A stretch of 43,744 bases of DNA, taken from positions 1 through 43,744 of the IMG/VR virus record IMGVR_UViG_3300028891_000135, one strand, 5' to 3'. Within the stretch, counting starts at the first letter, position 1; each line of letters starts with the position of its first letter. Positions 1 through 43,744 of the stretch are shown piece after piece. The notes beneath the pieces were generated by a model, which made no database searches, had not been told where the DNA came from, and worked only from the letters and a program-made list of their open reading frames with translations. A program made the translations under genes and the position numbers. This DNA is from a virus.

Positions 1-78
1 TTTTTTTTTTTTCAAGCAGAAGACGGCATACGAGATCATGCCTAGTCTCGTGGGCTCGGAGATGTGTATAAGAGACAG
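1..78. other. Illumina/Nextera adapter at left contig end (not biological)
   Basis: Poly-T (12), then the P7 flow-cell oligo, an 8-base index (CATGCCTA) and the Nextera read-2/mosaic-end sequence finishing in AGAGACAG at 78. The poly-T is what a read running off the end of the P7 oligo gives when reverse-complemented. Genome sequence begins at 79. Confidence 0.98.
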
Positions 79-673
79 CCCCCTCAAGCTCCACCCGAGC
101 ACTATAGCGCTTATCCCGGGCCCGCAGGTAAAACTTCACCATTGAAGAATCCTGCGCCTCCTCAAGCAACCTCCACATGATCCCCTCCACCACCTCCACT
201 ATCCTCTGATCCACCTCCTCCCGGGCCTCTCTAAAGTGCTTCTGCGCCATCCAACTCTGCAACTCCCGATAGGCCACCAAACACTCCCTCGCCGCCGTCA
301 GCCGCCTCCCCCTAAGCCTCTCATAATCCCATAAATAAACCGCCTGCCGATACCACAGCCACAGCCTCTGCACCTCCTCCTCCGTCAGCAGCCGCCCAGC
401 CTGAAACTCCGAATACACCCGCGCCACCTTAAGCCGCCGCCTCTCTATGTCCTGCTCCAGCACCCGCAGAATATCCGGCACCTCATGCCCCGTCGCCCAC
501 AGCAACTTACACACGTAGGGCACCCACTCCCAGACCTGCGCCCACTCCCGGCCTTCCACCTGGGCCCACATGATCTTAAGCGCCTCCTTCCGGGCCTTCT
601 GCCTGATTTTATTGCCTGCGTACTTCGCCCCCTTCGCCAGGGCCTCCTTAACCTCCTTCAGTTGCTTTGCCAT
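79..673 (-). CDS. Terminase small subunit-like protein, truncated by contig end
   Basis: Open reading frame starting at ATG 673-671 behind a near-perfect ribosome site (AAGGAGGTGAGGAA) and running 198 codons without a stop into the adapter, so its 3' end is missing. The protein is highly charged and helical: a basic N-terminus (MAKQLKEVKEALAKG), a Trp-rich middle (WAQVWEWVPYVCKLLWATG) and a C-terminal segment SSMVKFYLRARDKRYSARVE. An 'FYL(K/R)xRD..Y..RVELE' tail is typical of small terminase subunits that recognise DNA and recruit the large subunit for packaging. Identity is inferred from this tail and from position: if the genome closes, the next gene downstream is the HNH nuclease at the right end, followed by the large terminase. 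Little of the C-terminus should be missing. Confidence 0.6.
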
Positions 674-707
674 TTCCTCACCTCCTTGTTATTCCTTTTA
701 CCACAAG

Positions 708-737
708 GGTATAAACAATGCAAAAATGAGAGGTTAA
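708..737 (-). promoter_or_regulatory. Candidate minus-strand promoter for the small-terminase unit
   Basis: On the minus strand TTAACC (737-732), an 18-bp spacer and TATACC (713-708) lie about 35 bp upstream of the ATG at 673. The match to a sigma70 consensus is partial (about 4 of 6 in each box). Position between divergent units supports it. Confidence 0.35.
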
Positions 738-834
738 GGGGCACGAAAGGGGTAAATGAGGTAAGGAGGGGGTAGGGGAAAAGGAAAGAAAGGAAGAAAA
801 ACTTAGAATTTGGGAGGTTTTCGCCTGCTAACTG

Positions 835-850
835 CCCGACATCGGTCGGG
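835..850. repeat. Inverted repeat in the divergent regulatory region
   Basis: CCCGAC-ATCG-GTCGGG forms a perfect 6-bp stem with a 4-nt loop, 28 bp upstream of the -35 box of the plus-strand promoter. No U-run follows on either strand, so an operator is as likely as a terminator. Confidence 0.5.
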
Positions 851-877
851 AGAAAGAATAAACAGGAGAAATGAGGG

Positions 878-906
878 TTGAGAAAAATAGAAAAGGGATG
901 TATATA
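878..906 (+). promoter_or_regulatory. Sigma70-like promoter of the plus-strand operon
   Basis: TTGAGA (878-883), exactly 17 bp, then TATATA (901-906), followed about 48 bp later by the first ATG at 954. It shares its -10 context, GATGTATATACAAAA (897-911), with a site at 43270-43284 on the minus strand; the core TGTATATACA is a perfect palindrome and could also be an operator. Confidence 0.7.
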
Positions 907-953
907 CAAAACAAAATACAGCTTAAGGAAACTAACAGAAAGGAGGGGTAAAG

Positions 954-1412
954 ATGAGTACAAGGGCAGTAGTAGCAATGGGAAAAGGAAATGGGTCTTG
1001 GCGGCTTTATTACCGCCACTGTGACGGGTATCCCACAGGCTTGGGGATGGAGCTGGTGCAGTTGCTAAAGGAAGGAAAGAATGAGGAGCAAATAGCTGGG
1101 CTCGCCAAACTGGACTTTGAGGCCTACACACCGGGACGGCTTCCAGAAGAAGCGGCGGATACCATTTTCCCCAGCTTCCAAGCTGACCTTGAATGGATCT
1201 ATTTCATAAGCCTCTCTCCTCCGGCTTTCCGCTTTGACATCTTCCGCACTTCCAACCCTTACTTTGAGGAAAACTTCACCTTCCACGTGTGGGGAGCATA
1301 CCTTCCTTATCTTCCACAAAACTGGAAAGAGCAACTGCAATACGTGGAACTCGCTGCCATGACAACTCTAAAAGCTCTTAGGGCCTTTAATAAAGCAAAA
1401 GAGAGGAGGTGA
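954..1412 (+). CDS. Small phage protein with YRHxDGYP motif, function unknown
   Basis: First gene of the plus-strand operon, 152 aa, starting at ATG 954 behind AGGAGGGGTAAAG. The N-terminus (MSTRAVVAMG) and the segment LYYRHCDGYPTGLG at about residues 18-31 resemble a widespread family of uncharacterised phage and bacterial proteins with a Y.H.DGYP..LG signature; in that family the segment is often followed by a helical region as here. No catalytic residues can be assigned. The stop TGA at 1410-1412 is inside the ribosome binding site of the next gene, so the two are probably translationally coupled. As the leading gene of the only plus-strand unit it is probably expressed early; that is inference. 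Confidence 0.8.
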   Translation: MSTRAVVAMGKGNGSWRLYYRHCDGYPTGLGMELVQLLKEGKNEEQIAGLAKLDFEAYTPGRLPEEAADTIFPSFQADLEWIYFISLSPPAFRFDIFRTSNPYFEENFTFHVWGAYLPYLPQNWKEQLQYVELAAMTTLKALRAFNKAKERR

Positions 1413-1416
1413 TAAC

Positions 1417-1602
1417 GTGTTTAGAACTTATGATGAATACCTCCGGTTTCTGGATAGGTGGGCAGATCCGGAGGACCTCCACCAGCGTTGTACCCAGTGC
1501 GGACAGCGCTGGTCGGGGGAGTGGTTCAGGTGCCCCGATTGCGGGGGTGAACTGGTGTGGATAGCAGACGAAGGGGAAAGGAGGGAAGAAGATGAGGATT
1601 AG
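1417..1602 (+). CDS. Zinc-ribbon mini-protein
   Basis: 61 aa from a GTG start at 1417 with GGAGGTGATAAC just upstream. Two CxxC pairs (CTQC and CPDC, about residues 26-29 and 41-44) separated by a short loop (GQRWSGEWFR) make a rubredoxin-like zinc ribbon; the tail is acidic (DEGERREEDED). Such proteins bind nucleic acid or a protein partner. It overlaps the next gene by 11 bp. Function beyond zinc binding cannot be stated. Confidence 0.75.
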   Translation: MFRTYDEYLRFLDRWADPEDLHQRCTQCGQRWSGEWFRCPDCGGELVWIADEGERREEDED

Positions 1603-1885
1603 AGAGCTTAAGGAAAAAGTCCGGGAGACTGAAAAAGTACTTGGAGACCTTAACCTTGACTTCTACGTTTCAAACATCTGGGAAAATGAGGTCGTATTGC
1701 AGGGTTTTTTGAGCCAAGAGGCCAGGAGAGACATAGAAAAAGCGGGATTTGTGCTGGTGCGCACCTTCAGAACGGATGGAGCAACCTTCTATACTTGGCA
1801 AAAGGACGGGATAAGAATTACCCTGCACACACAGAAGCAAGAGGAGGGAGGGGAAAATGAAGATAAGGGCGATACTCAGGTTTAA
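1592..1885 (+). CDS. Hypothetical protein, 97 aa
   Basis: ATG at 1592 lies inside the 3' end of the zinc-ribbon gene and is preceded by GGAAAGGAGGGAAGAAG. The first 20 residues are a charged helix (MRIRELKEKVRETEKVLGDL), followed by a mixed alpha/beta part with two likely strands (VVLQGFL, ITLHTQ). The C-terminus is Glu/Lys-rich and disordered (QEEGGENEDKG). The family was not recognised. It overlaps the following gene by 29 bp. Confidence 0.65.
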   Translation: MRIRELKEKVRETEKVLGDLNLDFYVSNIWENEVVLQGFLSQEARRDIEKAGFVLVRTFRTDGATFYTWQKDGIRITLHTQKQEEGGENEDKGDTQV

Positions 1886-2114
1886 CCAGCCCCGCCAGGC
1901 CTGGGAGCTGGCCTTCTCAGATCCCACCGTCAGGGTGTACTACCCGCCAATTGAACAGGAAGTAAACTCTATCTGGTGGCCATTCTATGAGTGCCTCCCG
2001 GTGTGGATCAGGAGGCTGGGGCCGAGGGAGGACAGGAGGCTGGTGCTCAGGGTCCCGACCCGCCTTCTGGCACGGGAGGGGCTTCTGGTGGTGCCGAAGG
2101 AGGTGAGACGATGA
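1857..2114 (+). CDS. Hypothetical basic protein, 85 aa
   Basis: ATG at 1857 follows GAGGAGGGAGGGGAAA within the end of the previous gene. The protein is rich in Arg and aromatic residues (SIWWPFYECLPVWIRRLG) and has no Cys pairs. The family was not recognised. Its TGA (2112-2114) overlaps the next start as ATGA, a typical coupling arrangement. Confidence 0.6.
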   Translation: MKIRAILRFNQPRQAWELAFSDPTVRVYYPPIEQEVNSIWWPFYECLPVWIRRLGPREDRRLVLRVPTRLLAREGLLVVPKEVRR

Positions 2115-2326
2115 AGGTGGACTGCTTCTGGCTCGGTGAACAGGTGCCCGCCCAGGAGGCCTTCCAGATCTTCACCCCGATGAGTGCCATCTGCTGGAAC
2201 TGCAGGGCCTGCTTGGCGGGGATAATTGAGGAGTTTGAGGAAAAAGGAGGGGAAAGAGATGGAAGTCATCATCGAAGGGGGAATCTGCACTTTGTGCGGG
2301 AGGAGAACGAGGGTTGCTCTTCTTGA
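2111..2326 (+). CDS. Small Cys-rich protein, 71 aa
   Basis: The start at ATG 2111 is chosen because it overlaps the upstream stop (ATGA) and has AGGAGGTGAGACG ahead of it; the frame is open further upstream but without a signal. CWNCRAC at about residues 29-35 plus an early Cys suggest metal binding. The C-terminal third (from about residue 50) overlaps the next gene by 68 bp and has unusual composition (SHHRRG), so the true protein may end near EEFEEKGGER with a lost stop. Function unknown. Confidence 0.5.
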   Translation: MKVDCFWLGEQVPAQEAFQIFTPMSAICWNCRACLAGIIEEFEEKGGERDGSHHRRGNLHFVREENEGCSS

Positions 2327-2570
2327 GTGCTGGGAGGACCAAGATAGAGGGGTCGTGGAGATGAATGTCACTCTTTGTGCTACCTGTCTCACTCATATTT
2401 TGCAGAGGATGGAAGGAAACTGGAGGAATAAAGACGGAAAGGAGGGAGGAAAAATGCTCACAGAGGAAGACCTGAGGGAGGCCGGTTTCTGCCTAGAGGA
2501 GATCCACCAGGCAATCAACCGGGCCTGTAACGTGGTTGAGCTTATGGAAAAGGCTAAGCCAGAAGAATAA
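2259..2570 (+). CDS. Zinc-binding protein, possibly two fused small genes
   Basis: Start at ATG 2259 behind AAAAAGGAGGGGAAAGAG gives 103 aa. The N-terminal part (residues 9-50) has two CxxC pairs, CTLC and CATC, as in a treble-clef or zinc-ribbon fold. A second perfect ribosome site, AAAGGAGGGAGGAAAA, lies inside the frame immediately before an in-frame ATG at 2454, which would yield a separate 38-aa product beginning MLTEEDLREAG. Shifting the frame by one base reads GAG GAA TAA at 2423-2431, just before that internal site, exactly like the end of the next gene boundary (GAAGAATAA). A lost stop through a single-base change is therefore plausible. Confidence 0.6.
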   Translation: MEVIIEGGICTLCGRRTRVALLECWEDQDRGVVEMNVTLCATCLTHILQRMEGNWRNKDGKEGGKMLTEEDLREAGFCLEEIHQAINRACNVVELMEKAKPEE

Positions 2571-2592
2571 AACCAGAAAGGAGGGAGGAAAG

Positions 2593-2784
2593 ATGGAGAA
2601 CGTAAAAATCTCAGTAACCGTCGCTATCAACGGCCATTTCTGGACACGGCGGGAGGAAGGCTTCTGCGATGTCCGCCACCCGGCTGAGGTCATCCGCCAT
2701 CGGGTGATCGAGGCCACTAAAAGGCTGATGAACGACATCAGCGATACCACCCTGCAGAAGGCGAAGGAAAGACAGGAGGACTAA
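2593..2784 (+). CDS. Hypothetical protein, 63 aa, last gene of plus operon
   Basis: ATG 2593 follows AAAGGAGGGAGGAAAG. The sequence is a beta-rich N-terminus (ENVKISVTVAINGHFWT) and a helical C-terminus (VIRHRVIEATKRLMNDI). The family was not recognised. It is followed within 11 bp by the hairpins at 2795-2844, consistent with the end of the operon. Confidence 0.65.
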   Translation: MENVKISVTVAINGHFWTRREEGFCDVRHPAEVIRHRVIEATKRLMNDISDTTLQKAKERQED

Positions 2785-2794
2785 GGGGGGATTG

Positions 2795-2844
2795 GGCCCC
2801 TGCTTCCACTTACCGGGAGGCAGGGGCCTTCTCCTAAGAGAAGG
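2795..2844. terminator. Tandem GC-rich hairpins between converging units
   Basis: GGCCCCTGC (2795-2803) pairs perfectly with GCAGGGGCC (2820-2828); CCTTCTC (2827-2833) pairs with GAGAAGG (2838-2844). They share two bases, so only one may form at a time. They sit between the last plus-strand stop (2784) and the last minus-strand stop (2886). No clear U-run follows on either strand, so this is a candidate bidirectional terminator of atypical form. Confidence 0.55.
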
Positions 2845-2885
2845 AGGGGAGAGAGGAAAACTAATGGGATTGAAGGCAACCGATT

Positions 2886-3239
2886 TTATTCCTGTCCAAG
2901 GCAATTGTAATACAGAATCCGCAAGAACTCATCTTCACAAAATGGCTTCTCCGCGCGGGCTAATTCCACTCCTTTTACGCAACAGGTGACCACATAATCC
3001 AGAAGGTGAGGAAGAAAATACTCATAGCCCTTAGGGAAAATGGGATCTTTCTGGTTCTTCTCCATCATATCAGAAAGCAAATTGTAGCAAGTAGTATAAC
3101 TCCCTCCTTCATAACCCACCTTCATAGCCCGTACTCCCACCTGTGCCATTAGGAGGCAGAAGCCACTTTCCCAAGTATAAGAAACAGTAGGGGAAAGAAA
3201 AACGACAACCAAAAACACAACAAAAATACCTTTCTTCAT
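2886..3239 (-). CDS. Secreted cysteine-rich small protein
   Basis: 117 aa with a clear N-terminal signal peptide (MKKGIFVVFLVVVFLSPTVS; basic n-region, hydrophobic core, Ser/Thr cleavage region). The mature part has six cysteines, including a CC pair, compatible with disulphide bonds outside the cytoplasm. The overall spacing is loosely like periplasmic Rap1a/Tai-type proteins but not enough to assign. It starts behind GAAAGGAGGGTTAGG and its ATG overlaps the stop of a degenerate upstream reading frame. As the last gene of the minus-strand transcript it may be an accessory, possibly superinfection or envelope, factor (inference). Confidence 0.7.
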   Translation of the reverse strand: MKKGIFVVFLVVVFLSPTVSYTWESGFCLLMAQVGVRAMKVGYEGGSYTTCYNLLSDMMEKNQKDPIFPKGYEYFLPHLLDYVVTCCVKGVELARAEKPFCEDEFLRILYYNCLGQE

Positions 3240-3420
3240 CCTAACCCTCCTTTCTCATCTGTATCTACGGCTCCTTCCACCGAAAATGTAAGCCCTACCA
3301 ATAGCTCCTCTACCTTCTGTAGAATCCACTCAATAGCTTCCCCGGGGAAGAAAATCCGTCACCTATAAAGCCACAGAAAATAGCAGCCTATTTACCATCT
3401 GGCATTTGGTAGATATCCAT
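3236..3420 (-). pseudogene. Broken small gene (amber plus frameshift)
   Basis: A start ATG (3420-3418) behind AGGGGGGGAGGCGAT reads MDIYQMPDGK and hits TAG at 3390-3388. The same frame continues as AAIFCGFIGDGFSSPG, then loses sense. The neighbouring frame from about 3355 continues coherently (PGEAIEWILQKVEELLVGL) to a TGA at 3236-3238 that overlaps the next start codon. One stop and one frame change restore a protein of about 61 aa ending with coupled translation into the secreted protein gene. Either a decayed gene or two sequencing errors. Confidence 0.45.
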
Positions 3421-3439
3421 ATCGCCTCCCCCCCTTTGC

Positions 3440-3952
3440 TTATTCCACCGCTGCTTTGACCAGCAAGATAAACACAACCCCATTCCGCCCCGGGAAAGTC
3501 CTGAAGTCAATAGGGCGTCTCCTAAGGCGCAGCCACCAGTAGCGCAATCTACTACGCAGGGACCATGTAAGCAGACGATCTACCCTTTTCCTCAGCTCTA
3601 CCTTCCCCAAGAAGATACGGCGATAACGAACAAACTCCTGACGGCACTTCATTGCTAAGGCAGAAACCGCATAACCATACATACCGAGGCTATCAGACAC
3701 ACAAACGGTGCAACGCCACTTCCTAACCTCCAGCACTCTCCGCTTAGGCTGAACATAGGCGTCCACGCCTTCAGCATTCACGGGTGGAAGGGTCTTCTTC
3801 GGCAGTTCAGCTACTTCTACCCGTTTCATACTCTCTGGTATTCTCTGAACATTGTTTCCCTTGGCAATAGAGTCAATAATCTCAGGTGGAACACTAAGCT
3901 TTATTTCCTCAAGTGTTACTTTAGAAGGACAGCGGAAGTATCCTCTCAACAT
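3440..3952 (-). CDS. Hypothetical basic protein, 170 aa
   Basis: Starts at ATG 3952 after GAGGAGGCATAGGAGAA, directly behind the previous gene's stop. Very basic C-terminal half (RYRRIFLGKVELRKRVDRLL, then LRLRRRPIDFR) and one CTVC pair at about residues 81-84. No signal peptide; a weak hydrophobic stretch (GVVFILLVKAAVE) closes the protein. The family was not recognised; nucleic-acid binding is possible from charge only. Confidence 0.6.
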   Translation of the reverse strand: MLRGYFRCPSKVTLEEIKLSVPPEIIDSIAKGNNVQRIPESMKRVEVAELPKKTLPPVNAEGVDAYVQPKRRVLEVRKWRCTVCVSDSLGMYGYAVSALAMKCRQEFVRYRRIFLGKVELRKRVDRLLTWSLRSRLRYWWLRLRRRPIDFRTFPGRNGVVFILLVKAAVE

Positions 3953-3957
3953 TTCTC

Positions 3958-4215
3958 CTATGCCTCCTCAAAATCCACACAGTCCTGCCCCAAGTGGAAA
4001 GTGTCCACCATCTGTAACCTCTTTTCCCAGGGCAAAGGCTTGCCATTCATCTTGACCACAAACCTGATCTTTTTCCTGTCCGGCCAATACCACTTGGAGC
4101 AATAGATGTAGGCATTCTCCCACATGAGACGGCCCAAAGGTGAAGACCAGCTTATGGGAATTCTAACCTTACAGTGCTTACAGTTGAGGCAATGGCGGCC
4201 TTCCGGGATCTCCAT
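3958..4215 (-). CDS. Small zinc-binding protein
   Basis: 85 aa. HCLNCKHC near the N-terminus, then a YCSKWYWP segment and a later Cys (GQDCVDF) form a plausible single zinc site of the type common in small phage and archaeal proteins. Start at ATG 4215 behind TAAAAGGAGGATAAA. It ends in TAG 3 bp before the next gene's ribosome site region. Function unknown. Confidence 0.65.
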   Translation of the reverse strand: MEIPEGRHCLNCKHCKVRIPISWSSPLGRLMWENAYIYCSKWYWPDRKKIRFVVKMNGKPLPWEKRLQMVDTFHLGQDCVDFEEA

Positions 4216-4227
4216 TTTATCCTCCTT

Positions 4228-4563
4228 TTATTTCTTTTCTTTCTGCCACTTCCACAATCCATTATCCGTCAGCACCTGAAACAATCCCTCCGCTATCCCA
4301 GCAATTTGATTTTCCTCCAGTCCCAAATCCAATTGCCAGTTCAGCTCATGTATTATCTCATGCAAAAGACAGCTCCACCTTTTGGAAGAACTTAGCTCTG
4401 CATTGAGGATAATCAGATTTGAGAAAGAATTGGCTGATCCCGCTTTGTCATAAGCCTTGGTGAGCCTATCTTGGAATTCTACTTTAAACCAGTGCCCGCC
4501 TATTTTGATTTTTGGGGGAATGGATGCACCTGCTTCTTTTCCTTCTGTTTGAATAGTTTTCAT
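4228..4563 (-). CDS. Small zincin-like phage metallopeptidase (HExxH)
   Basis: 111 aa. The sequence SCLLHEIIHELNWQLDLGL at about residues 64-82 has HEIIH as a zinc motif; the following GLEENQIAGIAEGLFQVL supplies a candidate third ligand (Glu). The N-terminal IKIGGHWFKVEF strand, a central 'N..II..' strand and the final LTDNGLWKW match a common family of small phage proteins resembling minimal SprT/ImmA-type gluzincins. Substrates are unknown in that family. Sits in a run of small accessory genes downstream of the helicase. Start behind AAAGGAGGGAGAG. Confidence 0.7.
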   Translation of the reverse strand: MKTIQTEGKEAGASIPPKIKIGGHWFKVEFQDRLTKAYDKAGSANSFSNLIILNAELSSSKRWSCLLHEIIHELNWQLDLGLEENQIAGIAEGLFQVLTDNGLWKWQKEKK

Positions 4564-4600
4564 CTCTCCCTCCTTTCATCCGGTAGCCTACCTCTTTCTC

Positions 4601-4786
4601 TTATTTATTTTTTTTCTCCACTTCTCCCCTCAGAATCCTCCCCGCCGCCTCATCAAGATCCCTGCCCTTGGCCTACCTCACCACAGCCTCTCCCTTTAGC
4701 CGACATTTCACTTTAGTTCCTTGAGGAGTAGAAGTAACTGAAAGCCATACTACTCCTCCAAGCAGTTGCTCAAAGTGAGGAAGCAT
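4601..4786 (-). pseudogene. Small gene interrupted by an in-frame amber codon
   Basis: ATG 4786-4784 reads 37 codons (MLPHFEQLLGGVVWLSVTST to GEAVVR) and meets TAG at 4675-4673; the same frame continues AKGRDLDEAAGRILRGEVEK to TAA at 4603-4601, a natural-looking charged helix. The upstream gene (4808-5005) ends with TAG in this same frame, 8 codons before the ATG, with no stop between. Ribosome site is poor (GGGGGGGGATAAGG). A decayed gene is the simplest reading. Confidence 0.4.
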
Positions 4787-4807
4787 CCTTATCCCCCCCC
4801 TTTCCTT

Positions 4808-5005
4808 CTACAATTCACAAACCCCACCTTCACACCTCTTGCAATTCCTATGATGCTCCACGAAGTCCCTGACGAACTCCTCCCTCAGCCTTTTCACATC
4901 CGTGTAGATCCCCGCTTCTGCCTGGCACCTCAAGCACTTCAGCTTTATCCCATCTATCTCCTCTTGCTTCCCCCTTTCTATTCTAATCCACTCTGGCACC
5001 TTCAT
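4808..5005 (-). CDS. Small zinc-finger protein
   Basis: 65 aa from ATG 5005 behind GGGAGGAAGCC; the frame is open further upstream but lacks a signal there. CLRC (about residues 21-24) and HHRNCKRC near the end are the likely ligands, separated by a charged helix (VKRLREEFVRDFVEHH). Overlaps the upstream membrane-protein gene by 4 bp. Ends in TAG. Confidence 0.6.
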   Translation of the reverse strand: MKVPEWIRIERGKQEEIDGIKLKCLRCQAEAGIYTDVKRLREEFVRDFVEHHRNCKRCEGGVCEL

Positions 5006-5139
5006 GGCTTCCTCCCTCGTCTGTGTCTGTACCACCACTCCTCCAGCCTGTCCATAAGGCAATAAACAATGGAAAAACTCACGATGCACAGCCCAATGCC
5101 CACTGCTATTCCCCAAAGGAAATAGGCTTCACTATCCAT
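5002..5139 (-). CDS. Single-pass membrane mini-protein
   Basis: 45 aa from ATG 5139 (weak AGAGGGATGAA site). One hydrophobic helix (FLWGIAVGIGLCIVSFSIVY), then a basic, aromatic cytoplasmic tail (WWYRHRRGRKP). Holin-like in size, but it is far from the lysis cassette and next to the helicase, so no role is assigned. An alternative non-ATG start would overlap the helicase end. Confidence 0.5.
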   Translation of the reverse strand: MDSEAYFLWGIAVGIGLCIVSFSIVYCLMDRLEEWWYRHRRGRKP

Positions 5140-5179
5140 TTCATCCCTCTTGTAAGGATAGTTTTCCTTCTCTTCATCC

Positions 5180-6688
5180 TTATTCCCATACCACAGCCTC
5201 CCTGAACCACCTGGGAAATAGCCCAACCCTATCCCTCAGCAGCCTCTCAAACTGCCCATCAAGGATGTAGGTAGTTGCCCAGTCTTCCTTATGCCTCACC
5301 CCCCTCCCTGCTCCCTGCACAAGGGTGTAGGCCGCCTGGTACTTGTACCACAGGCGCCCAAAGCGGGAGGAATAAAACCGGAGGGAGGTGAACTTGTCCC
5401 CCAAGCTCGGGAAAGGACACTTAACCCACACGATCGCACGGCACAGGTCATCCTTAAGGTCTGCACCCCTTTCCAGAGATGGGCTTATGATCACAGCATC
5501 GGGATGGCTCATGTACCTCTCCATGGCCTGTCGCTTGCCCTCTGAAGTCCTGTGGAAGAATACAGGGCGGGAGAGGGAAGAGAGGCTTTCGTACAGCTTG
5601 GTCCCAAGGGAATAGGATACAGAGTGAATAAGCACCCTCTGATCTTCATGCCTGTTCAATATGTCCTTAATTGTTCCTATAAGCTTTCCCAACTGCCCAT
5701 CCAGATTTTCCTTATTCAAGTTTGCCACAGGCCTATAGACTACCTGCCTATTGGAAATGTCAAAGGAAGAGGGGAGCTCCAGGTAATCCACTTCCCCTTG
5801 CCTGAGGCCCAGAAGGGAACACAAGATAGGCTTGGGAGGAAGAGTAGCAGACATAAGGAGGAACCTCTGAGAATGCCTGAGAAGAAACCTGTCCACCAAT
5901 TCCCTATCCAACCACAAGGGCTTGAAGGTGATCCTGTACCCTGTATCCTCCATAAGCCAGGAAGGAGAAAGGCACTTGATGAGCAAATCCAGCTTCTGTA
6001 CAAGCCTCCTGTAGCTCACATATTCCTTCATCACCTCCGGGTCTTCCTGCCCTTCCACCTTCAGGGCCCTTGCCTTTTCCTCCACCACCCCCTTAGCTCC
6101 CCTTGCCCAGTCCAAGAAGGCTTCCCACTTGGTCTTAAACTTGGGCATCTTAAGCCCCAACTTGGCCATCTTCCTACGGGAAATGCTGAGGGAAACAAAG
6201 TCAGTAAGTGCCCCCTCCAGCAGATCCGCTTCGTCTATGATTACCAAGTCTTGGTTGGAAAACGCCCCCACATAGTTAGCCTCAAGCAACCAGTAGGCAA
6301 AATTCATCACCTTCCACCTTGCCGCCTTGGCCCTCCTTTTAGCCTCCTCATAGGGACACCGATCCACATGCTCACACCCTTCCTTCACACACTCTTCAGC
6401 CGTGAGATCAAAAGCACTGAACCGAAGGCATGGATAATTCCTCCTCCCTTTGAGCACCACCGCCTCGGGAAAATCTCGGTGTAACTGATCTTGGAGGTGA
6501 CGAGAAGAGCAAAGGTACACCTGCTTGTGAGTTCTAAGCACTTCGGAGGCCATCATGCCGAGGAGCGACTTTCCTGATCCTGTAGGAGCCGATATCCCTA
6601 TAACAGGAGCCTCAGAGCGGGCTATGAACTCCAGGGCCTCCTTCTGCTGTGGATATAGCTCTTGGAACTTGGAAAAAGGAACATTCAC
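5180..6688 (-). CDS. DinG/XPD-family iron-sulphur superfamily 2 helicase
   Basis: ATP-dependent 5'-3' DNA helicase family, here 502 aa from a GTG at 6688 that overlaps the previous TGA (GTGA) and has GGAGG 9 bp upstream. Walker A is APTGSGKS (about 34-41), motif II DEAD (about 152-155) and motif VI QGAGRGVR near the C-terminus. Four cysteines between motifs I and II (about residues 87, 100, 105, 111; YPC, EEC, EGC, DRC) match the 4Fe-4S cluster ligands of DinG/XPD. A motif SATLPPKP (motif III region) and SPSLERGADLK (motif V region) complete the set. With the ERCC4 nuclease, SSB-like protein and Sak4-like ATPase upstream it forms the replication/recombination group. No replicative DnaB-type helicase is present, so this may be the main helicase (inference). 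Confidence 0.9.
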   Translation of the reverse strand: MNVPFSKFQELYPQQKEALEFIARSEAPVIGISAPTGSGKSLLGMMASEVLRTHKQVYLCSSRHLQDQLHRDFPEAVVLKGRRNYPCLRFSAFDLTAEECVKEGCEHVDRCPYEEAKRRAKAARWKVMNFAYWLLEANYVGAFSNQDLVIIDEADLLEGALTDFVSLSISRRKMAKLGLKMPKFKTKWEAFLDWARGAKGVVEEKARALKVEGQEDPEVMKEYVSYRRLVQKLDLLIKCLSPSWLMEDTGYRITFKPLWLDRELVDRFLLRHSQRFLLMSATLPPKPILCSLLGLRQGEVDYLELPSSFDISNRQVVYRPVANLNKENLDGQLGKLIGTIKDILNRHEDQRVLIHSVSYSLGTKLYESLSSLSRPVFFHRTSEGKRQAMERYMSHPDAVIISPSLERGADLKDDLCRAIVWVKCPFPSLGDKFTSLRFYSSRFGRLWYKYQAAYTLVQGAGRGVRHKEDWATTYILDGQFERLLRDRVGLFPRWFREAVVWE

Positions 6689-6969
6689 TGGACCACCTCC
6701 ACTACCCTGTTCAAGAGACTTTCTGCGATGGCCTCTTGGAACCCCCTCTGCCAACCCAGAGAAAACCCAAAGATCAAGGCAACAAGTATCTTAACCCACT
6801 CTTCCTTTCCCCTCAGCTCTTCCATCTCCTGTAATCCCAATGCTATATCAGTCCATTTGGCACTCTCCTGTCTAAGCCTCTCACACTTATCCACCAGCTT
6901 ATCCTCATCAATCCCCAAGTCCTCAAGAATCTCAGATATAGTCTTCTTCTCACTAAACCTCCCTTCCAT
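6685..6969 (-). CDS. Hypothetical protein with coiled helix and hydrophobic segment
   Basis: 94 aa, ATG 6969 behind GGAGGGAGGGAAGT. Helical throughout: ISEILEDLGIDEDKLVDKCE, then LGLQEMEELRGKEEWVK, a hydrophobic stretch (ILVALIFGFSLGWQRG) and an amphipathic end. Its TGA overlaps the helicase GTG start, so expression is coupled; a helicase-associated or membrane-tethering role is possible but unsupported. Confidence 0.6.
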   Translation of the reverse strand: MEGRFSEKKTISEILEDLGIDEDKLVDKCERLRQESAKWTDIALGLQEMEELRGKEEWVKILVALIFGFSLGWQRGFQEAIAESLLNRVVEVVQ

Positions 6970-7123
6970 ACTTCCCTCCCTCCAGAAAAGCCTCCTCCAA
7001 ACTCTTCAGCTTCTTCTCCACCTGCCTAATCCACCTAACATAACAATGATGCCACCCCCTTTCATAATCCTTAACCCACTTTCCACATACGGGGCATTTT
7101 ACTCTTTTCCTCTTTTCCTCCAT
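6953..7123 (-). CDS. C2H2-like zinc-finger mini-protein
   Basis: 56 aa from ATG 7123, two bases after the upstream TAG and behind TTGGAGTAGGA. KCPVCGKWVKDYERGWHHC has a CxxC pair and an HHC triplet, a small zinc finger, followed by a charged helix (RQVEKKLKSLEEAFLEGG). Overlaps the next gene by 17 bp. Probable DNA or protein adaptor in the replication group. Confidence 0.6.
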   Translation of the reverse strand: MEEKRKRVKCPVCGKWVKDYERGWHHCYVRWIRQVEKKLKSLEEAFLEGGKYGREV

Positions 7124-7125
7124 TC

Positions 7126-7344
7126 CTACTCCAAAGAACTTCCCCCTCCATCCTCTTCCCACATAACCGTAATCCTTCCATCTGCCGCTATTACCTCCTT
7201 TCTCCCATCAGAACGCTGAATACAAATCTCCCAATAAGGCTCCGCAGAAGAAGGAAAATGCACCGTTACCGTATCCCTTGGCCCCCAATACACCCCCTCA
7301 GCTAACTCCACCTGCCCATTTACCACAACCTTTACTATCCTCAT
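7126..7344 (-). CDS. Hypothetical beta-rich protein, 72 aa
   Basis: ATG 7344 behind TAGGAGGTATTGA. Predominantly beta-strand sequence (MRIVKVVVNGQVELAEGVYW, then VTVHFP, KEVIAADGRITVMWE) with no Cys. It is the first gene after the 328-bp repeat region, whose left arm carries a TTGACA box (7394-7389) facing it; a promoter there is possible although the -10 match is weak. Family not recognised. Confidence 0.6.
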   Translation of the reverse strand: MRIVKVVVNGQVELAEGVYWGPRDTVTVHFPSSAEPYWEICIQRSDGRKEVIAADGRITVMWEEDGGGSSLE

Positions 7345-7382
7345 TCAATACCTCCTAAAGCAACATAGCAAAATAGCAAAAA

Positions 7383-7490
7383 AGCAAATGTCAAAAATAT
7401 ACCCGATTGCATGATATATATAATACCAGTATTAAGCCTTAATACTATAATATATATATCATGCATTGGGTCTGATTTTTGACATTTGCT
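7383..7490. repeat. 108-bp imperfect inverted repeat
   Basis: The left arm from AGCAAATGTCAAAAAT at 7383 and the complement of the right arm ending at 7490 match over about 53 bp with one indel and a few differences. The blocks AGCAAATGTCAAAAAT, GCATGATATATATA and AGTATTAAG occur in both arms. The centre is C7437, flanked by AGTATTAAG and CTTAATACT. Each arm has an outward-facing TTGACA (7394-7389 minus; 7479-7484 plus). Confidence 0.85.
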
Positions 7491-7614
7491 ATTGCGCTTT
7501 TTGGCTATTTGGCTATCTTGCCATTGCCTTATATCTTGCCTTTTTGCTATTTGGCTATTTAGCATTAAGTTTTCCTCTTGCTTTTTTGTCCTTTGGTCAT
7601 TGAGCAATGGGTTT

Positions 7615-7665
7615 TTGCCATTTGCTAATATGCTTCCCTGTCTCCTTTGCCATTTGCTAATATGC
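7615..7665 (+). repeat. 19-bp direct repeat pair
   Basis: TTGCCATTTGCTAATATGC occurs at 7615-7633 and again identically at 7647-7665, 32 bp (three helical turns) apart. The helical phasing fits a protein-binding array. Confidence 0.8.
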
Positions 7666-7672
7666 CCTCTTA

Positions 7673-8242
7673 CTATTCTGCCTTTTGCTTCTTTGCTGGT
7701 CTGCCTCTTTGCGGTGGGGCAGTCAGTAAATGAGCTTCCTCTTTGGAAATCTCAAGGGCTTTGGCGAGCTTGTCCACGAGGTTGTCTCTTACAGTGGCCA
7801 TTTCTTCCATTGTAATGAGTCTTTCCTCGGCTGCGCTGGACAGTTTGGAGACCGTGTCTCTCACCACATCTGCCATCTGTCTCCGGTTGAGTTCCAGTTC
7901 AATTATCCGGTTGTAGAGGTAAAGCTCTCTGGTGTAGTCGTCAACTTCCACATCGTATCTTTCTGCTTCCTTTATCAGCCACACCAGTCCGGCGTAAAAG
8001 CAGGCCCTGTAGGCATCAGTGATGGATCTGCACTGAGGATACAGGGTCATTACCCTCTCTGCTACCCCCGCCCACCACTTGGGGGCTGAAAACCGGATGA
8101 GGATGGAGTGTCCTTTTGGATCGGAAGAGGAAACTATCACAGGAGGCTTATCGCTCTTTGCCATCTCCTCTATGTGCCTCTGGACCTCCTCAAAGTCTAT
8201 GATTCCAATCTTTCCCTCTGTGGGTTTAATCTTCCTTACCAT
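7673..8242 (-). CDS. Hypothetical protein next to origin-like region, 189 aa
   Basis: ATG 8242 behind GGGAAGGAGGAATAGGAA. N-terminal region VRKIKPTEGKIGIIDFEEVQ, a central helical part (ITDAYRACFYAGLVWLIKEA), a long charged helix (RIIELELNRRQMADVVRDTV) and a basic, Pro-rich C-terminus (PPQRGRPAKKQKAE, AT-hook-like GRP core). The GRP tail adjoining AT-rich DNA is suggestive of minor-groove binding. Follows the ribbon-helix-helix gene in the same frame after a TAG and one codon, but has its own strong ribosome site. Might be the origin- or centromere-binding partner; no family recognised. Confidence 0.65.
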   Translation of the reverse strand: MVRKIKPTEGKIGIIDFEEVQRHIEEMAKSDKPPVIVSSSDPKGHSILIRFSAPKWWAGVAERVMTLYPQCRSITDAYRACFYAGLVWLIKEAERYDVEVDDYTRELYLYNRIIELELNRRQMADVVRDTVSKLSSAAEERLITMEEMATVRDNLVDKLAKALEISKEEAHLLTAPPQRGRPAKKQKAE

Positions 8243-8245
8243 TTC

Positions 8246-8425
8246 CTATTCCTCCTTCCCAAAGATCATTTCCCGGATAAAGTCACTGACGGTTTTCCTA
8301 CTTCTCCTCGCAAGCTCAAAGAGCCTGCGTTTTTCCCACTCCCTGAGCCTTATGATCAGGAATTTGCTTCTCCTTAGCTCATCAGGCATAGACGGTCCCT
8401 TCCTTGTTACCTTATCCTCTTCCAT
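8246..8425 (-). CDS. Ribbon-helix-helix DNA-binding regulator
   Basis: 59 aa from ATG 8425 (TGATG overlap with the previous stop). A beta-strand KFLIIRLREWEKRRLFELAR followed by RRSRKTVSDFIREMIFG is the strand-helix-helix layout of the Arc/MetJ/CopG fold, dimeric DNA-binding proteins that regulate promoters, plasmid copy number or partition. With the palindromic repeats at 7383-7665 immediately downstream, it is the best candidate to bind them (inference). Ends in TAG, confirming use of amber as a normal stop here. Confidence 0.75.
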   Translation of the reverse strand: MEEDKVTRKGPSMPDELRRSKFLIIRLREWEKRRLFELARRSRKTVSDFIREMIFGKEE

Positions 8426-8916
8426 CACAGAGTTCCTTTCCTCTTCCTGGTATAGTAATAATAAAGCATATCAAAAACCCACCTTTCCGCCTGCCTCCTT
8501 GGTGCAAGTATAACATGAAGCCCATAGCGGATCATAAAAGACATAAGAGACCAGCGGATGGTGGCCGCCGGGAGCTGAGAGAATCCAGAGGTATAGATGT
8601 CTTCCTCTGTGCCCTCTATTACCAGAGCCTTCAATCTATACCCTTCCATTCTCTCCAGCTCCCTCTGGAACCGTTCCCTTTCCTTACCAACGCATGTCAG
8701 GAAATCATTCACCCCTTTCCGCTCTATTGCTATTTCCTTCTCAAATCCCTTGAGGCTGTAATCTCCCACATCCAGTTTCCTTACTACCACCTGGGAGTAA
8801 TCCTTAAAATAGGGAGCCTGCTCTCTTGTATCTACCACGATCCAGAACCCCTCATCGGGGGGAGGGAGAAGCCCTAAAGTAGGCATCTCCCTCCTTATCT
8901 CCGGCTTGATTACCAC
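8425..8916 (-). CDS. ERCC4-type (XPF-like) nuclease
   Basis: 163 aa, ATG 8916 overlapping the upstream stop. Contains the XPF/MUS81 nuclease signature in order: VVDTREQAPYF (about 27-37), LDVGDYS (about 48-54), and AIERKGVNDFLTCVGKERER (about 63-82), i.e. GDx..ERKxxxD. These families cut branched or flap DNA in a metal-dependent manner. No HhH domain is attached, as usual for phage and archaeal stand-alone versions. Grouped with helicase, SSB-like and Sak4-like genes, so likely works on replication or recombination intermediates. Confidence 0.9.
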   Translation of the reverse strand: MVIKPEIRREMPTLGLLPPPDEGFWIVVDTREQAPYFKDYSQVVVRKLDVGDYSLKGFEKEIAIERKGVNDFLTCVGKERERFQRELERMEGYRLKALVIEGTEEDIYTSGFSQLPAATIRWSLMSFMIRYGLHVILAPRRQAERWVFDMLYYYYTRKRKGTL

Positions 8917-9443
8917 CCTTCGTCCTCTTCTTCCCCACTCTCCACCTTGGGCCCTGCGGAACCACCCTCCAAAAAGTCCACTATGTTGGCAAAAACCCGA
9001 TCGTTCCGCTCTATGTGCTCTATCTCCACCTTGCAGGTGGCTCCCACCAAGGAGGTGGAAAGCTCATTCAACATCTTCCTCGACCTAATCACATTGTCTT
9101 CCCATCCCTCTTCTATGGGAGGCAGTCCATACTTCTTCTCAATTGCCTTGTGCACTCCTGTGACATAGAGAAGCTTCAGCAGATCCGCCATTCCCTTTTT
9201 GCCCCTCAGGCTGAAGAAGTGAGAGACTGGCAATCCCTCCCCTTCCCCCTCCAGAAGGCCAAACTGCACCCTGATCCTGTTAACAGGTGCCTTCTTCTTC
9301 TCCGCATCGCTCAGGGCATCAAACTCCGCCCGCTCCTCCTCACTCCTGAACGTTTCCTCTACCACCTGTACCGCTGCTTCCCATACTCCCTCCGGAGGAA
9401 GCTCAAACCCTCCTACCTTGTCTTTCGTCGGCGTGATCCTCAT
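8910..9443 (-). CDS. Phage single-stranded-DNA-binding-like protein (DUF669-type)
   Basis: 177 aa, ATG 9443 behind AGGAGGTGTAGGC. N-terminal beta-rich domain (GVWEAAVQVVEETF; RIRVQFGLLEGEGEGLPVSH), a helical middle (GMADLLKLLYVTGVHKAIE) and strands CKVEIEHIERNDRVFANIVD. It ends in a disordered acidic tail finishing GEEEDEGW, the hallmark of SSB proteins that recruit partners by the acidic-aromatic tip. DUF669/SSB-like proteins are frequently beside Sak4-type ATPases in phages, as here. Family assignment rests on layout and tail, not on strong sequence motifs. Confidence 0.7.
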   Translation of the reverse strand: MRITPTKDKVGGFELPPEGVWEAAVQVVEETFRSEEERAEFDALSDAEKKKAPVNRIRVQFGLLEGEGEGLPVSHFFSLRGKKGMADLLKLLYVTGVHKAIEKKYGLPPIEEGWEDNVIRSRKMLNELSTSLVGATCKVEIEHIERNDRVFANIVDFLEGGSAGPKVESGEEEDEGW

Positions 9444-9472
9444 GCCTACACCTCCTTTTATTAGTTTGGTTC

Positions 9473-9655
9473 TTAAAGCTTATTCTTTTCCCATACAAGC
9501 CACATGTGCAGGGGGCCTATGTCAAGCCAAACATAAATGTGGCGATAGTGAGCACCGTAGGGACGGATAATCCACTTTACTCCTCCACCAAGGGCAAACT
9601 GCTTCACCGTGGCAATTCCCAGTGCCAAATTTCCTAATCTCCAAAGCTTGTACAT
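9473..9655 (-). CDS. Tandem mini-protein paralogue B
   Basis: 60 aa from ATG 9655 behind GGAGGAGGAGGTAAG. Starts MYKLWRLGNLALGIATVKQF and ends with DIGPLHMWLVW. It is clearly homologous to the gene directly upstream (9657-9842): MYK.WR..N..LGIA.V.Q.A.G.GV.W and IGPLH.W are shared, with diverged middles. The pair is a local tandem duplication. Function unknown; aromatic and Gly-rich, beta-like. Confidence 0.7.
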   Translation of the reverse strand: MYKLWRLGNLALGIATVKQFALGGGVKWIIRPYGAHYRHIYVWLDIGPLHMWLVWEKNKL

Positions 9656-9656
9656 C

Positions 9657-9842
9657 TTACCTCCTCCTCCCATGTATGTCCCATCCAAACCATATATGCA
9701 AAGGACCTATGTTCAGCCAAGCACAAATGCTACAAAGGGGACGGGCTTCATGGAGACACCACCTTACCCCACTACCAAAAGCAATTTGGTTTACACAAGC
9801 AATTCCTAAGATAGAGTTTTTGAACCGCCAAGTCTTATACAT
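9657..9842 (-). CDS. Tandem mini-protein paralogue A
   Basis: 61 aa from ATG 9842, one base after the ATPase stop, with AGGGGTAAA upstream. Begins MYKTWRFKNSILGIACVNQI, ends NIGPLHIWFGWDIHGRRR. Its stop (TAA, 9659-9657) is one base before the start of paralogue B. Has two extra cysteines in the middle (WCLHEARPLCSIC) that B lacks, so the copies may have diverged in metal or partner binding. Confidence 0.7.
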   Translation of the reverse strand: MYKTWRFKNSILGIACVNQIAFGSGVRWCLHEARPLCSICAWLNIGPLHIWFGWDIHGRRR

Positions 9843-9843
9843 T

Positions 9844-10668
9844 TTACCCCTCCTTTCCCTCCCCTTTCCTGAACACAGCCAATATCTTCTTAAAGTCCAA
9901 CACCCCCACAGGATTGACTCTCGGCCCAGTCCACTTGGCAACGAAGTCATCATTGGGAGACCCAAAGGATACAAGCGGGGGATAGACCACTTCGCCCTTC
10001 TCATCCGTCCTGGTAGTCACAAGCCCAATGAGGTCAAAGTAAGAGGGGCAGTTAACAGCATAGTACTTCCCAGCAAAAGCAGGTGCAGCCTTAAGCCTCC
10101 CAGTCTTGTCCCACTTGGGCTCTTTGTCCAGAAGTGCTGTCATCACAGCCACAACCCCATTGCGGGCGAACTCTCCAAGCAGGGCCGTGATCCTCATCAT
10201 GTGCCGCCCTATGGCTCCCCAGGCGCTTTGGTCCAGTCTGGTCTCGTCAATAAAGGGCCTTTCGAACTTCTCCACTACAACTCCCCCTACCTTCTGCCTT
10301 GACTTGAACACCCCTGCCTCTGCCGTTTGAGCCTCTGCCTTCATCATCATGGCTACGTTGAGCAAATAAGAACCGCTGTCAAGGAGAATGGACTTGTAAG
10401 GAAATTTGCCCTGCTTCAATTCCAGACTCTTTTCCCCAAGGAAATCCGATACTTCTTCCACATCCTCAATCATCACAAAGGTCACATCCACCTTCCGCCC
10501 TATGGCTCTCAGAGCGATCTCAGGATCACGGGGCTCGGTGACGATGTCCAAGATGGGTTCAGGCAAAGAGGCAAGGGAGCTTGTGGATTTGCCAACGTTG
10601 GTCTCCCCATAGATCAGCACAAGGGGGGTGTTGGACCTTTGCTTTTCACCTGGTTTCCATATCTTCAT
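9844..10668 (-). CDS. Sak4-like phage P-loop ATPase (RecA/Rad51-related single-strand annealing protein)
   Basis: 274 aa, ATG 10668 behind GGAGGGCTAAAA. Walker A GETNVGKST (about 21-29), a Walker B-like strand YKSILLDSGSYL (about 91-102), and a basic sensor region. The layout matches the phage nucleotide-binding AAA_24/Sak4 family, small RecA-core ATPases that promote single-strand annealing together with the phage SSB. The SSB-like gene lies just downstream. Contains a Gly/Pro-rich insertion (VFKSRQKVGGVVVEKFERP) in the middle. No DNA polymerase was found, so recombination-dependent replication with host polymerase is likely (inference). Confidence 0.8.
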   Translation of the reverse strand: MKIWKPGEKQRSNTPLVLIYGETNVGKSTSSLASLPEPILDIVTEPRDPEIALRAIGRKVDVTFVMIEDVEEVSDFLGEKSLELKQGKFPYKSILLDSGSYLLNVAMMMKAEAQTAEAGVFKSRQKVGGVVVEKFERPFIDETRLDQSAWGAIGRHMMRITALLGEFARNGVVAVMTALLDKEPKWDKTGRLKAAPAFAGKYYAVNCPSYFDLIGLVTTRTDEKGEVVYPPLVSFGSPNDDFVAKWTGPRVNPVGVLDFKKILAVFRKGEGKEG

Positions 10669-10670
10669 TT

Positions 10671-10934
10671 TTAGCCCTCCTCAAATCGTTTCACAATCAG
10701 ATCCGCTGATTCCTTTATCCTTATCAGCCCCTCCGTTAATCCAAGTAAAAAGGCCATAACCATTGCCTCCCCAGGGGTCTCAGCCTCCTCCCATAGCTTA
10801 GCCAAGATTTCAGATGTGGAAGGGCCGAAGCTACTGCAAACAGCAGTAATCTTCTCCTTTGCTCTCTTTTTGTCAACTCCCAGTGCCTCTGCCCAGTCTT
10901 TTGCCTCATTCTTGACCTTTAACTTGGGCTTCAT
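10671..10934 (-). CDS. Hypothetical helical protein, 87 aa
   Basis: ATG 10934 behind AAAGGAGGGATAGC. All-helical composition (EAKDWAEALGVDKKRAKEKI; MVMAFLLGLTEGLIRIKESA). The family was not recognised. Lies 2 bp upstream of the ATPase start, overlaps the preceding gene by 4 bp. Confidence 0.6.
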   Translation of the reverse strand: MKPKLKVKNEAKDWAEALGVDKKRAKEKITAVCSSFGPSTSEILAKLWEEAETPGEAMVMAFLLGLTEGLIRIKESADLIVKRFEEG

Positions 10935-11149
10935 GCTATCCCTCCTTTTATTTGCCTCCTTATCTCATCCCTCACTATCTTAAAAGCCACACTTAACGCC
11001 TCCTCCCACATGGTTCCATGTACCCGGTAACTCCTCTGCACCTTCCCACCATTCCACCTTACCTGTAGATCAACCAAATGGGTATTAAGACCGGGTTCAT
11101 AATTTACCACAGCCACTACCTCTGCCACCTTTATGGCCTTCTCTACCAT
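10931..11149 (-). CDS. Hypothetical protein, 72 aa
   Basis: ATG 11149 lies within the last codons of the nuclease gene (ATGGTAG overlap). A beta hairpin region (VAEVVAVVNYEPGLNTHLVD, VRWNGGKVQRSYRV) precedes a helix (WEEALSVAFKIVRDEIRRQI). Family not recognised; position suggests a small partner of the recombination proteins. Confidence 0.6.
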   Translation of the reverse strand: MVEKAIKVAEVVAVVNYEPGLNTHLVDLQVRWNGGKVQRSYRVHGTMWEEALSVAFKIVRDEIRRQIKGGIA

Positions 11150-12126
11150 GCCACCTCCTCTGGCTTTGTCTCCCCATTCCCCACCTGCTTATCCCCTTTC
11201 CTCCTGTAAAGCAAAGGAGAAGCAAGCCCAGTCTCACAAAGCTGAAGATATGGACACTGGTCAGGGAAGAAGCAGGCAGTCTCGTTCCGGAAATAACTTC
11301 CCTCCTTCACCATCCTCTTGATCTCCCTCACAGCCCACCTGAGCCTCTCCTTGACCTCCTCGAATTCAATCTCCGTCCGGTACACGGTGCTTCCCCAGAT
11401 CTTCCTTTTGCTATCGTAGTTGGGGAAGTAAAAGGCAGGACGCCTCAGGATATCCTCCTTGAGCCTGTCCGTGTACTTATTCAGATCCTCATTCACCCCC
11501 GGCCTCATCTGTGGCACCCGGATCGGCCTCATGAGAGCCTTGTCAGCATCAGGCAGAGCAAGGAAATAGATGGCCAACTGGGACTTGGCAAAGGTGGGAT
11601 GGAGGTACTCCTGAGGCCTCCCTGTGTACTTGAACTCGGCGAACCAGTCTCCACCTACCACGTCTATGAACCCATGGAGCCTCGGCAACTTTTCCTCCAT
11701 AAGGGTAAACTCCCACTCGGTTTTTCCCCTCAAAGGCTCCACCAGTCCCAGCTCTTCCATGGCATTTCCAAGTGCCGTTATCTTCGCCAGCTCCACAGCC
11801 TCTTGCTCATCCCTGTGGTTGAGTATAAAAGGAGCCACCTTCTCCTGATCCTTATCGCACATTGCCGCCAAAAGAGAGTGCATGTCCCGTCCCCGCTTCA
11901 AGGGCAGGGGGATCATCTCCTCTATGGGCTCAAGACCGAGGATCTCCTCGATGTACCACTTGCGCCTGCAACGGAGGAAAGACATAAGGGAGGAATAGGA
12001 CAGCTGGGGTTCAAATTTCTCAACGTATTCAATGCACCTAAAGAACTGCGGGAGGGCACATAGGCCGGGTTTGATATAATGGATACACGGTTTGCCCGCC
12101 GCCTTCCTCCTCAGCTTACATGCCAT
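11143..12126 (-). CDS. Cas4/RecB-like PD-(D/E)XK nuclease
   Basis: 327 aa. The core motif order is present: RRKWYIEEILG, RGRDMHSLLAAM (motif with His), WEFTL..., LHGFIDVVGGDWFAEFKYTG with the D...ExK catalytic pattern, then QLAIYFLAL. C-terminal CFFPDQCPYLQLC supplies three cysteines, and the N-terminal region has further cysteines (CIHY, LCALPQFFRC), so a Cas4/AddB-like 4Fe-4S cluster is possible. The first residues MACKLRR repeat at the start of two nearby genes. Ribosome site GGAGGGGCAAG. Probably a 5' exonuclease feeding the Sak4-like ATPase and SSB-like protein. Confidence 0.85.
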   Translation of the reverse strand: MACKLRRKAAGKPCIHYIKPGLCALPQFFRCIEYVEKFEPQLSYSSLMSFLRCRRKWYIEEILGLEPIEEMIPLPLKRGRDMHSLLAAMCDKDQEKVAPFILNHRDEQEAVELAKITALGNAMEELGLVEPLRGKTEWEFTLMEEKLPRLHGFIDVVGGDWFAEFKYTGRPQEYLHPTFAKSQLAIYFLALPDADKALMRPIRVPQMRPGVNEDLNKYTDRLKEDILRRPAFYFPNYDSKRKIWGSTVYRTEIEFEEVKERLRWAVREIKRMVKEGSYFRNETACFFPDQCPYLQLCETGLASPLLYRRKGDKQVGNGETKPEEVAW

Positions 12127-12146
12127 CTTGCCCCTCCACGAGCCTC

Positions 12147-12548
12147 CTATTCCTTCAGCTCATAAAGTACCTCATACACTTTCTTCCCTGCAATATGAGC
12201 CTTCCTGATAAGATCGTCAGTGCCTTTACTTACCGCCGTTCTTATAGCCAAAACGACGTCAGCATCCTTAACTATCTTTGCATTACGCATAGGACCGGCG
12301 GCTTTCCCGAAACGCCACCATTGCGGATAGTGAATGACAATAGTCAAACCGTACTTCCTTGCTATCCTTTGGGCTAAGGTATCAACCCCAGTTGCCCCTC
12401 CACTGACGATCACAACGTCATCTACATCAACCTCTTCTTTGCGCAATACCCAAAAGAACTGGCGCTCTACAAAATCCATGTCATTTATATTCCGTGATCC
12501 AACAAGTGCCACCTTAGTGGATTCCCCCACGAGTCCCCTACATGCCAT
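12147..12548 (-). CDS. DUF2493/YspA-like SLOG-fold (DprA-related) protein
   Basis: 133 aa. KVALVGSRNINDM (about 12-24), VVIVSGGATGVDTLAQRIAR (about 45-64) and AAGPMRNAKIV (about 83-93) are the nucleotide-binding loops of the Rossmann-like SLOG/DUF2493 family. SLOG domains bind nucleotide-derived ligands, often in conflict or signalling systems; phage versions have no established role. Starts MACRGLVGES, echoing the MACK starts of its neighbours. Ends in TAG just before the nuclease ribosome site. Confidence 0.8.
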   Translation of the reverse strand: MACRGLVGESTKVALVGSRNINDMDFVERQFFWVLRKEEVDVDDVVIVSGGATGVDTLAQRIARKYGLTIVIHYPQWWRFGKAAGPMRNAKIVKDADVVLAIRTAVSKGTDDLIRKAHIAGKKVYEVLYELKE

Positions 12549-12557
12549 TTGGCCCTC

Positions 12558-12749
12558 CTATGATCCAAACCTCCACACAAAATAGGTGAAGCATATGTAA
12601 GCAAGAGCTCCTACAATGCGCCATAGAACAACACGGATAGTGCTCGGTAAGACAGGGCACTTGAGGATGGGTTTCAAATCCTCTACCTCCCTTAACTTTT
12701 CCTCTATTTCTTTTTTCAACTCTTCCTCCCGCCTGAACTTACATGCCAT
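12558..12749 (-). CDS. Small tail-anchored membrane protein
   Basis: 63 aa from ATG 12749, whose start overlaps the upstream stop (NGM*, ATGTAA). N-terminal MACKFRREEELKKEIEEKLR is a charged coiled helix, and VVLWRIVGALAYICFTYFVW is a C-terminal membrane helix. This topology (cytoplasmic coil, membrane anchor) could tether replication proteins; no family recognised. Confidence 0.55.
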   Translation of the reverse strand: MACKFRREEELKKEIEEKLREVEDLKPILKCPVLPSTIRVVLWRIVGALAYICFTYFVWRFGS

Positions 12750-13128
12750 TTGACTTCCCCTTTTCCAAGCCCTTGAGGTAATCTTGCAAGACTTCCTGTA
12801 GCTCTCTACGCACCTTGTCCAACATCTTATAAAAATCCTGATAAGCTTTATCCCTATGCCAAAAGGAAACCCTCCACAAGAAATGGAGAGCAGACAACAG
12901 GCGCTCAATTCCCCTTATCCTTTCCTCCCTACTTGGCCTTAAGTGGACGTCGGCTAGACTTCCCACTTCCAATGAAAGTTCAAGTAGAAGTGCGGCACAG
13001 AATGAGTTGCCAATAAAGTTGCTACGGTGGGCATACAGCTCATCTCTTAAACGTCGGAGTCTCTCCCGTAAGGTAGCCTCCACCTTTTTAAATTCTTTGT
13101 TCGTTTTTTCCAGTAATTCCTCCTCCAT
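12739..13128 (-). CDS. Coiled-coil protein, first gene of replication operon
   Basis: 129 aa from ATG 13128 behind GAGGAGGGGCG. Highly helical: EEELLEKTNKEFKKVEATLR, then RLRRLRDELYAHRSNF, and a C-terminal helix LDKVRRELQEVLQDYLKGLE. Lies 21 bp downstream of the -10 box of the strong promoter at 13149-13177, so it is the promoter-proximal gene of the unit. Family not recognised. Confidence 0.65.
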   Translation of the reverse strand: MEEELLEKTNKEFKKVEATLRERLRRLRDELYAHRSNFIGNSFCAALLLELSLEVGSLADVHLRPSREERIRGIERLLSALHFLWRVSFWHRDKAYQDFYKMLDKVRRELQEVLQDYLKGLEKGKSNGM

Positions 13129-13148
13129 CGCCCCTCCTCGTGCCTCCC

Positions 13149-13177
13149 TATATACCACATTCAGGCAAAAATGTCAA
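13149..13177 (-). promoter_or_regulatory. Strong sigma70-like promoter of the replication operon
   Basis: Minus strand: TTGACA (13177-13172), 17-bp spacer, TATATA (13154-13149), then the ribosome site and ATG at 13128. The -35 is perfect, the spacing optimal, and it sits in the 64-bp gap between the late ejection-protein gene and the replication genes, exactly where a separate early/middle transcript would start. Confidence 0.85.
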
Positions 13178-13192
13178 TACAAAAATTTTCTC

Positions 13193-15805
13193 TTACCTGT
13201 ATGCCCTCTCCCTCAGCGGCAGTTGCTCGTAGTGTATCCTCTGGGTTGCCCTCCCCTTTACTGTGGATATATCTTTGCGGGTGAGCTTAATACCTTCCTT
13301 TCTTGCCCTCTGGATAAGCTCCCTGATGGTTTTCCTGATCTTTGCCTTTCTCTTGGCGTTCTTGGTAGTCCTGAGAGTGTAATAGAGGTGGGTCAACATG
13401 TCCATGTACTTCCACCGTCTGGCCTCAAGGGAGGGGGAAAGCTGGAGTTGCTCAAGCACAGACCGCTCTCCAAGGGGCCTGCCGGCAAGGGTCTTGGGAG
13501 TTGGGTAGAGCACCCCCTTGGTAAAGGCCCTCACAGGTGGGAAGAAGCTGACTGCGATGTCCTTGGCCCTTTCTGCCCTTGCCTCCATACTTGGGGCCGA
13601 AATAATGGAAAGAGCTGGGCCAAGAGTAGGACCAAGGAGCCATTCAGGTGGGTAGAGGATGGGAAACGGGTTGAGGCTCTCAGAGATATCCATAGGAACA
13701 TCCAAGTGCAAAAGAGCATGGGAACCGTAGATAAGGAAGTTGCTATCAGGCAGATATATCCCATGGGAAGCCAGCTCCTTCTGGATAGTCCTCCAGAAAG
13801 GAATACTGCCCGTGCCCCCCAAGAAGAGCAAGGAGGCTATGGCCCGGGTGAAGGCCTTCTTGTCCACCTTGTACAGATCCAGAAGCCAGTTGACATAGTT
13901 CTGGCTAAAGGTCTTGAACTGGTAGAAGAGCCTGCCGATGGGATGCTGAGCCATGACAGGGAGGTGGGCCTTGGTGTATGCCCACTGGGTTCTGTCCACC
14001 ATGTTCATGGCAAAGTCGGTGAGTGCCTTTCCCCTGAGCCCCTTGGCGGCTCCCATCTCGAGGCCCGTGGCAAAAGCGAAGACCCGGTTGAACTGCTCGG
14101 ACATCTCAGCCGGGAGGGACAGAAACCGGAGGCCACGGTAGGCCTTGAAGGGCACCTCCCTCACCGCCTCCCAAGCCATATCCGTTACCCCCAGCTTCCT
14201 CGCCATCTCCCAGGTTTCCTTTTTCAGAGTCCGCCTGAGCCCCTTGAGGAAGTACCCGCCTGCAATGGGCCAGAGGGTGAGGATAGGCTGAGTGAGGTTA
14301 AGGATGGGGAAACGAACCCAGCTGAGGCCTACCTTGGCGGCAAATTGCAGGTTGGTGAGGAAGTTCACGGTCTTGTCAACCCAGATGGGATCAATCCGCT
14401 CGGAGAGAGGAAGGGCATTCTCAGCAACCCCCTCCATCGCCTTAAAGTACCCCTTCAGAGCCCTCCCTATGGCTATCCTGTGCATCCTCTGAAAGGCCCC
14501 TTTCTGAACCATGATGTAGTCGAGGGCGAAGTCCCGGAGCAGTGGATCGGCGATGGCAGAGAAGTAAGCACGGGCTTGGGGGAGGTAACTGTCAAGGAAG
14601 ATTTTGTTTATAGCTCCGTCAATATACCTCCGGGTAACATCCAGAATATCCTTCTCATAGGGAATATTGGCCTTCCGAGCTTCCATGAGGGGGCCGAAGT
14701 AGCCTCTTTCTCCTATTGCTTTCCTCACGTTTTCCTCAACCAACTTGGCCTCTTCCAGTTGCTTCCTGAGCCTCTGTATCCTTCCCCGCAACTTGGGCTT
14801 GAGGTCTTCTGAAGCCACTGCCAGCTCTTCTTCCGCCCGCTTCAGCTCCTCCTCAAGCATCTGCCTGTAGCCCCTGAGAGGGTAGTGGGTGAAGTAATCC
14901 CGTCTGTAGCGCAGCTTGGGATCAAAAGAAGAGGCCAGTTCATGAATAAGATCGGTAATCTGCGTCCTGTACTCTTCTGAAGCCTCCTGCATCCACTTGG
15001 GAAACTTCTCTATCTCCTCTGGCTTGAGCTTCGACTTGTGCTCGTGGAAAAACAGGAACTTATCAGCAGTCTCCTCATCCCACTTCTTCACCCCCCACTT
15101 CTCGGCCCACTTCTCAAGCCTGTCCCTGAACTCCTTCCTCACAATCTTGATCCATCGGGTCTTGTCCACTGTGTGCTTATACAGCCTCGTCCCCATCGGA
15201 TCCCGCCTGAGGACAAGCTCAGGAAGGTCCCAGCGGGGGAAGACAGTCCTCACAAACCTGAGCACAGGCCCCTCTCTGTGAGCCACCTCCACCATCTCCT
15301 TTATGTCCCGGGCAACCCACCTTGAGAGCTTATCCAGATGGTCGAACACCTCATCGTCCATTTTCACTATCTTTTTGCCCAAGGGGATCTTTTTACCGCT
15401 TTCGGAAATCACGTGGTCAAGTGCCCGCTCCACAGCATCAAGCTCAGGTAGCCCCTCCCTAACCAACTTTTCCTTCATCCCCTTGAAGGTCTCCCGGGCC
15501 CCTTTAGGCAGATCCTTGAACACACTCTCCACAAGCACCTCCGCAGCCCGCTTCTCCTGCTCCTTCATGAGGGCTTCCATCTCAGGCCTCAGGTTGCGAA
15601 GGAGAGAAGGCTTGCGGAGAAAAATGGAAAGAGCCAGTGCCCCTCCTGCAGCGGCCAACCAGTGGGCGTGCTCCTTGGTAGCCTCCCAGGTCTTCTCCAG
15701 CCATCCCTCCTCTCTCCTCCTGACAAGGCCTTCCTGGGTGGGAGACATTGCTGTAGGAGGGATAAGAGGAGGGGGTAAGACTATTTTCCTTTCTGCTTGA
15801 GCCAC
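13193..15805 (-). CDS. Large virion-interior/ejection protein (gp16-position)
   Basis: 870 aa from GTG 15805 (GGAGG 11 bp upstream), overlapping the upstream gene by 25 bp. Long Glu/Lys/Arg-rich helical regions (EELKRAEEELAVASEDLKPK; EEAKLVEENVRKAIGERGYF), a hydrophobic N-terminal stretch (WLAAAGGALALSIFL) and hydrophobic helices near the C-terminal third (VRFPILNLTQPILTLWPIAG). Size, composition and position as the last of four large genes after a GNAT-like gene mirror the T7 gp13-gp14-gp15-gp16 block, whose products form the internal core and DNA-ejection conduit. No lytic transglycosylase motif was seen. Function by synteny. Confidence 0.65.
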   Translation of the reverse strand: MAQAERKIVLPPPLIPPTAMSPTQEGLVRRREEGWLEKTWEATKEHAHWLAAAGGALALSIFLRKPSLLRNLRPEMEALMKEQEKRAAEVLVESVFKDLPKGARETFKGMKEKLVREGLPELDAVERALDHVISESGKKIPLGKKIVKMDDEVFDHLDKLSRWVARDIKEMVEVAHREGPVLRFVRTVFPRWDLPELVLRRDPMGTRLYKHTVDKTRWIKIVRKEFRDRLEKWAEKWGVKKWDEETADKFLFFHEHKSKLKPEEIEKFPKWMQEASEEYRTQITDLIHELASSFDPKLRYRRDYFTHYPLRGYRQMLEEELKRAEEELAVASEDLKPKLRGRIQRLRKQLEEAKLVEENVRKAIGERGYFGPLMEARKANIPYEKDILDVTRRYIDGAINKIFLDSYLPQARAYFSAIADPLLRDFALDYIMVQKGAFQRMHRIAIGRALKGYFKAMEGVAENALPLSERIDPIWVDKTVNFLTNLQFAAKVGLSWVRFPILNLTQPILTLWPIAGGYFLKGLRRTLKKETWEMARKLGVTDMAWEAVREVPFKAYRGLRFLSLPAEMSEQFNRVFAFATGLEMGAAKGLRGKALTDFAMNMVDRTQWAYTKAHLPVMAQHPIGRLFYQFKTFSQNYVNWLLDLYKVDKKAFTRAIASLLFLGGTGSIPFWRTIQKELASHGIYLPDSNFLIYGSHALLHLDVPMDISESLNPFPILYPPEWLLGPTLGPALSIISAPSMEARAERAKDIAVSFFPPVRAFTKGVLYPTPKTLAGRPLGERSVLEQLQLSPSLEARRWKYMDMLTHLYYTLRTTKNAKRKAKIRKTIRELIQRARKEGIKLTRKDISTVKGRATQRIHYEQLPLRERAYR

Positions 15806-18456
15806 TCTAACAACACCTCCATGGCTATACGCTCTCTGCCACCTGTGATAACCTTGGGGAGAAGCTTCATAGGCATAATCACACCAGCAATGTCGTCTCC
15901 TGAGGCAATTACCAGCGCCTCCTCTGGATCCGTCCCACCAAGTAGCCTGAACTTGGGTATATGCTTGGCCAAGTAGTCGTAATAATCCTTATTCACCAAC
16001 ACCAAGGCCTTGGCATCATCACGTATGAGTACCACAACAGGAATGTCAGCCTCAGTTGCAAATTCCCCTATTGGAGTAAAAGGTTTAAGCTCCTCTCCTT
16101 TGGGGAGAAAGTCCTCCATGCCTTTTGTCTTCGGAGGCTCAACAAACTTCATTCCCCATCCCTTCACAGTCTCTATCCTCTTCTGCAAATTCTTGGGTAT
16201 GTACTCAGGCTTAAGCAACCAGTGCCCATTGCTTATACTGCCATCTGGTAATTTGGGTATACCATGAGGAGGAAAGTTGCCGAATTTGACAACAGAAGTC
16301 TTGGCAGGCTTATAGGGGCGTATGTCCTTGACTATTTTCTTTAACTCCCTGACCTCGTAATCCTTCAGGGAAGTAGCAATGGCAGAAGAAGTAGGCGTTT
16401 TCTCCACCGGAGGCTTAGGTACTTCCCTTACCATTTCCCTTACCTCCTCCACCTTCCTCTCATACTTAGCCTTAGGCGTCCAAGGTGCCCATTTCCTATT
16501 CCCACCTTCCAGAGGCACCATCACAGCCCCAGACCGCATTCGCTTGGGCTTGCCGGCTATGCGGCCTTCGTAGACTTTGCCCCTGTAGTGGACACGGATG
16601 TAGTCACCGGGCTTGAGGCGGGAGTAGGATTCGACGGGTTGCCATCCTGCTTCGCTTACTGCTTCTACTGGCTTAGGTATTTCCTTTACAGGAGGCTTAG
16701 GCACCTCCTTTGGCCCCTTCTCCCCAACCTTTGGCACCTCCACTTTTGGCTCCCTTGGCACTTCAGGCGGGGCCGTTTTGGGCCTTGGAAGTGCCATTTT
16801 GGCAAGATCAGGGTAATCTTTGAGGACCTCTGGAGGAACTGGCTTTCCTTCTTCAAGGGCCCACTTTACAATTTCTTTGTGGGGATCCCTTGGGCCGGGC
16901 TCTCCAAATAACTTCCTAAAGAAAGCCTTCATTGACTGAGGCAAATCTTCTACCCAAAGTACTCCTTCTTTAGGTTTAGAAAACCACATTGCATAAATGT
17001 CTGCGAAGTCTTCTTCTGGCTTATTAGAAATAACCCATCTTCCTCCCTGTTCTTGAGCTATTTTAGGCAATTTCTCAAATTCTTCTCGGACAATCTTTTT
17101 CCATTCCTCTATCTTACTTTGTCCTAAGTGCTTAGGAGTAAAAAGTTCATGGCCAACCTCATGCATATAAGTGAAAGCAACCTCTTCTTTAGGACGACCT
17201 TCTTCCCATAACTCTATTACTCTGCCAGGCATGCGCCTTCCCATAACAATCCTATCTTTGGTAGGCATAGGGCGTATTTCCAATGGTGCCGCCTGTATTT
17301 CCTCGGGTCGCCCAGTAAAATATCGAAAAGAGGATCTTTCCCATTCTTCCCTTGTCATTTCCCAAGGCTCTTTGCCAACCTTCACAGTAGGCTTAGAAAC
17401 GACTTTCTTTGTAGGCGGCTTCAGAACTTTCTCCGCAACCTTCTTCCTATACTCCAGCATCTCCCTCTGCAACTCCGGGTGCTCCCTCCACACCCTCATC
17501 CACTCGGCAGTACCGGGCTTCAGCCCCGCATAAGGCTTGCCGGGCGGCGGGGTGACAAGAGCAGGCTTGGGCAAAGCGGGAGGACGGACAGGAACAAGCT
17601 CCCCAACTGTCCTCTCCACGGGAGCCCTTGGTATTCCCCCCGTAATAACTTCCAACTCCTCCAAAACCCTCTCAGGGGCCTCTTCTGCCAGCACCCTGGG
17701 AGGTGGAAAGAGCCTTGCCACATCCATCACCTCTGCCATAGCCCTCTCAGGAGCCTCTGTGGGGAAGACCTCTGTGATGGCACTCAGGAATTCGTCATAG
17801 TCCTCTGGGGTCTCTATACGCTTGGTAAACTTCTCCCCTACTTCCTCCAGCCGCTTGGCCAATGTCTCTATTTGCTCCGCTGCTGTAACAGGAGGCCTTC
17901 TCACTCCTCTTATGGCTCTCCACAGTCTTCCTGCGCCCCTGAGAATAGGAGGAAAAACGGCCCCAAAGGCAAAGCTCTCAGCCATTCCTTTGGGCGTCAC
18001 TTTCTCTCCCAATGCTACTTTCCCCAAAGTTTCCAGTCCGGCAAAGAGCGCTCCCTCGGTGGCAGCAGCAAGGGGAAGAGACATACCCCCTGTGGGAACG
18101 GCAGCGGCCGAAAGAAGCCCAAAGCGAAAAGCCTCTCTTCCAAGCCTCTCAGCCCCGGTTGGCCTCTTGAGAACCTCCTCAAGCACAGGCCTGACCTGCT
18201 CCACCTCCAACCCTTTTCTCTTGGCTATCTTCTCGGCAGTCCTGTCAATAAGCAATCTTACTCCTTCTTTTACCTGATCCTCAGTATACCCCTTCACTCT
18301 CATAGCCCGGATGAAGCGATCCAACCGGGGGTATTCCCACTCAAGCCTTACCATAGAAGGAGCATACTTTTGCACCAGACGGATGGAAGGGGCAAAAAGG
18401 CCTCTGGCAAAGCGCTCAAGTTTAGTGGGAGGTTCCTTTGGGAGAGGAATAATCAC
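15781..18456 (-). CDS. Virion-interior protein with embedded zinc-metalloprotease motif
   Basis: 891 aa multidomain protein. Residues 1-300: helical with a Gly/Ala-rich membrane-active-like segment (FGLLSAAAVPTGGMSLPLAA). Residues about 425-495: a zincin core TYMHEVGHELFTPKH (HEVGH at about 432-436) followed by KPEEDFADIYAMWF, the usual place of the third zinc ligand and active-site Glu/Asp. Residues about 500-620: Pro/Lys/Glu-rich linker. Residues about 630-690: SH3-like beta segment (RLKPGDYIRVHYRGKVYEGR). Residues about 720-890: a C-terminal domain with GSISNGHWLLKPEYIP, a phage-type domain of unknown role. Synteny places it in the ejectosome. A delivered protease is inferred. Confidence 0.65.
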   Translation of the reverse strand: MIIPLPKEPPTKLERFARGLFAPSIRLVQKYAPSMVRLEWEYPRLDRFIRAMRVKGYTEDQVKEGVRLLIDRTAEKIAKRKGLEVEQVRPVLEEVLKRPTGAERLGREAFRFGLLSAAAVPTGGMSLPLAAATEGALFAGLETLGKVALGEKVTPKGMAESFAFGAVFPPILRGAGRLWRAIRGVRRPPVTAAEQIETLAKRLEEVGEKFTKRIETPEDYDEFLSAITEVFPTEAPERAMAEVMDVARLFPPPRVLAEEAPERVLEELEVITGGIPRAPVERTVGELVPVRPPALPKPALVTPPPGKPYAGLKPGTAEWMRVWREHPELQREMLEYRKKVAEKVLKPPTKKVVSKPTVKVGKEPWEMTREEWERSSFRYFTGRPEEIQAAPLEIRPMPTKDRIVMGRRMPGRVIELWEEGRPKEEVAFTYMHEVGHELFTPKHLGQSKIEEWKKIVREEFEKLPKIAQEQGGRWVISNKPEEDFADIYAMWFSKPKEGVLWVEDLPQSMKAFFRKLFGEPGPRDPHKEIVKWALEEGKPVPPEVLKDYPDLAKMALPRPKTAPPEVPREPKVEVPKVGEKGPKEVPKPPVKEIPKPVEAVSEAGWQPVESYSRLKPGDYIRVHYRGKVYEGRIAGKPKRMRSGAVMVPLEGGNRKWAPWTPKAKYERKVEEVREMVREVPKPPVEKTPTSSAIATSLKDYEVRELKKIVKDIRPYKPAKTSVVKFGNFPPHGIPKLPDGSISNGHWLLKPEYIPKNLQKRIETVKGWGMKFVEPPKTKGMEDFLPKGEELKPFTPIGEFATEADIPVVVLIRDDAKALVLVNKDYYDYLAKHIPKFRLLGGTDPEEALVIASGDDIAGVIMPMKLLPKVITGGRERIAMEVLLEWLKQKGK

Positions 18457-19622
18457 CTGCCAAATCTCCTTTTAAGTTCCTTCCAGGTTTCTCCTGCTGC
18501 CTCCATCAGGTCACGCAACCATTCCTCACTTTCAGCAGGAGCCTCCTTCTCCTCAGATTCCGGGGGCTCAATACCGTATGCCTTATAGAAATTGTTAAGA
18601 ACCTGTTGTACAGCAGCAGCAGCCTCAGTATTCCCCCTGCTGAGGTAATGCCTCTTCAGCCCCTGTAGATGAGTCTCTGTGATTGTGGCTCCCCTTATAA
18701 TTGCATCCTCCCCAGGCAAACCGCTGTACCGAATTAAAGTATCAATCAACTGCCTTCCTCTGGAGGCAATGAGAGAAGCAGCATGGTAAGGATCAAGAGG
18801 ATTTGTCTCGTCCCGGGCCAAGTTCGCAATGTCTTCCATTGCCTGAATATAGCTTTCTTCCACTCTGGCTACAGCCGCCGTGGGAGGCGTGTACTCAGTG
18901 GTATAGGTCAACTCCAGGTCCCCATCTTTGGTTATCCGCTGCTTTACTGTAACTGCCATTTCCTTCCCAACTGCCCCCTGTAGGATATCTTGGACTCCCT
19001 TCAGTATCCGCTTCATTTTTCGCCACTTGCGAGCTTCCTCTTCCGCTTTTGCCTTCTTTTTTAAAGCTATAATTTCTTTAGGCACAATCACCTGCACACT
19101 CGGGGGTACTATTCCAGGTAAAAGATCAACAGTCCGTATTATAGCTCCTGTGTCCTTGTCAACCTGTTGCTTTACAGTAGGTGTAATCCCCAGAAGCCTA
19201 CTGGAGGCCACATACCGTTTTATAGCCGCTGCCACTTGAGGATTGTCTCCGTAGAGCCTATCCACAAATCCATAGATAGTTTCCAAGTCCTCAAGTTGTA
19301 TTTCCCGTTTTAGGGCAGCAGTGGCTTTTACCTCTTTCTTTCTCCTTTTCAATCGTCTTTCCCACAACTCCTCTGGTTTGGGAATTCTTTCCACTATTCC
19401 TCTCAGTTCCTTAGCCACTTCTGGATAAGCCCATTCCACTGCACCAAAAGCTTCTTGGGGACGATAATCTTTAGCCACCAAGTCAAGGAGCAGATCAACA
19501 GCCTGCCTTCTCTCTTCCCTTTTTCGCCTTTCCTCTTCTTTCTTCTCTTTCCTCCGTTGCTCTATGCCATACACCAGCCCTTTACTAAGGCCAGTGACAA
19601 AAGGAACCAGACCGTTGGGCAT
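18453..19622 (-). CDS. Internal virion/ejection protein
   Basis: 389 aa. Starts MPNGLVPFVTGLSKGLVYGI, followed by a very charged helix (EQRRKEKKEEERRKREERRQ), a middle with beta potential (MAVTVKQRITKDGDLELTYT) and an Ala-rich helical C-terminus. Its stop overlaps the next start (4 bp). The N-terminal 'G..KGL..G...RR' motif resembles the membrane-proximal starts of podovirus core proteins. Assigned by position between the GNAT-like and the two giant genes. Confidence 0.6.
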   Translation of the reverse strand: MPNGLVPFVTGLSKGLVYGIEQRRKEKKEEERRKREERRQAVDLLLDLVAKDYRPQEAFGAVEWAYPEVAKELRGIVERIPKPEELWERRLKRRKKEVKATAALKREIQLEDLETIYGFVDRLYGDNPQVAAAIKRYVASSRLLGITPTVKQQVDKDTGAIIRTVDLLPGIVPPSVQVIVPKEIIALKKKAKAEEEARKWRKMKRILKGVQDILQGAVGKEMAVTVKQRITKDGDLELTYTTEYTPPTAAVARVEESYIQAMEDIANLARDETNPLDPYHAASLIASRGRQLIDTLIRYSGLPGEDAIIRGATITETHLQGLKRHYLSRGNTEAAAAVQQVLNNFYKAYGIEPPESEEKEAPAESEEWLRDLMEAAGETWKELKRRFGR

Positions 19623-19635
19623 TAGTATTCACCTC

Positions 19636-20556
19636 CTATTCAAATAACCCAAGTCCCTTTCCAGCTAATCCAAGTATTCCTAAGCCTGCCAAACTGCCCA
19701 AGGACTGCCACATAGAAGCCTGTTGAGCAGCAGCAGCCTGCGCAGCAGCAGCCCTTTGCTGATACACCATAGCACTTCTCTGCTGCTCAAGACCCACAAG
19801 AGTCCGAAGGGTAGGGCCGTAGCCCGCTCCTACCATACTTGCTAATGTTGCCCGTGCTTCCTCGTACAGAGCCCTTATGGCTGCGGCCTTGGCCTGGGGC
19901 TTCCAGTAGGCTTCCAGTTCCAGCATCGCTCTTTCCTTTGCTCCTCCAGGCCTCATACCAGAGATGGCTTCTCTTGCTCTACTGTATTCCCGTTCAATGG
20001 CTTCCATGTAAGGAGCAAGGAGGTAAGTAGGAGGACGGGTAGGAGATGTAGGAGGAGCTGAGGGAGTCGTAGGGGGAGCCGTAGAAGGAGCCGTAGGTGT
20101 AACAGGAGCAGCAGGGCCTTTCGTCTTCTGCTCATAGGCATACTTCAGCATTTCGTAACGCCCTGGATAAATGGGCATCCCTGTCTCATAGTCTATATTT
20201 CCTTTTTCCTTCTGCATGAGAGAATATAACTCCCATGGAGGTAAATCCTTGATCTTCTCCCAATAAGACCTTTCCGAAGGAGGTAAACCATATGGTCCAG
20301 GATGCCATTTAAAAAGATGAGAAGGAGGAGAAACATCTGAGGGCCACTTGTAAGAAGTAGGGGCCGCAGGAGCCGTAGGAGCAACAGGCGCCGCTGAAGT
20401 AGCAGAAGCACCAACAGCAGAAGCACCCGGCCAAGCCCAAGCGGACTCCCGTAGGATAATCTCTTCATATGGTGCAAACCTCTGTAGCCTCTTAGCTAAT
20501 TCCTTCTCATAAGGCCCAGGCTTAGGAGCCTCTACCTTAGGACGACCTCCACCCAT
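19636..20556 (-). CDS. Ala/Pro-rich internal virion protein (gp14-position)
   Basis: 306 aa. N-terminal PKVEAPKPGPYEKELAKRLQ, long Ala/Pro/Thr-rich low-complexity linkers (about residues 50-75 and 145-175), a helical part (YSRAREAISGMRPGGAKERA) and a C-terminal Gln/Ala-rich helix ending in a Gly-Leu hydrophobic tip (LGSLAGLGILGLAG). The C-terminal QQRSAMVYQQRAAAAQAAAA pattern is common in phage core/ejection proteins that insert into membranes (T7 gp14-like). Assignment by composition and synteny. Confidence 0.6.
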   Translation of the reverse strand: MGGGRPKVEAPKPGPYEKELAKRLQRFAPYEEIILRESAWAWPGASAVGASATSAAPVAPTAPAAPTSYKWPSDVSPPSHLFKWHPGPYGLPPSERSYWEKIKDLPPWELYSLMQKEKGNIDYETGMPIYPGRYEMLKYAYEQKTKGPAAPVTPTAPSTAPPTTPSAPPTSPTRPPTYLLAPYMEAIEREYSRAREAISGMRPGGAKERAMLELEAYWKPQAKAAAIRALYEEARATLASMVGAGYGPTLRTLVGLEQQRSAMVYQQRAAAAQAAAAQQASMWQSLGSLAGLGILGLAGKGLGLFE

Positions 20557-20559
20557 TAC

Positions 20560-21042
20560 TTACACCTCCTTAGCAACTATAATGGCATCGTATCCTTTAC
20601 TAAACAGGTTCTTGACTTCTCCACAAATGGAGTAGCCAAACCGTTTAGCCACCTGTAAACTTGCCCTGTGCCGCTTCCAGATGAAGCCCATCAGTACTAC
20701 CTCCCCGTATACCTGTTTTACCACATTTTCCATCCCACGGCAAAGTTCCTCCAGATACAGGCGGTAGGCAGGATAGATGAAGAAGGAGAAGGCAAGAGCA
20801 TGGGGAATTTCGTAGAAGAAGGCAAAGGCAACAAGAGTGTTGTCAAAGAAAGCCATGAGGCAGTTGCAGGTGGAAAGCTCTTGGCAGAAGTCCTCAAAAG
20901 TATCCCATCCGCTGTTACCGGGAAAAGCATATCTGTAAGCCTTATCCTCCTTCATGCTGAGCCACCATTGGTAGAGGAAAGGAGTATCAAAGATATCAGG
21001 GTGAAACCAGAGGTATGTGAAGTGCTCAGTCCTGTACATCAT
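20560..21042 (-). CDS. GNAT-fold-like protein (gp13-position)
   Basis: 160 aa. The C-terminal segment KRHRASLQVAKRFGYSICGE is the acetyl-CoA/helix region of GNAT proteins (R.....L..A...GY). In T7-like phages a GNAT-like protein (gp13) heads the internal-core gene block, matching this location just before the four large core genes. Aromatic-rich N-terminus; acetyltransferase activity is uncertain because the pyrophosphate-binding Q/RxxGxG/A motif is not obvious. Starts ATGATG at 21042 overlapping the previous TGA. Confidence 0.65.
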   Translation of the reverse strand: MMYRTEHFTYLWFHPDIFDTPFLYQWWLSMKEDKAYRYAFPGNSGWDTFEDFCQELSTCNCLMAFFDNTLVAFAFFYEIPHALAFSFFIYPAYRLYLEELCRGMENVVKQVYGEVVLMGFIWKRHRASLQVAKRFGYSICGEVKNLFSKGYDAIIVAKEV

Positions 21043-21209
21043 GCCACTGCCTCATACTGGTCTTCCAAAAGTTCTATCTCCAGCCAGACTTTTGCTATTG
21101 GCTTCCTGTCCAATTCCCTTATCAATACAAACCCTCCTTCTTCCTCATTCTTTTCCAATTCGTATCCCTCAATAGCCAAAAGGTAAAGCACATCCTCTGC
21201 TTTCATCAT
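21039..21209 (-). CDS. Hypothetical 56-aa protein
   Basis: Short gene between the phosphoesterase and the GNAT-like gene: ATGATG at 21209-21204 behind AAGGAGATTTT, overlapping the previous TGA, and ending in TGA overlapping the next ATG. Sequence MMKAEDVLYLLAIEGYELEK, acidic, then a beta segment (GGFVLIRELDRKPIAKVWLE). Both coupling overlaps support a real gene. Family not recognised. Confidence 0.65.
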   Translation of the reverse strand: MMKAEDVLYLLAIEGYELEKNEEEGGFVLIRELDRKPIAKVWLEIELLEDQYEAVA

Positions 21210-22000
21210 AAAATCTCCTTCCTATCTGCTATGTGGGGTAGATCATAGAGGAAAGCATGGTGGTAAAGCTTGCCGTCTTCTGTTACCTCAATTATGCACG
21301 CTCCTATATCAGGTTGCATTCTCCCGTAGAGCTTAAGGAAAACTTTATTGGGAACCCAAGCAATCCAGCAGGGAACCTGAAGCATGTACTGCCCATTTTG
21401 CTCCATGTAAAGGTAAAAGTGCCTGTGGGCTTTGACTATCACCTGAATGGGAGGAAGCTTGCCTACTCCTACTGAGGCATTGATGAAGAGGTTCTCTCTG
21501 TCCATCACCGTAGTCCGGTAAACAGTGGCCTGGGTAGTACCATGGGTAATGAAGAAAGTCAAAGAAGAGGGGGCAAAGCGGCAAATAGAAGCCATTCCTT
21601 TCCACTTGCCTCCCAAAAGCTGAACCACCATTTGGTCTGCACTCACTCCACCGGGCAATACATGATATCCTGATCCTTCTATTCCATAGATGTCTCTATC
21701 CTTACACAGTCCTCTTAGTAAGACTACTGCCATTTCTATCTGATCATTTAAATCCGCTACTACTAAGTTGCGTCCATATCCTTTTGGATTGGGCCCATCT
21801 ATCAGATCTCCCATTAGGAAAACTGTATCTACCCCAAGTTCATCACACTTCTGGCAGAAATCCTCAAAGTACTCAAAAAGCTTCTTCTGCCCACTGTTGA
21901 GACGAACAACGTTCTTCTCCTTGGTCCTGTACCCCTCGGGGGCTACTGCAAAGCGGCTTCCCACATGCAAGTCCCCCACAAAGGCAATCACTCTACTCAT
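21206..22000 (-). CDS. Calcineurin-like metallophosphoesterase
   Basis: 264 aa from ATG 22000 (GCAGGAGGTGGAAAGA); a GTG six codons upstream is possible. Motifs in order: GDLHVGS (about 8-14), FLMGDLIDGP (about 61-70), GIEGSGYHVL (in place of GNHE), ITHGTT and AHRHFY (GHxH variant). These ligands bind two metals and hydrolyse phosphodiesters or monoesters. Phage relatives of this type are often found beside core or tail genes with unknown substrate. Located between the lysis cassette and the core genes. Confidence 0.85.
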   Translation of the reverse strand: MSRVIAFVGDLHVGSRFAVAPEGYRTKEKNVVRLNSGQKKLFEYFEDFCQKCDELGVDTVFLMGDLIDGPNPKGYGRNLVVADLNDQIEMAVVLLRGLCKDRDIYGIEGSGYHVLPGGVSADQMVVQLLGGKWKGMASICRFAPSSLTFFITHGTTQATVYRTTVMDRENLFINASVGVGKLPPIQVIVKAHRHFYLYMEQNGQYMLQVPCWIAWVPNKVFLKLYGRMQPDIGACIIEVTEDGKLYHHAFLYDLPHIADRKEIL

Positions 22001-22109
22001 TCTTTCCACCTCCTGCACTTATTCTCCGCACCAAGCGGACTACCAGACTAAGCCAAATGTCAATGGCACATATTATTACTCCCAAAAGGATAAGGATTAC
22101 TGCCTCCAT
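21993..22109 (-). CDS. 38-aa membrane mini-protein
   Basis: ATG 22109 follows GGAGGTACTGTGATAG and overlaps nothing upstream; its TAG (21995-21993) overlaps the phosphoesterase start. MEAVILILLGVIICAIDIWL is a membrane helix, followed by a basic tail (VRLVRRISAGGGKNE). Too short for most gene finders. Could be an accessory holin or other lysis-linked peptide; unproven. Confidence 0.55.
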   Translation of the reverse strand: MEAVILILLGVIICAIDIWLSLVVRLVRRISAGGGKNE

Positions 22110-22112
22110 CTA

Positions 22113-22532
22113 TCACAGTACCTCCACCACAGGATTCATTCCTTCTTCTAATACCCTATGGCGATATACCTTGCGCCATATCCTCCCACATGAAGTACAG
22201 CGCCAAGAGTTGCCGCTTGATACAGGGATTCCCCCACACTCAGGACATCTGGGCCGATCAAAAAAGTCAGGAGGAGGAGATTTGGGCTTGGGAACCTTTT
22301 TCCATTGTCTTCCACATTTCTTACAGTACCAACAAAGGCCATTAGAGACAGGAACACTTCCACAATGGGGGCAGAGGGGGCGATCGTCTTGAGGTAGTGT
22401 CTTACGGGGACGCCTTACCTTTGTCCACTGGCGCCCGCACTCCCTGCATAGCCACTTTCTTCCACTTGAAATAGGATTGGGAGCTCCACACTCGGGACAT
22501 GGCGGCCTATCTGTCTTCTCCTTCTTCTCCAA
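22113..22532 (-). CDS. Triple zinc-ribbon protein
   Basis: 139 aa from a TTG start at 22532 with an excellent AAGGAGG 8 bp upstream; no in-frame ATG nearby. Three tandem repeats of about 40 aa, each RPxCPxCG.....S....W.C..CGR.W.KV: first at about 9-40, second at about 51-81, third at about 92-122, joined by Pro-rich basic linkers. Each is a four-Cys zinc ribbon like those of transposase/IS1 and transcription factors. Probably binds nucleic acid in an array-like way. Ends MNPVVEVL. Confidence 0.75.
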   Translation of the reverse strand: MEKKEKTDRPPCPECGAPNPISSGRKWLCRECGRQWTKVRRPRKTLPQDDRPLCPHCGSVPVSNGLCWYCKKCGRQWKKVPKPKSPPPDFFDRPRCPECGGIPVSSGNSWRCTSCGRIWRKVYRHRVLEEGMNPVVEVL

Positions 22533-22692
22533 GTAACGTCCTCCTTATCTCTCGCTTAACCTCTATTAAAATTAGCCTTCCCAACCCTTCTATATCCCTC
22601 TCGTGAAATTTGACATAAGTTTCATCCTTCAACCATCCTTTTATCAAAGAGCAGATTTCCTCAAGTAAACCATCCCAGTCCAAAGCACTCAC
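22507..22692 (-). CDS. Hypothetical 61-aa protein
   Basis: Starts at ATG 22692 overlapping the protease stop, and ends in TAG at 22507, 26 bp inside the next gene. Acidic helical N-terminus (DWDGLLEEICSLIKGWLKDE), basic C-terminus (LIEVKREIRRTLLGEEGEDR). Family not recognised. Its last codons contain the ribosome site of the triple zinc-ribbon gene. Confidence 0.6.
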   Translation of the reverse strand: MSALDWDGLLEEICSLIKGWLKDETYVKFHERDIEGLGRLILIEVKREIRRTLLGEEGEDR

Positions 22693-23342
22693 TTTATCAG
22701 GTGGTCAGCAAAACCCCACTCTATAGCCTGCTGAGCACTGATCCATGTTTCCTCTGCACACCGCTTCTTCAGCTCCTCAGGAGAAAGCTTGATGCGAGAG
22801 GCAAGCATCTGGATCATAGCATTCTGAAGTTTCCTCATTATTTGTGCTTCTTTCTCTACTTGCGAAACACTTTGGGTAGACAGGAATTTGAATACTAATA
22901 GCTCATGCACCATGACAAAGGAGCAATCGGCAATCCAGCGGTGGCCGGGACTACCTGCGGCAAGGATAACAGCAGCGGCGGAAGCGGCGATGCCATAGCA
23001 ACGGACTTCTATGATGATGCCTTTGGATTGCAATTCCAACATAAGCTGGGCGAAAGAAAGACCGTCGAAGAAGCTACCCCCAGAGGAATTGAGGTAAATG
23101 ACAATGTGCTTTACGCCGTACCGCCTAAAAAAGTGGGTGGCTTTAACAAAACGAGAGAATTCTCCTACCACGCTTCCTGTAAGGAGATAATAACCTGTTT
23201 CACCAGAACCTATGAAATAAGAATAGTCGGGAGGAGCTATAGGGTAAGGAAGGGGTTCAACTTCGAAGACCTCGGCAAAAGAAGCACTAATCATCAGTAG
23301 GCATAACACCAATACCGCCAATCCTGTTTTTATCCTACTCAT
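22689..23342 (-). CDS. Secreted ClpP-like serine protease in lysis cassette
   Basis: 217 aa. Residues 1-23 are a signal peptide (MSRIKTGLAVLVLCLLMISA then SFAEV). The rest is a crotonase/ClpP fold: GGS oxyanion strand region IVIYLNSSGGSFFDGL (about 80-95), nucleophile CYGIAASAAAVIL (Ser about 121), and histidine FVMVHELLVFKF (His about 146), closing with AQQAIEWGFADHLI as in ClpP (AxEAxxYGLxD). The third ClpP acid is not clearly conserved (RCAEETW instead of DTxRD). ClpP-type phage proteins are usually cytoplasmic prohead proteases near the portal; this one is exported and follows the endolysin, implying an envelope role. Confidence 0.8.
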   Translation of the reverse strand: MSRIKTGLAVLVLCLLMISASFAEVFEVEPLPYPIAPPDYSYFIGSGETGYYLLTGSVVGEFSRFVKATHFFRRYGVKHIVIYLNSSGGSFFDGLSFAQLMLELQSKGIIIEVRCYGIAASAAAVILAAGSPGHRWIADCSFVMVHELLVFKFLSTQSVSQVEKEAQIMRKLQNAMIQMLASRIKLSPEELKKRCAEETWISAQQAIEWGFADHLIK

Positions 23343-23353
23343 AGCTTATCCTC

Positions 23354-23800
23354 CTACATTTCTCTCAATCCCTCTAAAAAGAGGGCTCTTTCTGCCTCTC
23401 TTCTCCTTACCAATCCCTTCAATCTCCTCCCTCCTGCATACACCCACCTCAAGAACTCATCTGCCGCATCCCAAAAATCCCCAGCATTCAACTTGCGCCT
23501 CAAGGTAGAGGCCCTAAAAGCATAGATGCCAACATTAAAAGCAAAGCTGACCAAAGCATCCCGCATCCAAGGGTGGATCAGAACATGGATAAGCGGATAC
23601 AGCCTCCACTCCACCTTGATAAGATCCCACACCAAAAGCCTAAGTGCCTCCTCCTCTGTGATACTTTTCACAAGTCTCTCCTTCTCTTGTGGAGTTACCA
23701 CGTGCCCGTAACCGATGGTGAGGTAGCCTGCGGGGCAGAGGTAGGGCTTGGAGCGGAAGCCCTCGAACTCCTTGACCAGCTCTATACATCGTGGGGTCAT
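23354..23800 (-). CDS. GH24 endolysin (T4/P22-type lysozyme)
   Basis: 148 aa. The catalytic triad pattern E-8-C-5-T of phage lysozymes is exact: KEFEGFRSKPYLCPAGYLTI (Glu13, Cys22, Thr28), followed by GYGHVV and, later, ALVSFAFNVG. Hydrolyses the MurNAc-GlcNAc bond of peptidoglycan. No signal or SAR helix at the N-terminus, so release must depend on a holin. Its ATG overlaps the stop of the upstream holin-like gene (GGATGACC), a typical holin-endolysin coupling. Confidence 0.93.
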   Translation of the reverse strand: MTPRCIELVKEFEGFRSKPYLCPAGYLTIGYGHVVTPQEKERLVKSITEEEALRLLVWDLIKVEWRLYPLIHVLIHPWMRDALVSFAFNVGIYAFRASTLRRKLNAGDFWDAADEFLRWVYAGGRRLKGLVRRREAERALFLEGLREM

Positions 23801-24264
23801 CCGTCTTTCCTTCCGAAGGTTCTTTTTATTGCCCTTCTGCCGAACCAGAAGAGGATAACGGCGGCCACAAACTCCTGATCGGCAGGTGTCCAGACAGCAG
23901 CAAGGCCTCCAGCTTCCTTAGCCAGTGAGAACTTTACCACCAACCAACAGGCCATAATTAGGTAAGTCAGGGTGGGACGAACTGTCTGGTTATAGAGATT
24001 GCCCAGTACCTGCAGAAAATCCACCCAGAATTTCCCAGTAGGCTTAATAGGTTGTGGCTCTGCAAACTTGTAAACTGCTTTGTCAAGCTCAATGTCTGCC
24101 TGTGCCTCAGCCTCTGCTATTCTGATCTCAGCCATTTCCTTCTGGTACTTCAACTGCAACTCCAACATCTCCAGCTCCTGCTTGTGCTGCTGCCGCTCCC
24201 GGAAGATCTTGATGACCTCTGGGACAACAGAGCCTACCAGCCCCAGAATGGCACCTGCTAACAT
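23797..24264 (-). CDS. Holin-like membrane protein (3TM/GTA-holin type)
   Basis: 155 aa. N-terminal hydrophobic helix MLAGAILGLVGSVVPEVIKI, a charged coil (ELEMLELQLKYQKEMAEIRI), then membrane segments TYLIMACWLVVKFSLA and AAVILFWFGRRAIKRT. This order matches the family of three-helix holins used by phages and gene transfer agents. Placement immediately before and overlapping the endolysin supports a holin role. Ribosome site GGAGGCAGGAG. Confidence 0.75.
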   Translation of the reverse strand: MLAGAILGLVGSVVPEVIKIFRERQQHKQELEMLELQLKYQKEMAEIRIAEAEAQADIELDKAVYKFAEPQPIKPTGKFWVDFLQVLGNLYNQTVRPTLTYLIMACWLVVKFSLAKEAGGLAAVWTPADQEFVAAVILFWFGRRAIKRTFGRKDG

Positions 24265-24274
24265 CTCCTGCCTC

Positions 24275-24508
24275 CTACTTTATAAGATCAATCTGGTTCA
24301 CAAGCACAGCTAACCTCTTCAGTGCACTTTTAATCTCCTTCTTTGTTCCCTCTTCATACTGATCCAGCTTCTTCTCCATCTTCCTTCCCCACTTCACGAA
24401 ATACTTCTTGGGGTTAACGAACATCAGGGGCCAGTTGTGAGCAAGTGCACCTGTGCCCACTACACCCACAACCAATCCAAGCACAAAAGCGGCAATCAAC
24501 TCCATCAT
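24275..24508 (-). CDS. Membrane-anchored coiled-coil protein of lysis cassette
   Basis: 77 aa, ATGATG at 24508 behind AGAAAGGAGGTAATAGCC. One N-terminal membrane helix (LIAAFVLGLVVGVVGTGALA), then a long basic coil (KMEKKLDQYEEGTKKEIKSA). The arrangement resembles i-spanin or YtxH-like anchored coils and it sits between XhlA-like and holin-like genes. A role in lysis is inferred from location. Confidence 0.6.
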   Translation of the reverse strand: MMELIAAFVLGLVVGVVGTGALAHNWPLMFVNPKKYFVKWGRKMEKKLDQYEEGTKKEIKSALKRLAVLVNQIDLIK

Positions 24509-24575
24509 GGCTATTACCTCCTTTCTTTTAAAAAATTATTCATTTCTCTTTGGAATTTCATTCTCTATGACCTGC

Positions 24576-24794
24576 CTATCGCCTTAGCCCTAAGTTAATT
24601 AGAACACTTGTAACAGTAGCAACAAGAAATCCCCACACCGAAGCCTTTCCTTCCACTTTGGACACCTTACTTTTCACCTCCGACACATCATCCACCACCT
24701 TATCCAACTTTCTTTCAATGCTCCCCAACTGTTGAATCACCATCTCCTGTTTGCCTTTGATCACTCCAATCTCTTCACGAAGTCCGTCATCCAT
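24576..24794 (-). CDS. XhlA-like haemolysin/lysis accessory protein
   Basis: 72 aa from ATG 24794 (GGAGGTGTTACCG). An N-terminal helical coil with heptad pattern (EEIGVIKGKQEMVIQQLGSI, KLDKVVDDVSEVKSKVSKVE) and a C-terminal membrane helix (GFLVATVTSVLINLGL). This is the XhlA layout, membrane-associated partners of holins in phage lysis cassettes. Confidence 0.7.
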   Translation of the reverse strand: MDDGLREEIGVIKGKQEMVIQQLGSIERKLDKVVDDVSEVKSKVSKVEGKASVWGFLVATVTSVLINLGLRR

Positions 24795-24856
24795 CGGTAA
24801 CACCTCCAGAAGAAGTACATTACTTCAATTAACCTCCACTAACATTCTTCTCCATT

Positions 24857-26614
24857 CTATGCAGTACGATATAAGCAAATCATCATCAAAGTAGCTGTAT
24901 ATCCCGAAGAGGAAGCGTTTTTCCCATCCACCCTTACCTTTAAAGTTTTAATCCCTGAGGAAGAAATTGTTATATTTGTCTGAGTCCCAGTTGTTACAAC
25001 ATCAGAAGCTGAATATTGGTCAAAGCTTGCCACTTCAGCTCCATCAATATCGATATCAACAATGGGTCTGTCAGAAGCTGCATGATACATGAATTTCAAA
25101 GTATATGTTCCTGCAACAAGGGGAATTTTATAGCTTAAATTATCTCCGTCTCCTCCCGAGCTATTATAAAGAACACTCTGTAGGGGGGCATAAGCCGTAT
25201 CTGACGCAGAATTTTCCCACGTACCTTGTCCTACACTGTCATAAAACCAAGGCCAAATCAGCACATGTCCATTAGCTAAATTACCGTCAACATAGTTCTT
25301 TGTAGCAGCATCTTGGGCATCGGTCGGGTCGGCAAGATTGGTGATCTTGTTATTGTTCATATCAATGCTACCATAGATACTACCCCCATCCCGATACAGA
25401 ACGTATTCCTTCCAACCTTGGTCTGATTTCCACGCAAAAATCTGTGCTATTTGAAACCAGCTTGAGTTGTTATAACCCGTAAAAGTGAACCTTAGCTTTG
25501 AAGCTCTATTCCCCCAAAGAGTGTATTGACGAAACACCTCTGGCCGGTTATTACCACTTATCTCGGCGGCAGTCTTCCACTCTGCATCAATTGAATCATA
25601 TACTTCTACCTTAAAATCTGTCGCATAATTACTCCCTCGAAATGAAATCCCCCATCCATTCATATCGGTTAGGATAGAATGGAAAGTGACCTCCACCGTA
25701 ATAGTTCCTGACGGGTTCTGCCAACTAACACTACCCCCTCCATCAAACAAATTCTCAGCACTTCCTCCAGATGGAGATGGATTAAAGCTTACCGATCCTC
25801 CTCGGAAAGTATTGAAAGCAAGGTGGTTAAGTAGGGGAGTGAGTAAAGGGGTAGTATCAGGGCTTACACGGAAAGGAATGACGAATTTCTTAAAAGCAGG
25901 ATAAAAAGAACTCGTCCCTGCGCTCCAATCTCCAGTCAAAGGAACTGTGCCATCAGCAGCGAGAAAATCAGGATTATGGGCCTCATTGCCGTGCTCTGCC
26001 GGCGTCGGCGTGATTTCTATCCATGAGGTCCCGTTGTCATAGTAGAGCTTTCCAGTGTCTGTGGCGTAAAAATAGCGGTCTTTGGTTCCAGCTGTAGGTC
26101 TATTAGCCTCCACATCAGCAGTTAACCAACCACCTTGAAGCCCCCGAATATCACCACTGAATTCAACCCCATCCTCAGTTGACCTAACTTTTACAACCTT
26201 CCCAGACTGGCCACTATAGGAAGAGGGAGTATCATCAAGGTCAGTAAAATAGGGAGCAGAAGTTGTTACCACAATTTTCCCGTTGGTATTCAGGACTTTT
26301 ATCTTGCCACCCTCAAAGTGCAGCGAATAACCAGGTTGTAAAAGAAGATCTTTAGGGATAAGCCTTCGGGAAGTTCCACCTGAAGGCTTGAGGAACAGGT
26401 TGACAGTAATATTGGAAGATCCTGTGTTGACCAAAATAATAGCAGTAACTGCAGTAGTAGAAGTAGCTGTGAATAAATCTCCTTCTGTATCTGCCAATTG
26501 TCCATCTGCCAATTGGCTAACAGAAGTACCTACAAGGCCATGAATAGTATAGTCTACAACATCGGCTGTTGATGCATATCCTCTAATAACATCTCCCGTA
26601 TCAAGAGCTATCAT
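24857..26614 (-). CDS. Tail fibre / receptor-binding protein
   Basis: 585 aa, Ser/Thr/Gly/Asn-rich. N-terminal repeats and a shared module LDD.PSSYSGQSGK ... TEDGVEF (about residues 125-152) that also occurs in the neighbouring fibre protein. Middle region about 195-210 RYFYATDTGKLYYDNGTSW is a common phage fibre motif. Residues about 275-400 (LFDGGGSVSWQ...; WGISFRGS, RASKLRFTF) look like a galactose-binding/F5-8 jelly-roll. MNNNKITNLADPTDAQDAAT is the classical tail-fibre trimerisation motif, and the last 120 residues form a beta-rich tip. Probable host-recognition fibre. Confidence 0.8.
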   Translation of the reverse strand: MIALDTGDVIRGYASTADVVDYTIHGLVGTSVSQLADGQLADTEGDLFTATSTTAVTAIILVNTGSSNITVNLFLKPSGGTSRRLIPKDLLLQPGYSLHFEGGKIKVLNTNGKIVVTTSAPYFTDLDDTPSSYSGQSGKVVKVRSTEDGVEFSGDIRGLQGGWLTADVEANRPTAGTKDRYFYATDTGKLYYDNGTSWIEITPTPAEHGNEAHNPDFLAADGTVPLTGDWSAGTSSFYPAFKKFVIPFRVSPDTTPLLTPLLNHLAFNTFRGGSVSFNPSPSGGSAENLFDGGGSVSWQNPSGTITVEVTFHSILTDMNGWGISFRGSNYATDFKVEVYDSIDAEWKTAAEISGNNRPEVFRQYTLWGNRASKLRFTFTGYNNSSWFQIAQIFAWKSDQGWKEYVLYRDGGSIYGSIDMNNNKITNLADPTDAQDAATKNYVDGNLANGHVLIWPWFYDSVGQGTWENSASDTAYAPLQSVLYNSSGGDGDNLSYKIPLVAGTYTLKFMYHAASDRPIVDIDIDGAEVASFDQYSASDVVTTGTQTNITISSSGIKTLKVRVDGKNASSSGYTATLMMICLYRTA

Positions 26615-26617
26615 CCT

Positions 26618-27313
26618 TTAATCCCCCAATAATAAAGCATAAAACAAAGCTGTGTTATTAACATAGGTTTTGTTTGCAAGACTATCAGTAAATTCTAATC
26701 CATCTTCAGTTGCCTTCACCACAACGGCCTTTCCCGCCTGCCCTGTGTAATCCGAAGGGGCGTCATCCAGTTCTACAAAGTCAACTCCATGAGGATTGCC
26801 ACTGGTGGTGTTTTTGTGGTCTTCCCAGCCCTTAGCCAAGGAATTGCTCAAGACCTTGTTCTTAGTAGCATCGGTAGAAGTAGTATCCACAGGTTGGATA
26901 CCATGAGGAGAAGAAGCCGGTACATCAGCATCTATATGGCTCCTTACCTCTTGGACTGTGGTGTTATTGTTTCCATCTGTCAACTGGTTGCCAACGTGAA
27001 CATCCTTGAACCATCCCTTCTGCCACTTATAGCTACTAGAACCAAGATCATCTGCCTCATTTTCCTTTGGCTCCACATTGCCACTGGTGGCGCTATGAGG
27101 GACGAGAACATCGTTACGCAAATCCCAAATACCTTGAGGATTAACAGAAGGATCTTTCTCAGAAGCAGTATCTCGGTACATTACAAAGGCTCCCACCCTC
27201 TCTATGGCCTCCACCAGGATCCTAATGGTTCGGTTCAGGTGATCCACCATTTCCTCTGTGGAGGCCACAGGTGGGATCTCAAGCCATTCGCCTATAATCC
27301 TCTGCCTTGCCAC
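26618..27313 (-). CDS. Tail fibre-associated/base protein
   Basis: 231 aa from GTG 27313 (GGAGGAGGCGTTGAATA). N-terminal helix (TEEMVDHLNRTIRILVEAIE) probably attaches to the tail, then repeats with NPHG and HKNTTSGNPHGVD sequences typical of phage fibres, and the module LDDAPSDYTGQAGK ... TEDGLEF shared with the next gene. Acts as the attachment or shaft part of the fibre (inference). Start codon shares a base with the upstream stop. Confidence 0.7.
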   Translation of the reverse strand: MARQRIIGEWLEIPPVASTEEMVDHLNRTIRILVEAIERVGAFVMYRDTASEKDPSVNPQGIWDLRNDVLVPHSATSGNVEPKENEADDLGSSSYKWQKGWFKDVHVGNQLTDGNNNTTVQEVRSHIDADVPASSPHGIQPVDTTSTDATKNKVLSNSLAKGWEDHKNTTSGNPHGVDFVELDDAPSDYTGQAGKAVVVKATEDGLEFTDSLANKTYVNNTALFYALLLGD

Positions 27314-30183
27314 TATTCAACGCCTCCTCCACCTACTGGTTCAGTTGCTCCCCCTATCGGTTCCCATTCTATCTCTAAGCCATAGAATTTGGCAATATTG
27401 CTGGAAATGGAAACCTCGTAGTTGAGATAATGGCCTATCAGGTTGGTGGTGGGATAGAAAGTCCCAAGTGCACCGTAATCAGTCGTAATGGAGACGTTGT
27501 TCTTGCTGTACTCCTTCCCGGTGCCTCCACCGTCCACCTTGAGCGTGATGCTGACTTCCGGGGTGCCCTGAACCTTATGCACTTTGAACTTGAAGCCCCT
27601 CAAGCGGAATTTCCTACCCGGGCCAGCGGGGAAGATCCTGTTGCTTTGGATGAGATTGGAGCTGTCCGGGGAAGGGGAGGTATCATCTGGGTAGACCGAC
27701 TGGAGATCAAGCGGATACTCATAGGGCCCTACATCATACTTAACTGCAATAGCATTCAATCCTTTCTTTGCCCGAGAAGTACTTAGGTAAAAGAAACTGT
27801 CATCAATATGAAGAGTCCGAAAGCGAGGATCTGTACAGAAAGCACTATAGCCGTGTTCATCTATACTCCACTGGCCATCAGAATGTACAACCAATGTATT
27901 GAGACTCCTAATGTTTAAATTACTCTCTCCCACCGGAGAAGCATCACAAGCATAAAAACCATTCTCGTGTTCATATGTATCAAGCAGTGTCAAATTGCTA
28001 CCATCAAATTGGAAATAATACAAAGTGTTACCAGCTGGATACTCTTCACAAGCTACCAATTGCTCTCTTGTCGGCCCCCAACCTATACTTCGGATTCTGG
28101 CTGTTGTAGAGTATGTCGTTACAAGGGAAATTGACGAACCATCCCATTTAAAAAGATAAAGGATGGAAGCACCTCTTGTTCCTACTGCTATATACTTACC
28201 ACATGGAGAAAAACGGGCCTGACACACTTCACCTGACAAAGTATATGTATCAATTAAAGAAAAAGAGTCGGTACTACAGTCATAAACCGCAACTTTGCCA
28301 TCTCCGTTTGAAACCACAAGGTAATCTTCAACTGGAGAAAAATGGCAATGGATGTTACTCGAGCCAAGTGAAACAGTATCAAGCAAAGCAAGGTTGGAGC
28401 CATCAAATCCTAAAAGCCAAATAGTTCCTACTGCTCCAGAAACAACAGCAATTTTAGAACCATCTTTATTAAATGAACAAGACTGGCCTGTATTGGTAAG
28501 TGTATAAGTATCCACAAGCGTTAAATTTGATCCATCCCAAGAGTACACAGAAAAATAAGGCGACTCTCCATGTGCAACAGCTATATAACTACCGTTTGGC
28601 GACCAAGCTACACCGTAGCCTCCTACGTCACCCGGCAGAGTAGCACTTCCCGCTAAACTAAGAGTAGATCCGTCAAATTCATAAACAAAAAGAGCAGCTT
28701 CCTCACCTTTCACAGCGGCAATATAATTACCATTGGGAGAAAATCTAACTTCATCAAGGGACCCGTTGGAAACCTTAGTAAGAAATGAGAGGTTGGCTCC
28801 ATCACTTTTTAATATGTGAAATTCAGGGGCATTCTCCACACCTACAGCTACATACTGAACTGTTGCAACCTCCCTTTCCACTTCTCCAAAAGTCACAAAC
28901 CCACGGTTACCAGCGGTAGAAACAGTCCAAAAATTGTAGCCATAGTAATTATCAAGTGGCTTTTCTGCTCTTAAGATACCCTCAATAGGTTCCCCAATGC
29001 TCTTAGCCAGCCCCCCCACAAACAGTATTACGGATTTAGCAGGAGTCACCATCATTATCCCCGTGGGTATCACCGCCAGTGCAGCAGGGCCTATAACCCC
29101 TATGTCTGCCACCTTCCTGATCTCAAACTGATCGTTGATGGGGCCTACTACCTGATATGCCTCATCTTTGGTAAACACATAGGTGGTTCCCCTGAAGGTA
29201 GCAAGGGCTAAAAGCTCAAGGCCTGTGTCTATGTAGTTATCAGTAGGCCAGTAATCAGGCTGCCAAGAGGAAGACCACCAGAGCCGGCCATCATCGTCTA
29301 CGGCAAAAAGGCGGCCCAGTTGCTCGTTCCATTCAAGGTAGACAATGTCGGAAGGTGGGGGATCATGGTCAGTTGGGATATTCTGGCCCCATTCGCTTTC
29401 GGCTGTGGATACGGTATAACTCGTAGTTTGCCCCGCTCCTGGATTATCAATAGTAGCAATTAGCATATATTCTGTTACCGATCCTCCCAAACCATAAATT
29501 CTAATCTTATCCACTCCCGGTTGCCCCGTGCCGGCTATGTTGCTCAAGTCCACATTCTGGTTGGCCACGGTAACGGCATCCGAAGCAGGAGATCCATTGC
29601 TCTCAATGTCCAGAGAGGAATCGTAATAGGTGTAGCGGAAGTAGTAAGTGCCGTCCAGAGAACCTGCATCTCCTGCAGCGGCAGAGGGAGCTTGGGTGGG
29701 TGCTTCTATACCGAGGTTAAGGGTTGTAATGGAAGAACCCAGCTTGACCTTCTTGGACTTCAGGCTTCCATCTGAACTCCAAGCTCCTATGAAGGCATAG
29801 GGAACTGTGGAAAGGGAATAAGGATTGAAAACAGGGATGTTATATACGGCAAAATCCCCTGCGGTAGTGGGTGTAACATCCGTATAACTGTCACCGTCTA
29901 TATCGTAGATCCTGACATAGTAATGGCCATGCTCGTCAGTGCCCCCGCTTTTCTCCAGCACACCTATGATGACGTAATTCTTGTCTCCGGCACGGGCGGA
30001 AAAAGCCTTAATAGGAAGGCCAAAGTCTGTCCAAGCTGAGGTAGGGATGAGGCTCTGGCCCGGGAGAACCATAAGTGCACCATCGTTGGTAAAGCTTACC
30101 CCACGGAGCTTGGAGGCAAATTCCACTCCCGTATCTCCAACCCCCATGCCCTTTGCTGGTGCCGATATCCACGTCCTCGGCAT
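27313..30183 (-). CDS. Tail nozzle (tubular B-like) protein with inserted 7-repeat beta-propeller
   Basis: 956 aa. Residues 1-430 and 770-956 look like a podovirus nozzle/tubular B protein (e.g. LFAVDDDGRLWWSSSWQPDY; ELLALATFRGTTYVFTKDEA). Between them, about 436-768, lie seven WD40-like repeats of 40-48 aa, each beginning (F/W)DGSxLxLxDT and containing FSPNGxYIAV-type strands (e.g. FSPNGNYIAAVKG, WSPNGSYIAVAHG, FSPCGKYIAVGTR). The chain returns to the host fold at about 765 (LVVHSDGQWSIDEHG). Nozzle proteins themselves contain a propeller, so this one is nested. A receptor-contacting or plug role is inferred. Confidence 0.75.
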   Translation of the reverse strand: MPRTWISAPAKGMGVGDTGVEFASKLRGVSFTNDGALMVLPGQSLIPTSAWTDFGLPIKAFSARAGDKNYVIIGVLEKSGGTDEHGHYYVRIYDIDGDSYTDVTPTTAGDFAVYNIPVFNPYSLSTVPYAFIGAWSSDGSLKSKKVKLGSSITTLNLGIEAPTQAPSAAAGDAGSLDGTYYFRYTYYDSSLDIESNGSPASDAVTVANQNVDLSNIAGTGQPGVDKIRIYGLGGSVTEYMLIATIDNPGAGQTTSYTVSTAESEWGQNIPTDHDPPPSDIVYLEWNEQLGRLFAVDDDGRLWWSSSWQPDYWPTDNYIDTGLELLALATFRGTTYVFTKDEAYQVVGPINDQFEIRKVADIGVIGPAALAVIPTGIMMVTPAKSVILFVGGLAKSIGEPIEGILRAEKPLDNYYGYNFWTVSTAGNRGFVTFGEVEREVATVQYVAVGVENAPEFHILKSDGANLSFLTKVSNGSLDEVRFSPNGNYIAAVKGEEAALFVYEFDGSTLSLAGSATLPGDVGGYGVAWSPNGSYIAVAHGESPYFSVYSWDGSNLTLVDTYTLTNTGQSCSFNKDGSKIAVVSGAVGTIWLLGFDGSNLALLDTVSLGSSNIHCHFSPVEDYLVVSNGDGKVAVYDCSTDSFSLIDTYTLSGEVCQARFSPCGKYIAVGTRGASILYLFKWDGSSISLVTTYSTTARIRSIGWGPTREQLVACEEYPAGNTLYYFQFDGSNLTLLDTYEHENGFYACDASPVGESNLNIRSLNTLVVHSDGQWSIDEHGYSAFCTDPRFRTLHIDDSFFYLSTSRAKKGLNAIAVKYDVGPYEYPLDLQSVYPDDTSPSPDSSNLIQSNRIFPAGPGRKFRLRGFKFKVHKVQGTPEVSITLKVDGGGTGKEYSKNNVSITTDYGALGTFYPTTNLIGHYLNYEVSISSNIAKFYGLEIEWEPIGGATEPVGGGGVE

Positions 30184-30184
30184 A

Positions 30185-30604
30185 TCAGAGCCTCCTGTAG
30201 GCTGAGATGGTGGAGATCAGGTGGGACATAACTGCCTGGAAGAGGGTGAGGAAGAACTGGGAGCGGTCTGGATCTTTCCCTTCCCCTTCGTACATGAAGG
30301 CGAGGTGGAGAGCATAGAGGTAGTGGGGTAAGGTGAAGACCTTCGGGACACCTGAAGCATCAATCCTTGTGCCCACCTTAAGGATGGCATGGATATCCTC
30401 GTTGTCTGCATCGGGAGGAGGCCAAAGGGAGAGGTCAGTTGGATCCCCTTCGGTCTGATACCAGTAGGTGGGAGTGCCCGAGCTTTCGGATTTCCAAGAA
30501 GAGGACAGAGAGCGGGGATCCACTTGGTAGAGCCCAGAGGAATCGTAGAACACATGGATTATGTCCTGTACATCAGCCAAGGGCAGTCTCCTCCTCTGCG
30601 TCAC
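30185..30604 (-). CDS. C-terminal part of a connector/tail-completion protein (split gene)
   Basis: 139-aa frame opening at a GTG (30604) that lacks a ribosome site. The sequence DVQDIIHVFYDSSGLYQVDP, then GTPTYWYQTEGDPTDLSLWP, is the conserved half of a common phage adaptor family, normally preceded by the segment found at the end of the upstream frame. The overlap at 30573-30604 shows a +1 relation between the frames. Probably one protein of about 198 aa. Confidence 0.7.
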   Translation of the reverse strand: MTQRRRLPLADVQDIIHVFYDSSGLYQVDPRSLSSSWKSESSGTPTYWYQTEGDPTDLSLWPPPDADNEDIHAILKVGTRIDASGVPKVFTLPHYLYALHLAFMYEGEGKDPDRSQFFLTLFQAVMSHLISTISAYRRL

Positions 30605-30782
30605 TTACTGTGGTGATGCTGTAGGAGGCCTGGTCGGCAACGGAGCTGACCTTCTTCATGGCCACAAACAGGCCGTAGCTTTCCAAGTGGCTGAGGGCCT
30701 GGTTGGATATCTGAGTCCTGACGTTGCTACTCCAGACCTCATCGTTGGGATCTATGAAGTCCAGGATGTCCTCAAAGGTCAT
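30573..30782 (-). CDS. N-terminal part of the same connector protein (split gene)
   Basis: 69 aa from ATG 30782 (GGGGGCGGGAA). FEDILDFIDPNDEVWSSNVR and VSSVADQASYSITTVSD match the start of phage adaptor proteins, in which ASYSI is followed by a strand and then VxxVxYD(S/G), here found in the next frame. Its own frame ends TALG and stop. Removing one G in CTTGGCTGATG (about 30573-30577) would join both halves as ALADVQDIIHV. Programmed +1 frameshifting or a sequencing indel. Confidence 0.65.
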   Translation of the reverse strand: MTFEDILDFIDPNDEVWSSNVRTQISNQALSHLESYGLFVAMKKVSSVADQASYSITTVSDAEEETALG

Positions 30783-31390
30783 TTCCCGCCCCCAAGTGCA
30801 GAGAGATTGAAACGTGGGTAGCGGAAGTCACTATCCCTGTCTATCCCCAAAGCCAGGTAGCTGGCCTCTTCTATTCCCCTACGGAGCCAGTAGCCTGCCC
30901 TCGCCAACATGTGCTCCTTGAGGTCAACCATAAGGCATCTGCCAACTGCTATGTGGGCCATGGGATAATGCCAAGGGTCGTCAAGTGGAGGATCGGAGCC
31001 ATTGGCAATTTCATCGGGGATGTAGGCGTAGTTGAGGATGTAGTCATGGGATGAAGTAGGCTTGGGCCAGAGGAGAATGTGGGAAGAAGTAAAGGCATAG
31101 TACTGGGGTGTGCCTGTGGTGGAAAGGCCCAAGTTGCGCAGTTCGGACAGGCTCATGGGATACAATCTGGTGTTATCACAATAGAGGCTATAAGGGCAGA
31201 GAAAATCGGACGGGATGTCCAGAGGATAGGTGCCTGAGAAGGAATAGGATTTGAAGAAGGCGTGGAAGAGAGTGGCTAAGACATAGAGAGCAAAGTTGAT
31301 CCCCTTGTAGATCTCGGATTGGGTGTAAAAGACCTTGTTCTCGTCCATCAGGATACGAGAGATGTAGGTTTCCATTTCCGTGCCCGTCAT
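30779..31390 (-). CDS. Head-tail connector/adaptor-like protein
   Basis: 203 aa. N-terminal helix-rich start (EMETYISRILMDENKVFYTQ), beta middle (GTYPLDIPSDFLCPYSLYCD), TGTPQYYAFTSSHILLWPKP and a C-terminal helix. This G.P..Y....I.LWP.P motif is characteristic of phage adaptor/tail-tube-A type proteins. Two of its neighbours share the same architecture, so the region encodes successive rings between portal and nozzle (inference). Confidence 0.65.
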   Translation of the reverse strand: MTGTEMETYISRILMDENKVFYTQSEIYKGINFALYVLATLFHAFFKSYSFSGTYPLDIPSDFLCPYSLYCDNTRLYPMSLSELRNLGLSTTGTPQYYAFTSSHILLWPKPTSSHDYILNYAYIPDEIANGSDPPLDDPWHYPMAHIAVGRCLMVDLKEHMLARAGYWLRRGIEEASYLALGIDRDSDFRYPRFNLSALGGGK

Positions 31391-31396
31391 AGTGCT

Positions 31397-32290
31397 TCAC
31401 CTCTGAGCATCCCACCAGTAGACATCGTGTTTGTAGAGGAAGTCGTCTCCTTTGGGTAATTCAGCGCTGAACATCTCGTCCTTTACCTGATCGGGGAGAT
31501 CCTGGTGCCTGAGGTCATCCTCCCTTGCTATCTGGTACAGCATCTGGGCCTGCTGGGAGGCAAGAGGAATGAGAGAAGCATAGTTGGCATTGCGGATTGC
31601 TGCCATTTGGTAGCAACTGACTAAGGTAAACTGCTCCACCAGATCTTCTGGAAGCAGACAGGTGGCGCTGTCGGAATAGTCTATCTTCTTCACATAGTGG
31701 ACACGGACACCGTACTGCTGGTCAGGAATGGGGAAAAGGCGGATCTTTTGATACTGGTTGCTGTCCTCTCCAACTGGTGCCCAGAGCCAAGGAGGACCTG
31801 TGGTGGTCAACTGGGGATCGAAGCGATCCATGGCATCTCTGGAGCTTCTCTTCACCTTGACATCATGGACTACCGCCTCCACTTCTGCCACATCCGAGGG
31901 AAGAGAGTAGATATGCTGAAAGATGGTGTAACTGCTGCCGGACAGGTCATCTGCCCCCTGATAAGCAGGGGAAATAGTGAGAGAAGTGTTGCCACCAACA
32001 GAGGAGATGGTGTAATAGTACCGCTCATCACCGAAGCGGATGAACATGCCCTCGTGGGAAGAGGTCCAAGCGGTGCCGGAGCCTGTGACAGAAGTGGAGC
32101 CTGAACTTACAGAAACTGTGCCCGTGGAATAGGTGCCCTTGGTGTAGACATAGGAAACCCCTCTCAGAGCTGCCCAAGGCCAAGAAGAGAGGAGGGTCTG
32201 ATACCTGCGCTTGAGAATTTCTTTTACCGCCGCCAAGTCCAGCTCAGGGACATAGCGGTGGATGTTGATTGCTATCTCCAGAAGCGTCAT
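31397..32290 (-). CDS. Tail tubular A / adaptor-like protein with beta insert
   Basis: 297 aa. Adaptor-like helical ends: MTLLEIAINIHRYVPELDLA, YQTLLSSWPWAALRG, and IYSLPSDVAEVEAV...PWLWAPVGEDSNQYQKIRLF in the second half. Residues about 55-115 are a Ser/Thr/Gly beta insert (GTVSVSSGSTSVTGSGTAWT; ERYYYTISSVGGNTSLTISP), a common phage-structural Ig-like module. Belongs to the connector block. Confidence 0.7.
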   Translation of the reverse strand: MTLLEIAINIHRYVPELDLAAVKEILKRRYQTLLSSWPWAALRGVSYVYTKGTYSTGTVSVSSGSTSVTGSGTAWTSSHEGMFIRFGDERYYYTISSVGGNTSLTISPAYQGADDLSGSSYTIFQHIYSLPSDVAEVEAVVHDVKVKRSSRDAMDRFDPQLTTTGPPWLWAPVGEDSNQYQKIRLFPIPDQQYGVRVHYVKKIDYSDSATCLLPEDLVEQFTLVSCYQMAAIRNANYASLIPLASQQAQMLYQIAREDDLRHQDLPDQVKDEMFSAELPKGDDFLYKHDVYWWDAQR

Positions 32291-32526
32291 CTCTTACCAG
32301 CCGCCTTCCGATTTCCCTGACCAGAACGCTGCCCCTGTTGCTTCCTCGTGGGCACCCGGGGTTCAGTAGCCAGTTCCTTCAGCATAGGATCAAGTTCTCG
32401 TGGACTGCTGTAGCCCAGCTCCAGTGCCTTCTTCTGCCGCCACAAGATCTCCGCAGCCCGCCAGACAGTAGGAGGTTGCTCAACAAGTCGGTCCCATGGC
32501 ATGAGTTTTAGTTCTTTAGTACTCAT
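32287..32526 (-). CDS. Small structural-region protein, 79 aa
   Basis: ATG 32526 lies inside the end of the upstream gene. Helical, with WDRLVEQPPTVWRAAEILWR and a basic Gln/Arg tail (RKQQGQRSGQGNRKAAGKR). Overlaps the adaptor gene by 4 bp. Could be a chaperone or portal-accessory protein; family not recognised. Confidence 0.55.
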   Translation of the reverse strand: MSTKELKLMPWDRLVEQPPTVWRAAEILWRQKKALELGYSSPRELDPMLKELATEPRVPTRKQQGQRSGQGNRKAAGKR

Positions 32527-32863
32527 AGCCTTCCCTCACAATGTAACCTACAGCGGTGCAGTAGGCGGTGCTATTGGCAGTCTCCACGGTAAGGTTCAAA
32601 GCAGTATCCTCGGAAAGCTCATAGCCACGGGGACCGAAGTTCAGCACATGGGTGCCGACCTGATTGGTAGCCCAGAACTTAGTGCCCCCAACTCCATTCT
32701 CAAGGGCAATGACGGCATCCGTGCCCACGGAAAGCACAGAGACAATGGCGTGGGTGATCCTTAGCTTCTTGCCACTGCCAGGAGAAGAGATAATGGTCTG
32801 GTCTCCTACTGCCGTGAGACTGCCTGTGCCCTGAGTGCTTTCATACAGCTCATCCCTTGGCAT
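32516..32863 (-). CDS. Small virion structural protein, 115 aa
   Basis: Start at ATG 32863 (GAGGAGGATGTTGCT); a TTG 12 codons upstream also has a strong ribosome site. MPRDELYESTQGTGSLTAVG and beta-rich SGKKLRITHAIVSVLSVGTD are typical of small head-decoration/fibre proteins in environmental podoviruses. Assignment to virion structure is from position and composition. Confidence 0.6.
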   Translation of the reverse strand: MPRDELYESTQGTGSLTAVGDQTIISSPGSGKKLRITHAIVSVLSVGTDAVIALENGVGGTKFWATNQVGTHVLNFGPRGYELSEDTALNLTVETANSTAYCTAVGYIVREGYEY

Positions 32864-32882
32864 AGCAACATCCTCCTCAGGA

Positions 32883-32914
32883 AAGGGGGAAGAGGACAAT
32901 GCCTCCTCCCCCTT
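32883..32914 (-). terminator. Stable hairpin between structural genes
   Basis: AAGGGGGAAGAGG (32883-32895) pairs with CCTCCTCCCCCTT (32902-32914) over 13 bp with one mismatch and a 6-nt loop. Little U-run follows. It could be an attenuator, an mRNA processing site, or could cover the alternative TTG start of the 115-aa protein. Confidence 0.5.
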
Positions 32915-32921
32915 CTGGTTT

Positions 32922-33353
32922 CTAACTGCCGATGATCATCACCCTCACATCAGTGAGAGAGCTCAGGTCGGTGCCGTTGCCCACCTCTTCAGCCGGGCCT
33001 GGATCAACCGCAGAACGGAACCCAGAAGGAACGGTGATAATCGCACCATTAGCAGCGGTAGAAGTCACAGTAGTAGAACCAGAATCAACAGTTAAAGCAT
33101 TAGCTCCAGTAGTAGCAGCATCCTGAGTCTTGGTGGGATATAACGCCTTCAGCTTCTCATTGGTGTAATCGTACTCAAAGATGTACCCGGACTTCGGAGT
33201 AGCCTGGAGAAAATCAATGGCCTTCAACCCGACATCCGAAGCCTGCAAACTCTCTCCACCCGTGGGGTAAGAGCTGTCAAAGTCCACATCGGCAATCACT
33301 ATTCGCTTGTTGCCAAAGACCGTCCTCTCTACAACGCTTATTGTCAGAGCCAT
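32922..33353 (-). CDS. Virion structural protein, 143 aa
   Basis: Start ATG 33353 (GGAGGTGTGGCA). MALTISVVERTVFGNKRIVI, then ADVDFDSSYPTGGESL, DVGLKAIDF; this start is a signature of a widespread small phage protein encoded after the capsid gene, beta-rich and probably head-decorating. Ala/Ser/Thr-rich middle (TGANALTVDSGSTTVTSTAA). Confidence 0.7.
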   Translation of the reverse strand: MALTISVVERTVFGNKRIVIADVDFDSSYPTGGESLQASDVGLKAIDFLQATPKSGYIFEYDYTNEKLKALYPTKTQDAATTGANALTVDSGSTTVTSTAANGAIITVPSGFRSAVDPGPAEEVGNGTDLSSLTDVRVMIIGS

Positions 33354-33365
33354 TGCCACACCTCC

Positions 33366-34136
33366 TTACAGCATGAGGTCAACGAGAGTGACGGTGTTAT
33401 CAGCCACATCCGCTTCCTTCACGATTACACCGAGCACAGGGTGAATGTTGGCATAGTCACCATTGGACGCAGTAGGAGAGCCCAGAATCATCCCCTTGCC
33501 AGCATGGTTGGTGGAGGCAATGACCAGCTTCTCATCAAGCTCCTGGCCGGCGGAAGCACCAGCAGTGTCAATCTCCACAGGAGCCCAGCCTCTTACCTGA
33601 CCCCAGAAGTAGTAGTTGGCAGTGACAGGACGGATGGTCACGCATACGGGCCTCTGCTGAGCATCAGTTGGGTTGACCACAAGCCCATTGTAGGGAGAAG
33701 GATAAAGGTCAACATCGGTATCGCTGGTATCCCATGCAGTGATAAGGGGATCGTAAAGGACCACCTTAATCTTACCGCTTCCGCCTCCACCTGTAGCCGT
33801 ATTGGAGCGGATCTTGTAGATCTCTCCCTTGCCGGTGCCGTCAGTGACCACCAGATAGCCCTCGGCGAAGTCATTGGCCGAAACACCGGAAGCCGTGATG
33901 GTCACCTCCGTGGTGCCAGCGGTATGGGCCACAGTTACCGTGTCCTCGTGAGTTGGACTGGTGATGTAGGTGTGGAACAGCGCAGCGCTCAGGTTGGAAG
34001 AACCAGCCTTGCAGTACACGAACTCACGCCCATCGCTGAGCACCAACCTCTCACCTAACCTATGCTTGGCAGTTGAAGAGATCTCATAGAGTCCCTGCTT
34101 GGGACCCCCCTGCATTAAACCAGAAGCAGCTCCCAT
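33366..34136 (-). CDS. Virion structural protein, 256 aa (head decoration/fibre-like)
   Basis: Gly/Ser/Thr-rich beta protein. N-terminal IN-type start (GLYEISSTAKHRLGERLVL), then strand repeats (DTVTVAHTAGTTEVTITASG, GYLVVTDGTGKGEIYKIRSN) and a conserved-looking C-terminal part (GQELDEKLVIASTNHAGKGM). Similar proteins follow the capsid gene in many uncultured podoviruses. ATG 34136 behind GGAGGTATAGAAAG. Confidence 0.65.
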   Translation of the reverse strand: MGAASGLMQGGPKQGLYEISSTAKHRLGERLVLSDGREFVYCKAGSSNLSAALFHTYITSPTHEDTVTVAHTAGTTEVTITASGVSANDFAEGYLVVTDGTGKGEIYKIRSNTATGGGGSGKIKVVLYDPLITAWDTSDTDVDLYPSPYNGLVVNPTDAQQRPVCVTIRPVTANYYFWGQVRGWAPVEIDTAGASAGQELDEKLVIASTNHAGKGMILGSPTASNGDYANIHPVLGVIVKEADVADNTVTLVDLML

Positions 34137-34140
34137 CTTT

Positions 34141-34224
34141 CTATACCTCCTTTCCTTTGGTTATGGGCAACCTCAGAAGGCGATTGGCTTCGCCTCGGAA
34201 AGGATTTCTTCCTTCGGTTGCCAT
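34141..34224 (-). CDS. Candidate 27-aa mini-protein
   Basis: ATG 34224-34222 overlaps the previous TAA (TAATG) behind GAGGAAGAGTA and reads MATEGRNPFRGEANRLLRLP then ITKGKEV to TAG at 34143-34141. The same stretch can fold into a three-way junction (34166-34222), so it may instead be untranslated structured RNA. Confidence 0.4.
   Translation of the reverse strand: MATEGRNPFRGEANRLLRLPITKGKEV
34166..34222 (-). ncRNA. Potential three-way-junction RNA fold in late mRNA
   Basis: Closing stem GGCAACC (34166-34172) with GGTTGCC (34216-34222); internal stems AGGCGA/TCGCCT (34178-34183 with 34190-34195) and AAGGA/TCCTT (34200-34204 with 34210-34214). Lies two bases after a stop codon. No U-run, so not a terminator. 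Confidence 0.35.
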
Positions 34225-34550
34225 TACTCTTCCTCAGTTGCTGTCTTTTTCCTTCTTTTCCTACCCTTCTTAACGCCGCTCCTCTCAGCCGCTATATCCT
34301 GTACCTCCTCCAGAAACCTCCTCACGGCAGGCATGAGCTCAGGGAAGTAGCGCACAAGAATCTGGAGCAGCATCACCACCTGCCTGAAGATCAGGACAGG
34401 ATTGGGCCCCTGAGCCTGCTCTTGGGAGGAGGGAGGGGCAGAGGCAGGCGGAGGGGGAGAACCTGCCCCTGCCAGATCAAAGATATTAGGAGGGGCCTGA
34501 GGACCTTCAGCGGGAGGAGGAGTAGGCGGAAGGTTCCTCTGATCAGCCAT
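34224..34550 (-). CDS. Pro-rich head-region protein, 108 aa
   Basis: ATG 34550 behind GGAGGTCTGTG. N-terminal half is Pro/Ala/Gln-rich and disordered (LPPTPPPAEGPQAPP; PPPPASAPPSSQEQAQG), then a hydrophobic/amphipathic helix (VLIFRQVVMLLQILVRYFPE) and a basic C-terminus (VKKGRKRRKKTATEEE). Position right after the capsid gene suggests a capsid or ejection accessory; family not recognised. Confidence 0.55.
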   Translation of the reverse strand: MADQRNLPPTPPPAEGPQAPPNIFDLAGAGSPPPPASAPPSSQEQAQGPNPVLIFRQVVMLLQILVRYFPELMPAVRRFLEEVQDIAAERSGVKKGRKRRKKTATEEE

Positions 34551-34562
34551 CACAGACCTCCT

Positions 34563-35498
34563 TTAGGTCACGTTCTTAATGATCCCGGACCGCCATGGAG
34601 CAGTCACGATCAGGTTGCACATCACAAGGAGCTGGCGCACATAAGCATCCTGATTGGTAGGTTCTTTGGGCGGTGTCCAGACGAAGTTCCTGTTGGTGTT
34701 GATCACAAACTGGATGTATTTGGTGTTGAGCACGAAGATGGTACCGCTGGGGCAGTAGTTGTCAGGAACGATCACCGCCCGGTTGAAGGTGATGCCCTCG
34801 AAACCTACCTGCGCCAGATCGCTGTCCTTGGGCAGGAACCTCTGCTGAGGCTGTACCCTTGCCCAGAGCTTGTTGTACAGCGCAGGGGGCATCACGATCA
34901 AATCAGGATGCTCGTCGCCGTCCATGCAGGTGCCGTACATGTCCTGGATCATGTCCAGAGTGAGACTGCCGCCCGTGCTGTCCACATTGCCCTTCCACCA
35001 AGTATTGGTGCTCCGGCTGATGCCACCGTAAGTGGAATAGGTGTTGCCGTCATCGAGACCATTGAGTAGCCCGTCCACGGCCTTGCCACCGTCACCAGTA
35101 CCATCAGAGTAGATGCCCTCGCAGAGTTTCTTACGCATCGTGAGACTGGCCACCTCCATCTTAGGCCTCAGGATACCAATGATCTCCTGATCGCTCTCGG
35201 CTCTGGCGATGTCGTCACCAGGAATGGTCACGTTCACATAGGCAGACTTCCAGTCCCACTCAGCGTAAGTATGGGTCTGCTTGTAGCTGGTGTCAAAAGT
35301 GTCAAGACCGCTGTAGTAGCCGCTGGGCAACTCATCGTAGACCACGGGCTGGGCAATCTTACGACCTCCCCTCAGCTTGACGTTGTTCTTGGTCATTAGA
35401 CGGACAAGCAGAGGGGTGGCCTTAAAGAACTGGTTAACGATGCCGGGCAGAAACGCTTTCCGCACAGCAACATCAAGGTCATCATATGTCAAAGCCAT
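34563..35498 (-). CDS. Major capsid protein
   Basis: 311 aa. N-terminal helix MALTYDDLDVAVRKAFLPGI, then KATPLLVRLMTKNNVKLRGG, the 'YDELPSGYYSGLDTFDTSY' segment, SAYVNVTIPGDDIARAESDQ and a C-terminal domain with HPDLIVMPPALYNKLW and VPDNYCPSGTIFVLNTKYIQ. These are typical of HK97-fold coat proteins of podoviruses and siphoviruses lacking an N-terminal delta domain; a separate scaffold gene lies directly upstream, as expected. Shell protein of the head. Confidence 0.85.
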   Translation of the reverse strand: MALTYDDLDVAVRKAFLPGIVNQFFKATPLLVRLMTKNNVKLRGGRKIAQPVVYDELPSGYYSGLDTFDTSYKQTHTYAEWDWKSAYVNVTIPGDDIARAESDQEIIGILRPKMEVASLTMRKKLCEGIYSDGTGDGGKAVDGLLNGLDDGNTYSTYGGISRSTNTWWKGNVDSTGGSLTLDMIQDMYGTCMDGDEHPDLIVMPPALYNKLWARVQPQQRFLPKDSDLAQVGFEGITFNRAVIVPDNYCPSGTIFVLNTKYIQFVINTNRNFVWTPPKEPTNQDAYVRQLLVMCNLIVTAPWRSGIIKNVT

Positions 35499-35514
35499 CC
35501 CTTAACACCTCCTT

Positions 35515-36321
35515 TTAGCCTGTTTTTTGTTTCTCCTGCCTCAGTATCTCCAAAGCCCTCGCCTCTGCCTCTTCCATGGATGTTGGAACCTCTTCACCTT
35601 CGGGAAGTTTGAATACCGAAGGAGGAGGTCCCTCGGCAGTAGGCGATGGGCTCTGAGCCAATAGCTTCTGCCTCTCGGCTTCAAGTTGCTCCTGCAGCTT
35701 GGACTGGACTTCCTTCTCCTTCAGTTCGTTGAGATAAGCGAACTGGTGCAGCCGCTGCCAGTCCTCGAAAGTAAGATCAGGTTTGCCATACTCCTGAGCC
35801 ATCTTCAGCAACCTTTCCTCGTCAAAAGGAATGTCCGGATACTGCTGCCGGTGCCACTCCCGAAGCCGATCAAGGTCGTATTTATATCTAAATGCCTGTT
35901 CCATCCGGTGAAGACGCTCATCGTACTGCTTGGCGAGGTCTTCCCACCTGCGGGTTATCTCTTCGAGCTTCTTCAACATGACATTCTCTCCTTCTTCCTC
36001 CTCCTCTTCCTCCGTATTGAGGAGAGAGGAGAAATCAAGCTTACTCCCCTGCGGTTGCTGCCCCTGAGGTCCCCAGGCGGGCAGTCCGTCGGGAGTGAAG
36101 TAACCAAACTGAACCATCTGATCGTACCACTTCTGCCACTCCTCGGCCTGCTTAGCCTTGGCCTCGAGATCTTTCAACTGCTCTTCAAACTTCTTCCTCT
36201 CTTCGGCCAAAGCCTGCGTCTTGCGGGTGTAATCCGCCTGACGCATATAGCCTTGGAGCAGCTCGTCCAAGGTGACCTCTAACTCCTCGTCACCAACCTT
36301 GACTTTGTATTTCTCTGCCAT
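35515..36321 (-). CDS. Capsid scaffolding protein
   Basis: 268 aa from ATG 36321 (AGCAGGAGGTGTGAAA). Almost entirely charged helix: GYMRQADYTRKTQALAEERK, EEQLKDLEAKAKQAEEWQKW, an acidic run (NTEEEEEEEGE), ERLHRMEQAFRYKYDLDRLR, and a C-terminal EEAEARALEILRQEKQKTG helix. N-terminal YKVKVGDEELEVTLDELLQG is common in phage scaffolds. Placement directly upstream of the capsid gene is decisive. Directs head assembly and leaves before packaging. Confidence 0.85.
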   Translation of the reverse strand: MAEKYKVKVGDEELEVTLDELLQGYMRQADYTRKTQALAEERKKFEEQLKDLEAKAKQAEEWQKWYDQMVQFGYFTPDGLPAWGPQGQQPQGSKLDFSSLLNTEEEEEEEGENVMLKKLEEITRRWEDLAKQYDERLHRMEQAFRYKYDLDRLREWHRQQYPDIPFDEERLLKMAQEYGKPDLTFEDWQRLHQFAYLNELKEKEVQSKLQEQLEAERQKLLAQSPSPTAEGPPPSVFKLPEGEEVPTSMEEAEARALEILRQEKQKTG

Positions 36322-36323
36322 TT

Positions 36324-36416
36324 TCACACCTCCTGCTTGTTCTCTCCGTTCTTCGGGGGTGGCCTGTGCCTTGTCCCCGAACCGGCTCGAATGCAGGAAC
36401 CGGACAGAACGGGCAT
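36324..36416 (-). CDS. Candidate 30-aa mini-protein
   Basis: ATG 36416 to TGA 36326-36324, MPVLSGSCIRAGSGTRHRPP then PKNGENKQEV; an in-frame GTG further upstream is also possible. The stop overlaps the scaffold ribosome site, but the ATG has no convincing ribosome site of its own. Weak candidate. Confidence 0.3.
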   Translation of the reverse strand: MPVLSGSCIRAGSGTRHRPPPKNGENKQEV

Positions 36417-36434
36417 GTTGTTTTCAAAGATCAC

Positions 36435-36460
36435 GAGGGGGAACACTTTCGCTCCCCCTC
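36435..36460 (-). terminator. Hairpin between mini-basic genes and scaffold
   Basis: GAGGGGGA (36435-36442) pairs with TCCCCCTC (36453-36460), loop of 10 nt. No U-run, so RNA processing or attenuation is as likely as termination. Confidence 0.45.
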
Positions 36461-36467
36461 ACCCTGG

Positions 36468-36551
36468 TCATATGATGCGGGTTACGGCCTTACGCCTGCG
36501 CACCCTGCGGACCTTCTTGCGGCCCTTCTTAGCTTTCCTCGCTTTTGCCAT
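36468..36551 (-). CDS. Protamine-like 27-aa basic peptide
   Basis: ATG 36551 behind AAAGGAGGTGTGTG. MAKARKAKKGRKKVRRVRRR then KAVTRII: 15 of 27 residues are Lys or Arg. Ribosome site and absence of any other reading make translation credible. Probably binds DNA or RNA in or near the capsid. Confidence 0.6.
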   Translation of the reverse strand: MAKARKAKKGRKKVRRVRRRKAVTRII

Positions 36552-36585
36552 CACACACCTCCTTTTGTGTTCTGGGGACTACCCA

Positions 36586-36684
36586 TTAGCCCCTGCCCTT
36601 GGGATTGCGCCCAAGCTTCCTCCGAGCAGCGATAGCCTTCTTGATATTGCGCTTCGCAGCGGCTATCTGCCTTCTGGTGGCCAT
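36586..36684 (-). CDS. Basic mini-protein, 32 aa
   Basis: ATG 36684 behind GTAAGGAGGTGAGAAGGG. MATRRQIAAAKRNIKKAIAA then RRKLGRNPKGRG: an Ala/Lys/Arg amphipathic helix with a Gly/Pro tail. Its neighbour's TGA lies inside its ribosome site. Confidence 0.6.
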   Translation of the reverse strand: MATRRQIAAAKRNIKKAIAARRKLGRNPKGRG

Positions 36685-36690
36685 CCCTTC

Positions 36691-36819
36691 TCACCTCCTT
36701 ACTTTGGATTTCTGACGCCTCTTGGCGAGGCGTGCCTCAAGCCGCTTTTGGGTATTGGCTCTGGCCCGCTTCTGCTTCATCTGCCTCAAGGCCCTGCGGT
36801 TTACCTTCCGCTTAGCCAT
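36691..36819 (-). CDS. Basic mini-protein, 42 aa
   Basis: ATG 36819 (GGAGCAGGCG) overlapping the end of the upstream gene. MAKRKVNRRALRQMKQKRAR then ANTQKRLEARLAKRRQKSKV, almost half Lys or Arg, predicted single helix. Ends in TGA at the ribosome site of the next gene. Confidence 0.6.
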   Translation of the reverse strand: MAKRKVNRRALRQMKQKRARANTQKRLEARLAKRRQKSKVRR

Positions 36820-37013
36820 CGCCTGCTCCAGCTCGTGGACTTCTTACCCAAATACCTCAACTCTGGCGGCCGCCACTGGGGAATGGGAGGAAGCCTGCGG
36901 GTACGGGATCTCTGCCTTTGGGTTTGATCCCACTTCCTCAGGAGCCTCGCCACTCCATAAGCCCCAAGGCCACCAAGGAGACCACCTAAGAAAGCACCCC
37001 AACCGTTAGACAT
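36801..37013 (-). CDS. Membrane-plus-basic protein of head region, 70 aa
   Basis: ATG 37013 behind GAGGTGATAAAA. Gly-rich hydrophobic helix (GWGAFLGGLLGGLGAYGVAR) then a very basic tail (WDQTQRQRSRTRRLPP; STSWSRRWLSGR). A Gly-zipper-like helix plus basic tail suits a virion or membrane-active role, but no family is recognised. Confidence 0.55.
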   Translation of the reverse strand: MSNGWGAFLGGLLGGLGAYGVARLLRKWDQTQRQRSRTRRLPPIPQWRPPELRYLGKKSTSWSRRWLSGR

Positions 37014-37018
37014 TTTTA

Positions 37019-37309
37019 TCACCTCACTCCTAGACGCCTCATTGCCCGGAGGTACTGTCTCCTGAGGCGTCTGACTTTTTTACTTCTTGAGCGGCGCATG
37101 TGCTCAGGCCTGAGCCATCCCCGCTTCCGGGCCTGCGCCTTGAGCCATCCTGCAAGGCGGCGGGGATCGGAAATCCTGTCAGTATGCCGGGCAAGAGCAA
37201 TAGCTGTGGCATAGAACCCCTTTCGCCCTGCAGCACGAATGGCGGCAGGAAGCAGGACTCTCTTGGCCAACCTGCGCCTCCTTGCTCTTTCCGCTGCACT
37301 CAAAGCCAT
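37019..37309 (-). CDS. Basic helical head-region protein, 96 aa
   Basis: ATG 37309; its ribosome site is weak because a terminator-like hairpin and U-run lie directly upstream (37316-37353). MALSAAERARRRRLAKRVLL, then GFYATAIALARHTDRISDPR, RRLAGWLKAQARKRGWL and RSRSKKVRRLRRQYLRAMRR. Strongly basic and helical. Similar helical 'DPRRLAGWLKAQA' segments occur in phage head-region proteins of unknown role. Confidence 0.6.
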   Translation of the reverse strand: MALSAAERARRRRLAKRVLLPAAIRAAGRKGFYATAIALARHTDRISDPRRLAGWLKAQARKRGWLRPEHMRRSRSKKVRRLRRQYLRAMRRLGVR

Positions 37310-37315
37310 GGCAAC

Positions 37316-37353
37316 AAAAAGGGGAAAGCTACCCTCTACAGGCAACTTTCCCC
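37316..37353 (-). terminator. Intrinsic terminator/attenuator upstream of capsid genes
   Basis: On the minus strand GGGGAAAG (37353-37346), a 17-nt loop, CTTTCCCC (37328-37321) and TTTTT (37320-37316): a stem with a U-run, ending 6 bp before the next ATG. It separates the terminase-portal genes from the capsid genes. Confidence 0.7.
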
Positions 37354-37388
37354 TTCACGGCGTTATGTCTTACCTGTGCCTTACTAAG

Positions 37389-37417
37389 AGATTAAAGCAT
37401 CTTCAGCACAATGTCAA
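37389..37417 (-). promoter_or_regulatory. Candidate late promoter before capsid genes
   Basis: TTGACA (37417-37412), 17 bp, TAATCT (37394-37389) on the minus strand; a second TTGACA starts 7 bp upstream (37424-37419). The -10 box is poor. Transcripts from here would run into the terminator at 37316-37353. Confidence 0.4.
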
Positions 37418-37420
37418 GTG

Positions 37421-37603
37421 TCAAGCCTCTAGTCTGTCCCCATATGGCAGTTTGAAGAGGAGATGCAGTTCTACCTTTTCAAGCCTATTAGGTCTCTCGT
37501 AAATCTTCTCAAGCTTAAGCCACCCTCCATAACGGGAGGTAATGGCACGCACCTCCTCTATCATTTTCTCAACATCTCTGGGGGTCAGTAGCTTAGGATT
37601 CAT
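37421..37603 (-). CDS. Hypothetical 60-aa protein
   Basis: ATG 37603 overlaps the TGA of the upstream mini-protein. NPKLLTPRDVEKMIEEVRAI then GGWLKLEKIYERPNRLEKVE; mixed alpha-beta, neutral, unlike its basic neighbours. Family not recognised. Confidence 0.6.
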   Translation of the reverse strand: MNPKLLTPRDVEKMIEEVRAITSRYGGWLKLEKIYERPNRLEKVELHLLFKLPYGDRLEA

Positions 37604-37734
37604 TTTGCTCTTTTAGCAGCCTTCCTCTTCTTGCCAATAGGAATTCCTATGGGGCCTCTGCCCCTACCGATACCAAGGCCTCTACCCATGCCCTTAGACC
37701 TGATCTTGCCACCTGGACATCTCTTCCTTCTCAT
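37600..37734 (-). CDS. Gly/Arg/Lys-rich mini-protein, 44 aa
   Basis: ATG 37734 overlaps the portal TGA (ATGA) with GAGAGGTGTTGAAGCC upstream. MRRKRCPGGKIRSKGMGRGL then GIGRGRGPIGIPIGKKRKAA: RGG-like composition, probably nucleic-acid binding. Ends overlapping the next start. Confidence 0.6.
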   Translation of the reverse strand: MRRKRCPGGKIRSKGMGRGLGIGRGRGPIGIPIGKKRKAAKRAK

Positions 37735-39446
37735 GGCTTCAACACCTCTCCTGACATTCCTTTTGCCCTCATCTCAGCTTCCATTCGCCTTGAGGGCTCT
37801 GGGACTTTTACCACCTTGGTGGGCCTGCCCTGTTGCTGCTGCATCATCTGGGCTTTCCTCTCCAAAATCTCTTTCCTGTGGGGCCACTCGGCTATCTCCA
37901 GCAATGCCTCTTCATCTATTACACCCATGCGGTAGAAGGTAATGGCCATCATGACCTTCTGGATCTTGTTCATGGCGAGAGAGGAGCCTTCGACCACCTT
38001 GAACTGGAGATCCCGGAAGGCGGAATGAAGTTTCTGGCGGTAGTCGCCTTCGTAGTACTTGAGGATGGGGTCCATGATTTGCCTTCTCACCCACTCGTAT
38101 TCCCTGATGTTTCCATCTGGCCCGAGGATCTTGATAACCCTGTCCGTGGTGTAGAACTGAAAGATCCTTGATATCAGCTTCTGGCCTATGCGGGCAAGGA
38201 ATTGTTCAAAGGAACGGGCACGGAGGCGGATGATAGCCTGAGCGGCGATCTGGAGCGACTCAATGGCCACCCCTGAGGTCAGTGCTCCTCTCTCTCCATG
38301 CATTACATCCGTCATTCCGCTTAACACCTGCATCTGAGTTTCAAGGTACTTGACTGCATTCTGGATGTAGGCGGGAAGAGGTGGAGGAGGCTCCCGGCGC
38401 AAGGTCTTACCCGGGCGCACTCTCACGATAGCTCCTGGTTTGTTGGTCAGGCGAGTCCATGCAGTAGGGCTTAGAGCATCTTCCTCGCCAATCCAGACGG
38501 CATTGCAGGTGAGAATGGCATGCTCCACTATGATAGCCATCAGCTTATTGTACATCTCTTGGAGGCTATGGAGATACTCAACCTCGGAAATTCCCCAAGC
38601 ACTATTGGGATTGAAGCTCCAGTCAAACATGTCAATTGGGAAGCGCTCGTCTATGTAGGGGTTGGGCTCGTCCTTGAGAATGAGGTGACCAACACGGACA
38701 ATGTGCCTGCCTCCTGGATACTTGCGCACTGATTGGCCATCTTCAAGCTCCACCCGGCTCCTGTCCTTGATCCAAAACTCCTGCACAAGGCAACGGGGGA
38801 GAATGGCCCTTTGCTCCTTCTCTGTGCCAAAGAGGAGTTTGCGGAGGAAGTGCTTGAAGCCTTTCTCTTCCTCTTCTGCCCCATAAGTAGGCTTTATCTT
38901 GGAAGCCAAGTGGGGATACTGCTCGTCAAGGACGCTCTTGGGAACAACATACTCGTGGATAATGTACTCAGCTTCATCCAGCTGGTTGGCCCGGAGACAG
39001 AAAGGATCAACAAGGTAAACCCGGGGATCGCCTACCACGATGTCAATATCGCCCCTGCCGTCATCTAACTGGGGGTTCCAAACACAGCGGGCAAAGGCAG
39101 CTCCGAAGATGGCAGCTAAGATGAGGAGTTCCTGCTGCTTCTGCTGCCAGTTGCGCTCTTCCCAGAGGGCGGCGATGATGTCCTCAAGCACCTCGGCGAC
39201 AGGCTGGAGATGGTCGTTCCTCGCTACCACACGGATCACAGGGCGGCTGTCGGTGAGGTAAGCTACTTCCCGCTGGATCAGCTCTGCCAAGTGGTTGATA
39301 ACCGCTGAAACCCGCCAGTCCGGGCGCTTGGAGGGCCAGAATTGCCCTCTGTAATGGTTGAGCCAGCGGTCATAGTTCTTGGCCACTTCCTCTTTTGCGA
39401 ACTTAGCTTCCTGGTAAATCTTATCCAAATACTGGTTGAGATCCAA
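37731..39446 (-). CDS. Portal protein
   Basis: 571 aa from a TTG at 39446 (AGGAGGTGTCTTAA 4 bp upstream of the end of the site). Helical N-terminus (YLDKIYQEAKFAKEEVAKNY), NYDRWLNHYRGQFWPSKRPD, IVVGDPRVYLVDPFCLRANQ, a DRWL and IVRVRPGKTLRREPPPPLP segment, IQNAVKYLETQMQVLSGMTD, then the conserved helix AIESLQIAAQAIIRLRARSF. Length and motif series are those of podovirus-type portals, the dodecameric ring at the packaging vertex. Located directly downstream of the large terminase genes. Confidence 0.88.
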   Translation of the reverse strand: MDLNQYLDKIYQEAKFAKEEVAKNYDRWLNHYRGQFWPSKRPDWRVSAVINHLAELIQREVAYLTDSRPVIRVVARNDHLQPVAEVLEDIIAALWEERNWQQKQQELLILAAIFGAAFARCVWNPQLDDGRGDIDIVVGDPRVYLVDPFCLRANQLDEAEYIIHEYVVPKSVLDEQYPHLASKIKPTYGAEEEEKGFKHFLRKLLFGTEKEQRAILPRCLVQEFWIKDRSRVELEDGQSVRKYPGGRHIVRVGHLILKDEPNPYIDERFPIDMFDWSFNPNSAWGISEVEYLHSLQEMYNKLMAIIVEHAILTCNAVWIGEEDALSPTAWTRLTNKPGAIVRVRPGKTLRREPPPPLPAYIQNAVKYLETQMQVLSGMTDVMHGERGALTSGVAIESLQIAAQAIIRLRARSFEQFLARIGQKLISRIFQFYTTDRVIKILGPDGNIREYEWVRRQIMDPILKYYEGDYRQKLHSAFRDLQFKVVEGSSLAMNKIQKVMMAITFYRMGVIDEEALLEIAEWPHRKEILERKAQMMQQQQGRPTKVVKVPEPSRRMEAEMRAKGMSGEVLKP

Positions 39447-39689
39447 TTAAGACACCTCCTCTTTGGCTTTCTTTTCCCTCTGCCATTCCAAAAGATCCCG
39501 TTCCTCCTCGCTTGGGGCTATGATTTGCTCCTCAGGTGGCGGAGGAGAGGAAAAGCGGGGTAAGGGAAACGGGAAACCCTCGGAATGGTCCAGCTTGCGC
39601 AAGATAGCAAATAGCAAAAAGATCTGGCCTAAGAGCAAAATGGCAATGATGGTGAGAAAGGGAAGCAGGATGGTCAATGCGTTATCCAT
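39447..39689 (-). CDS. Small membrane protein between portal and terminase, 80 aa
   Basis: ATG 39689 behind AAAAGGAGGTCGCAA. N-terminal membrane helix (ILLPFLTIIAILLLGQIFLL), then Pro-rich (PFPLPRFSSPPPPEEQ) and charged C-terminus (EEERDLLEWQREKKAKEEVS). Its stop is immediately before the TTG of the portal gene. Function unknown. Confidence 0.55.
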   Translation of the reverse strand: MDNALTILLPFLTIIAILLLGQIFLLFAILRKLDHSEGFPFPLPRFSSPPPPEEQIIAPSEEERDLLEWQREKKAKEEVS

Positions 39690-40203
39690 TTGCGACCTCC
39701 TTTTGGGCAGCGGATTGACTATCTTTAGCAGCGCACTCGTTGGAGCAATAAATCTGGCCTATCCGCTTGGGAGTGAATTTCTTGCCGCAGTACTTACACA
39801 CCACTTCCCTTTGCCATACCCCTCCAGACTGCCAGGCCGGGTCAAGGATAAAGGCAGTCCACTGCCCCTGCTCCCTTGCGATCCTCAAGATGCCGGCAAG
39901 GAGGAAATGAGCTGGGATCTTGTACTGCAAATCGCAGAGCTCAAAGAAGTAATCGGCATCTATGGGCTGGAACATGCTTTGGACAATATTGCGGGCTTGG
40001 GCTTCAAGGTCGTCTCGCCTGATGTAGTCCTTGTCCAAAGCGCTTTGGGATGTGGAATCTTGGGAAACGGCAAGGTGGGAGCGGTACACCTCAAAGATCT
40101 CCTCTATCACCGAGGCCATGCTGGTGCCTCTCTTCTCTGCCACTTCCCTCACCAGATCCCTGTCCTCAGGCCTAACGTTAAGAATTGCTCCTTTTACTGC
40201 CAT
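39682..40203 (-). CDS. Ribbon-helix-helix plus zinc-finger protein
   Basis: 173 aa. The N-terminus MAVKGAILNVRPEDRDLVRE then VAEKRGTSMASVIEEIFEVY has the strand-helix-helix pattern of Arc/MetJ-like proteins. The C-terminus CKYCGKKFTPKRIGQIYCSN followed by EC is a four-Cys zinc finger like those in small DNA-binding phage proteins. Located next to the large terminase, it is a candidate packaging-site recogniser or late-gene regulator (inference). Confidence 0.65.
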   Translation of the reverse strand: MAVKGAILNVRPEDRDLVREVAEKRGTSMASVIEEIFEVYRSHLAVSQDSTSQSALDKDYIRRDDLEAQARNIVQSMFQPIDADYFFELCDLQYKIPAHFLLAGILRIAREQGQWTAFILDPAWQSGGVWQREVVCKYCGKKFTPKRIGQIYCSNECAAKDSQSAAQKEVANG

Positions 40204-40216
40204 CTTTACCCTCCTT

Positions 40217-41929
40217 TCACAAAGCTAACCAGTGCTCTTCCTGTTCCTTTTCCTCCCACCAACTATCATAATCCGGCGGAGGAGAAAGGTCAAGGATGTC
40301 CCGCTTCTGGTCTATTATTCTCTCACCTCCTGTGTCCTGTTTGTCCCAAAAGATGGTGCCGTCCTGATAGGCAGTGTAGAGAGCAATCATTGCCGCCATA
40401 CAGAGGTCGTCATGGGTACCTGGCGCCGCTTCTGCCAGATCTCCCGAGTGCACAAAAGTCATCAACTGCCCCACAAGCCGGGAGGAATTAAACTTCCAGA
40501 CTCCGTGGTCAATTACGTGTTCCATGTAGCTCAGGAGATAGCGCTTGAAAGTGGGAGTCGTGAGCCATCCGAGCTTGTCCGTCCGGCGGTTGGTGAAGCG
40601 GTCTATGTACTGGTGGAAGTAGAAGTTGTAATAGAACCGCTTAGCCTCGTTCTGAGTGGCAAGCCCAGGGCCGTTGATCTCAATGGCGACCACAGCTTCG
40701 TTGTACCACTTGGCAATGGCAACTATGGTGCGGGCGAATGAGATAGGGTCAACGGTGTTATCCATCCACTCAGCCGCCTGCTCCATAGTGGTTTCGTCAA
40801 AGACTTCTATTGCCGAGTAGTCCTGCCCTTTGCCCTCTGCTACATCTACTCCCAAGCGGTACCTGTGCCCTTTCTGAGGCTCATGCCATACCCAGAGCCG
40901 GCCCCGGTCATGCTCTCTGAGGCGGTAGACGAGATCGTAGGGTCCCCGAAGAGCTGCATCCACCTCCAGTTGCTTCACAGGATCACGGCAGTTGACAAGT
41001 GCTTCCTTGAGGCGGGCTTTGTCGAAGTAGCAGTTGCCGGCGACGATGAAGGCCTCTTCGTCTGTGGCGGGGAATTCCTGGGCGAAGCTCTCCTCGTCTC
41101 CCCGGTAGACCTGCTCGATCATGTACCTGCGCCAGTAGATTTGTTCATCATCAAGGTGAAATTGCCTGACCAAGCGCCTTTCTTCTTCGGTCAGGATCAG
41201 CTTTCCCCGCCTCAGCTCTTCTTCTGGTGGCTTCTTGCGGTACTCCGGATGGATGAACCAGGGGAAGAATACGGGGACGAAAACGCTCTGGCCTGCTTTT
41301 GCCTTCTGCCACTCCTCGTGAAACTCGGTGCCGGCCCCCTTTGCGGTGGTCTCCACTATCACCATCGTGTCGGAGGTGGGAGGAATAGCAGGCAGGAGAG
41401 TGGTGAACACAAGGCCGAGGTAAGGGAATGAGGAGGCCTCGGACACGTGAACGTTATGGAGCGTCATCCCCTGGCCCGTGAACTGGTCAAGGGCTGTGGC
41501 AATGTAGATGCCCGACTTCAGGCCATGGCCATCCCGGGTGTCAAAAACCAGCTCCTTCTTGTTGCTATACTTGCGAGTCGGCTTGAGCACATCAGGTAGG
41601 TGATCGTAGAAGGTCTTGCACATCTCGAAGATATACTCTGCCCGATCCTTCTTGTCGGCTAAGATCAGGCTATTGGTGTTCCGCTGGGTGGCTGTGGCGT
41701 GGAAGATCCGGGCGGTGGTAAAGGTCGAGCATCCCTCCTGTCGGGCTTTCAGAAGCAGAATCCACACCGGCTGTCCCCTGCCCCTTATGGCCTCGATGGT
41801 CTGGTGCAAGGCCCTCTGAGCCGGGTACCAGTTGTCAGGATGGAAAGAAATAAGCCGCCTCTCGGTCTTGTGCCTGACCTTCAGGAACTGAGCGTAAACC
41901 TCGAAGCGCCTGAAATCGGGAATCCTCAT
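40217..41929 (-). CDS. terL: Terminase large subunit
   Basis: 570 aa. ATPase motor: LLLKARQEGCSTF (Walker A variant, about 58-70), Walker B-like HNVHVSEASSFPYLG with acidic 163-164, and coupling motif VIVETTAKG (about 190-198). Nuclease domain: RLGVDVAEGKGQDYSAIEV with the first catalytic Asp, VVAIEINGPG, and HDDLCMAAMIAL near the C-terminus. Pumps DNA into the prohead through the portal and cuts it. The ATG overlaps the TGA of a possible small upstream frame and follows a branched fold at 41957-42024. Ends TGA. Confidence 0.95.
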   Translation of the reverse strand: MRIPDFRRFEVYAQFLKVRHKTERRLISFHPDNWYPAQRALHQTIEAIRGRGQPVWILLLKARQEGCSTFTTARIFHATATQRNTNSLILADKKDRAEYIFEMCKTFYDHLPDVLKPTRKYSNKKELVFDTRDGHGLKSGIYIATALDQFTGQGMTLHNVHVSEASSFPYLGLVFTTLLPAIPPTSDTMVIVETTAKGAGTEFHEEWQKAKAGQSVFVPVFFPWFIHPEYRKKPPEEELRRGKLILTEEERRLVRQFHLDDEQIYWRRYMIEQVYRGDEESFAQEFPATDEEAFIVAGNCYFDKARLKEALVNCRDPVKQLEVDAALRGPYDLVYRLREHDRGRLWVWHEPQKGHRYRLGVDVAEGKGQDYSAIEVFDETTMEQAAEWMDNTVDPISFARTIVAIAKWYNEAVVAIEINGPGLATQNEAKRFYYNFYFHQYIDRFTNRRTDKLGWLTTPTFKRYLLSYMEHVIDHGVWKFNSSRLVGQLMTFVHSGDLAEAAPGTHDDLCMAAMIALYTAYQDGTIFWDKQDTGGERIIDQKRDILDLSPPPDYDSWWEEKEQEEHWLAL

Positions 41930-41956
41930 AGTGCCTCCGCTTCACGCTTTCTGAGA

Positions 41957-42024
41957 GCCCCGGCAGGAGCCCATCCCTCCCGGCGCGGGACTGCCACCAG
42001 CCTTGCCTGGTGACCTGCCGGGGC
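41957..42024 (-). ncRNA. Potential three-way-junction RNA upstream of terminase large gene
   Basis: Closing stem GCCCCGGCAGG (41957-41967) with CCTGCCGGGGC (42014-42024), 11 perfect pairs; internal stems TCCCG/CGGGA (41978-41982 with 41986-41990) and CACCAG/CTGGTG (41995-42000 with 42007-42012). The same bases are a 33-codon in-frame extension of the upstream gene after TAG, ending at 41926 (see findings), so a coding alternative exists. Confidence 0.45.
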
Positions 42025-42030
42025 CACCTC

Positions 42031-42300
42031 CTAAGCCGCCTTCCGGGCACAGTAGCGCTGGTAAAGCCTCTTGGCCTTCGCCCTCACAGCCGCATAGCCA
42101 TGCTGGGCCGCCCTCGTGATAGCCGCCTTGAGCATCCGGCAGGAAACAGCACCTGAAGCGGTCTTGTAAGGGAATTTGCGCTTGGAAGGGAGGAGGAAAG
42201 CAGATCGGGGAAGCTTCTTGCGGCCCCGGCCCTTGGCGTAGTAGCGCTCGGTGGCGGTGAACTTGAAGGGGCTTATCCTCTTGCGCCTGGCACGTGCCAT
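42031..42300 (-). CDS. Basic head-region protein (DUF6582-like)
   Basis: 89 aa, ATG 42300 (TTAAGGAGGTGTTTCCGG), ending TAG. MARARRKRISPFKFTATERY then LPRSAFLLPSKRKFPYKTAS and AITRAAQHGYAAVRAKAKRL. The 'LP.SAF..P.KRK.P......CRMLKAA...AAQHG' pattern resembles a widespread phage capsid-region domain (DUF6582-like). Very basic, like the cluster at 36.4-37.7 kb. Confidence 0.6.
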   Translation of the reverse strand: MARARRKRISPFKFTATERYYAKGRGRKKLPRSAFLLPSKRKFPYKTASGAVSCRMLKAAITRAAQHGYAAVRAKAKRLYQRYCARKAA

Positions 42301-42320
42301 CCGGAAACACCTCCTTAAGT

Positions 42321-42977
42321 TTAATTCACCTCCATCTGCAAACTTAGCTGCTGTGTATTCACCAGTTTTCTGAGAGGTTTTTCATACTTCAACCACCTCC
42401 CTGATCGCTCTTCTAAAGCAACGACTTTATTAAAAAGGTCTGGATGAAGCTCAGCCAGTTTTGTAAAGTCTCTGAGTGACTGAAAAGGACAGATAAAACA
42501 ACCCGATCTGATTGGTACCGGTAGCCCATGGCGCTTAATGACCGCCTTGCAGTCCTGCCTTGTCATACCAATCTCTACTAGCGGATATTCCAGTTGGGCA
42601 TATCTGCCACGGGGACGGACCCGGTGTACCTCATCAATACTGATGCCCACCAAATGCACTTTTACCCCCGGGAAAGCTTTTGCAATAGGTTCAAGTTTCC
42701 ACATCCCTGTGCAAACCCTTGCTTTTATAAAAGGAATCTGGCGCCTTTCCCAGTACCACTGATACATATTACCCCTTTCACTCTGTACCCTACAAACCTG
42801 AGTTCCCCACGTCTTAAGAAGATAGTCGTTAAACAAAGCTAAAAACTCATAAGTCTCAGGCCATTCACAACCTGTATCAGCAAATATAATTGGGAATCGC
42901 TTTCCCTGCTCATAAAGCAAAAGAACCATTGCTGTTGAATTAACCCCGGCTCCAAAACTAATTATTTTTTCTACCAT
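42321..42977 (-). CDS. PAPS reductase-family enzyme (adenine nucleotide alpha hydrolase)
   Basis: 218 aa. PP-loop IISFGAGVNSTAMVLLLY (about 5-22), FADTGCEWPETYEFL (about 32-46), CTGMWKLEPI, GISIDEVHRVRP and a C-terminal GCFICPFQ cysteine pair that may hold an iron-sulphur cluster. Members activate a substrate with ATP or use PAPS; relatives in phages and in DndC/PhosphoTSS systems introduce sulphur into DNA or metabolise sulphate. Located between the HNH and terminase genes. DNA thiolation is a hypothesis only, as no DndA/D/E partners occur in the window. Confidence 0.85.
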   Translation of the reverse strand: MVEKIISFGAGVNSTAMVLLLYEQGKRFPIIFADTGCEWPETYEFLALFNDYLLKTWGTQVCRVQSERGNMYQWYWERRQIPFIKARVCTGMWKLEPIAKAFPGVKVHLVGISIDEVHRVRPRGRYAQLEYPLVEIGMTRQDCKAVIKRHGLPVPIRSGCFICPFQSLRDFTKLAELHPDLFNKVVALEERSGRWLKYEKPLRKLVNTQQLSLQMEVN

Positions 42978-43193
42978 TTATGTTTTCCTTAACTTCGGCT
43001 TCCTCGTCCTCCTTATATCAGAAGGCAAAAGCATCATCGGATCACGGAAAGCAGGGGGAACCCACGCAGGAATCCCCACAACCGACCCCCTCTTGCGCCC
43101 GAAGCCAACAATCCCTCCCACAACTCCCCACCTTCCCCGGGACCTTCCCACAACCCGGTCTCCCGAACGCCCCCTTTTCCTCCTTGATCCCAC
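42978..43193 (-). CDS. Arg/Gly-rich basic protein, 71 aa
   Basis: GTG 43193 is preferred (GGGAGG 8 bp upstream); a GTG at 43202 is possible. GSRRKRGRSGDRVVGRSRGR then WGVVGGIVGFGRKRGSVVG, PPAFRDPMMLLPSDIRRTRK. RGG-rich and disordered; seventh member of the set of very basic small proteins in the head region. Its stop is immediately upstream of the next gene. Confidence 0.5.
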   Translation of the reverse strand: MGSRRKRGRSGDRVVGRSRGRWGVVGGIVGFGRKRGSVVGIPAWVPPAFRDPMMLLPSDIRRTRKPKLRKT

Positions 43194-43226
43194 ACCTAAC
43201 ACCTCCCTTGGGCTTTTCCTACCCCT

Positions 43227-43284
43227 AATTTACCCCCTTCCCTCCCCTCCTGTCAAGCAAACCCCAACCTTTTGTATATACATC
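43227..43284 (-). promoter_or_regulatory. Regulatory region upstream of the late genes
   Basis: GATGTATATACAAAA (43284-43270, minus) is a 15-bp identical copy of the -10 region at 897-911; the 17-bp-upstream hexamer here (TTTTCC) is poor. A separate TTGACA (43256-43251) with TAAATT 18 bp downstream (43232-43227) is a weak promoter candidate directed at the basic-protein/PAPS-reductase genes. Confidence 0.4.
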
Positions 43285-43337
43285 TGGAACGGGAGGGGGA
43301 AAACTGAGCATTCAAGCGGGCTGGCGGCGGGGAAAAG

Positions 43338-43682
43338 TTAAATCTTTTGTTTCTCGGCCTTCTCCTCAGCTAAGTGTTGCCTTAGTAGATTTGCGAAATC
43401 CTCATCATTATACTCGTCTGATGTTTCTCCTAAGACCTCCAACTCACTATAAAACTTCTTCGTCAAAAGTTCTATTTGGTGCTCATCCCACTTACTATGA
43501 AGTCCCTTGCGGCGGTGGCAATGGTGACAGAGAGAAATATAGTTCTTAAAGCTATCCTCTCCGCCTTTGCCTAAAGGGATAATGTGATGCACTTCTGCCG
43601 CAAAGTCCCCGCAAAGCTGGCACTTGGGAAAGGCCCTAAGGTAAAGGTCCATATTCCCCTGCCTTCTACTTCTCCTTGTCAT
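43338..43682 (-). CDS. HNH endonuclease
   Basis: 114 aa, ATG 43682. CQLCGDFAAEVHHIIPLGKG then GEDSFKNYISLCHHCHRRKG: CxxC, the HH, the Asn and final H form a classical HNH zinc-finger nuclease. HNH proteins beside terminase genes take part in DNA cleavage during packaging in many cos-type phages. Its ribosome site is lost at the contig end. With circular closure it lies directly after the small-terminase gene. Confidence 0.9.
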   Translation of the reverse strand: MTRRSRRQGNMDLYLRAFPKCQLCGDFAAEVHHIIPLGKGGEDSFKNYISLCHHCHRRKGLHSKWDEHQIELLTKKFYSELEVLGETSDEYNDEDFANLLRQHLAEEKAEKQKI

Positions 43683-43687
43683 TTTTC

Positions 43688-43744
43688 CTGTCTCTTATAC
43701 ACATCTCCGAGCCCACGAGACTAGGCATGATCTCGTATGCCGTC
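43688..43744. other. Illumina/Nextera adapter at right contig end (not biological)
   Basis: From CTGTCTCTTATACACATC at 43688 the sequence is the Nextera mosaic end, read-2 primer, index TAGGCATG (the complement of the left-end index) and the start of P7. The last genomic base is 43687. Confidence 0.98.

Follow-up and report, generated by a model that had tools for sequence, protein, structure and literature searches.

The window, by which we mean the whole stretch of DNA analysed here, comprises the 43,744 bases of the record IMGVR_UViG_3300028891_000135, and its identified genes all lie on the minus strand. L036 (G002), which is 99-100% identical to the window, spans both window ends (1 and 43744). 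Because L036 is continuous through these ends, the window genome is near complete and either circularly permuted or circular; by our own count, ~23 bases are absent at its end-to-end join. The head genes form a cluster; tail genes follow downstream, and after them comes the lysis region. The features are as follows.

40217-41929, minus strand: terminase (family match)
37731-39446, minus strand: portal (family match)
35515-36327, minus strand: scaffold (family match)
34563-35498, minus strand: major head protein, MCP (family match)
24576-24803, minus strand: XhlA-like protein of 75 aa, coiled coil and C-terminal TM (weak Pfam XhlA match, 0.045)
24275-24508, minus strand: protein of 77 aa with a TM at its N-terminus and a basic, helical tail (the N-terminus is hydrophobic; SD match of 8)
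23797-24264, minus strand: holin candidate, 155 aa (GTA_holin_3TM, 0.0027, weak and below cut-off; phrog_6637, function unknown, 3.7e-27)
23354-23800, minus strand: endolysin, single-domain GH24 lysozyme, 148 aa (Pfam Phage_lysozyme, 1.5e-39; phrog_7, 1.9e-53)
23350-23355, minus strand: AGGAGG ribosome-binding site that overlaps the stop codon of the endolysin and precedes the ATG by 7 bases
22689-23342, minus strand: predicted exported ClpP-like (S14) serine protease, 217 aa (Pfam; AlphaFold2 and Foldseek; invariant S121, H146 and E198)
23274-23342, minus strand: predicted signal peptide, residues 1-23 (hydrophobicity, -3/-1 rule, no lipobox; kind conserved in a second genome, L002)
22507-22692, minus strand: ORF of 61 aa, overlapping the ClpP-like stop (ORF list)
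22113-22532, minus strand: multi zinc-ribbon protein (Pfam zinc ribbons, best 3e-6, below cut-off)
21206-22018, minus strand: calcineurin-like phosphoesterase (Pfam Metallophos, 7.6e-4, just below cut-off)

Outside the lysis region, a phosphoadenosine phosphosulfate reductase-like gene (42321-42977, minus strand; phrog_424, 1.3e-40) lies near the terminase, and a 956-aa tail or internal virion protein (27313-30183, minus strand) matches phrog_511 (7e-19) and also, under the model cut-off, a TolB beta-propeller model (2e-10). A second small protein with a clear signal peptide (MKKGIFVVFLVVVFLSPTVSYTW..., 117 aa; 2886-3239, minus strand) is preceded by a strong SD sequence, and a PADLOC search gave no match for it.

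Read along the minus strand, the lysis region consists of a tail-fibre-like gene, the coiled-coil-TM and TM-basic proteins, the holin candidate, the GH24 endolysin and the ClpP-like gene, followed by the 61-aa ORF and the zinc-ribbon, phosphoesterase and GNAT-like proteins. The ClpP-like gene had been predicted to stand directly after the endolysin, and the gap behind the endolysin stop is indeed only 11 bases; the holin and endolysin genes overlap by 4 bases. No N-terminal TM or SAR segment was seen in the endolysin. The TM-basic protein is a candidate for a second holin or an atypical i-spanin-like protein. It and the coiled-coil-TM protein are small membrane proteins of opposite architecture beside the holin, possibly a holin/antiholin pair or an atypical spanin-like pair without a lipoprotein. 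When the arrangement was sought in other phages, it was found in one viral genome, L002 (IMGVR_UViG_3300033141_004895, 46,659 bases), the only other genome in which a ClpP-like protein of this exported type was found. L002 shares the order holin-endolysin-ClpP-zinc ribbon-phosphoesterase as well as the signal and the catalytic residues. The phosphoesterase is 75% identical to its L002 counterpart and conserved as the next gene, whereas no counterpart of the 61-aa ORF was seen in the L002 ORF list. The zinc-ribbon protein, which consists almost wholly of zinc ribbons, lies between the lysis genes and the phosphoesterase in both genomes (8653-8970 in L002).

The ClpP-like ORF encodes 217 aa plus a stop codon. 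The sequence before its start ATG is tgtaggaggataagctATG, in which the well-spaced AGGAGG constitutes a perfect ribosome-binding site. The N-terminus reads MSRIKTG-LAVLVLCLLMISA-SFA-EVFE and can be divided into an n-region (SRIKTG) with two positive charges, an h-region (LAVLVLCLLMISA; top 15-residue Kyte-Doolittle mean 2.74) and a c-region (SFA before E), with an S-x-A site at -3/-1 after residue 23 and predicted cleavage near A23-E24. A motif check of the N-terminus found neither a lipobox nor a Tat motif. The call is based on composition, hydrophobicity and the -3/-1 rules, together with conservation in L002, and by these rules the segment has all the features of a Sec/signal peptidase I substrate (n-, h- and c-regions, small residues at -3 and -1, no lipobox). 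The hydrophobic signal peptide of the original prediction thus stands as one of the cleavable type, present in both genomes. The mature protein would contain three cysteines, so that complete disulfide pairing within one chain is impossible. The same N-terminal sequence is also compatible with a single-pass anchor, and the structural model described below predicts residues 2-21 as one helix. Left uncleaved, it might hold a ClpP ring to the outer side of the membrane, where the enzyme, in the manner of SppA, would degrade signal peptides or small membrane proteins, possibly the holin or antiholin, and tune the timing of lysis. We regard this as improbable, because the short h-region and good signal-peptidase site are unlike a typical anchor, and because the Pfam scan gave CLP_protease, with Peptidase_S49 absent among the matches up to E 1.

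Residues ~53-217 are placed in the ClpP family by Pfam, PHROGs, NCBIfam and PDB searches. The match to Pfam CLP_protease (PF00574, S14) has an E-value of 6.2e-25 (88.6 bits against a curated cut-off of 20.2), that to the PHROG head maturation protease profile 1.1e-28, and ClpP entries in the PDB were matched by sequence at 1e-12; the ClpP identity is, as judged from sequence, far beyond chance. The motifs that had led to the original prediction were found where it placed them, i.e. IVIYLNSSGGS at residues 80-90, GIAASAAAV at 117-125 and VMVHE at 143-147, and the proposed nucleophile and histidine proved to be invariant. The codons of the putative catalytic residues, each an invariant alignment column, are as follows.

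22980-22982, minus strand: nucleophile Ser121
22905-22907, minus strand: His146
22749-22751, minus strand: acid Glu198, at the position of the ClpP catalytic Asp

Together with the oxyanion residues Gly88-Gly89, these three residues are invariant in an alignment of 56 sequences, which took in P0002 and 54 viral relatives. The acid is Glu, in contrast to the Asp of cellular ClpP, and Glu is common to the phage head-maturation proteases in the alignment. AlphaFold2 gave a poor model from two sequences (pLDDT 48.6), and the run on the 56-sequence alignment was used instead (pLDDT 82.7, >90 across most of the core); in this model, the region between signal and core (~25-56) is poorly predicted. 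The best PDB matches of the model in Foldseek are ClpP structures (E 8e-14), with TM-scores of about 0.61-0.67 by query and 0.70-0.81 by target. The handle helix is present, and the loop GSPGHR resembles GAKGKR of ClpP. The predicted fold is therefore that of ClpP with the Ser-His-acid residues in place, compatible with the active Ser-His pair proposed at the outset. Taken together, the sequence evidence speaks well for a ClpP-type protein that is exported and catalytically competent, which we consider quite probable; we infer actual export and signal cleavage, proteolytic activity and late timing.

Among viral ClpP-like proteins, the nearest 80 include none with a comparable N-terminus. L122 is an apparent exception, which is most simply explained by a start placed upstream of the usual MKRKFWNWV. 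The further viral matches of a motif scan (about 115 other viral proteins overall) likewise include none with such an N-terminus. No further exported relative emerged from viral scans with the protein, its alignment or the AASAA-LAAG motif, from a genome-contig scan, from phage and plasmid records, or from 398 and 299 whole genomes of two phyla; the best matches in Pseudomonadota were cellular ClpP or head-protease-like proteins without a signal of this kind, and the five best in the second phylum were ordinary ClpP. A ClpP neighbour was found at none of 79 other GH24-endolysin loci, and literature searches for an exported ClpP in phage lysis cassettes turned up nothing relevant. The predicted export signal, which L002 shares, thus sets the window protein apart from the other phage ClpP-type enzymes examined. 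A tree built from 89 sequences groups the two exported proteins on a single branch (100/99), which lies outside a set of 65 head proteases (99/96). Their stem is long and the tool warns of long-branch joining, so their exact placement is unsure.

The window and L002 are 94% identical in the holin, 89% in the endolysin and 75% in the ClpP-like protein; within this protein, identity is 54% over the signal and 81% over the core. The signal is kept in kind yet drifts faster than the core, and thereby behaves as signal peptides do. For the core, dN is 0.12 and dS about 2.3, the latter near saturation; dN/dS is far below 1, indicating strong purifying selection. The long branch separating the pair from all relatives could be read as the mark of a non-proteolytic or decaying ClpP relative without a role. 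With an intact triad and such a dN/dS in the core, this reading has very little probability.

The closest profile families of the ClpP-like protein are phage head-maturation proteases (NF045542, phrog_94; e.g. those of mEp043, Paracoccus phage Pthi1 and Bacteriophage Lily), with which it shares the ClpP-type core, the Ser-His-Glu residues and the ETW motif. The scores against NF045542 (84.6 bits in the window, 95.0 in L002) are both below the cut-off of 120. Head-maturation proteases have no such signal, and most of the annotated records examined place their genes between those of portal and capsid, whereas the window protein carries a signal and its gene lies in the lysis operon (22689-23342), not beside the MCP (34563-35498) or portal (37731-39446). 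Because it is also the only ClpP-domain match of the genome, one might suppose a displaced head-maturation protease whose hydrophobic N-terminus serves to hold it at the inner face of the membrane while proheads assemble. However, four phages (G007, G013, G014 and G017) encode homologues of the window capsid protein, portal and terminase, and PF00574 gave no match in any of them, although fragments may be among these records; in G007, no lysis module separates the tail-fibre gene from the GNAT gene, and the two adjoin. The absence of a ClpP match in these four, together with the distance of ~11 kb from the capsid gene, makes a role in head maturation unlikely. A scaffold gene is present in the head cluster, and no sampled head protease has such an N-terminus. 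The head-maturation role was rejected on gene position, the lack of PF00574 in the head-gene relatives and the N-terminus; the tethered variant we likewise consider quite improbable. In Xanthomonas phage NR08, a Clp protease is listed among the lysis genes (PMC10061587). Xanthomonas phage CP1 has a 239-aa ORF directly behind its portal, of the same length as the CP1 ClpP-like protein, and by analogy the NR08 Clp may be a head protease that was grouped with the lysis genes.

The original prediction also noted that no spanin is obvious here. In agreement with this, a pattern scan of the coding strand in all frames, from which an atypical spanin could escape, found no lipobox in any ORF of >=35 aa, and hence neither an o-spanin nor a u-spanin. 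A similar scan recovered a lipobox ORF in 24 of 69 related endolysin neighbourhoods. In a survey of 677 phage genomes, 13% were without a spanin, Thermus phages included, and an alternative route was asked about (PMC6139136). The endolysin is of the short GH24 kind and the listed phage relatives infect two-membraned hosts; a host envelope with two membranes is suggested by this single-domain enzyme. Codon and amino-acid usage (IVYWREL fraction 0.42; AGG and AAG preferred) suggests a thermophilic host, and the host bacteria are probably heat-loving. The terminase relatives found in genomes reach only 31-36% identity and come from several phyla, and no host was assigned from them. Those in L043-L051 (34-36% identity) lie in genome bins titled Parcubacteria, Nomurabacteria, Magasanikbacteria and other candidate-phyla bacteria, and are possibly proviruses or misbinned phages.

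The export tag suggests that the ClpP-like enzyme probably works in the cell envelope. The proposal that it acts outside the membrane is borne out in part: the exported-type signal distinguishes it from the cytoplasmic head proteases, while the action itself is a prediction from that signal. The reading we favour, tentatively and at somewhat less than even probability, is a Sec-exported, ATP-independent ClpP-type peptidase that is made with the lysis proteins and acts on envelope proteins. The protein would be made from the same operon as the holin and endolysin, secreted via the host Sec system and trimmed by signal peptidase. It would then fold outside the cytoplasmic membrane, probably into ClpP-like rings, given its handle helix, and would work without an ATPase partner, as is thought for the ClpP-related head-maturation proteases. 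As infection ends, it would cleave proteins of the envelope, or unfolded peptides, and so loosen the envelope; the cells would open when the wall has been cut by the endolysin. We hypothesise a role in lysis or outer-membrane disruption, and the protein may plausibly act as a spanin substitute. The stronger form, in which a ClpP-type protease, secreted in advance via Sec, performs the third stage of lysis for a phage lacking spanins and opens the outer layer proteolytically and not by membrane fusion, seems to us doubtful.

Several points weaken the lysis reading: a one-membrane host would need no spanins, the protein was found in two genomes only, and unrelated cargo genes also sit next to lysis genes. 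A ClpP separated from its ATPase is normally limited to peptides and unfolded proteins as substrates, which also counts against it, as does the odd number of cysteines in the mature protein. The enzyme could instead be an exported cargo protease that cleaves a surface receptor or envelope protein, with lysis independent of it, either blocking superinfection or stopping released virions from sticking to debris. Such a role fits the export signal and the catalytic conservation, the module also holds non-lysis genes (zinc ribbon, phosphoesterase), and relatives that share the head genes lack this gene. Yet the gene follows 11 bases behind the endolysin, its order is the same in both genomes, and a defence-family search gave no match; we consider a cargo role possible, though unlikely.

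Set against known systems, the enzyme that we favour as an envelope-acting peptidase shares with cellular ClpP (TIGR00493, E. coli ClpP) the fold, the Ser and His positions and the handle helix, but differs in its Glu for the catalytic Asp and in its exported-type signal; its score against TIGR00493 (64.1 bits) lies far below the equivalog cut-off of 308.6. No AAA+ partner was seen in the phage. Like head-maturation proteases, which are also phage-encoded and presumed to be ATP-independent, it may dispense with one. As a ClpP-superfamily fold that would work outside the cytoplasm, the enzyme has parallels in the exported or membrane ClpP/crotonase-like peptidases, among them SppA (S49) and the COG3904 periplasmic proteins. 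The gene could fill the same cassette place as the spanins (lambda Rz/Rz1, T1 gp11), behind the holin and endolysin, but its product has no lipobox and no coiled-coil span and is an enzyme, not a membrane-fusion device. A partial parallel as an added exported hydrolase is gp40 of Xanthomonas phage PBR31, an exported SGNH esterase with a signal peptide, encoded in the lysis block and proposed as a lysis aid (PMC10975493); fold and chemistry differ, and PBR31 also has a spanin, whereas none is recognisable in the window phage.

For phages that lack spanins and infect two-membraned bacteria, an exported protease encoded in the lysis operon gives a concrete candidate for the way in which the outer layer is opened. 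If true, a ClpP-type enzyme would have moved out of the cytoplasm, without an ATPase partner, in a phage lineage.

Follow-up and report, generated by a model that had tools for sequence, protein, structure and literature searches.

The nozzle-type protein analysed here, which forms the tail opening of a short-tailed phage, contains, at residues 439-753, a complete, self-closing seven-bladed propeller of the WD40 type that is inserted into the nozzle core. The protein is encoded in a viral DNA stretch of 43,744 nucleotides (IMG/VR record IMGVR_UViG_3300028891_000135; hereafter, the window). Inserted domains in nozzles are already known. The relevant features of the window, with residue numbers referring to the nozzle protein, are as follows.

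27313..30183 (stop codon included), minus strand: nozzle-type tail protein gene, 956 aa (intact ORF; phrog_511; profile match to PDB 8jov_A)
28870..30183, minus strand: nozzle core, N-terminal part, residues 1-438 (alignment to the sister's core)
29920..29943, minus strand: site of the sister's own insert, residues 81-88, empty in the window (pairwise alignment)
29398..29715, minus strand: best conserved core segment, residues 157-262, read as an Ig-like nozzle domain (76-100% identity per 25-residue block)
27925..28869, minus strand: inserted seven-bladed WD40-type propeller, residues 439-753 (missing from the closest relative; structure match 441-756; GC3 0.273)
28768..28863, minus strand: split seventh blade, N-terminal strands, residues 441-472 (partial HMM match 443-472; model strands 443-448, 455-460, and 465-471)
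27961..28758, minus strand: six complete blades of the insert, residues 476-741 (blade HMM; model strands)
27925..27960, minus strand: split seventh blade, putative C-terminal closing piece, residues 742-753 (repeat pattern; low model confidence)
27316..27924, minus strand: nozzle core, C-terminal part, residues 754-956 (alignment to the sister over 754-950)
30185..30604, minus strand: SU10_adaptor-type gene 1, upstream (PF24175, E 7e-9)
30779..31390, minus strand: SU10_adaptor-type gene 2, upstream (PF24175, E 9e-12)
31397..32290, minus strand: SU10_adaptor-type gene 3, upstream (PF24175, E 1.5e-8)
24857..27313, minus strand: fibre-like ORFs, downstream, 231 aa at 26618-27313 and 585 aa at 24857-26614 (differ strongly from the sister)

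The nozzle gene and its neighbourhood

As judged by sequence comparison, the gene encodes a nozzle-type tail protein. Its ORF is uninterrupted on the minus strand, and the plus-strand reading of 27313-30183 contains 20 stops. The protein matched phrog_511 (E 7e-19) at residues 154-358, ahead of the insert, and a profile of 62 nozzle relatives matched the PDB chains 8jov_A (E 9e-52), which we take to be from the portal-tail complex of phage GP4, and 26fb_K (E 4e-14); both alignments leave the last third of the profile, with its C end, uncovered. From its strand pattern and the SU10 structure, the best conserved segment of the core is probably the Ig-like nozzle domain.

Three SU10_adaptor-type genes in a row (30185-32290) lie directly upstream of the nozzle gene, compared to the single adaptor of most podoviruses, and by analogy may perhaps form a multi-ring tail barrel as in crAss001. 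On the downstream side, the 585-aa fibre-like ORF has a T7 tail-fibre motif in the middle of the protein.

The inserted propeller

Residues 439-753 are built of tandem repeats of 43-46 aa. Ungapped self-alignment peaked at offsets of 43-46, 87-90, 131-133, 177, and 220-223, and the best score (118) compares with a maximum of 47 over 200 shuffles, by which chance repeats were rejected, and of 35 in the remainder of the protein. Both strand types named in the original prediction were mapped, the (F/W)DGSxLxL-type motif starting at residues 503, 549, 593, 680, and 726 and the FSPNG-type strand lying at residues 481, 527, 571, 615, 658, and 702. The seven-bladed ring of that prediction was likewise confirmed, whereas its seven consecutive repeats proved to be six full blades plus one split between the ends. 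An HMM built from the six insert blades recovered those blades at 476-741 and a partial blade at 443-472, and the partial blade beside six full ones implies a seventh blade made up from both termini of the insert, in keeping with ring closure. The predicted location, at about residues 436-768, was right in place but not in extent, since alignment to the sister nozzle and the structure match set the boundaries at 439-753. The core resumes at approximately residue 754, ahead of a VHSDGQWS motif.

Pfam matches of the ORF were confined to the insert stretch (the Lactonase match starts at 433), where the WD40, Lactonase, eIF2A, and WDR19 propeller models scored above their cut-offs; PF00400 reached 32.4 bits against a cut-off of 27. 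The PDB chains matching by sequence were mostly WD40 proteins, WDR5 and ATG16L1 among them. With the insert of WD40 type by both comparisons, an intein was rejected as its identity.

Structure modelling agreed with this assignment. In an AlphaFold model based on a 62-sequence nozzle alignment (pTM 0.54), pLDDT was ~65-87 per ten-residue block over 471-740 of the insert and ~86-98 over 151-390 of the core. The core was well predicted over 151-400, and confidence was low at 1-89, 411-453, and 740-842, which include both insert junctions and the rest of the putative core propeller. As the original prediction had it, the insert came out as a separate propeller, its residues 441-756 superimposing on the solved WD40 ring 5mzh_A with a Z score of 30.7 (293 residues, 2.7 A). 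Since the closest relative is without 439-753, sequence and structure comparison delimit the same domain. The top Foldseek matches in the PDB were mostly tandem-WD40-ring proteins (TM <0.4 across the whole model), which are uninformative on the mutual arrangement of the core and inserted propellers. No nozzle structures were found among the PDB fold matches listed for the whole model; these lists were filled by the insert, and their lack of nozzles is therefore no evidence against a nozzle fold of the core. Only nozzle rows were used for the final model because, when nozzle and WD40 proteins were aligned together by MAFFT, the majority of WD40 residues usually fell on the core; a single-sequence AlphaFold model (pLDDT 38.7) was set aside.

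Comparison with the sister phage

The closest relative found is the 901-aa nozzle of a sister phage, IMGVR_UViG_3300033141_004895 (loci L002, L006, L015, L196, and L212, which are one contig). It is 75% identical to the window protein over residues 88-438 and 74% over 754-950 and is without 439-753, missing the insert at exactly that point. The repeats thus do interrupt a nozzle-type sequence, as predicted, and a relative that lacks them defines their limits.

The two phages are largely collinear, and identity is 90-96% across the capsid, portal, adaptor, and terminase genes (93-95% for the adaptors). Further genes diverge more, some to 34-57% identity, so the nozzle is not the sole changing gene between the sisters. 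The sister nozzle contains an insert of its own at a different site, with five propeller-like repeats that differ in kind from those of the window. The nearest matches of this insert in phage records come from marine phages, among them Lentibacter ICBM2 and Roseobacter CRP-13. Identity between the two nozzles is high at 176-350 (80-100%) and 851-950 (84-100%) and low at 26-150 (28-52%), 351-425 (52-68%), and 751-825 (36-50%); in this alignment, the parts near both insert sites are the most variable. The GC3 of the window insert is below that of all 30 other listed window genes, the next lowest being the downstream fibre-like gene (0.350), and the sister insert has a GC3 of 0.299, compared to 0.50-0.54 for the cores. 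That both inserts are GC-poor relative to their cores suggests two separate, recent acquisitions.

Other differences between the phages were observed. In place of the 231-aa and 585-aa ORFs of the window, the sister has a single fibre-like ORF of 622 aa. Its portal ORF (L194:5203-7962) has 919 aa compared to 571 in the window (37731-39446), owing to an in-frame insertion of ~340 aa; this may be an intein, given a LAGLIDADG_3 match within it that falls short of the cut-off (E 9e-4). At 15781-18456, the window has an ORF of 891 aa that matched neither Pfam nor PHROG and has ~200 extra residues (~353-551) and a longer C end compared to the 449-aa ORF of the sister.

Distribution among nozzle relatives

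The core profile identified 80 nozzle relatives, with ORFs picked by overlap with the profile match. Their lengths were 498-672 aa in 63 cases, >700 aa in six, and <470 aa in 11, several of the latter being cut off. The six long relatives are the sister (L015), L046, L051, L080, L052, and L032. In the distant relatives L046 and L051, a LamG-like domain near the N end marks a third insertion site, and structural PHROGs matched there in each of them; Laminin_G_3 matched L051 there (E 3.5e-14), and L046, which had no Pfam match at this place, is nevertheless 47% identical to L051 over its length. The 1147-aa relative L080 (4638-8078) has a C-terminal extension of ~600 aa with repeated beta-rich units recognized by eye and no Pfam match.

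When 90 relative ORFs (the 80 above and ten added loci) were scanned with the HMM of the window blades, none matched, so that the view that all relatives carry the repeats, which would have turned them into a normal part of the nozzle, is false. An HMM of the sister insert matched, among the same 90 ORFs, the sister and, marginally, L020 (E 5e-4). All doubtful rows were kept in these scans: among the added loci, the ORF picked for L187 is apparently in the wrong frame and those of L183, L184, L185, and L191 are cut by locus ends, and L190 and L054 are apparently one contig. The A5 alignment left out truncated ORFs, ORFs <490 aa, L080, L052, L032, duplicates, and, by hand, L059.

The insert alone yielded eight pattern matches and no relatives in viral_contigs, core alignment A2 yielded 58 matches and no relatives in genome_contigs, and the insert was absent from the records of four relatives, G001-G004 (0/4). 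A capsid alignment search returned 17 loci including the sister; among the 16 others, the core profile found one nozzle, L206, of 618 aa and with no propeller match. The adaptor alignment search added no relative beyond the known sister. The best match of the insert in phage records had 34% identity, with no close relative there. Free-standing WD40 genes occurred within the stored flank of 4 of 80 nozzle loci, a weak association. Such proteins form a large phage family (L103-L182), 381 of 382 pattern-matched stretches encoding a relative of the MW202701 protein. A further locus, L192:1045-3708, in a Mariprofundaceae MAG, encodes an 888-aa ORF with ~270 residues of another kind followed by nozzle-type sequence.

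Comparison with known nozzles and other propellers

According to the accessible text of the structural reports, the nozzles of T7 (gp12), SU10, and crAss001 (the muzzle) are built on a seven-bladed propeller from which additional domains extend (PMC6702177, PMC9509320, PMC10172136). These are ring proteins that follow adaptors and have domains added to a propeller core, an architecture that the window protein probably shares. In contrast, the domains described there are Ig-like, beta-barrel, or crass folds, and no second propeller is mentioned in the same text. The phrog_511 proteins (PH1 gp47, KF-1 gp42, and Amaethon) have a homologous core that is equal in length once the insert is discounted but are without the propeller. 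The same repeat type as in the insert occurs, in register and at ~30-34% identity, in free-standing WD40-repeat phage proteins (MW202701 UOF80687.1, phrog_19311), which, however, are separate genes, roughly twice as long or longer, and lie outside any nozzle.

Propellers are also present in the receptor-binding proteins of phages phi11 (Gp45), PRD1 (P2), and PhiKZ (gp131), where, in the part of the source covered, they are exposed on the host-facing part of the virion (PMC4901313). As described there, the phi11 and PRD1 rings are five-bladed, compared to seven here, and belong to trimeric or peripheral proteins rather than to a DNA gate. No published nozzle with an inserted propeller was found in the portions covered of the literature on propellers or WD40 repeats in nozzles and phage tails, which included few subscription journals.

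Position and possible function of the insert

By strand count, the window insert would lie in the b-c hairpin of nozzle blade 6 and that of the sister in the b-c hairpin of blade 1, with the LamG-like domain of L046 and L051 before blade 1. In the accessible text on SU10, nozzle blades 4-6 line a channel of 25-31 A and a fibre-dock loop extends from blade 1 (PMC9509320), and in that on T7, the blade 6 loop of the nozzle propeller is the narrowest gate (PMC6702177). Simple outward display of the window insert is therefore uncertain.

The original prediction suggested that an added disk near the tail tip could contact the host surface or control DNA release. Of these, host contact is the better guess by analogy and variability. 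Placed at the tip of the b-c hairpin of one blade, the insert would fold as a separate disk, present in six copies around a hexameric nozzle. The six disks would be exposed on the tail and would bind a glycan or protein ligand on the cell surface, giving the phage an adsorption contact additional to the fibres, and phages would exchange such domains like fibre tips while the DNA-conducting core stays unchanged. We consider that this accessory adsorption role has about an even chance of being correct. It is favoured because the insert varies between phages with near-identical main structural genes and does so alongside the fibre gene, because two other nozzle relatives have a LamG-like (concanavalin-type) counterpart, and because propellers occur in known receptor-binding proteins, as far as the cited text goes (PMC4901313). 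Insertions in the crAss001 muzzle are likewise proposed, in the text covered, to contact the cell (PMC10172136).

Of the alternatives, the least improbable, although still rather doubtful, is that the disk serves as a docking platform, fastening another virion protein (a needle, a fibre, or an accessory spike) to the nozzle. Most WD40 rings act as scaffolds for protein binding, window and sister have different fibre-like genes, and docking among phage proteins would give much the same variability pattern as adsorption; the fibre-dock loop described for SU10 is on nozzle blade 1, the probable blade of the sister's insert (PMC9509320, accessible text). Against docking, the adaptor genes are nearly identical, the 167 N-terminal residues that the fibre-like ORFs have in common (67% identical, window vs. 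sister) show no sign of a new docking partner, and the LamG-like inserts of other nozzles look more like glycan binders. Control of DNA release, with the disk additionally plugging or clamping the gate, would fit a blade 6 position, given the T7 gate loop noted above, and is nonetheless improbable because a 75%-identical core exists without the window insert; most relatives are without any insert, and six disks are too large for a channel of the width reported for SU10.

An enzymatic role, with the propeller acting like a lactonase or glycanase at the cell surface, appears slightly less probable still. The Pfam Lactonase model matched above its cut-off (E 2e-7) and the 6-phosphogluconolactonase folds 1ri6 and 6nau_A align well to the insert; however, WD40 structures rank above these folds, no catalytic residues were identified in the insert, and WD40-type rings are mostly non-enzymes. 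Equally slim is the chance of a neutral or selfish decoration, brought by recombination and with no selected role: the low GC suggests recent arrival and the insert was found in none of the 90 relative ORFs, but the reading frame, six blades, and split closure are all intact, and the sister apparently acquired a comparable domain in its nozzle gene by a separate event. Finally, the repeats might be the ordinary nozzle propeller with no insertion at all, given that known nozzles, in the text covered, do have a seven-bladed core. This is next to impossible, being contradicted by the sister alignment, which continues on both flanks without 439-753, by the lengths of relatives (641 aa for the window ORF without its insert, compared to 647 in PH1, 606 in MW202744, 631 in MW202665, 625 in Amaethon, and 628 in KF-1), and by the absence of blade HMM matches.

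Possible implications for host recognition

If the disks of the accessory adsorption reading do bind the host, the DNA-retaining ring would itself bear exchangeable adhesion domains, recognition and release would be coupled in one protein, and prediction of host range from fibre genes alone would miss the nozzle contribution. Sisters that share their main structural genes at 90-96% identity and differ in nozzle inserts provide a natural experiment for the host-binding idea. More broadly, we tentatively propose, as a possibility still short of an even chance, that the nozzle propeller's loops serve generally as a socket for exchange: short-tailed phages would swap propellers and lectin-like domains at at least three sites of the DNA-gating ring, so that part of host recognition would be encoded in the gate and inherited separately from the fibres. 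From the two sisters, this tail part looks like a place where domains, probably in contact with the host cell, can be exchanged.
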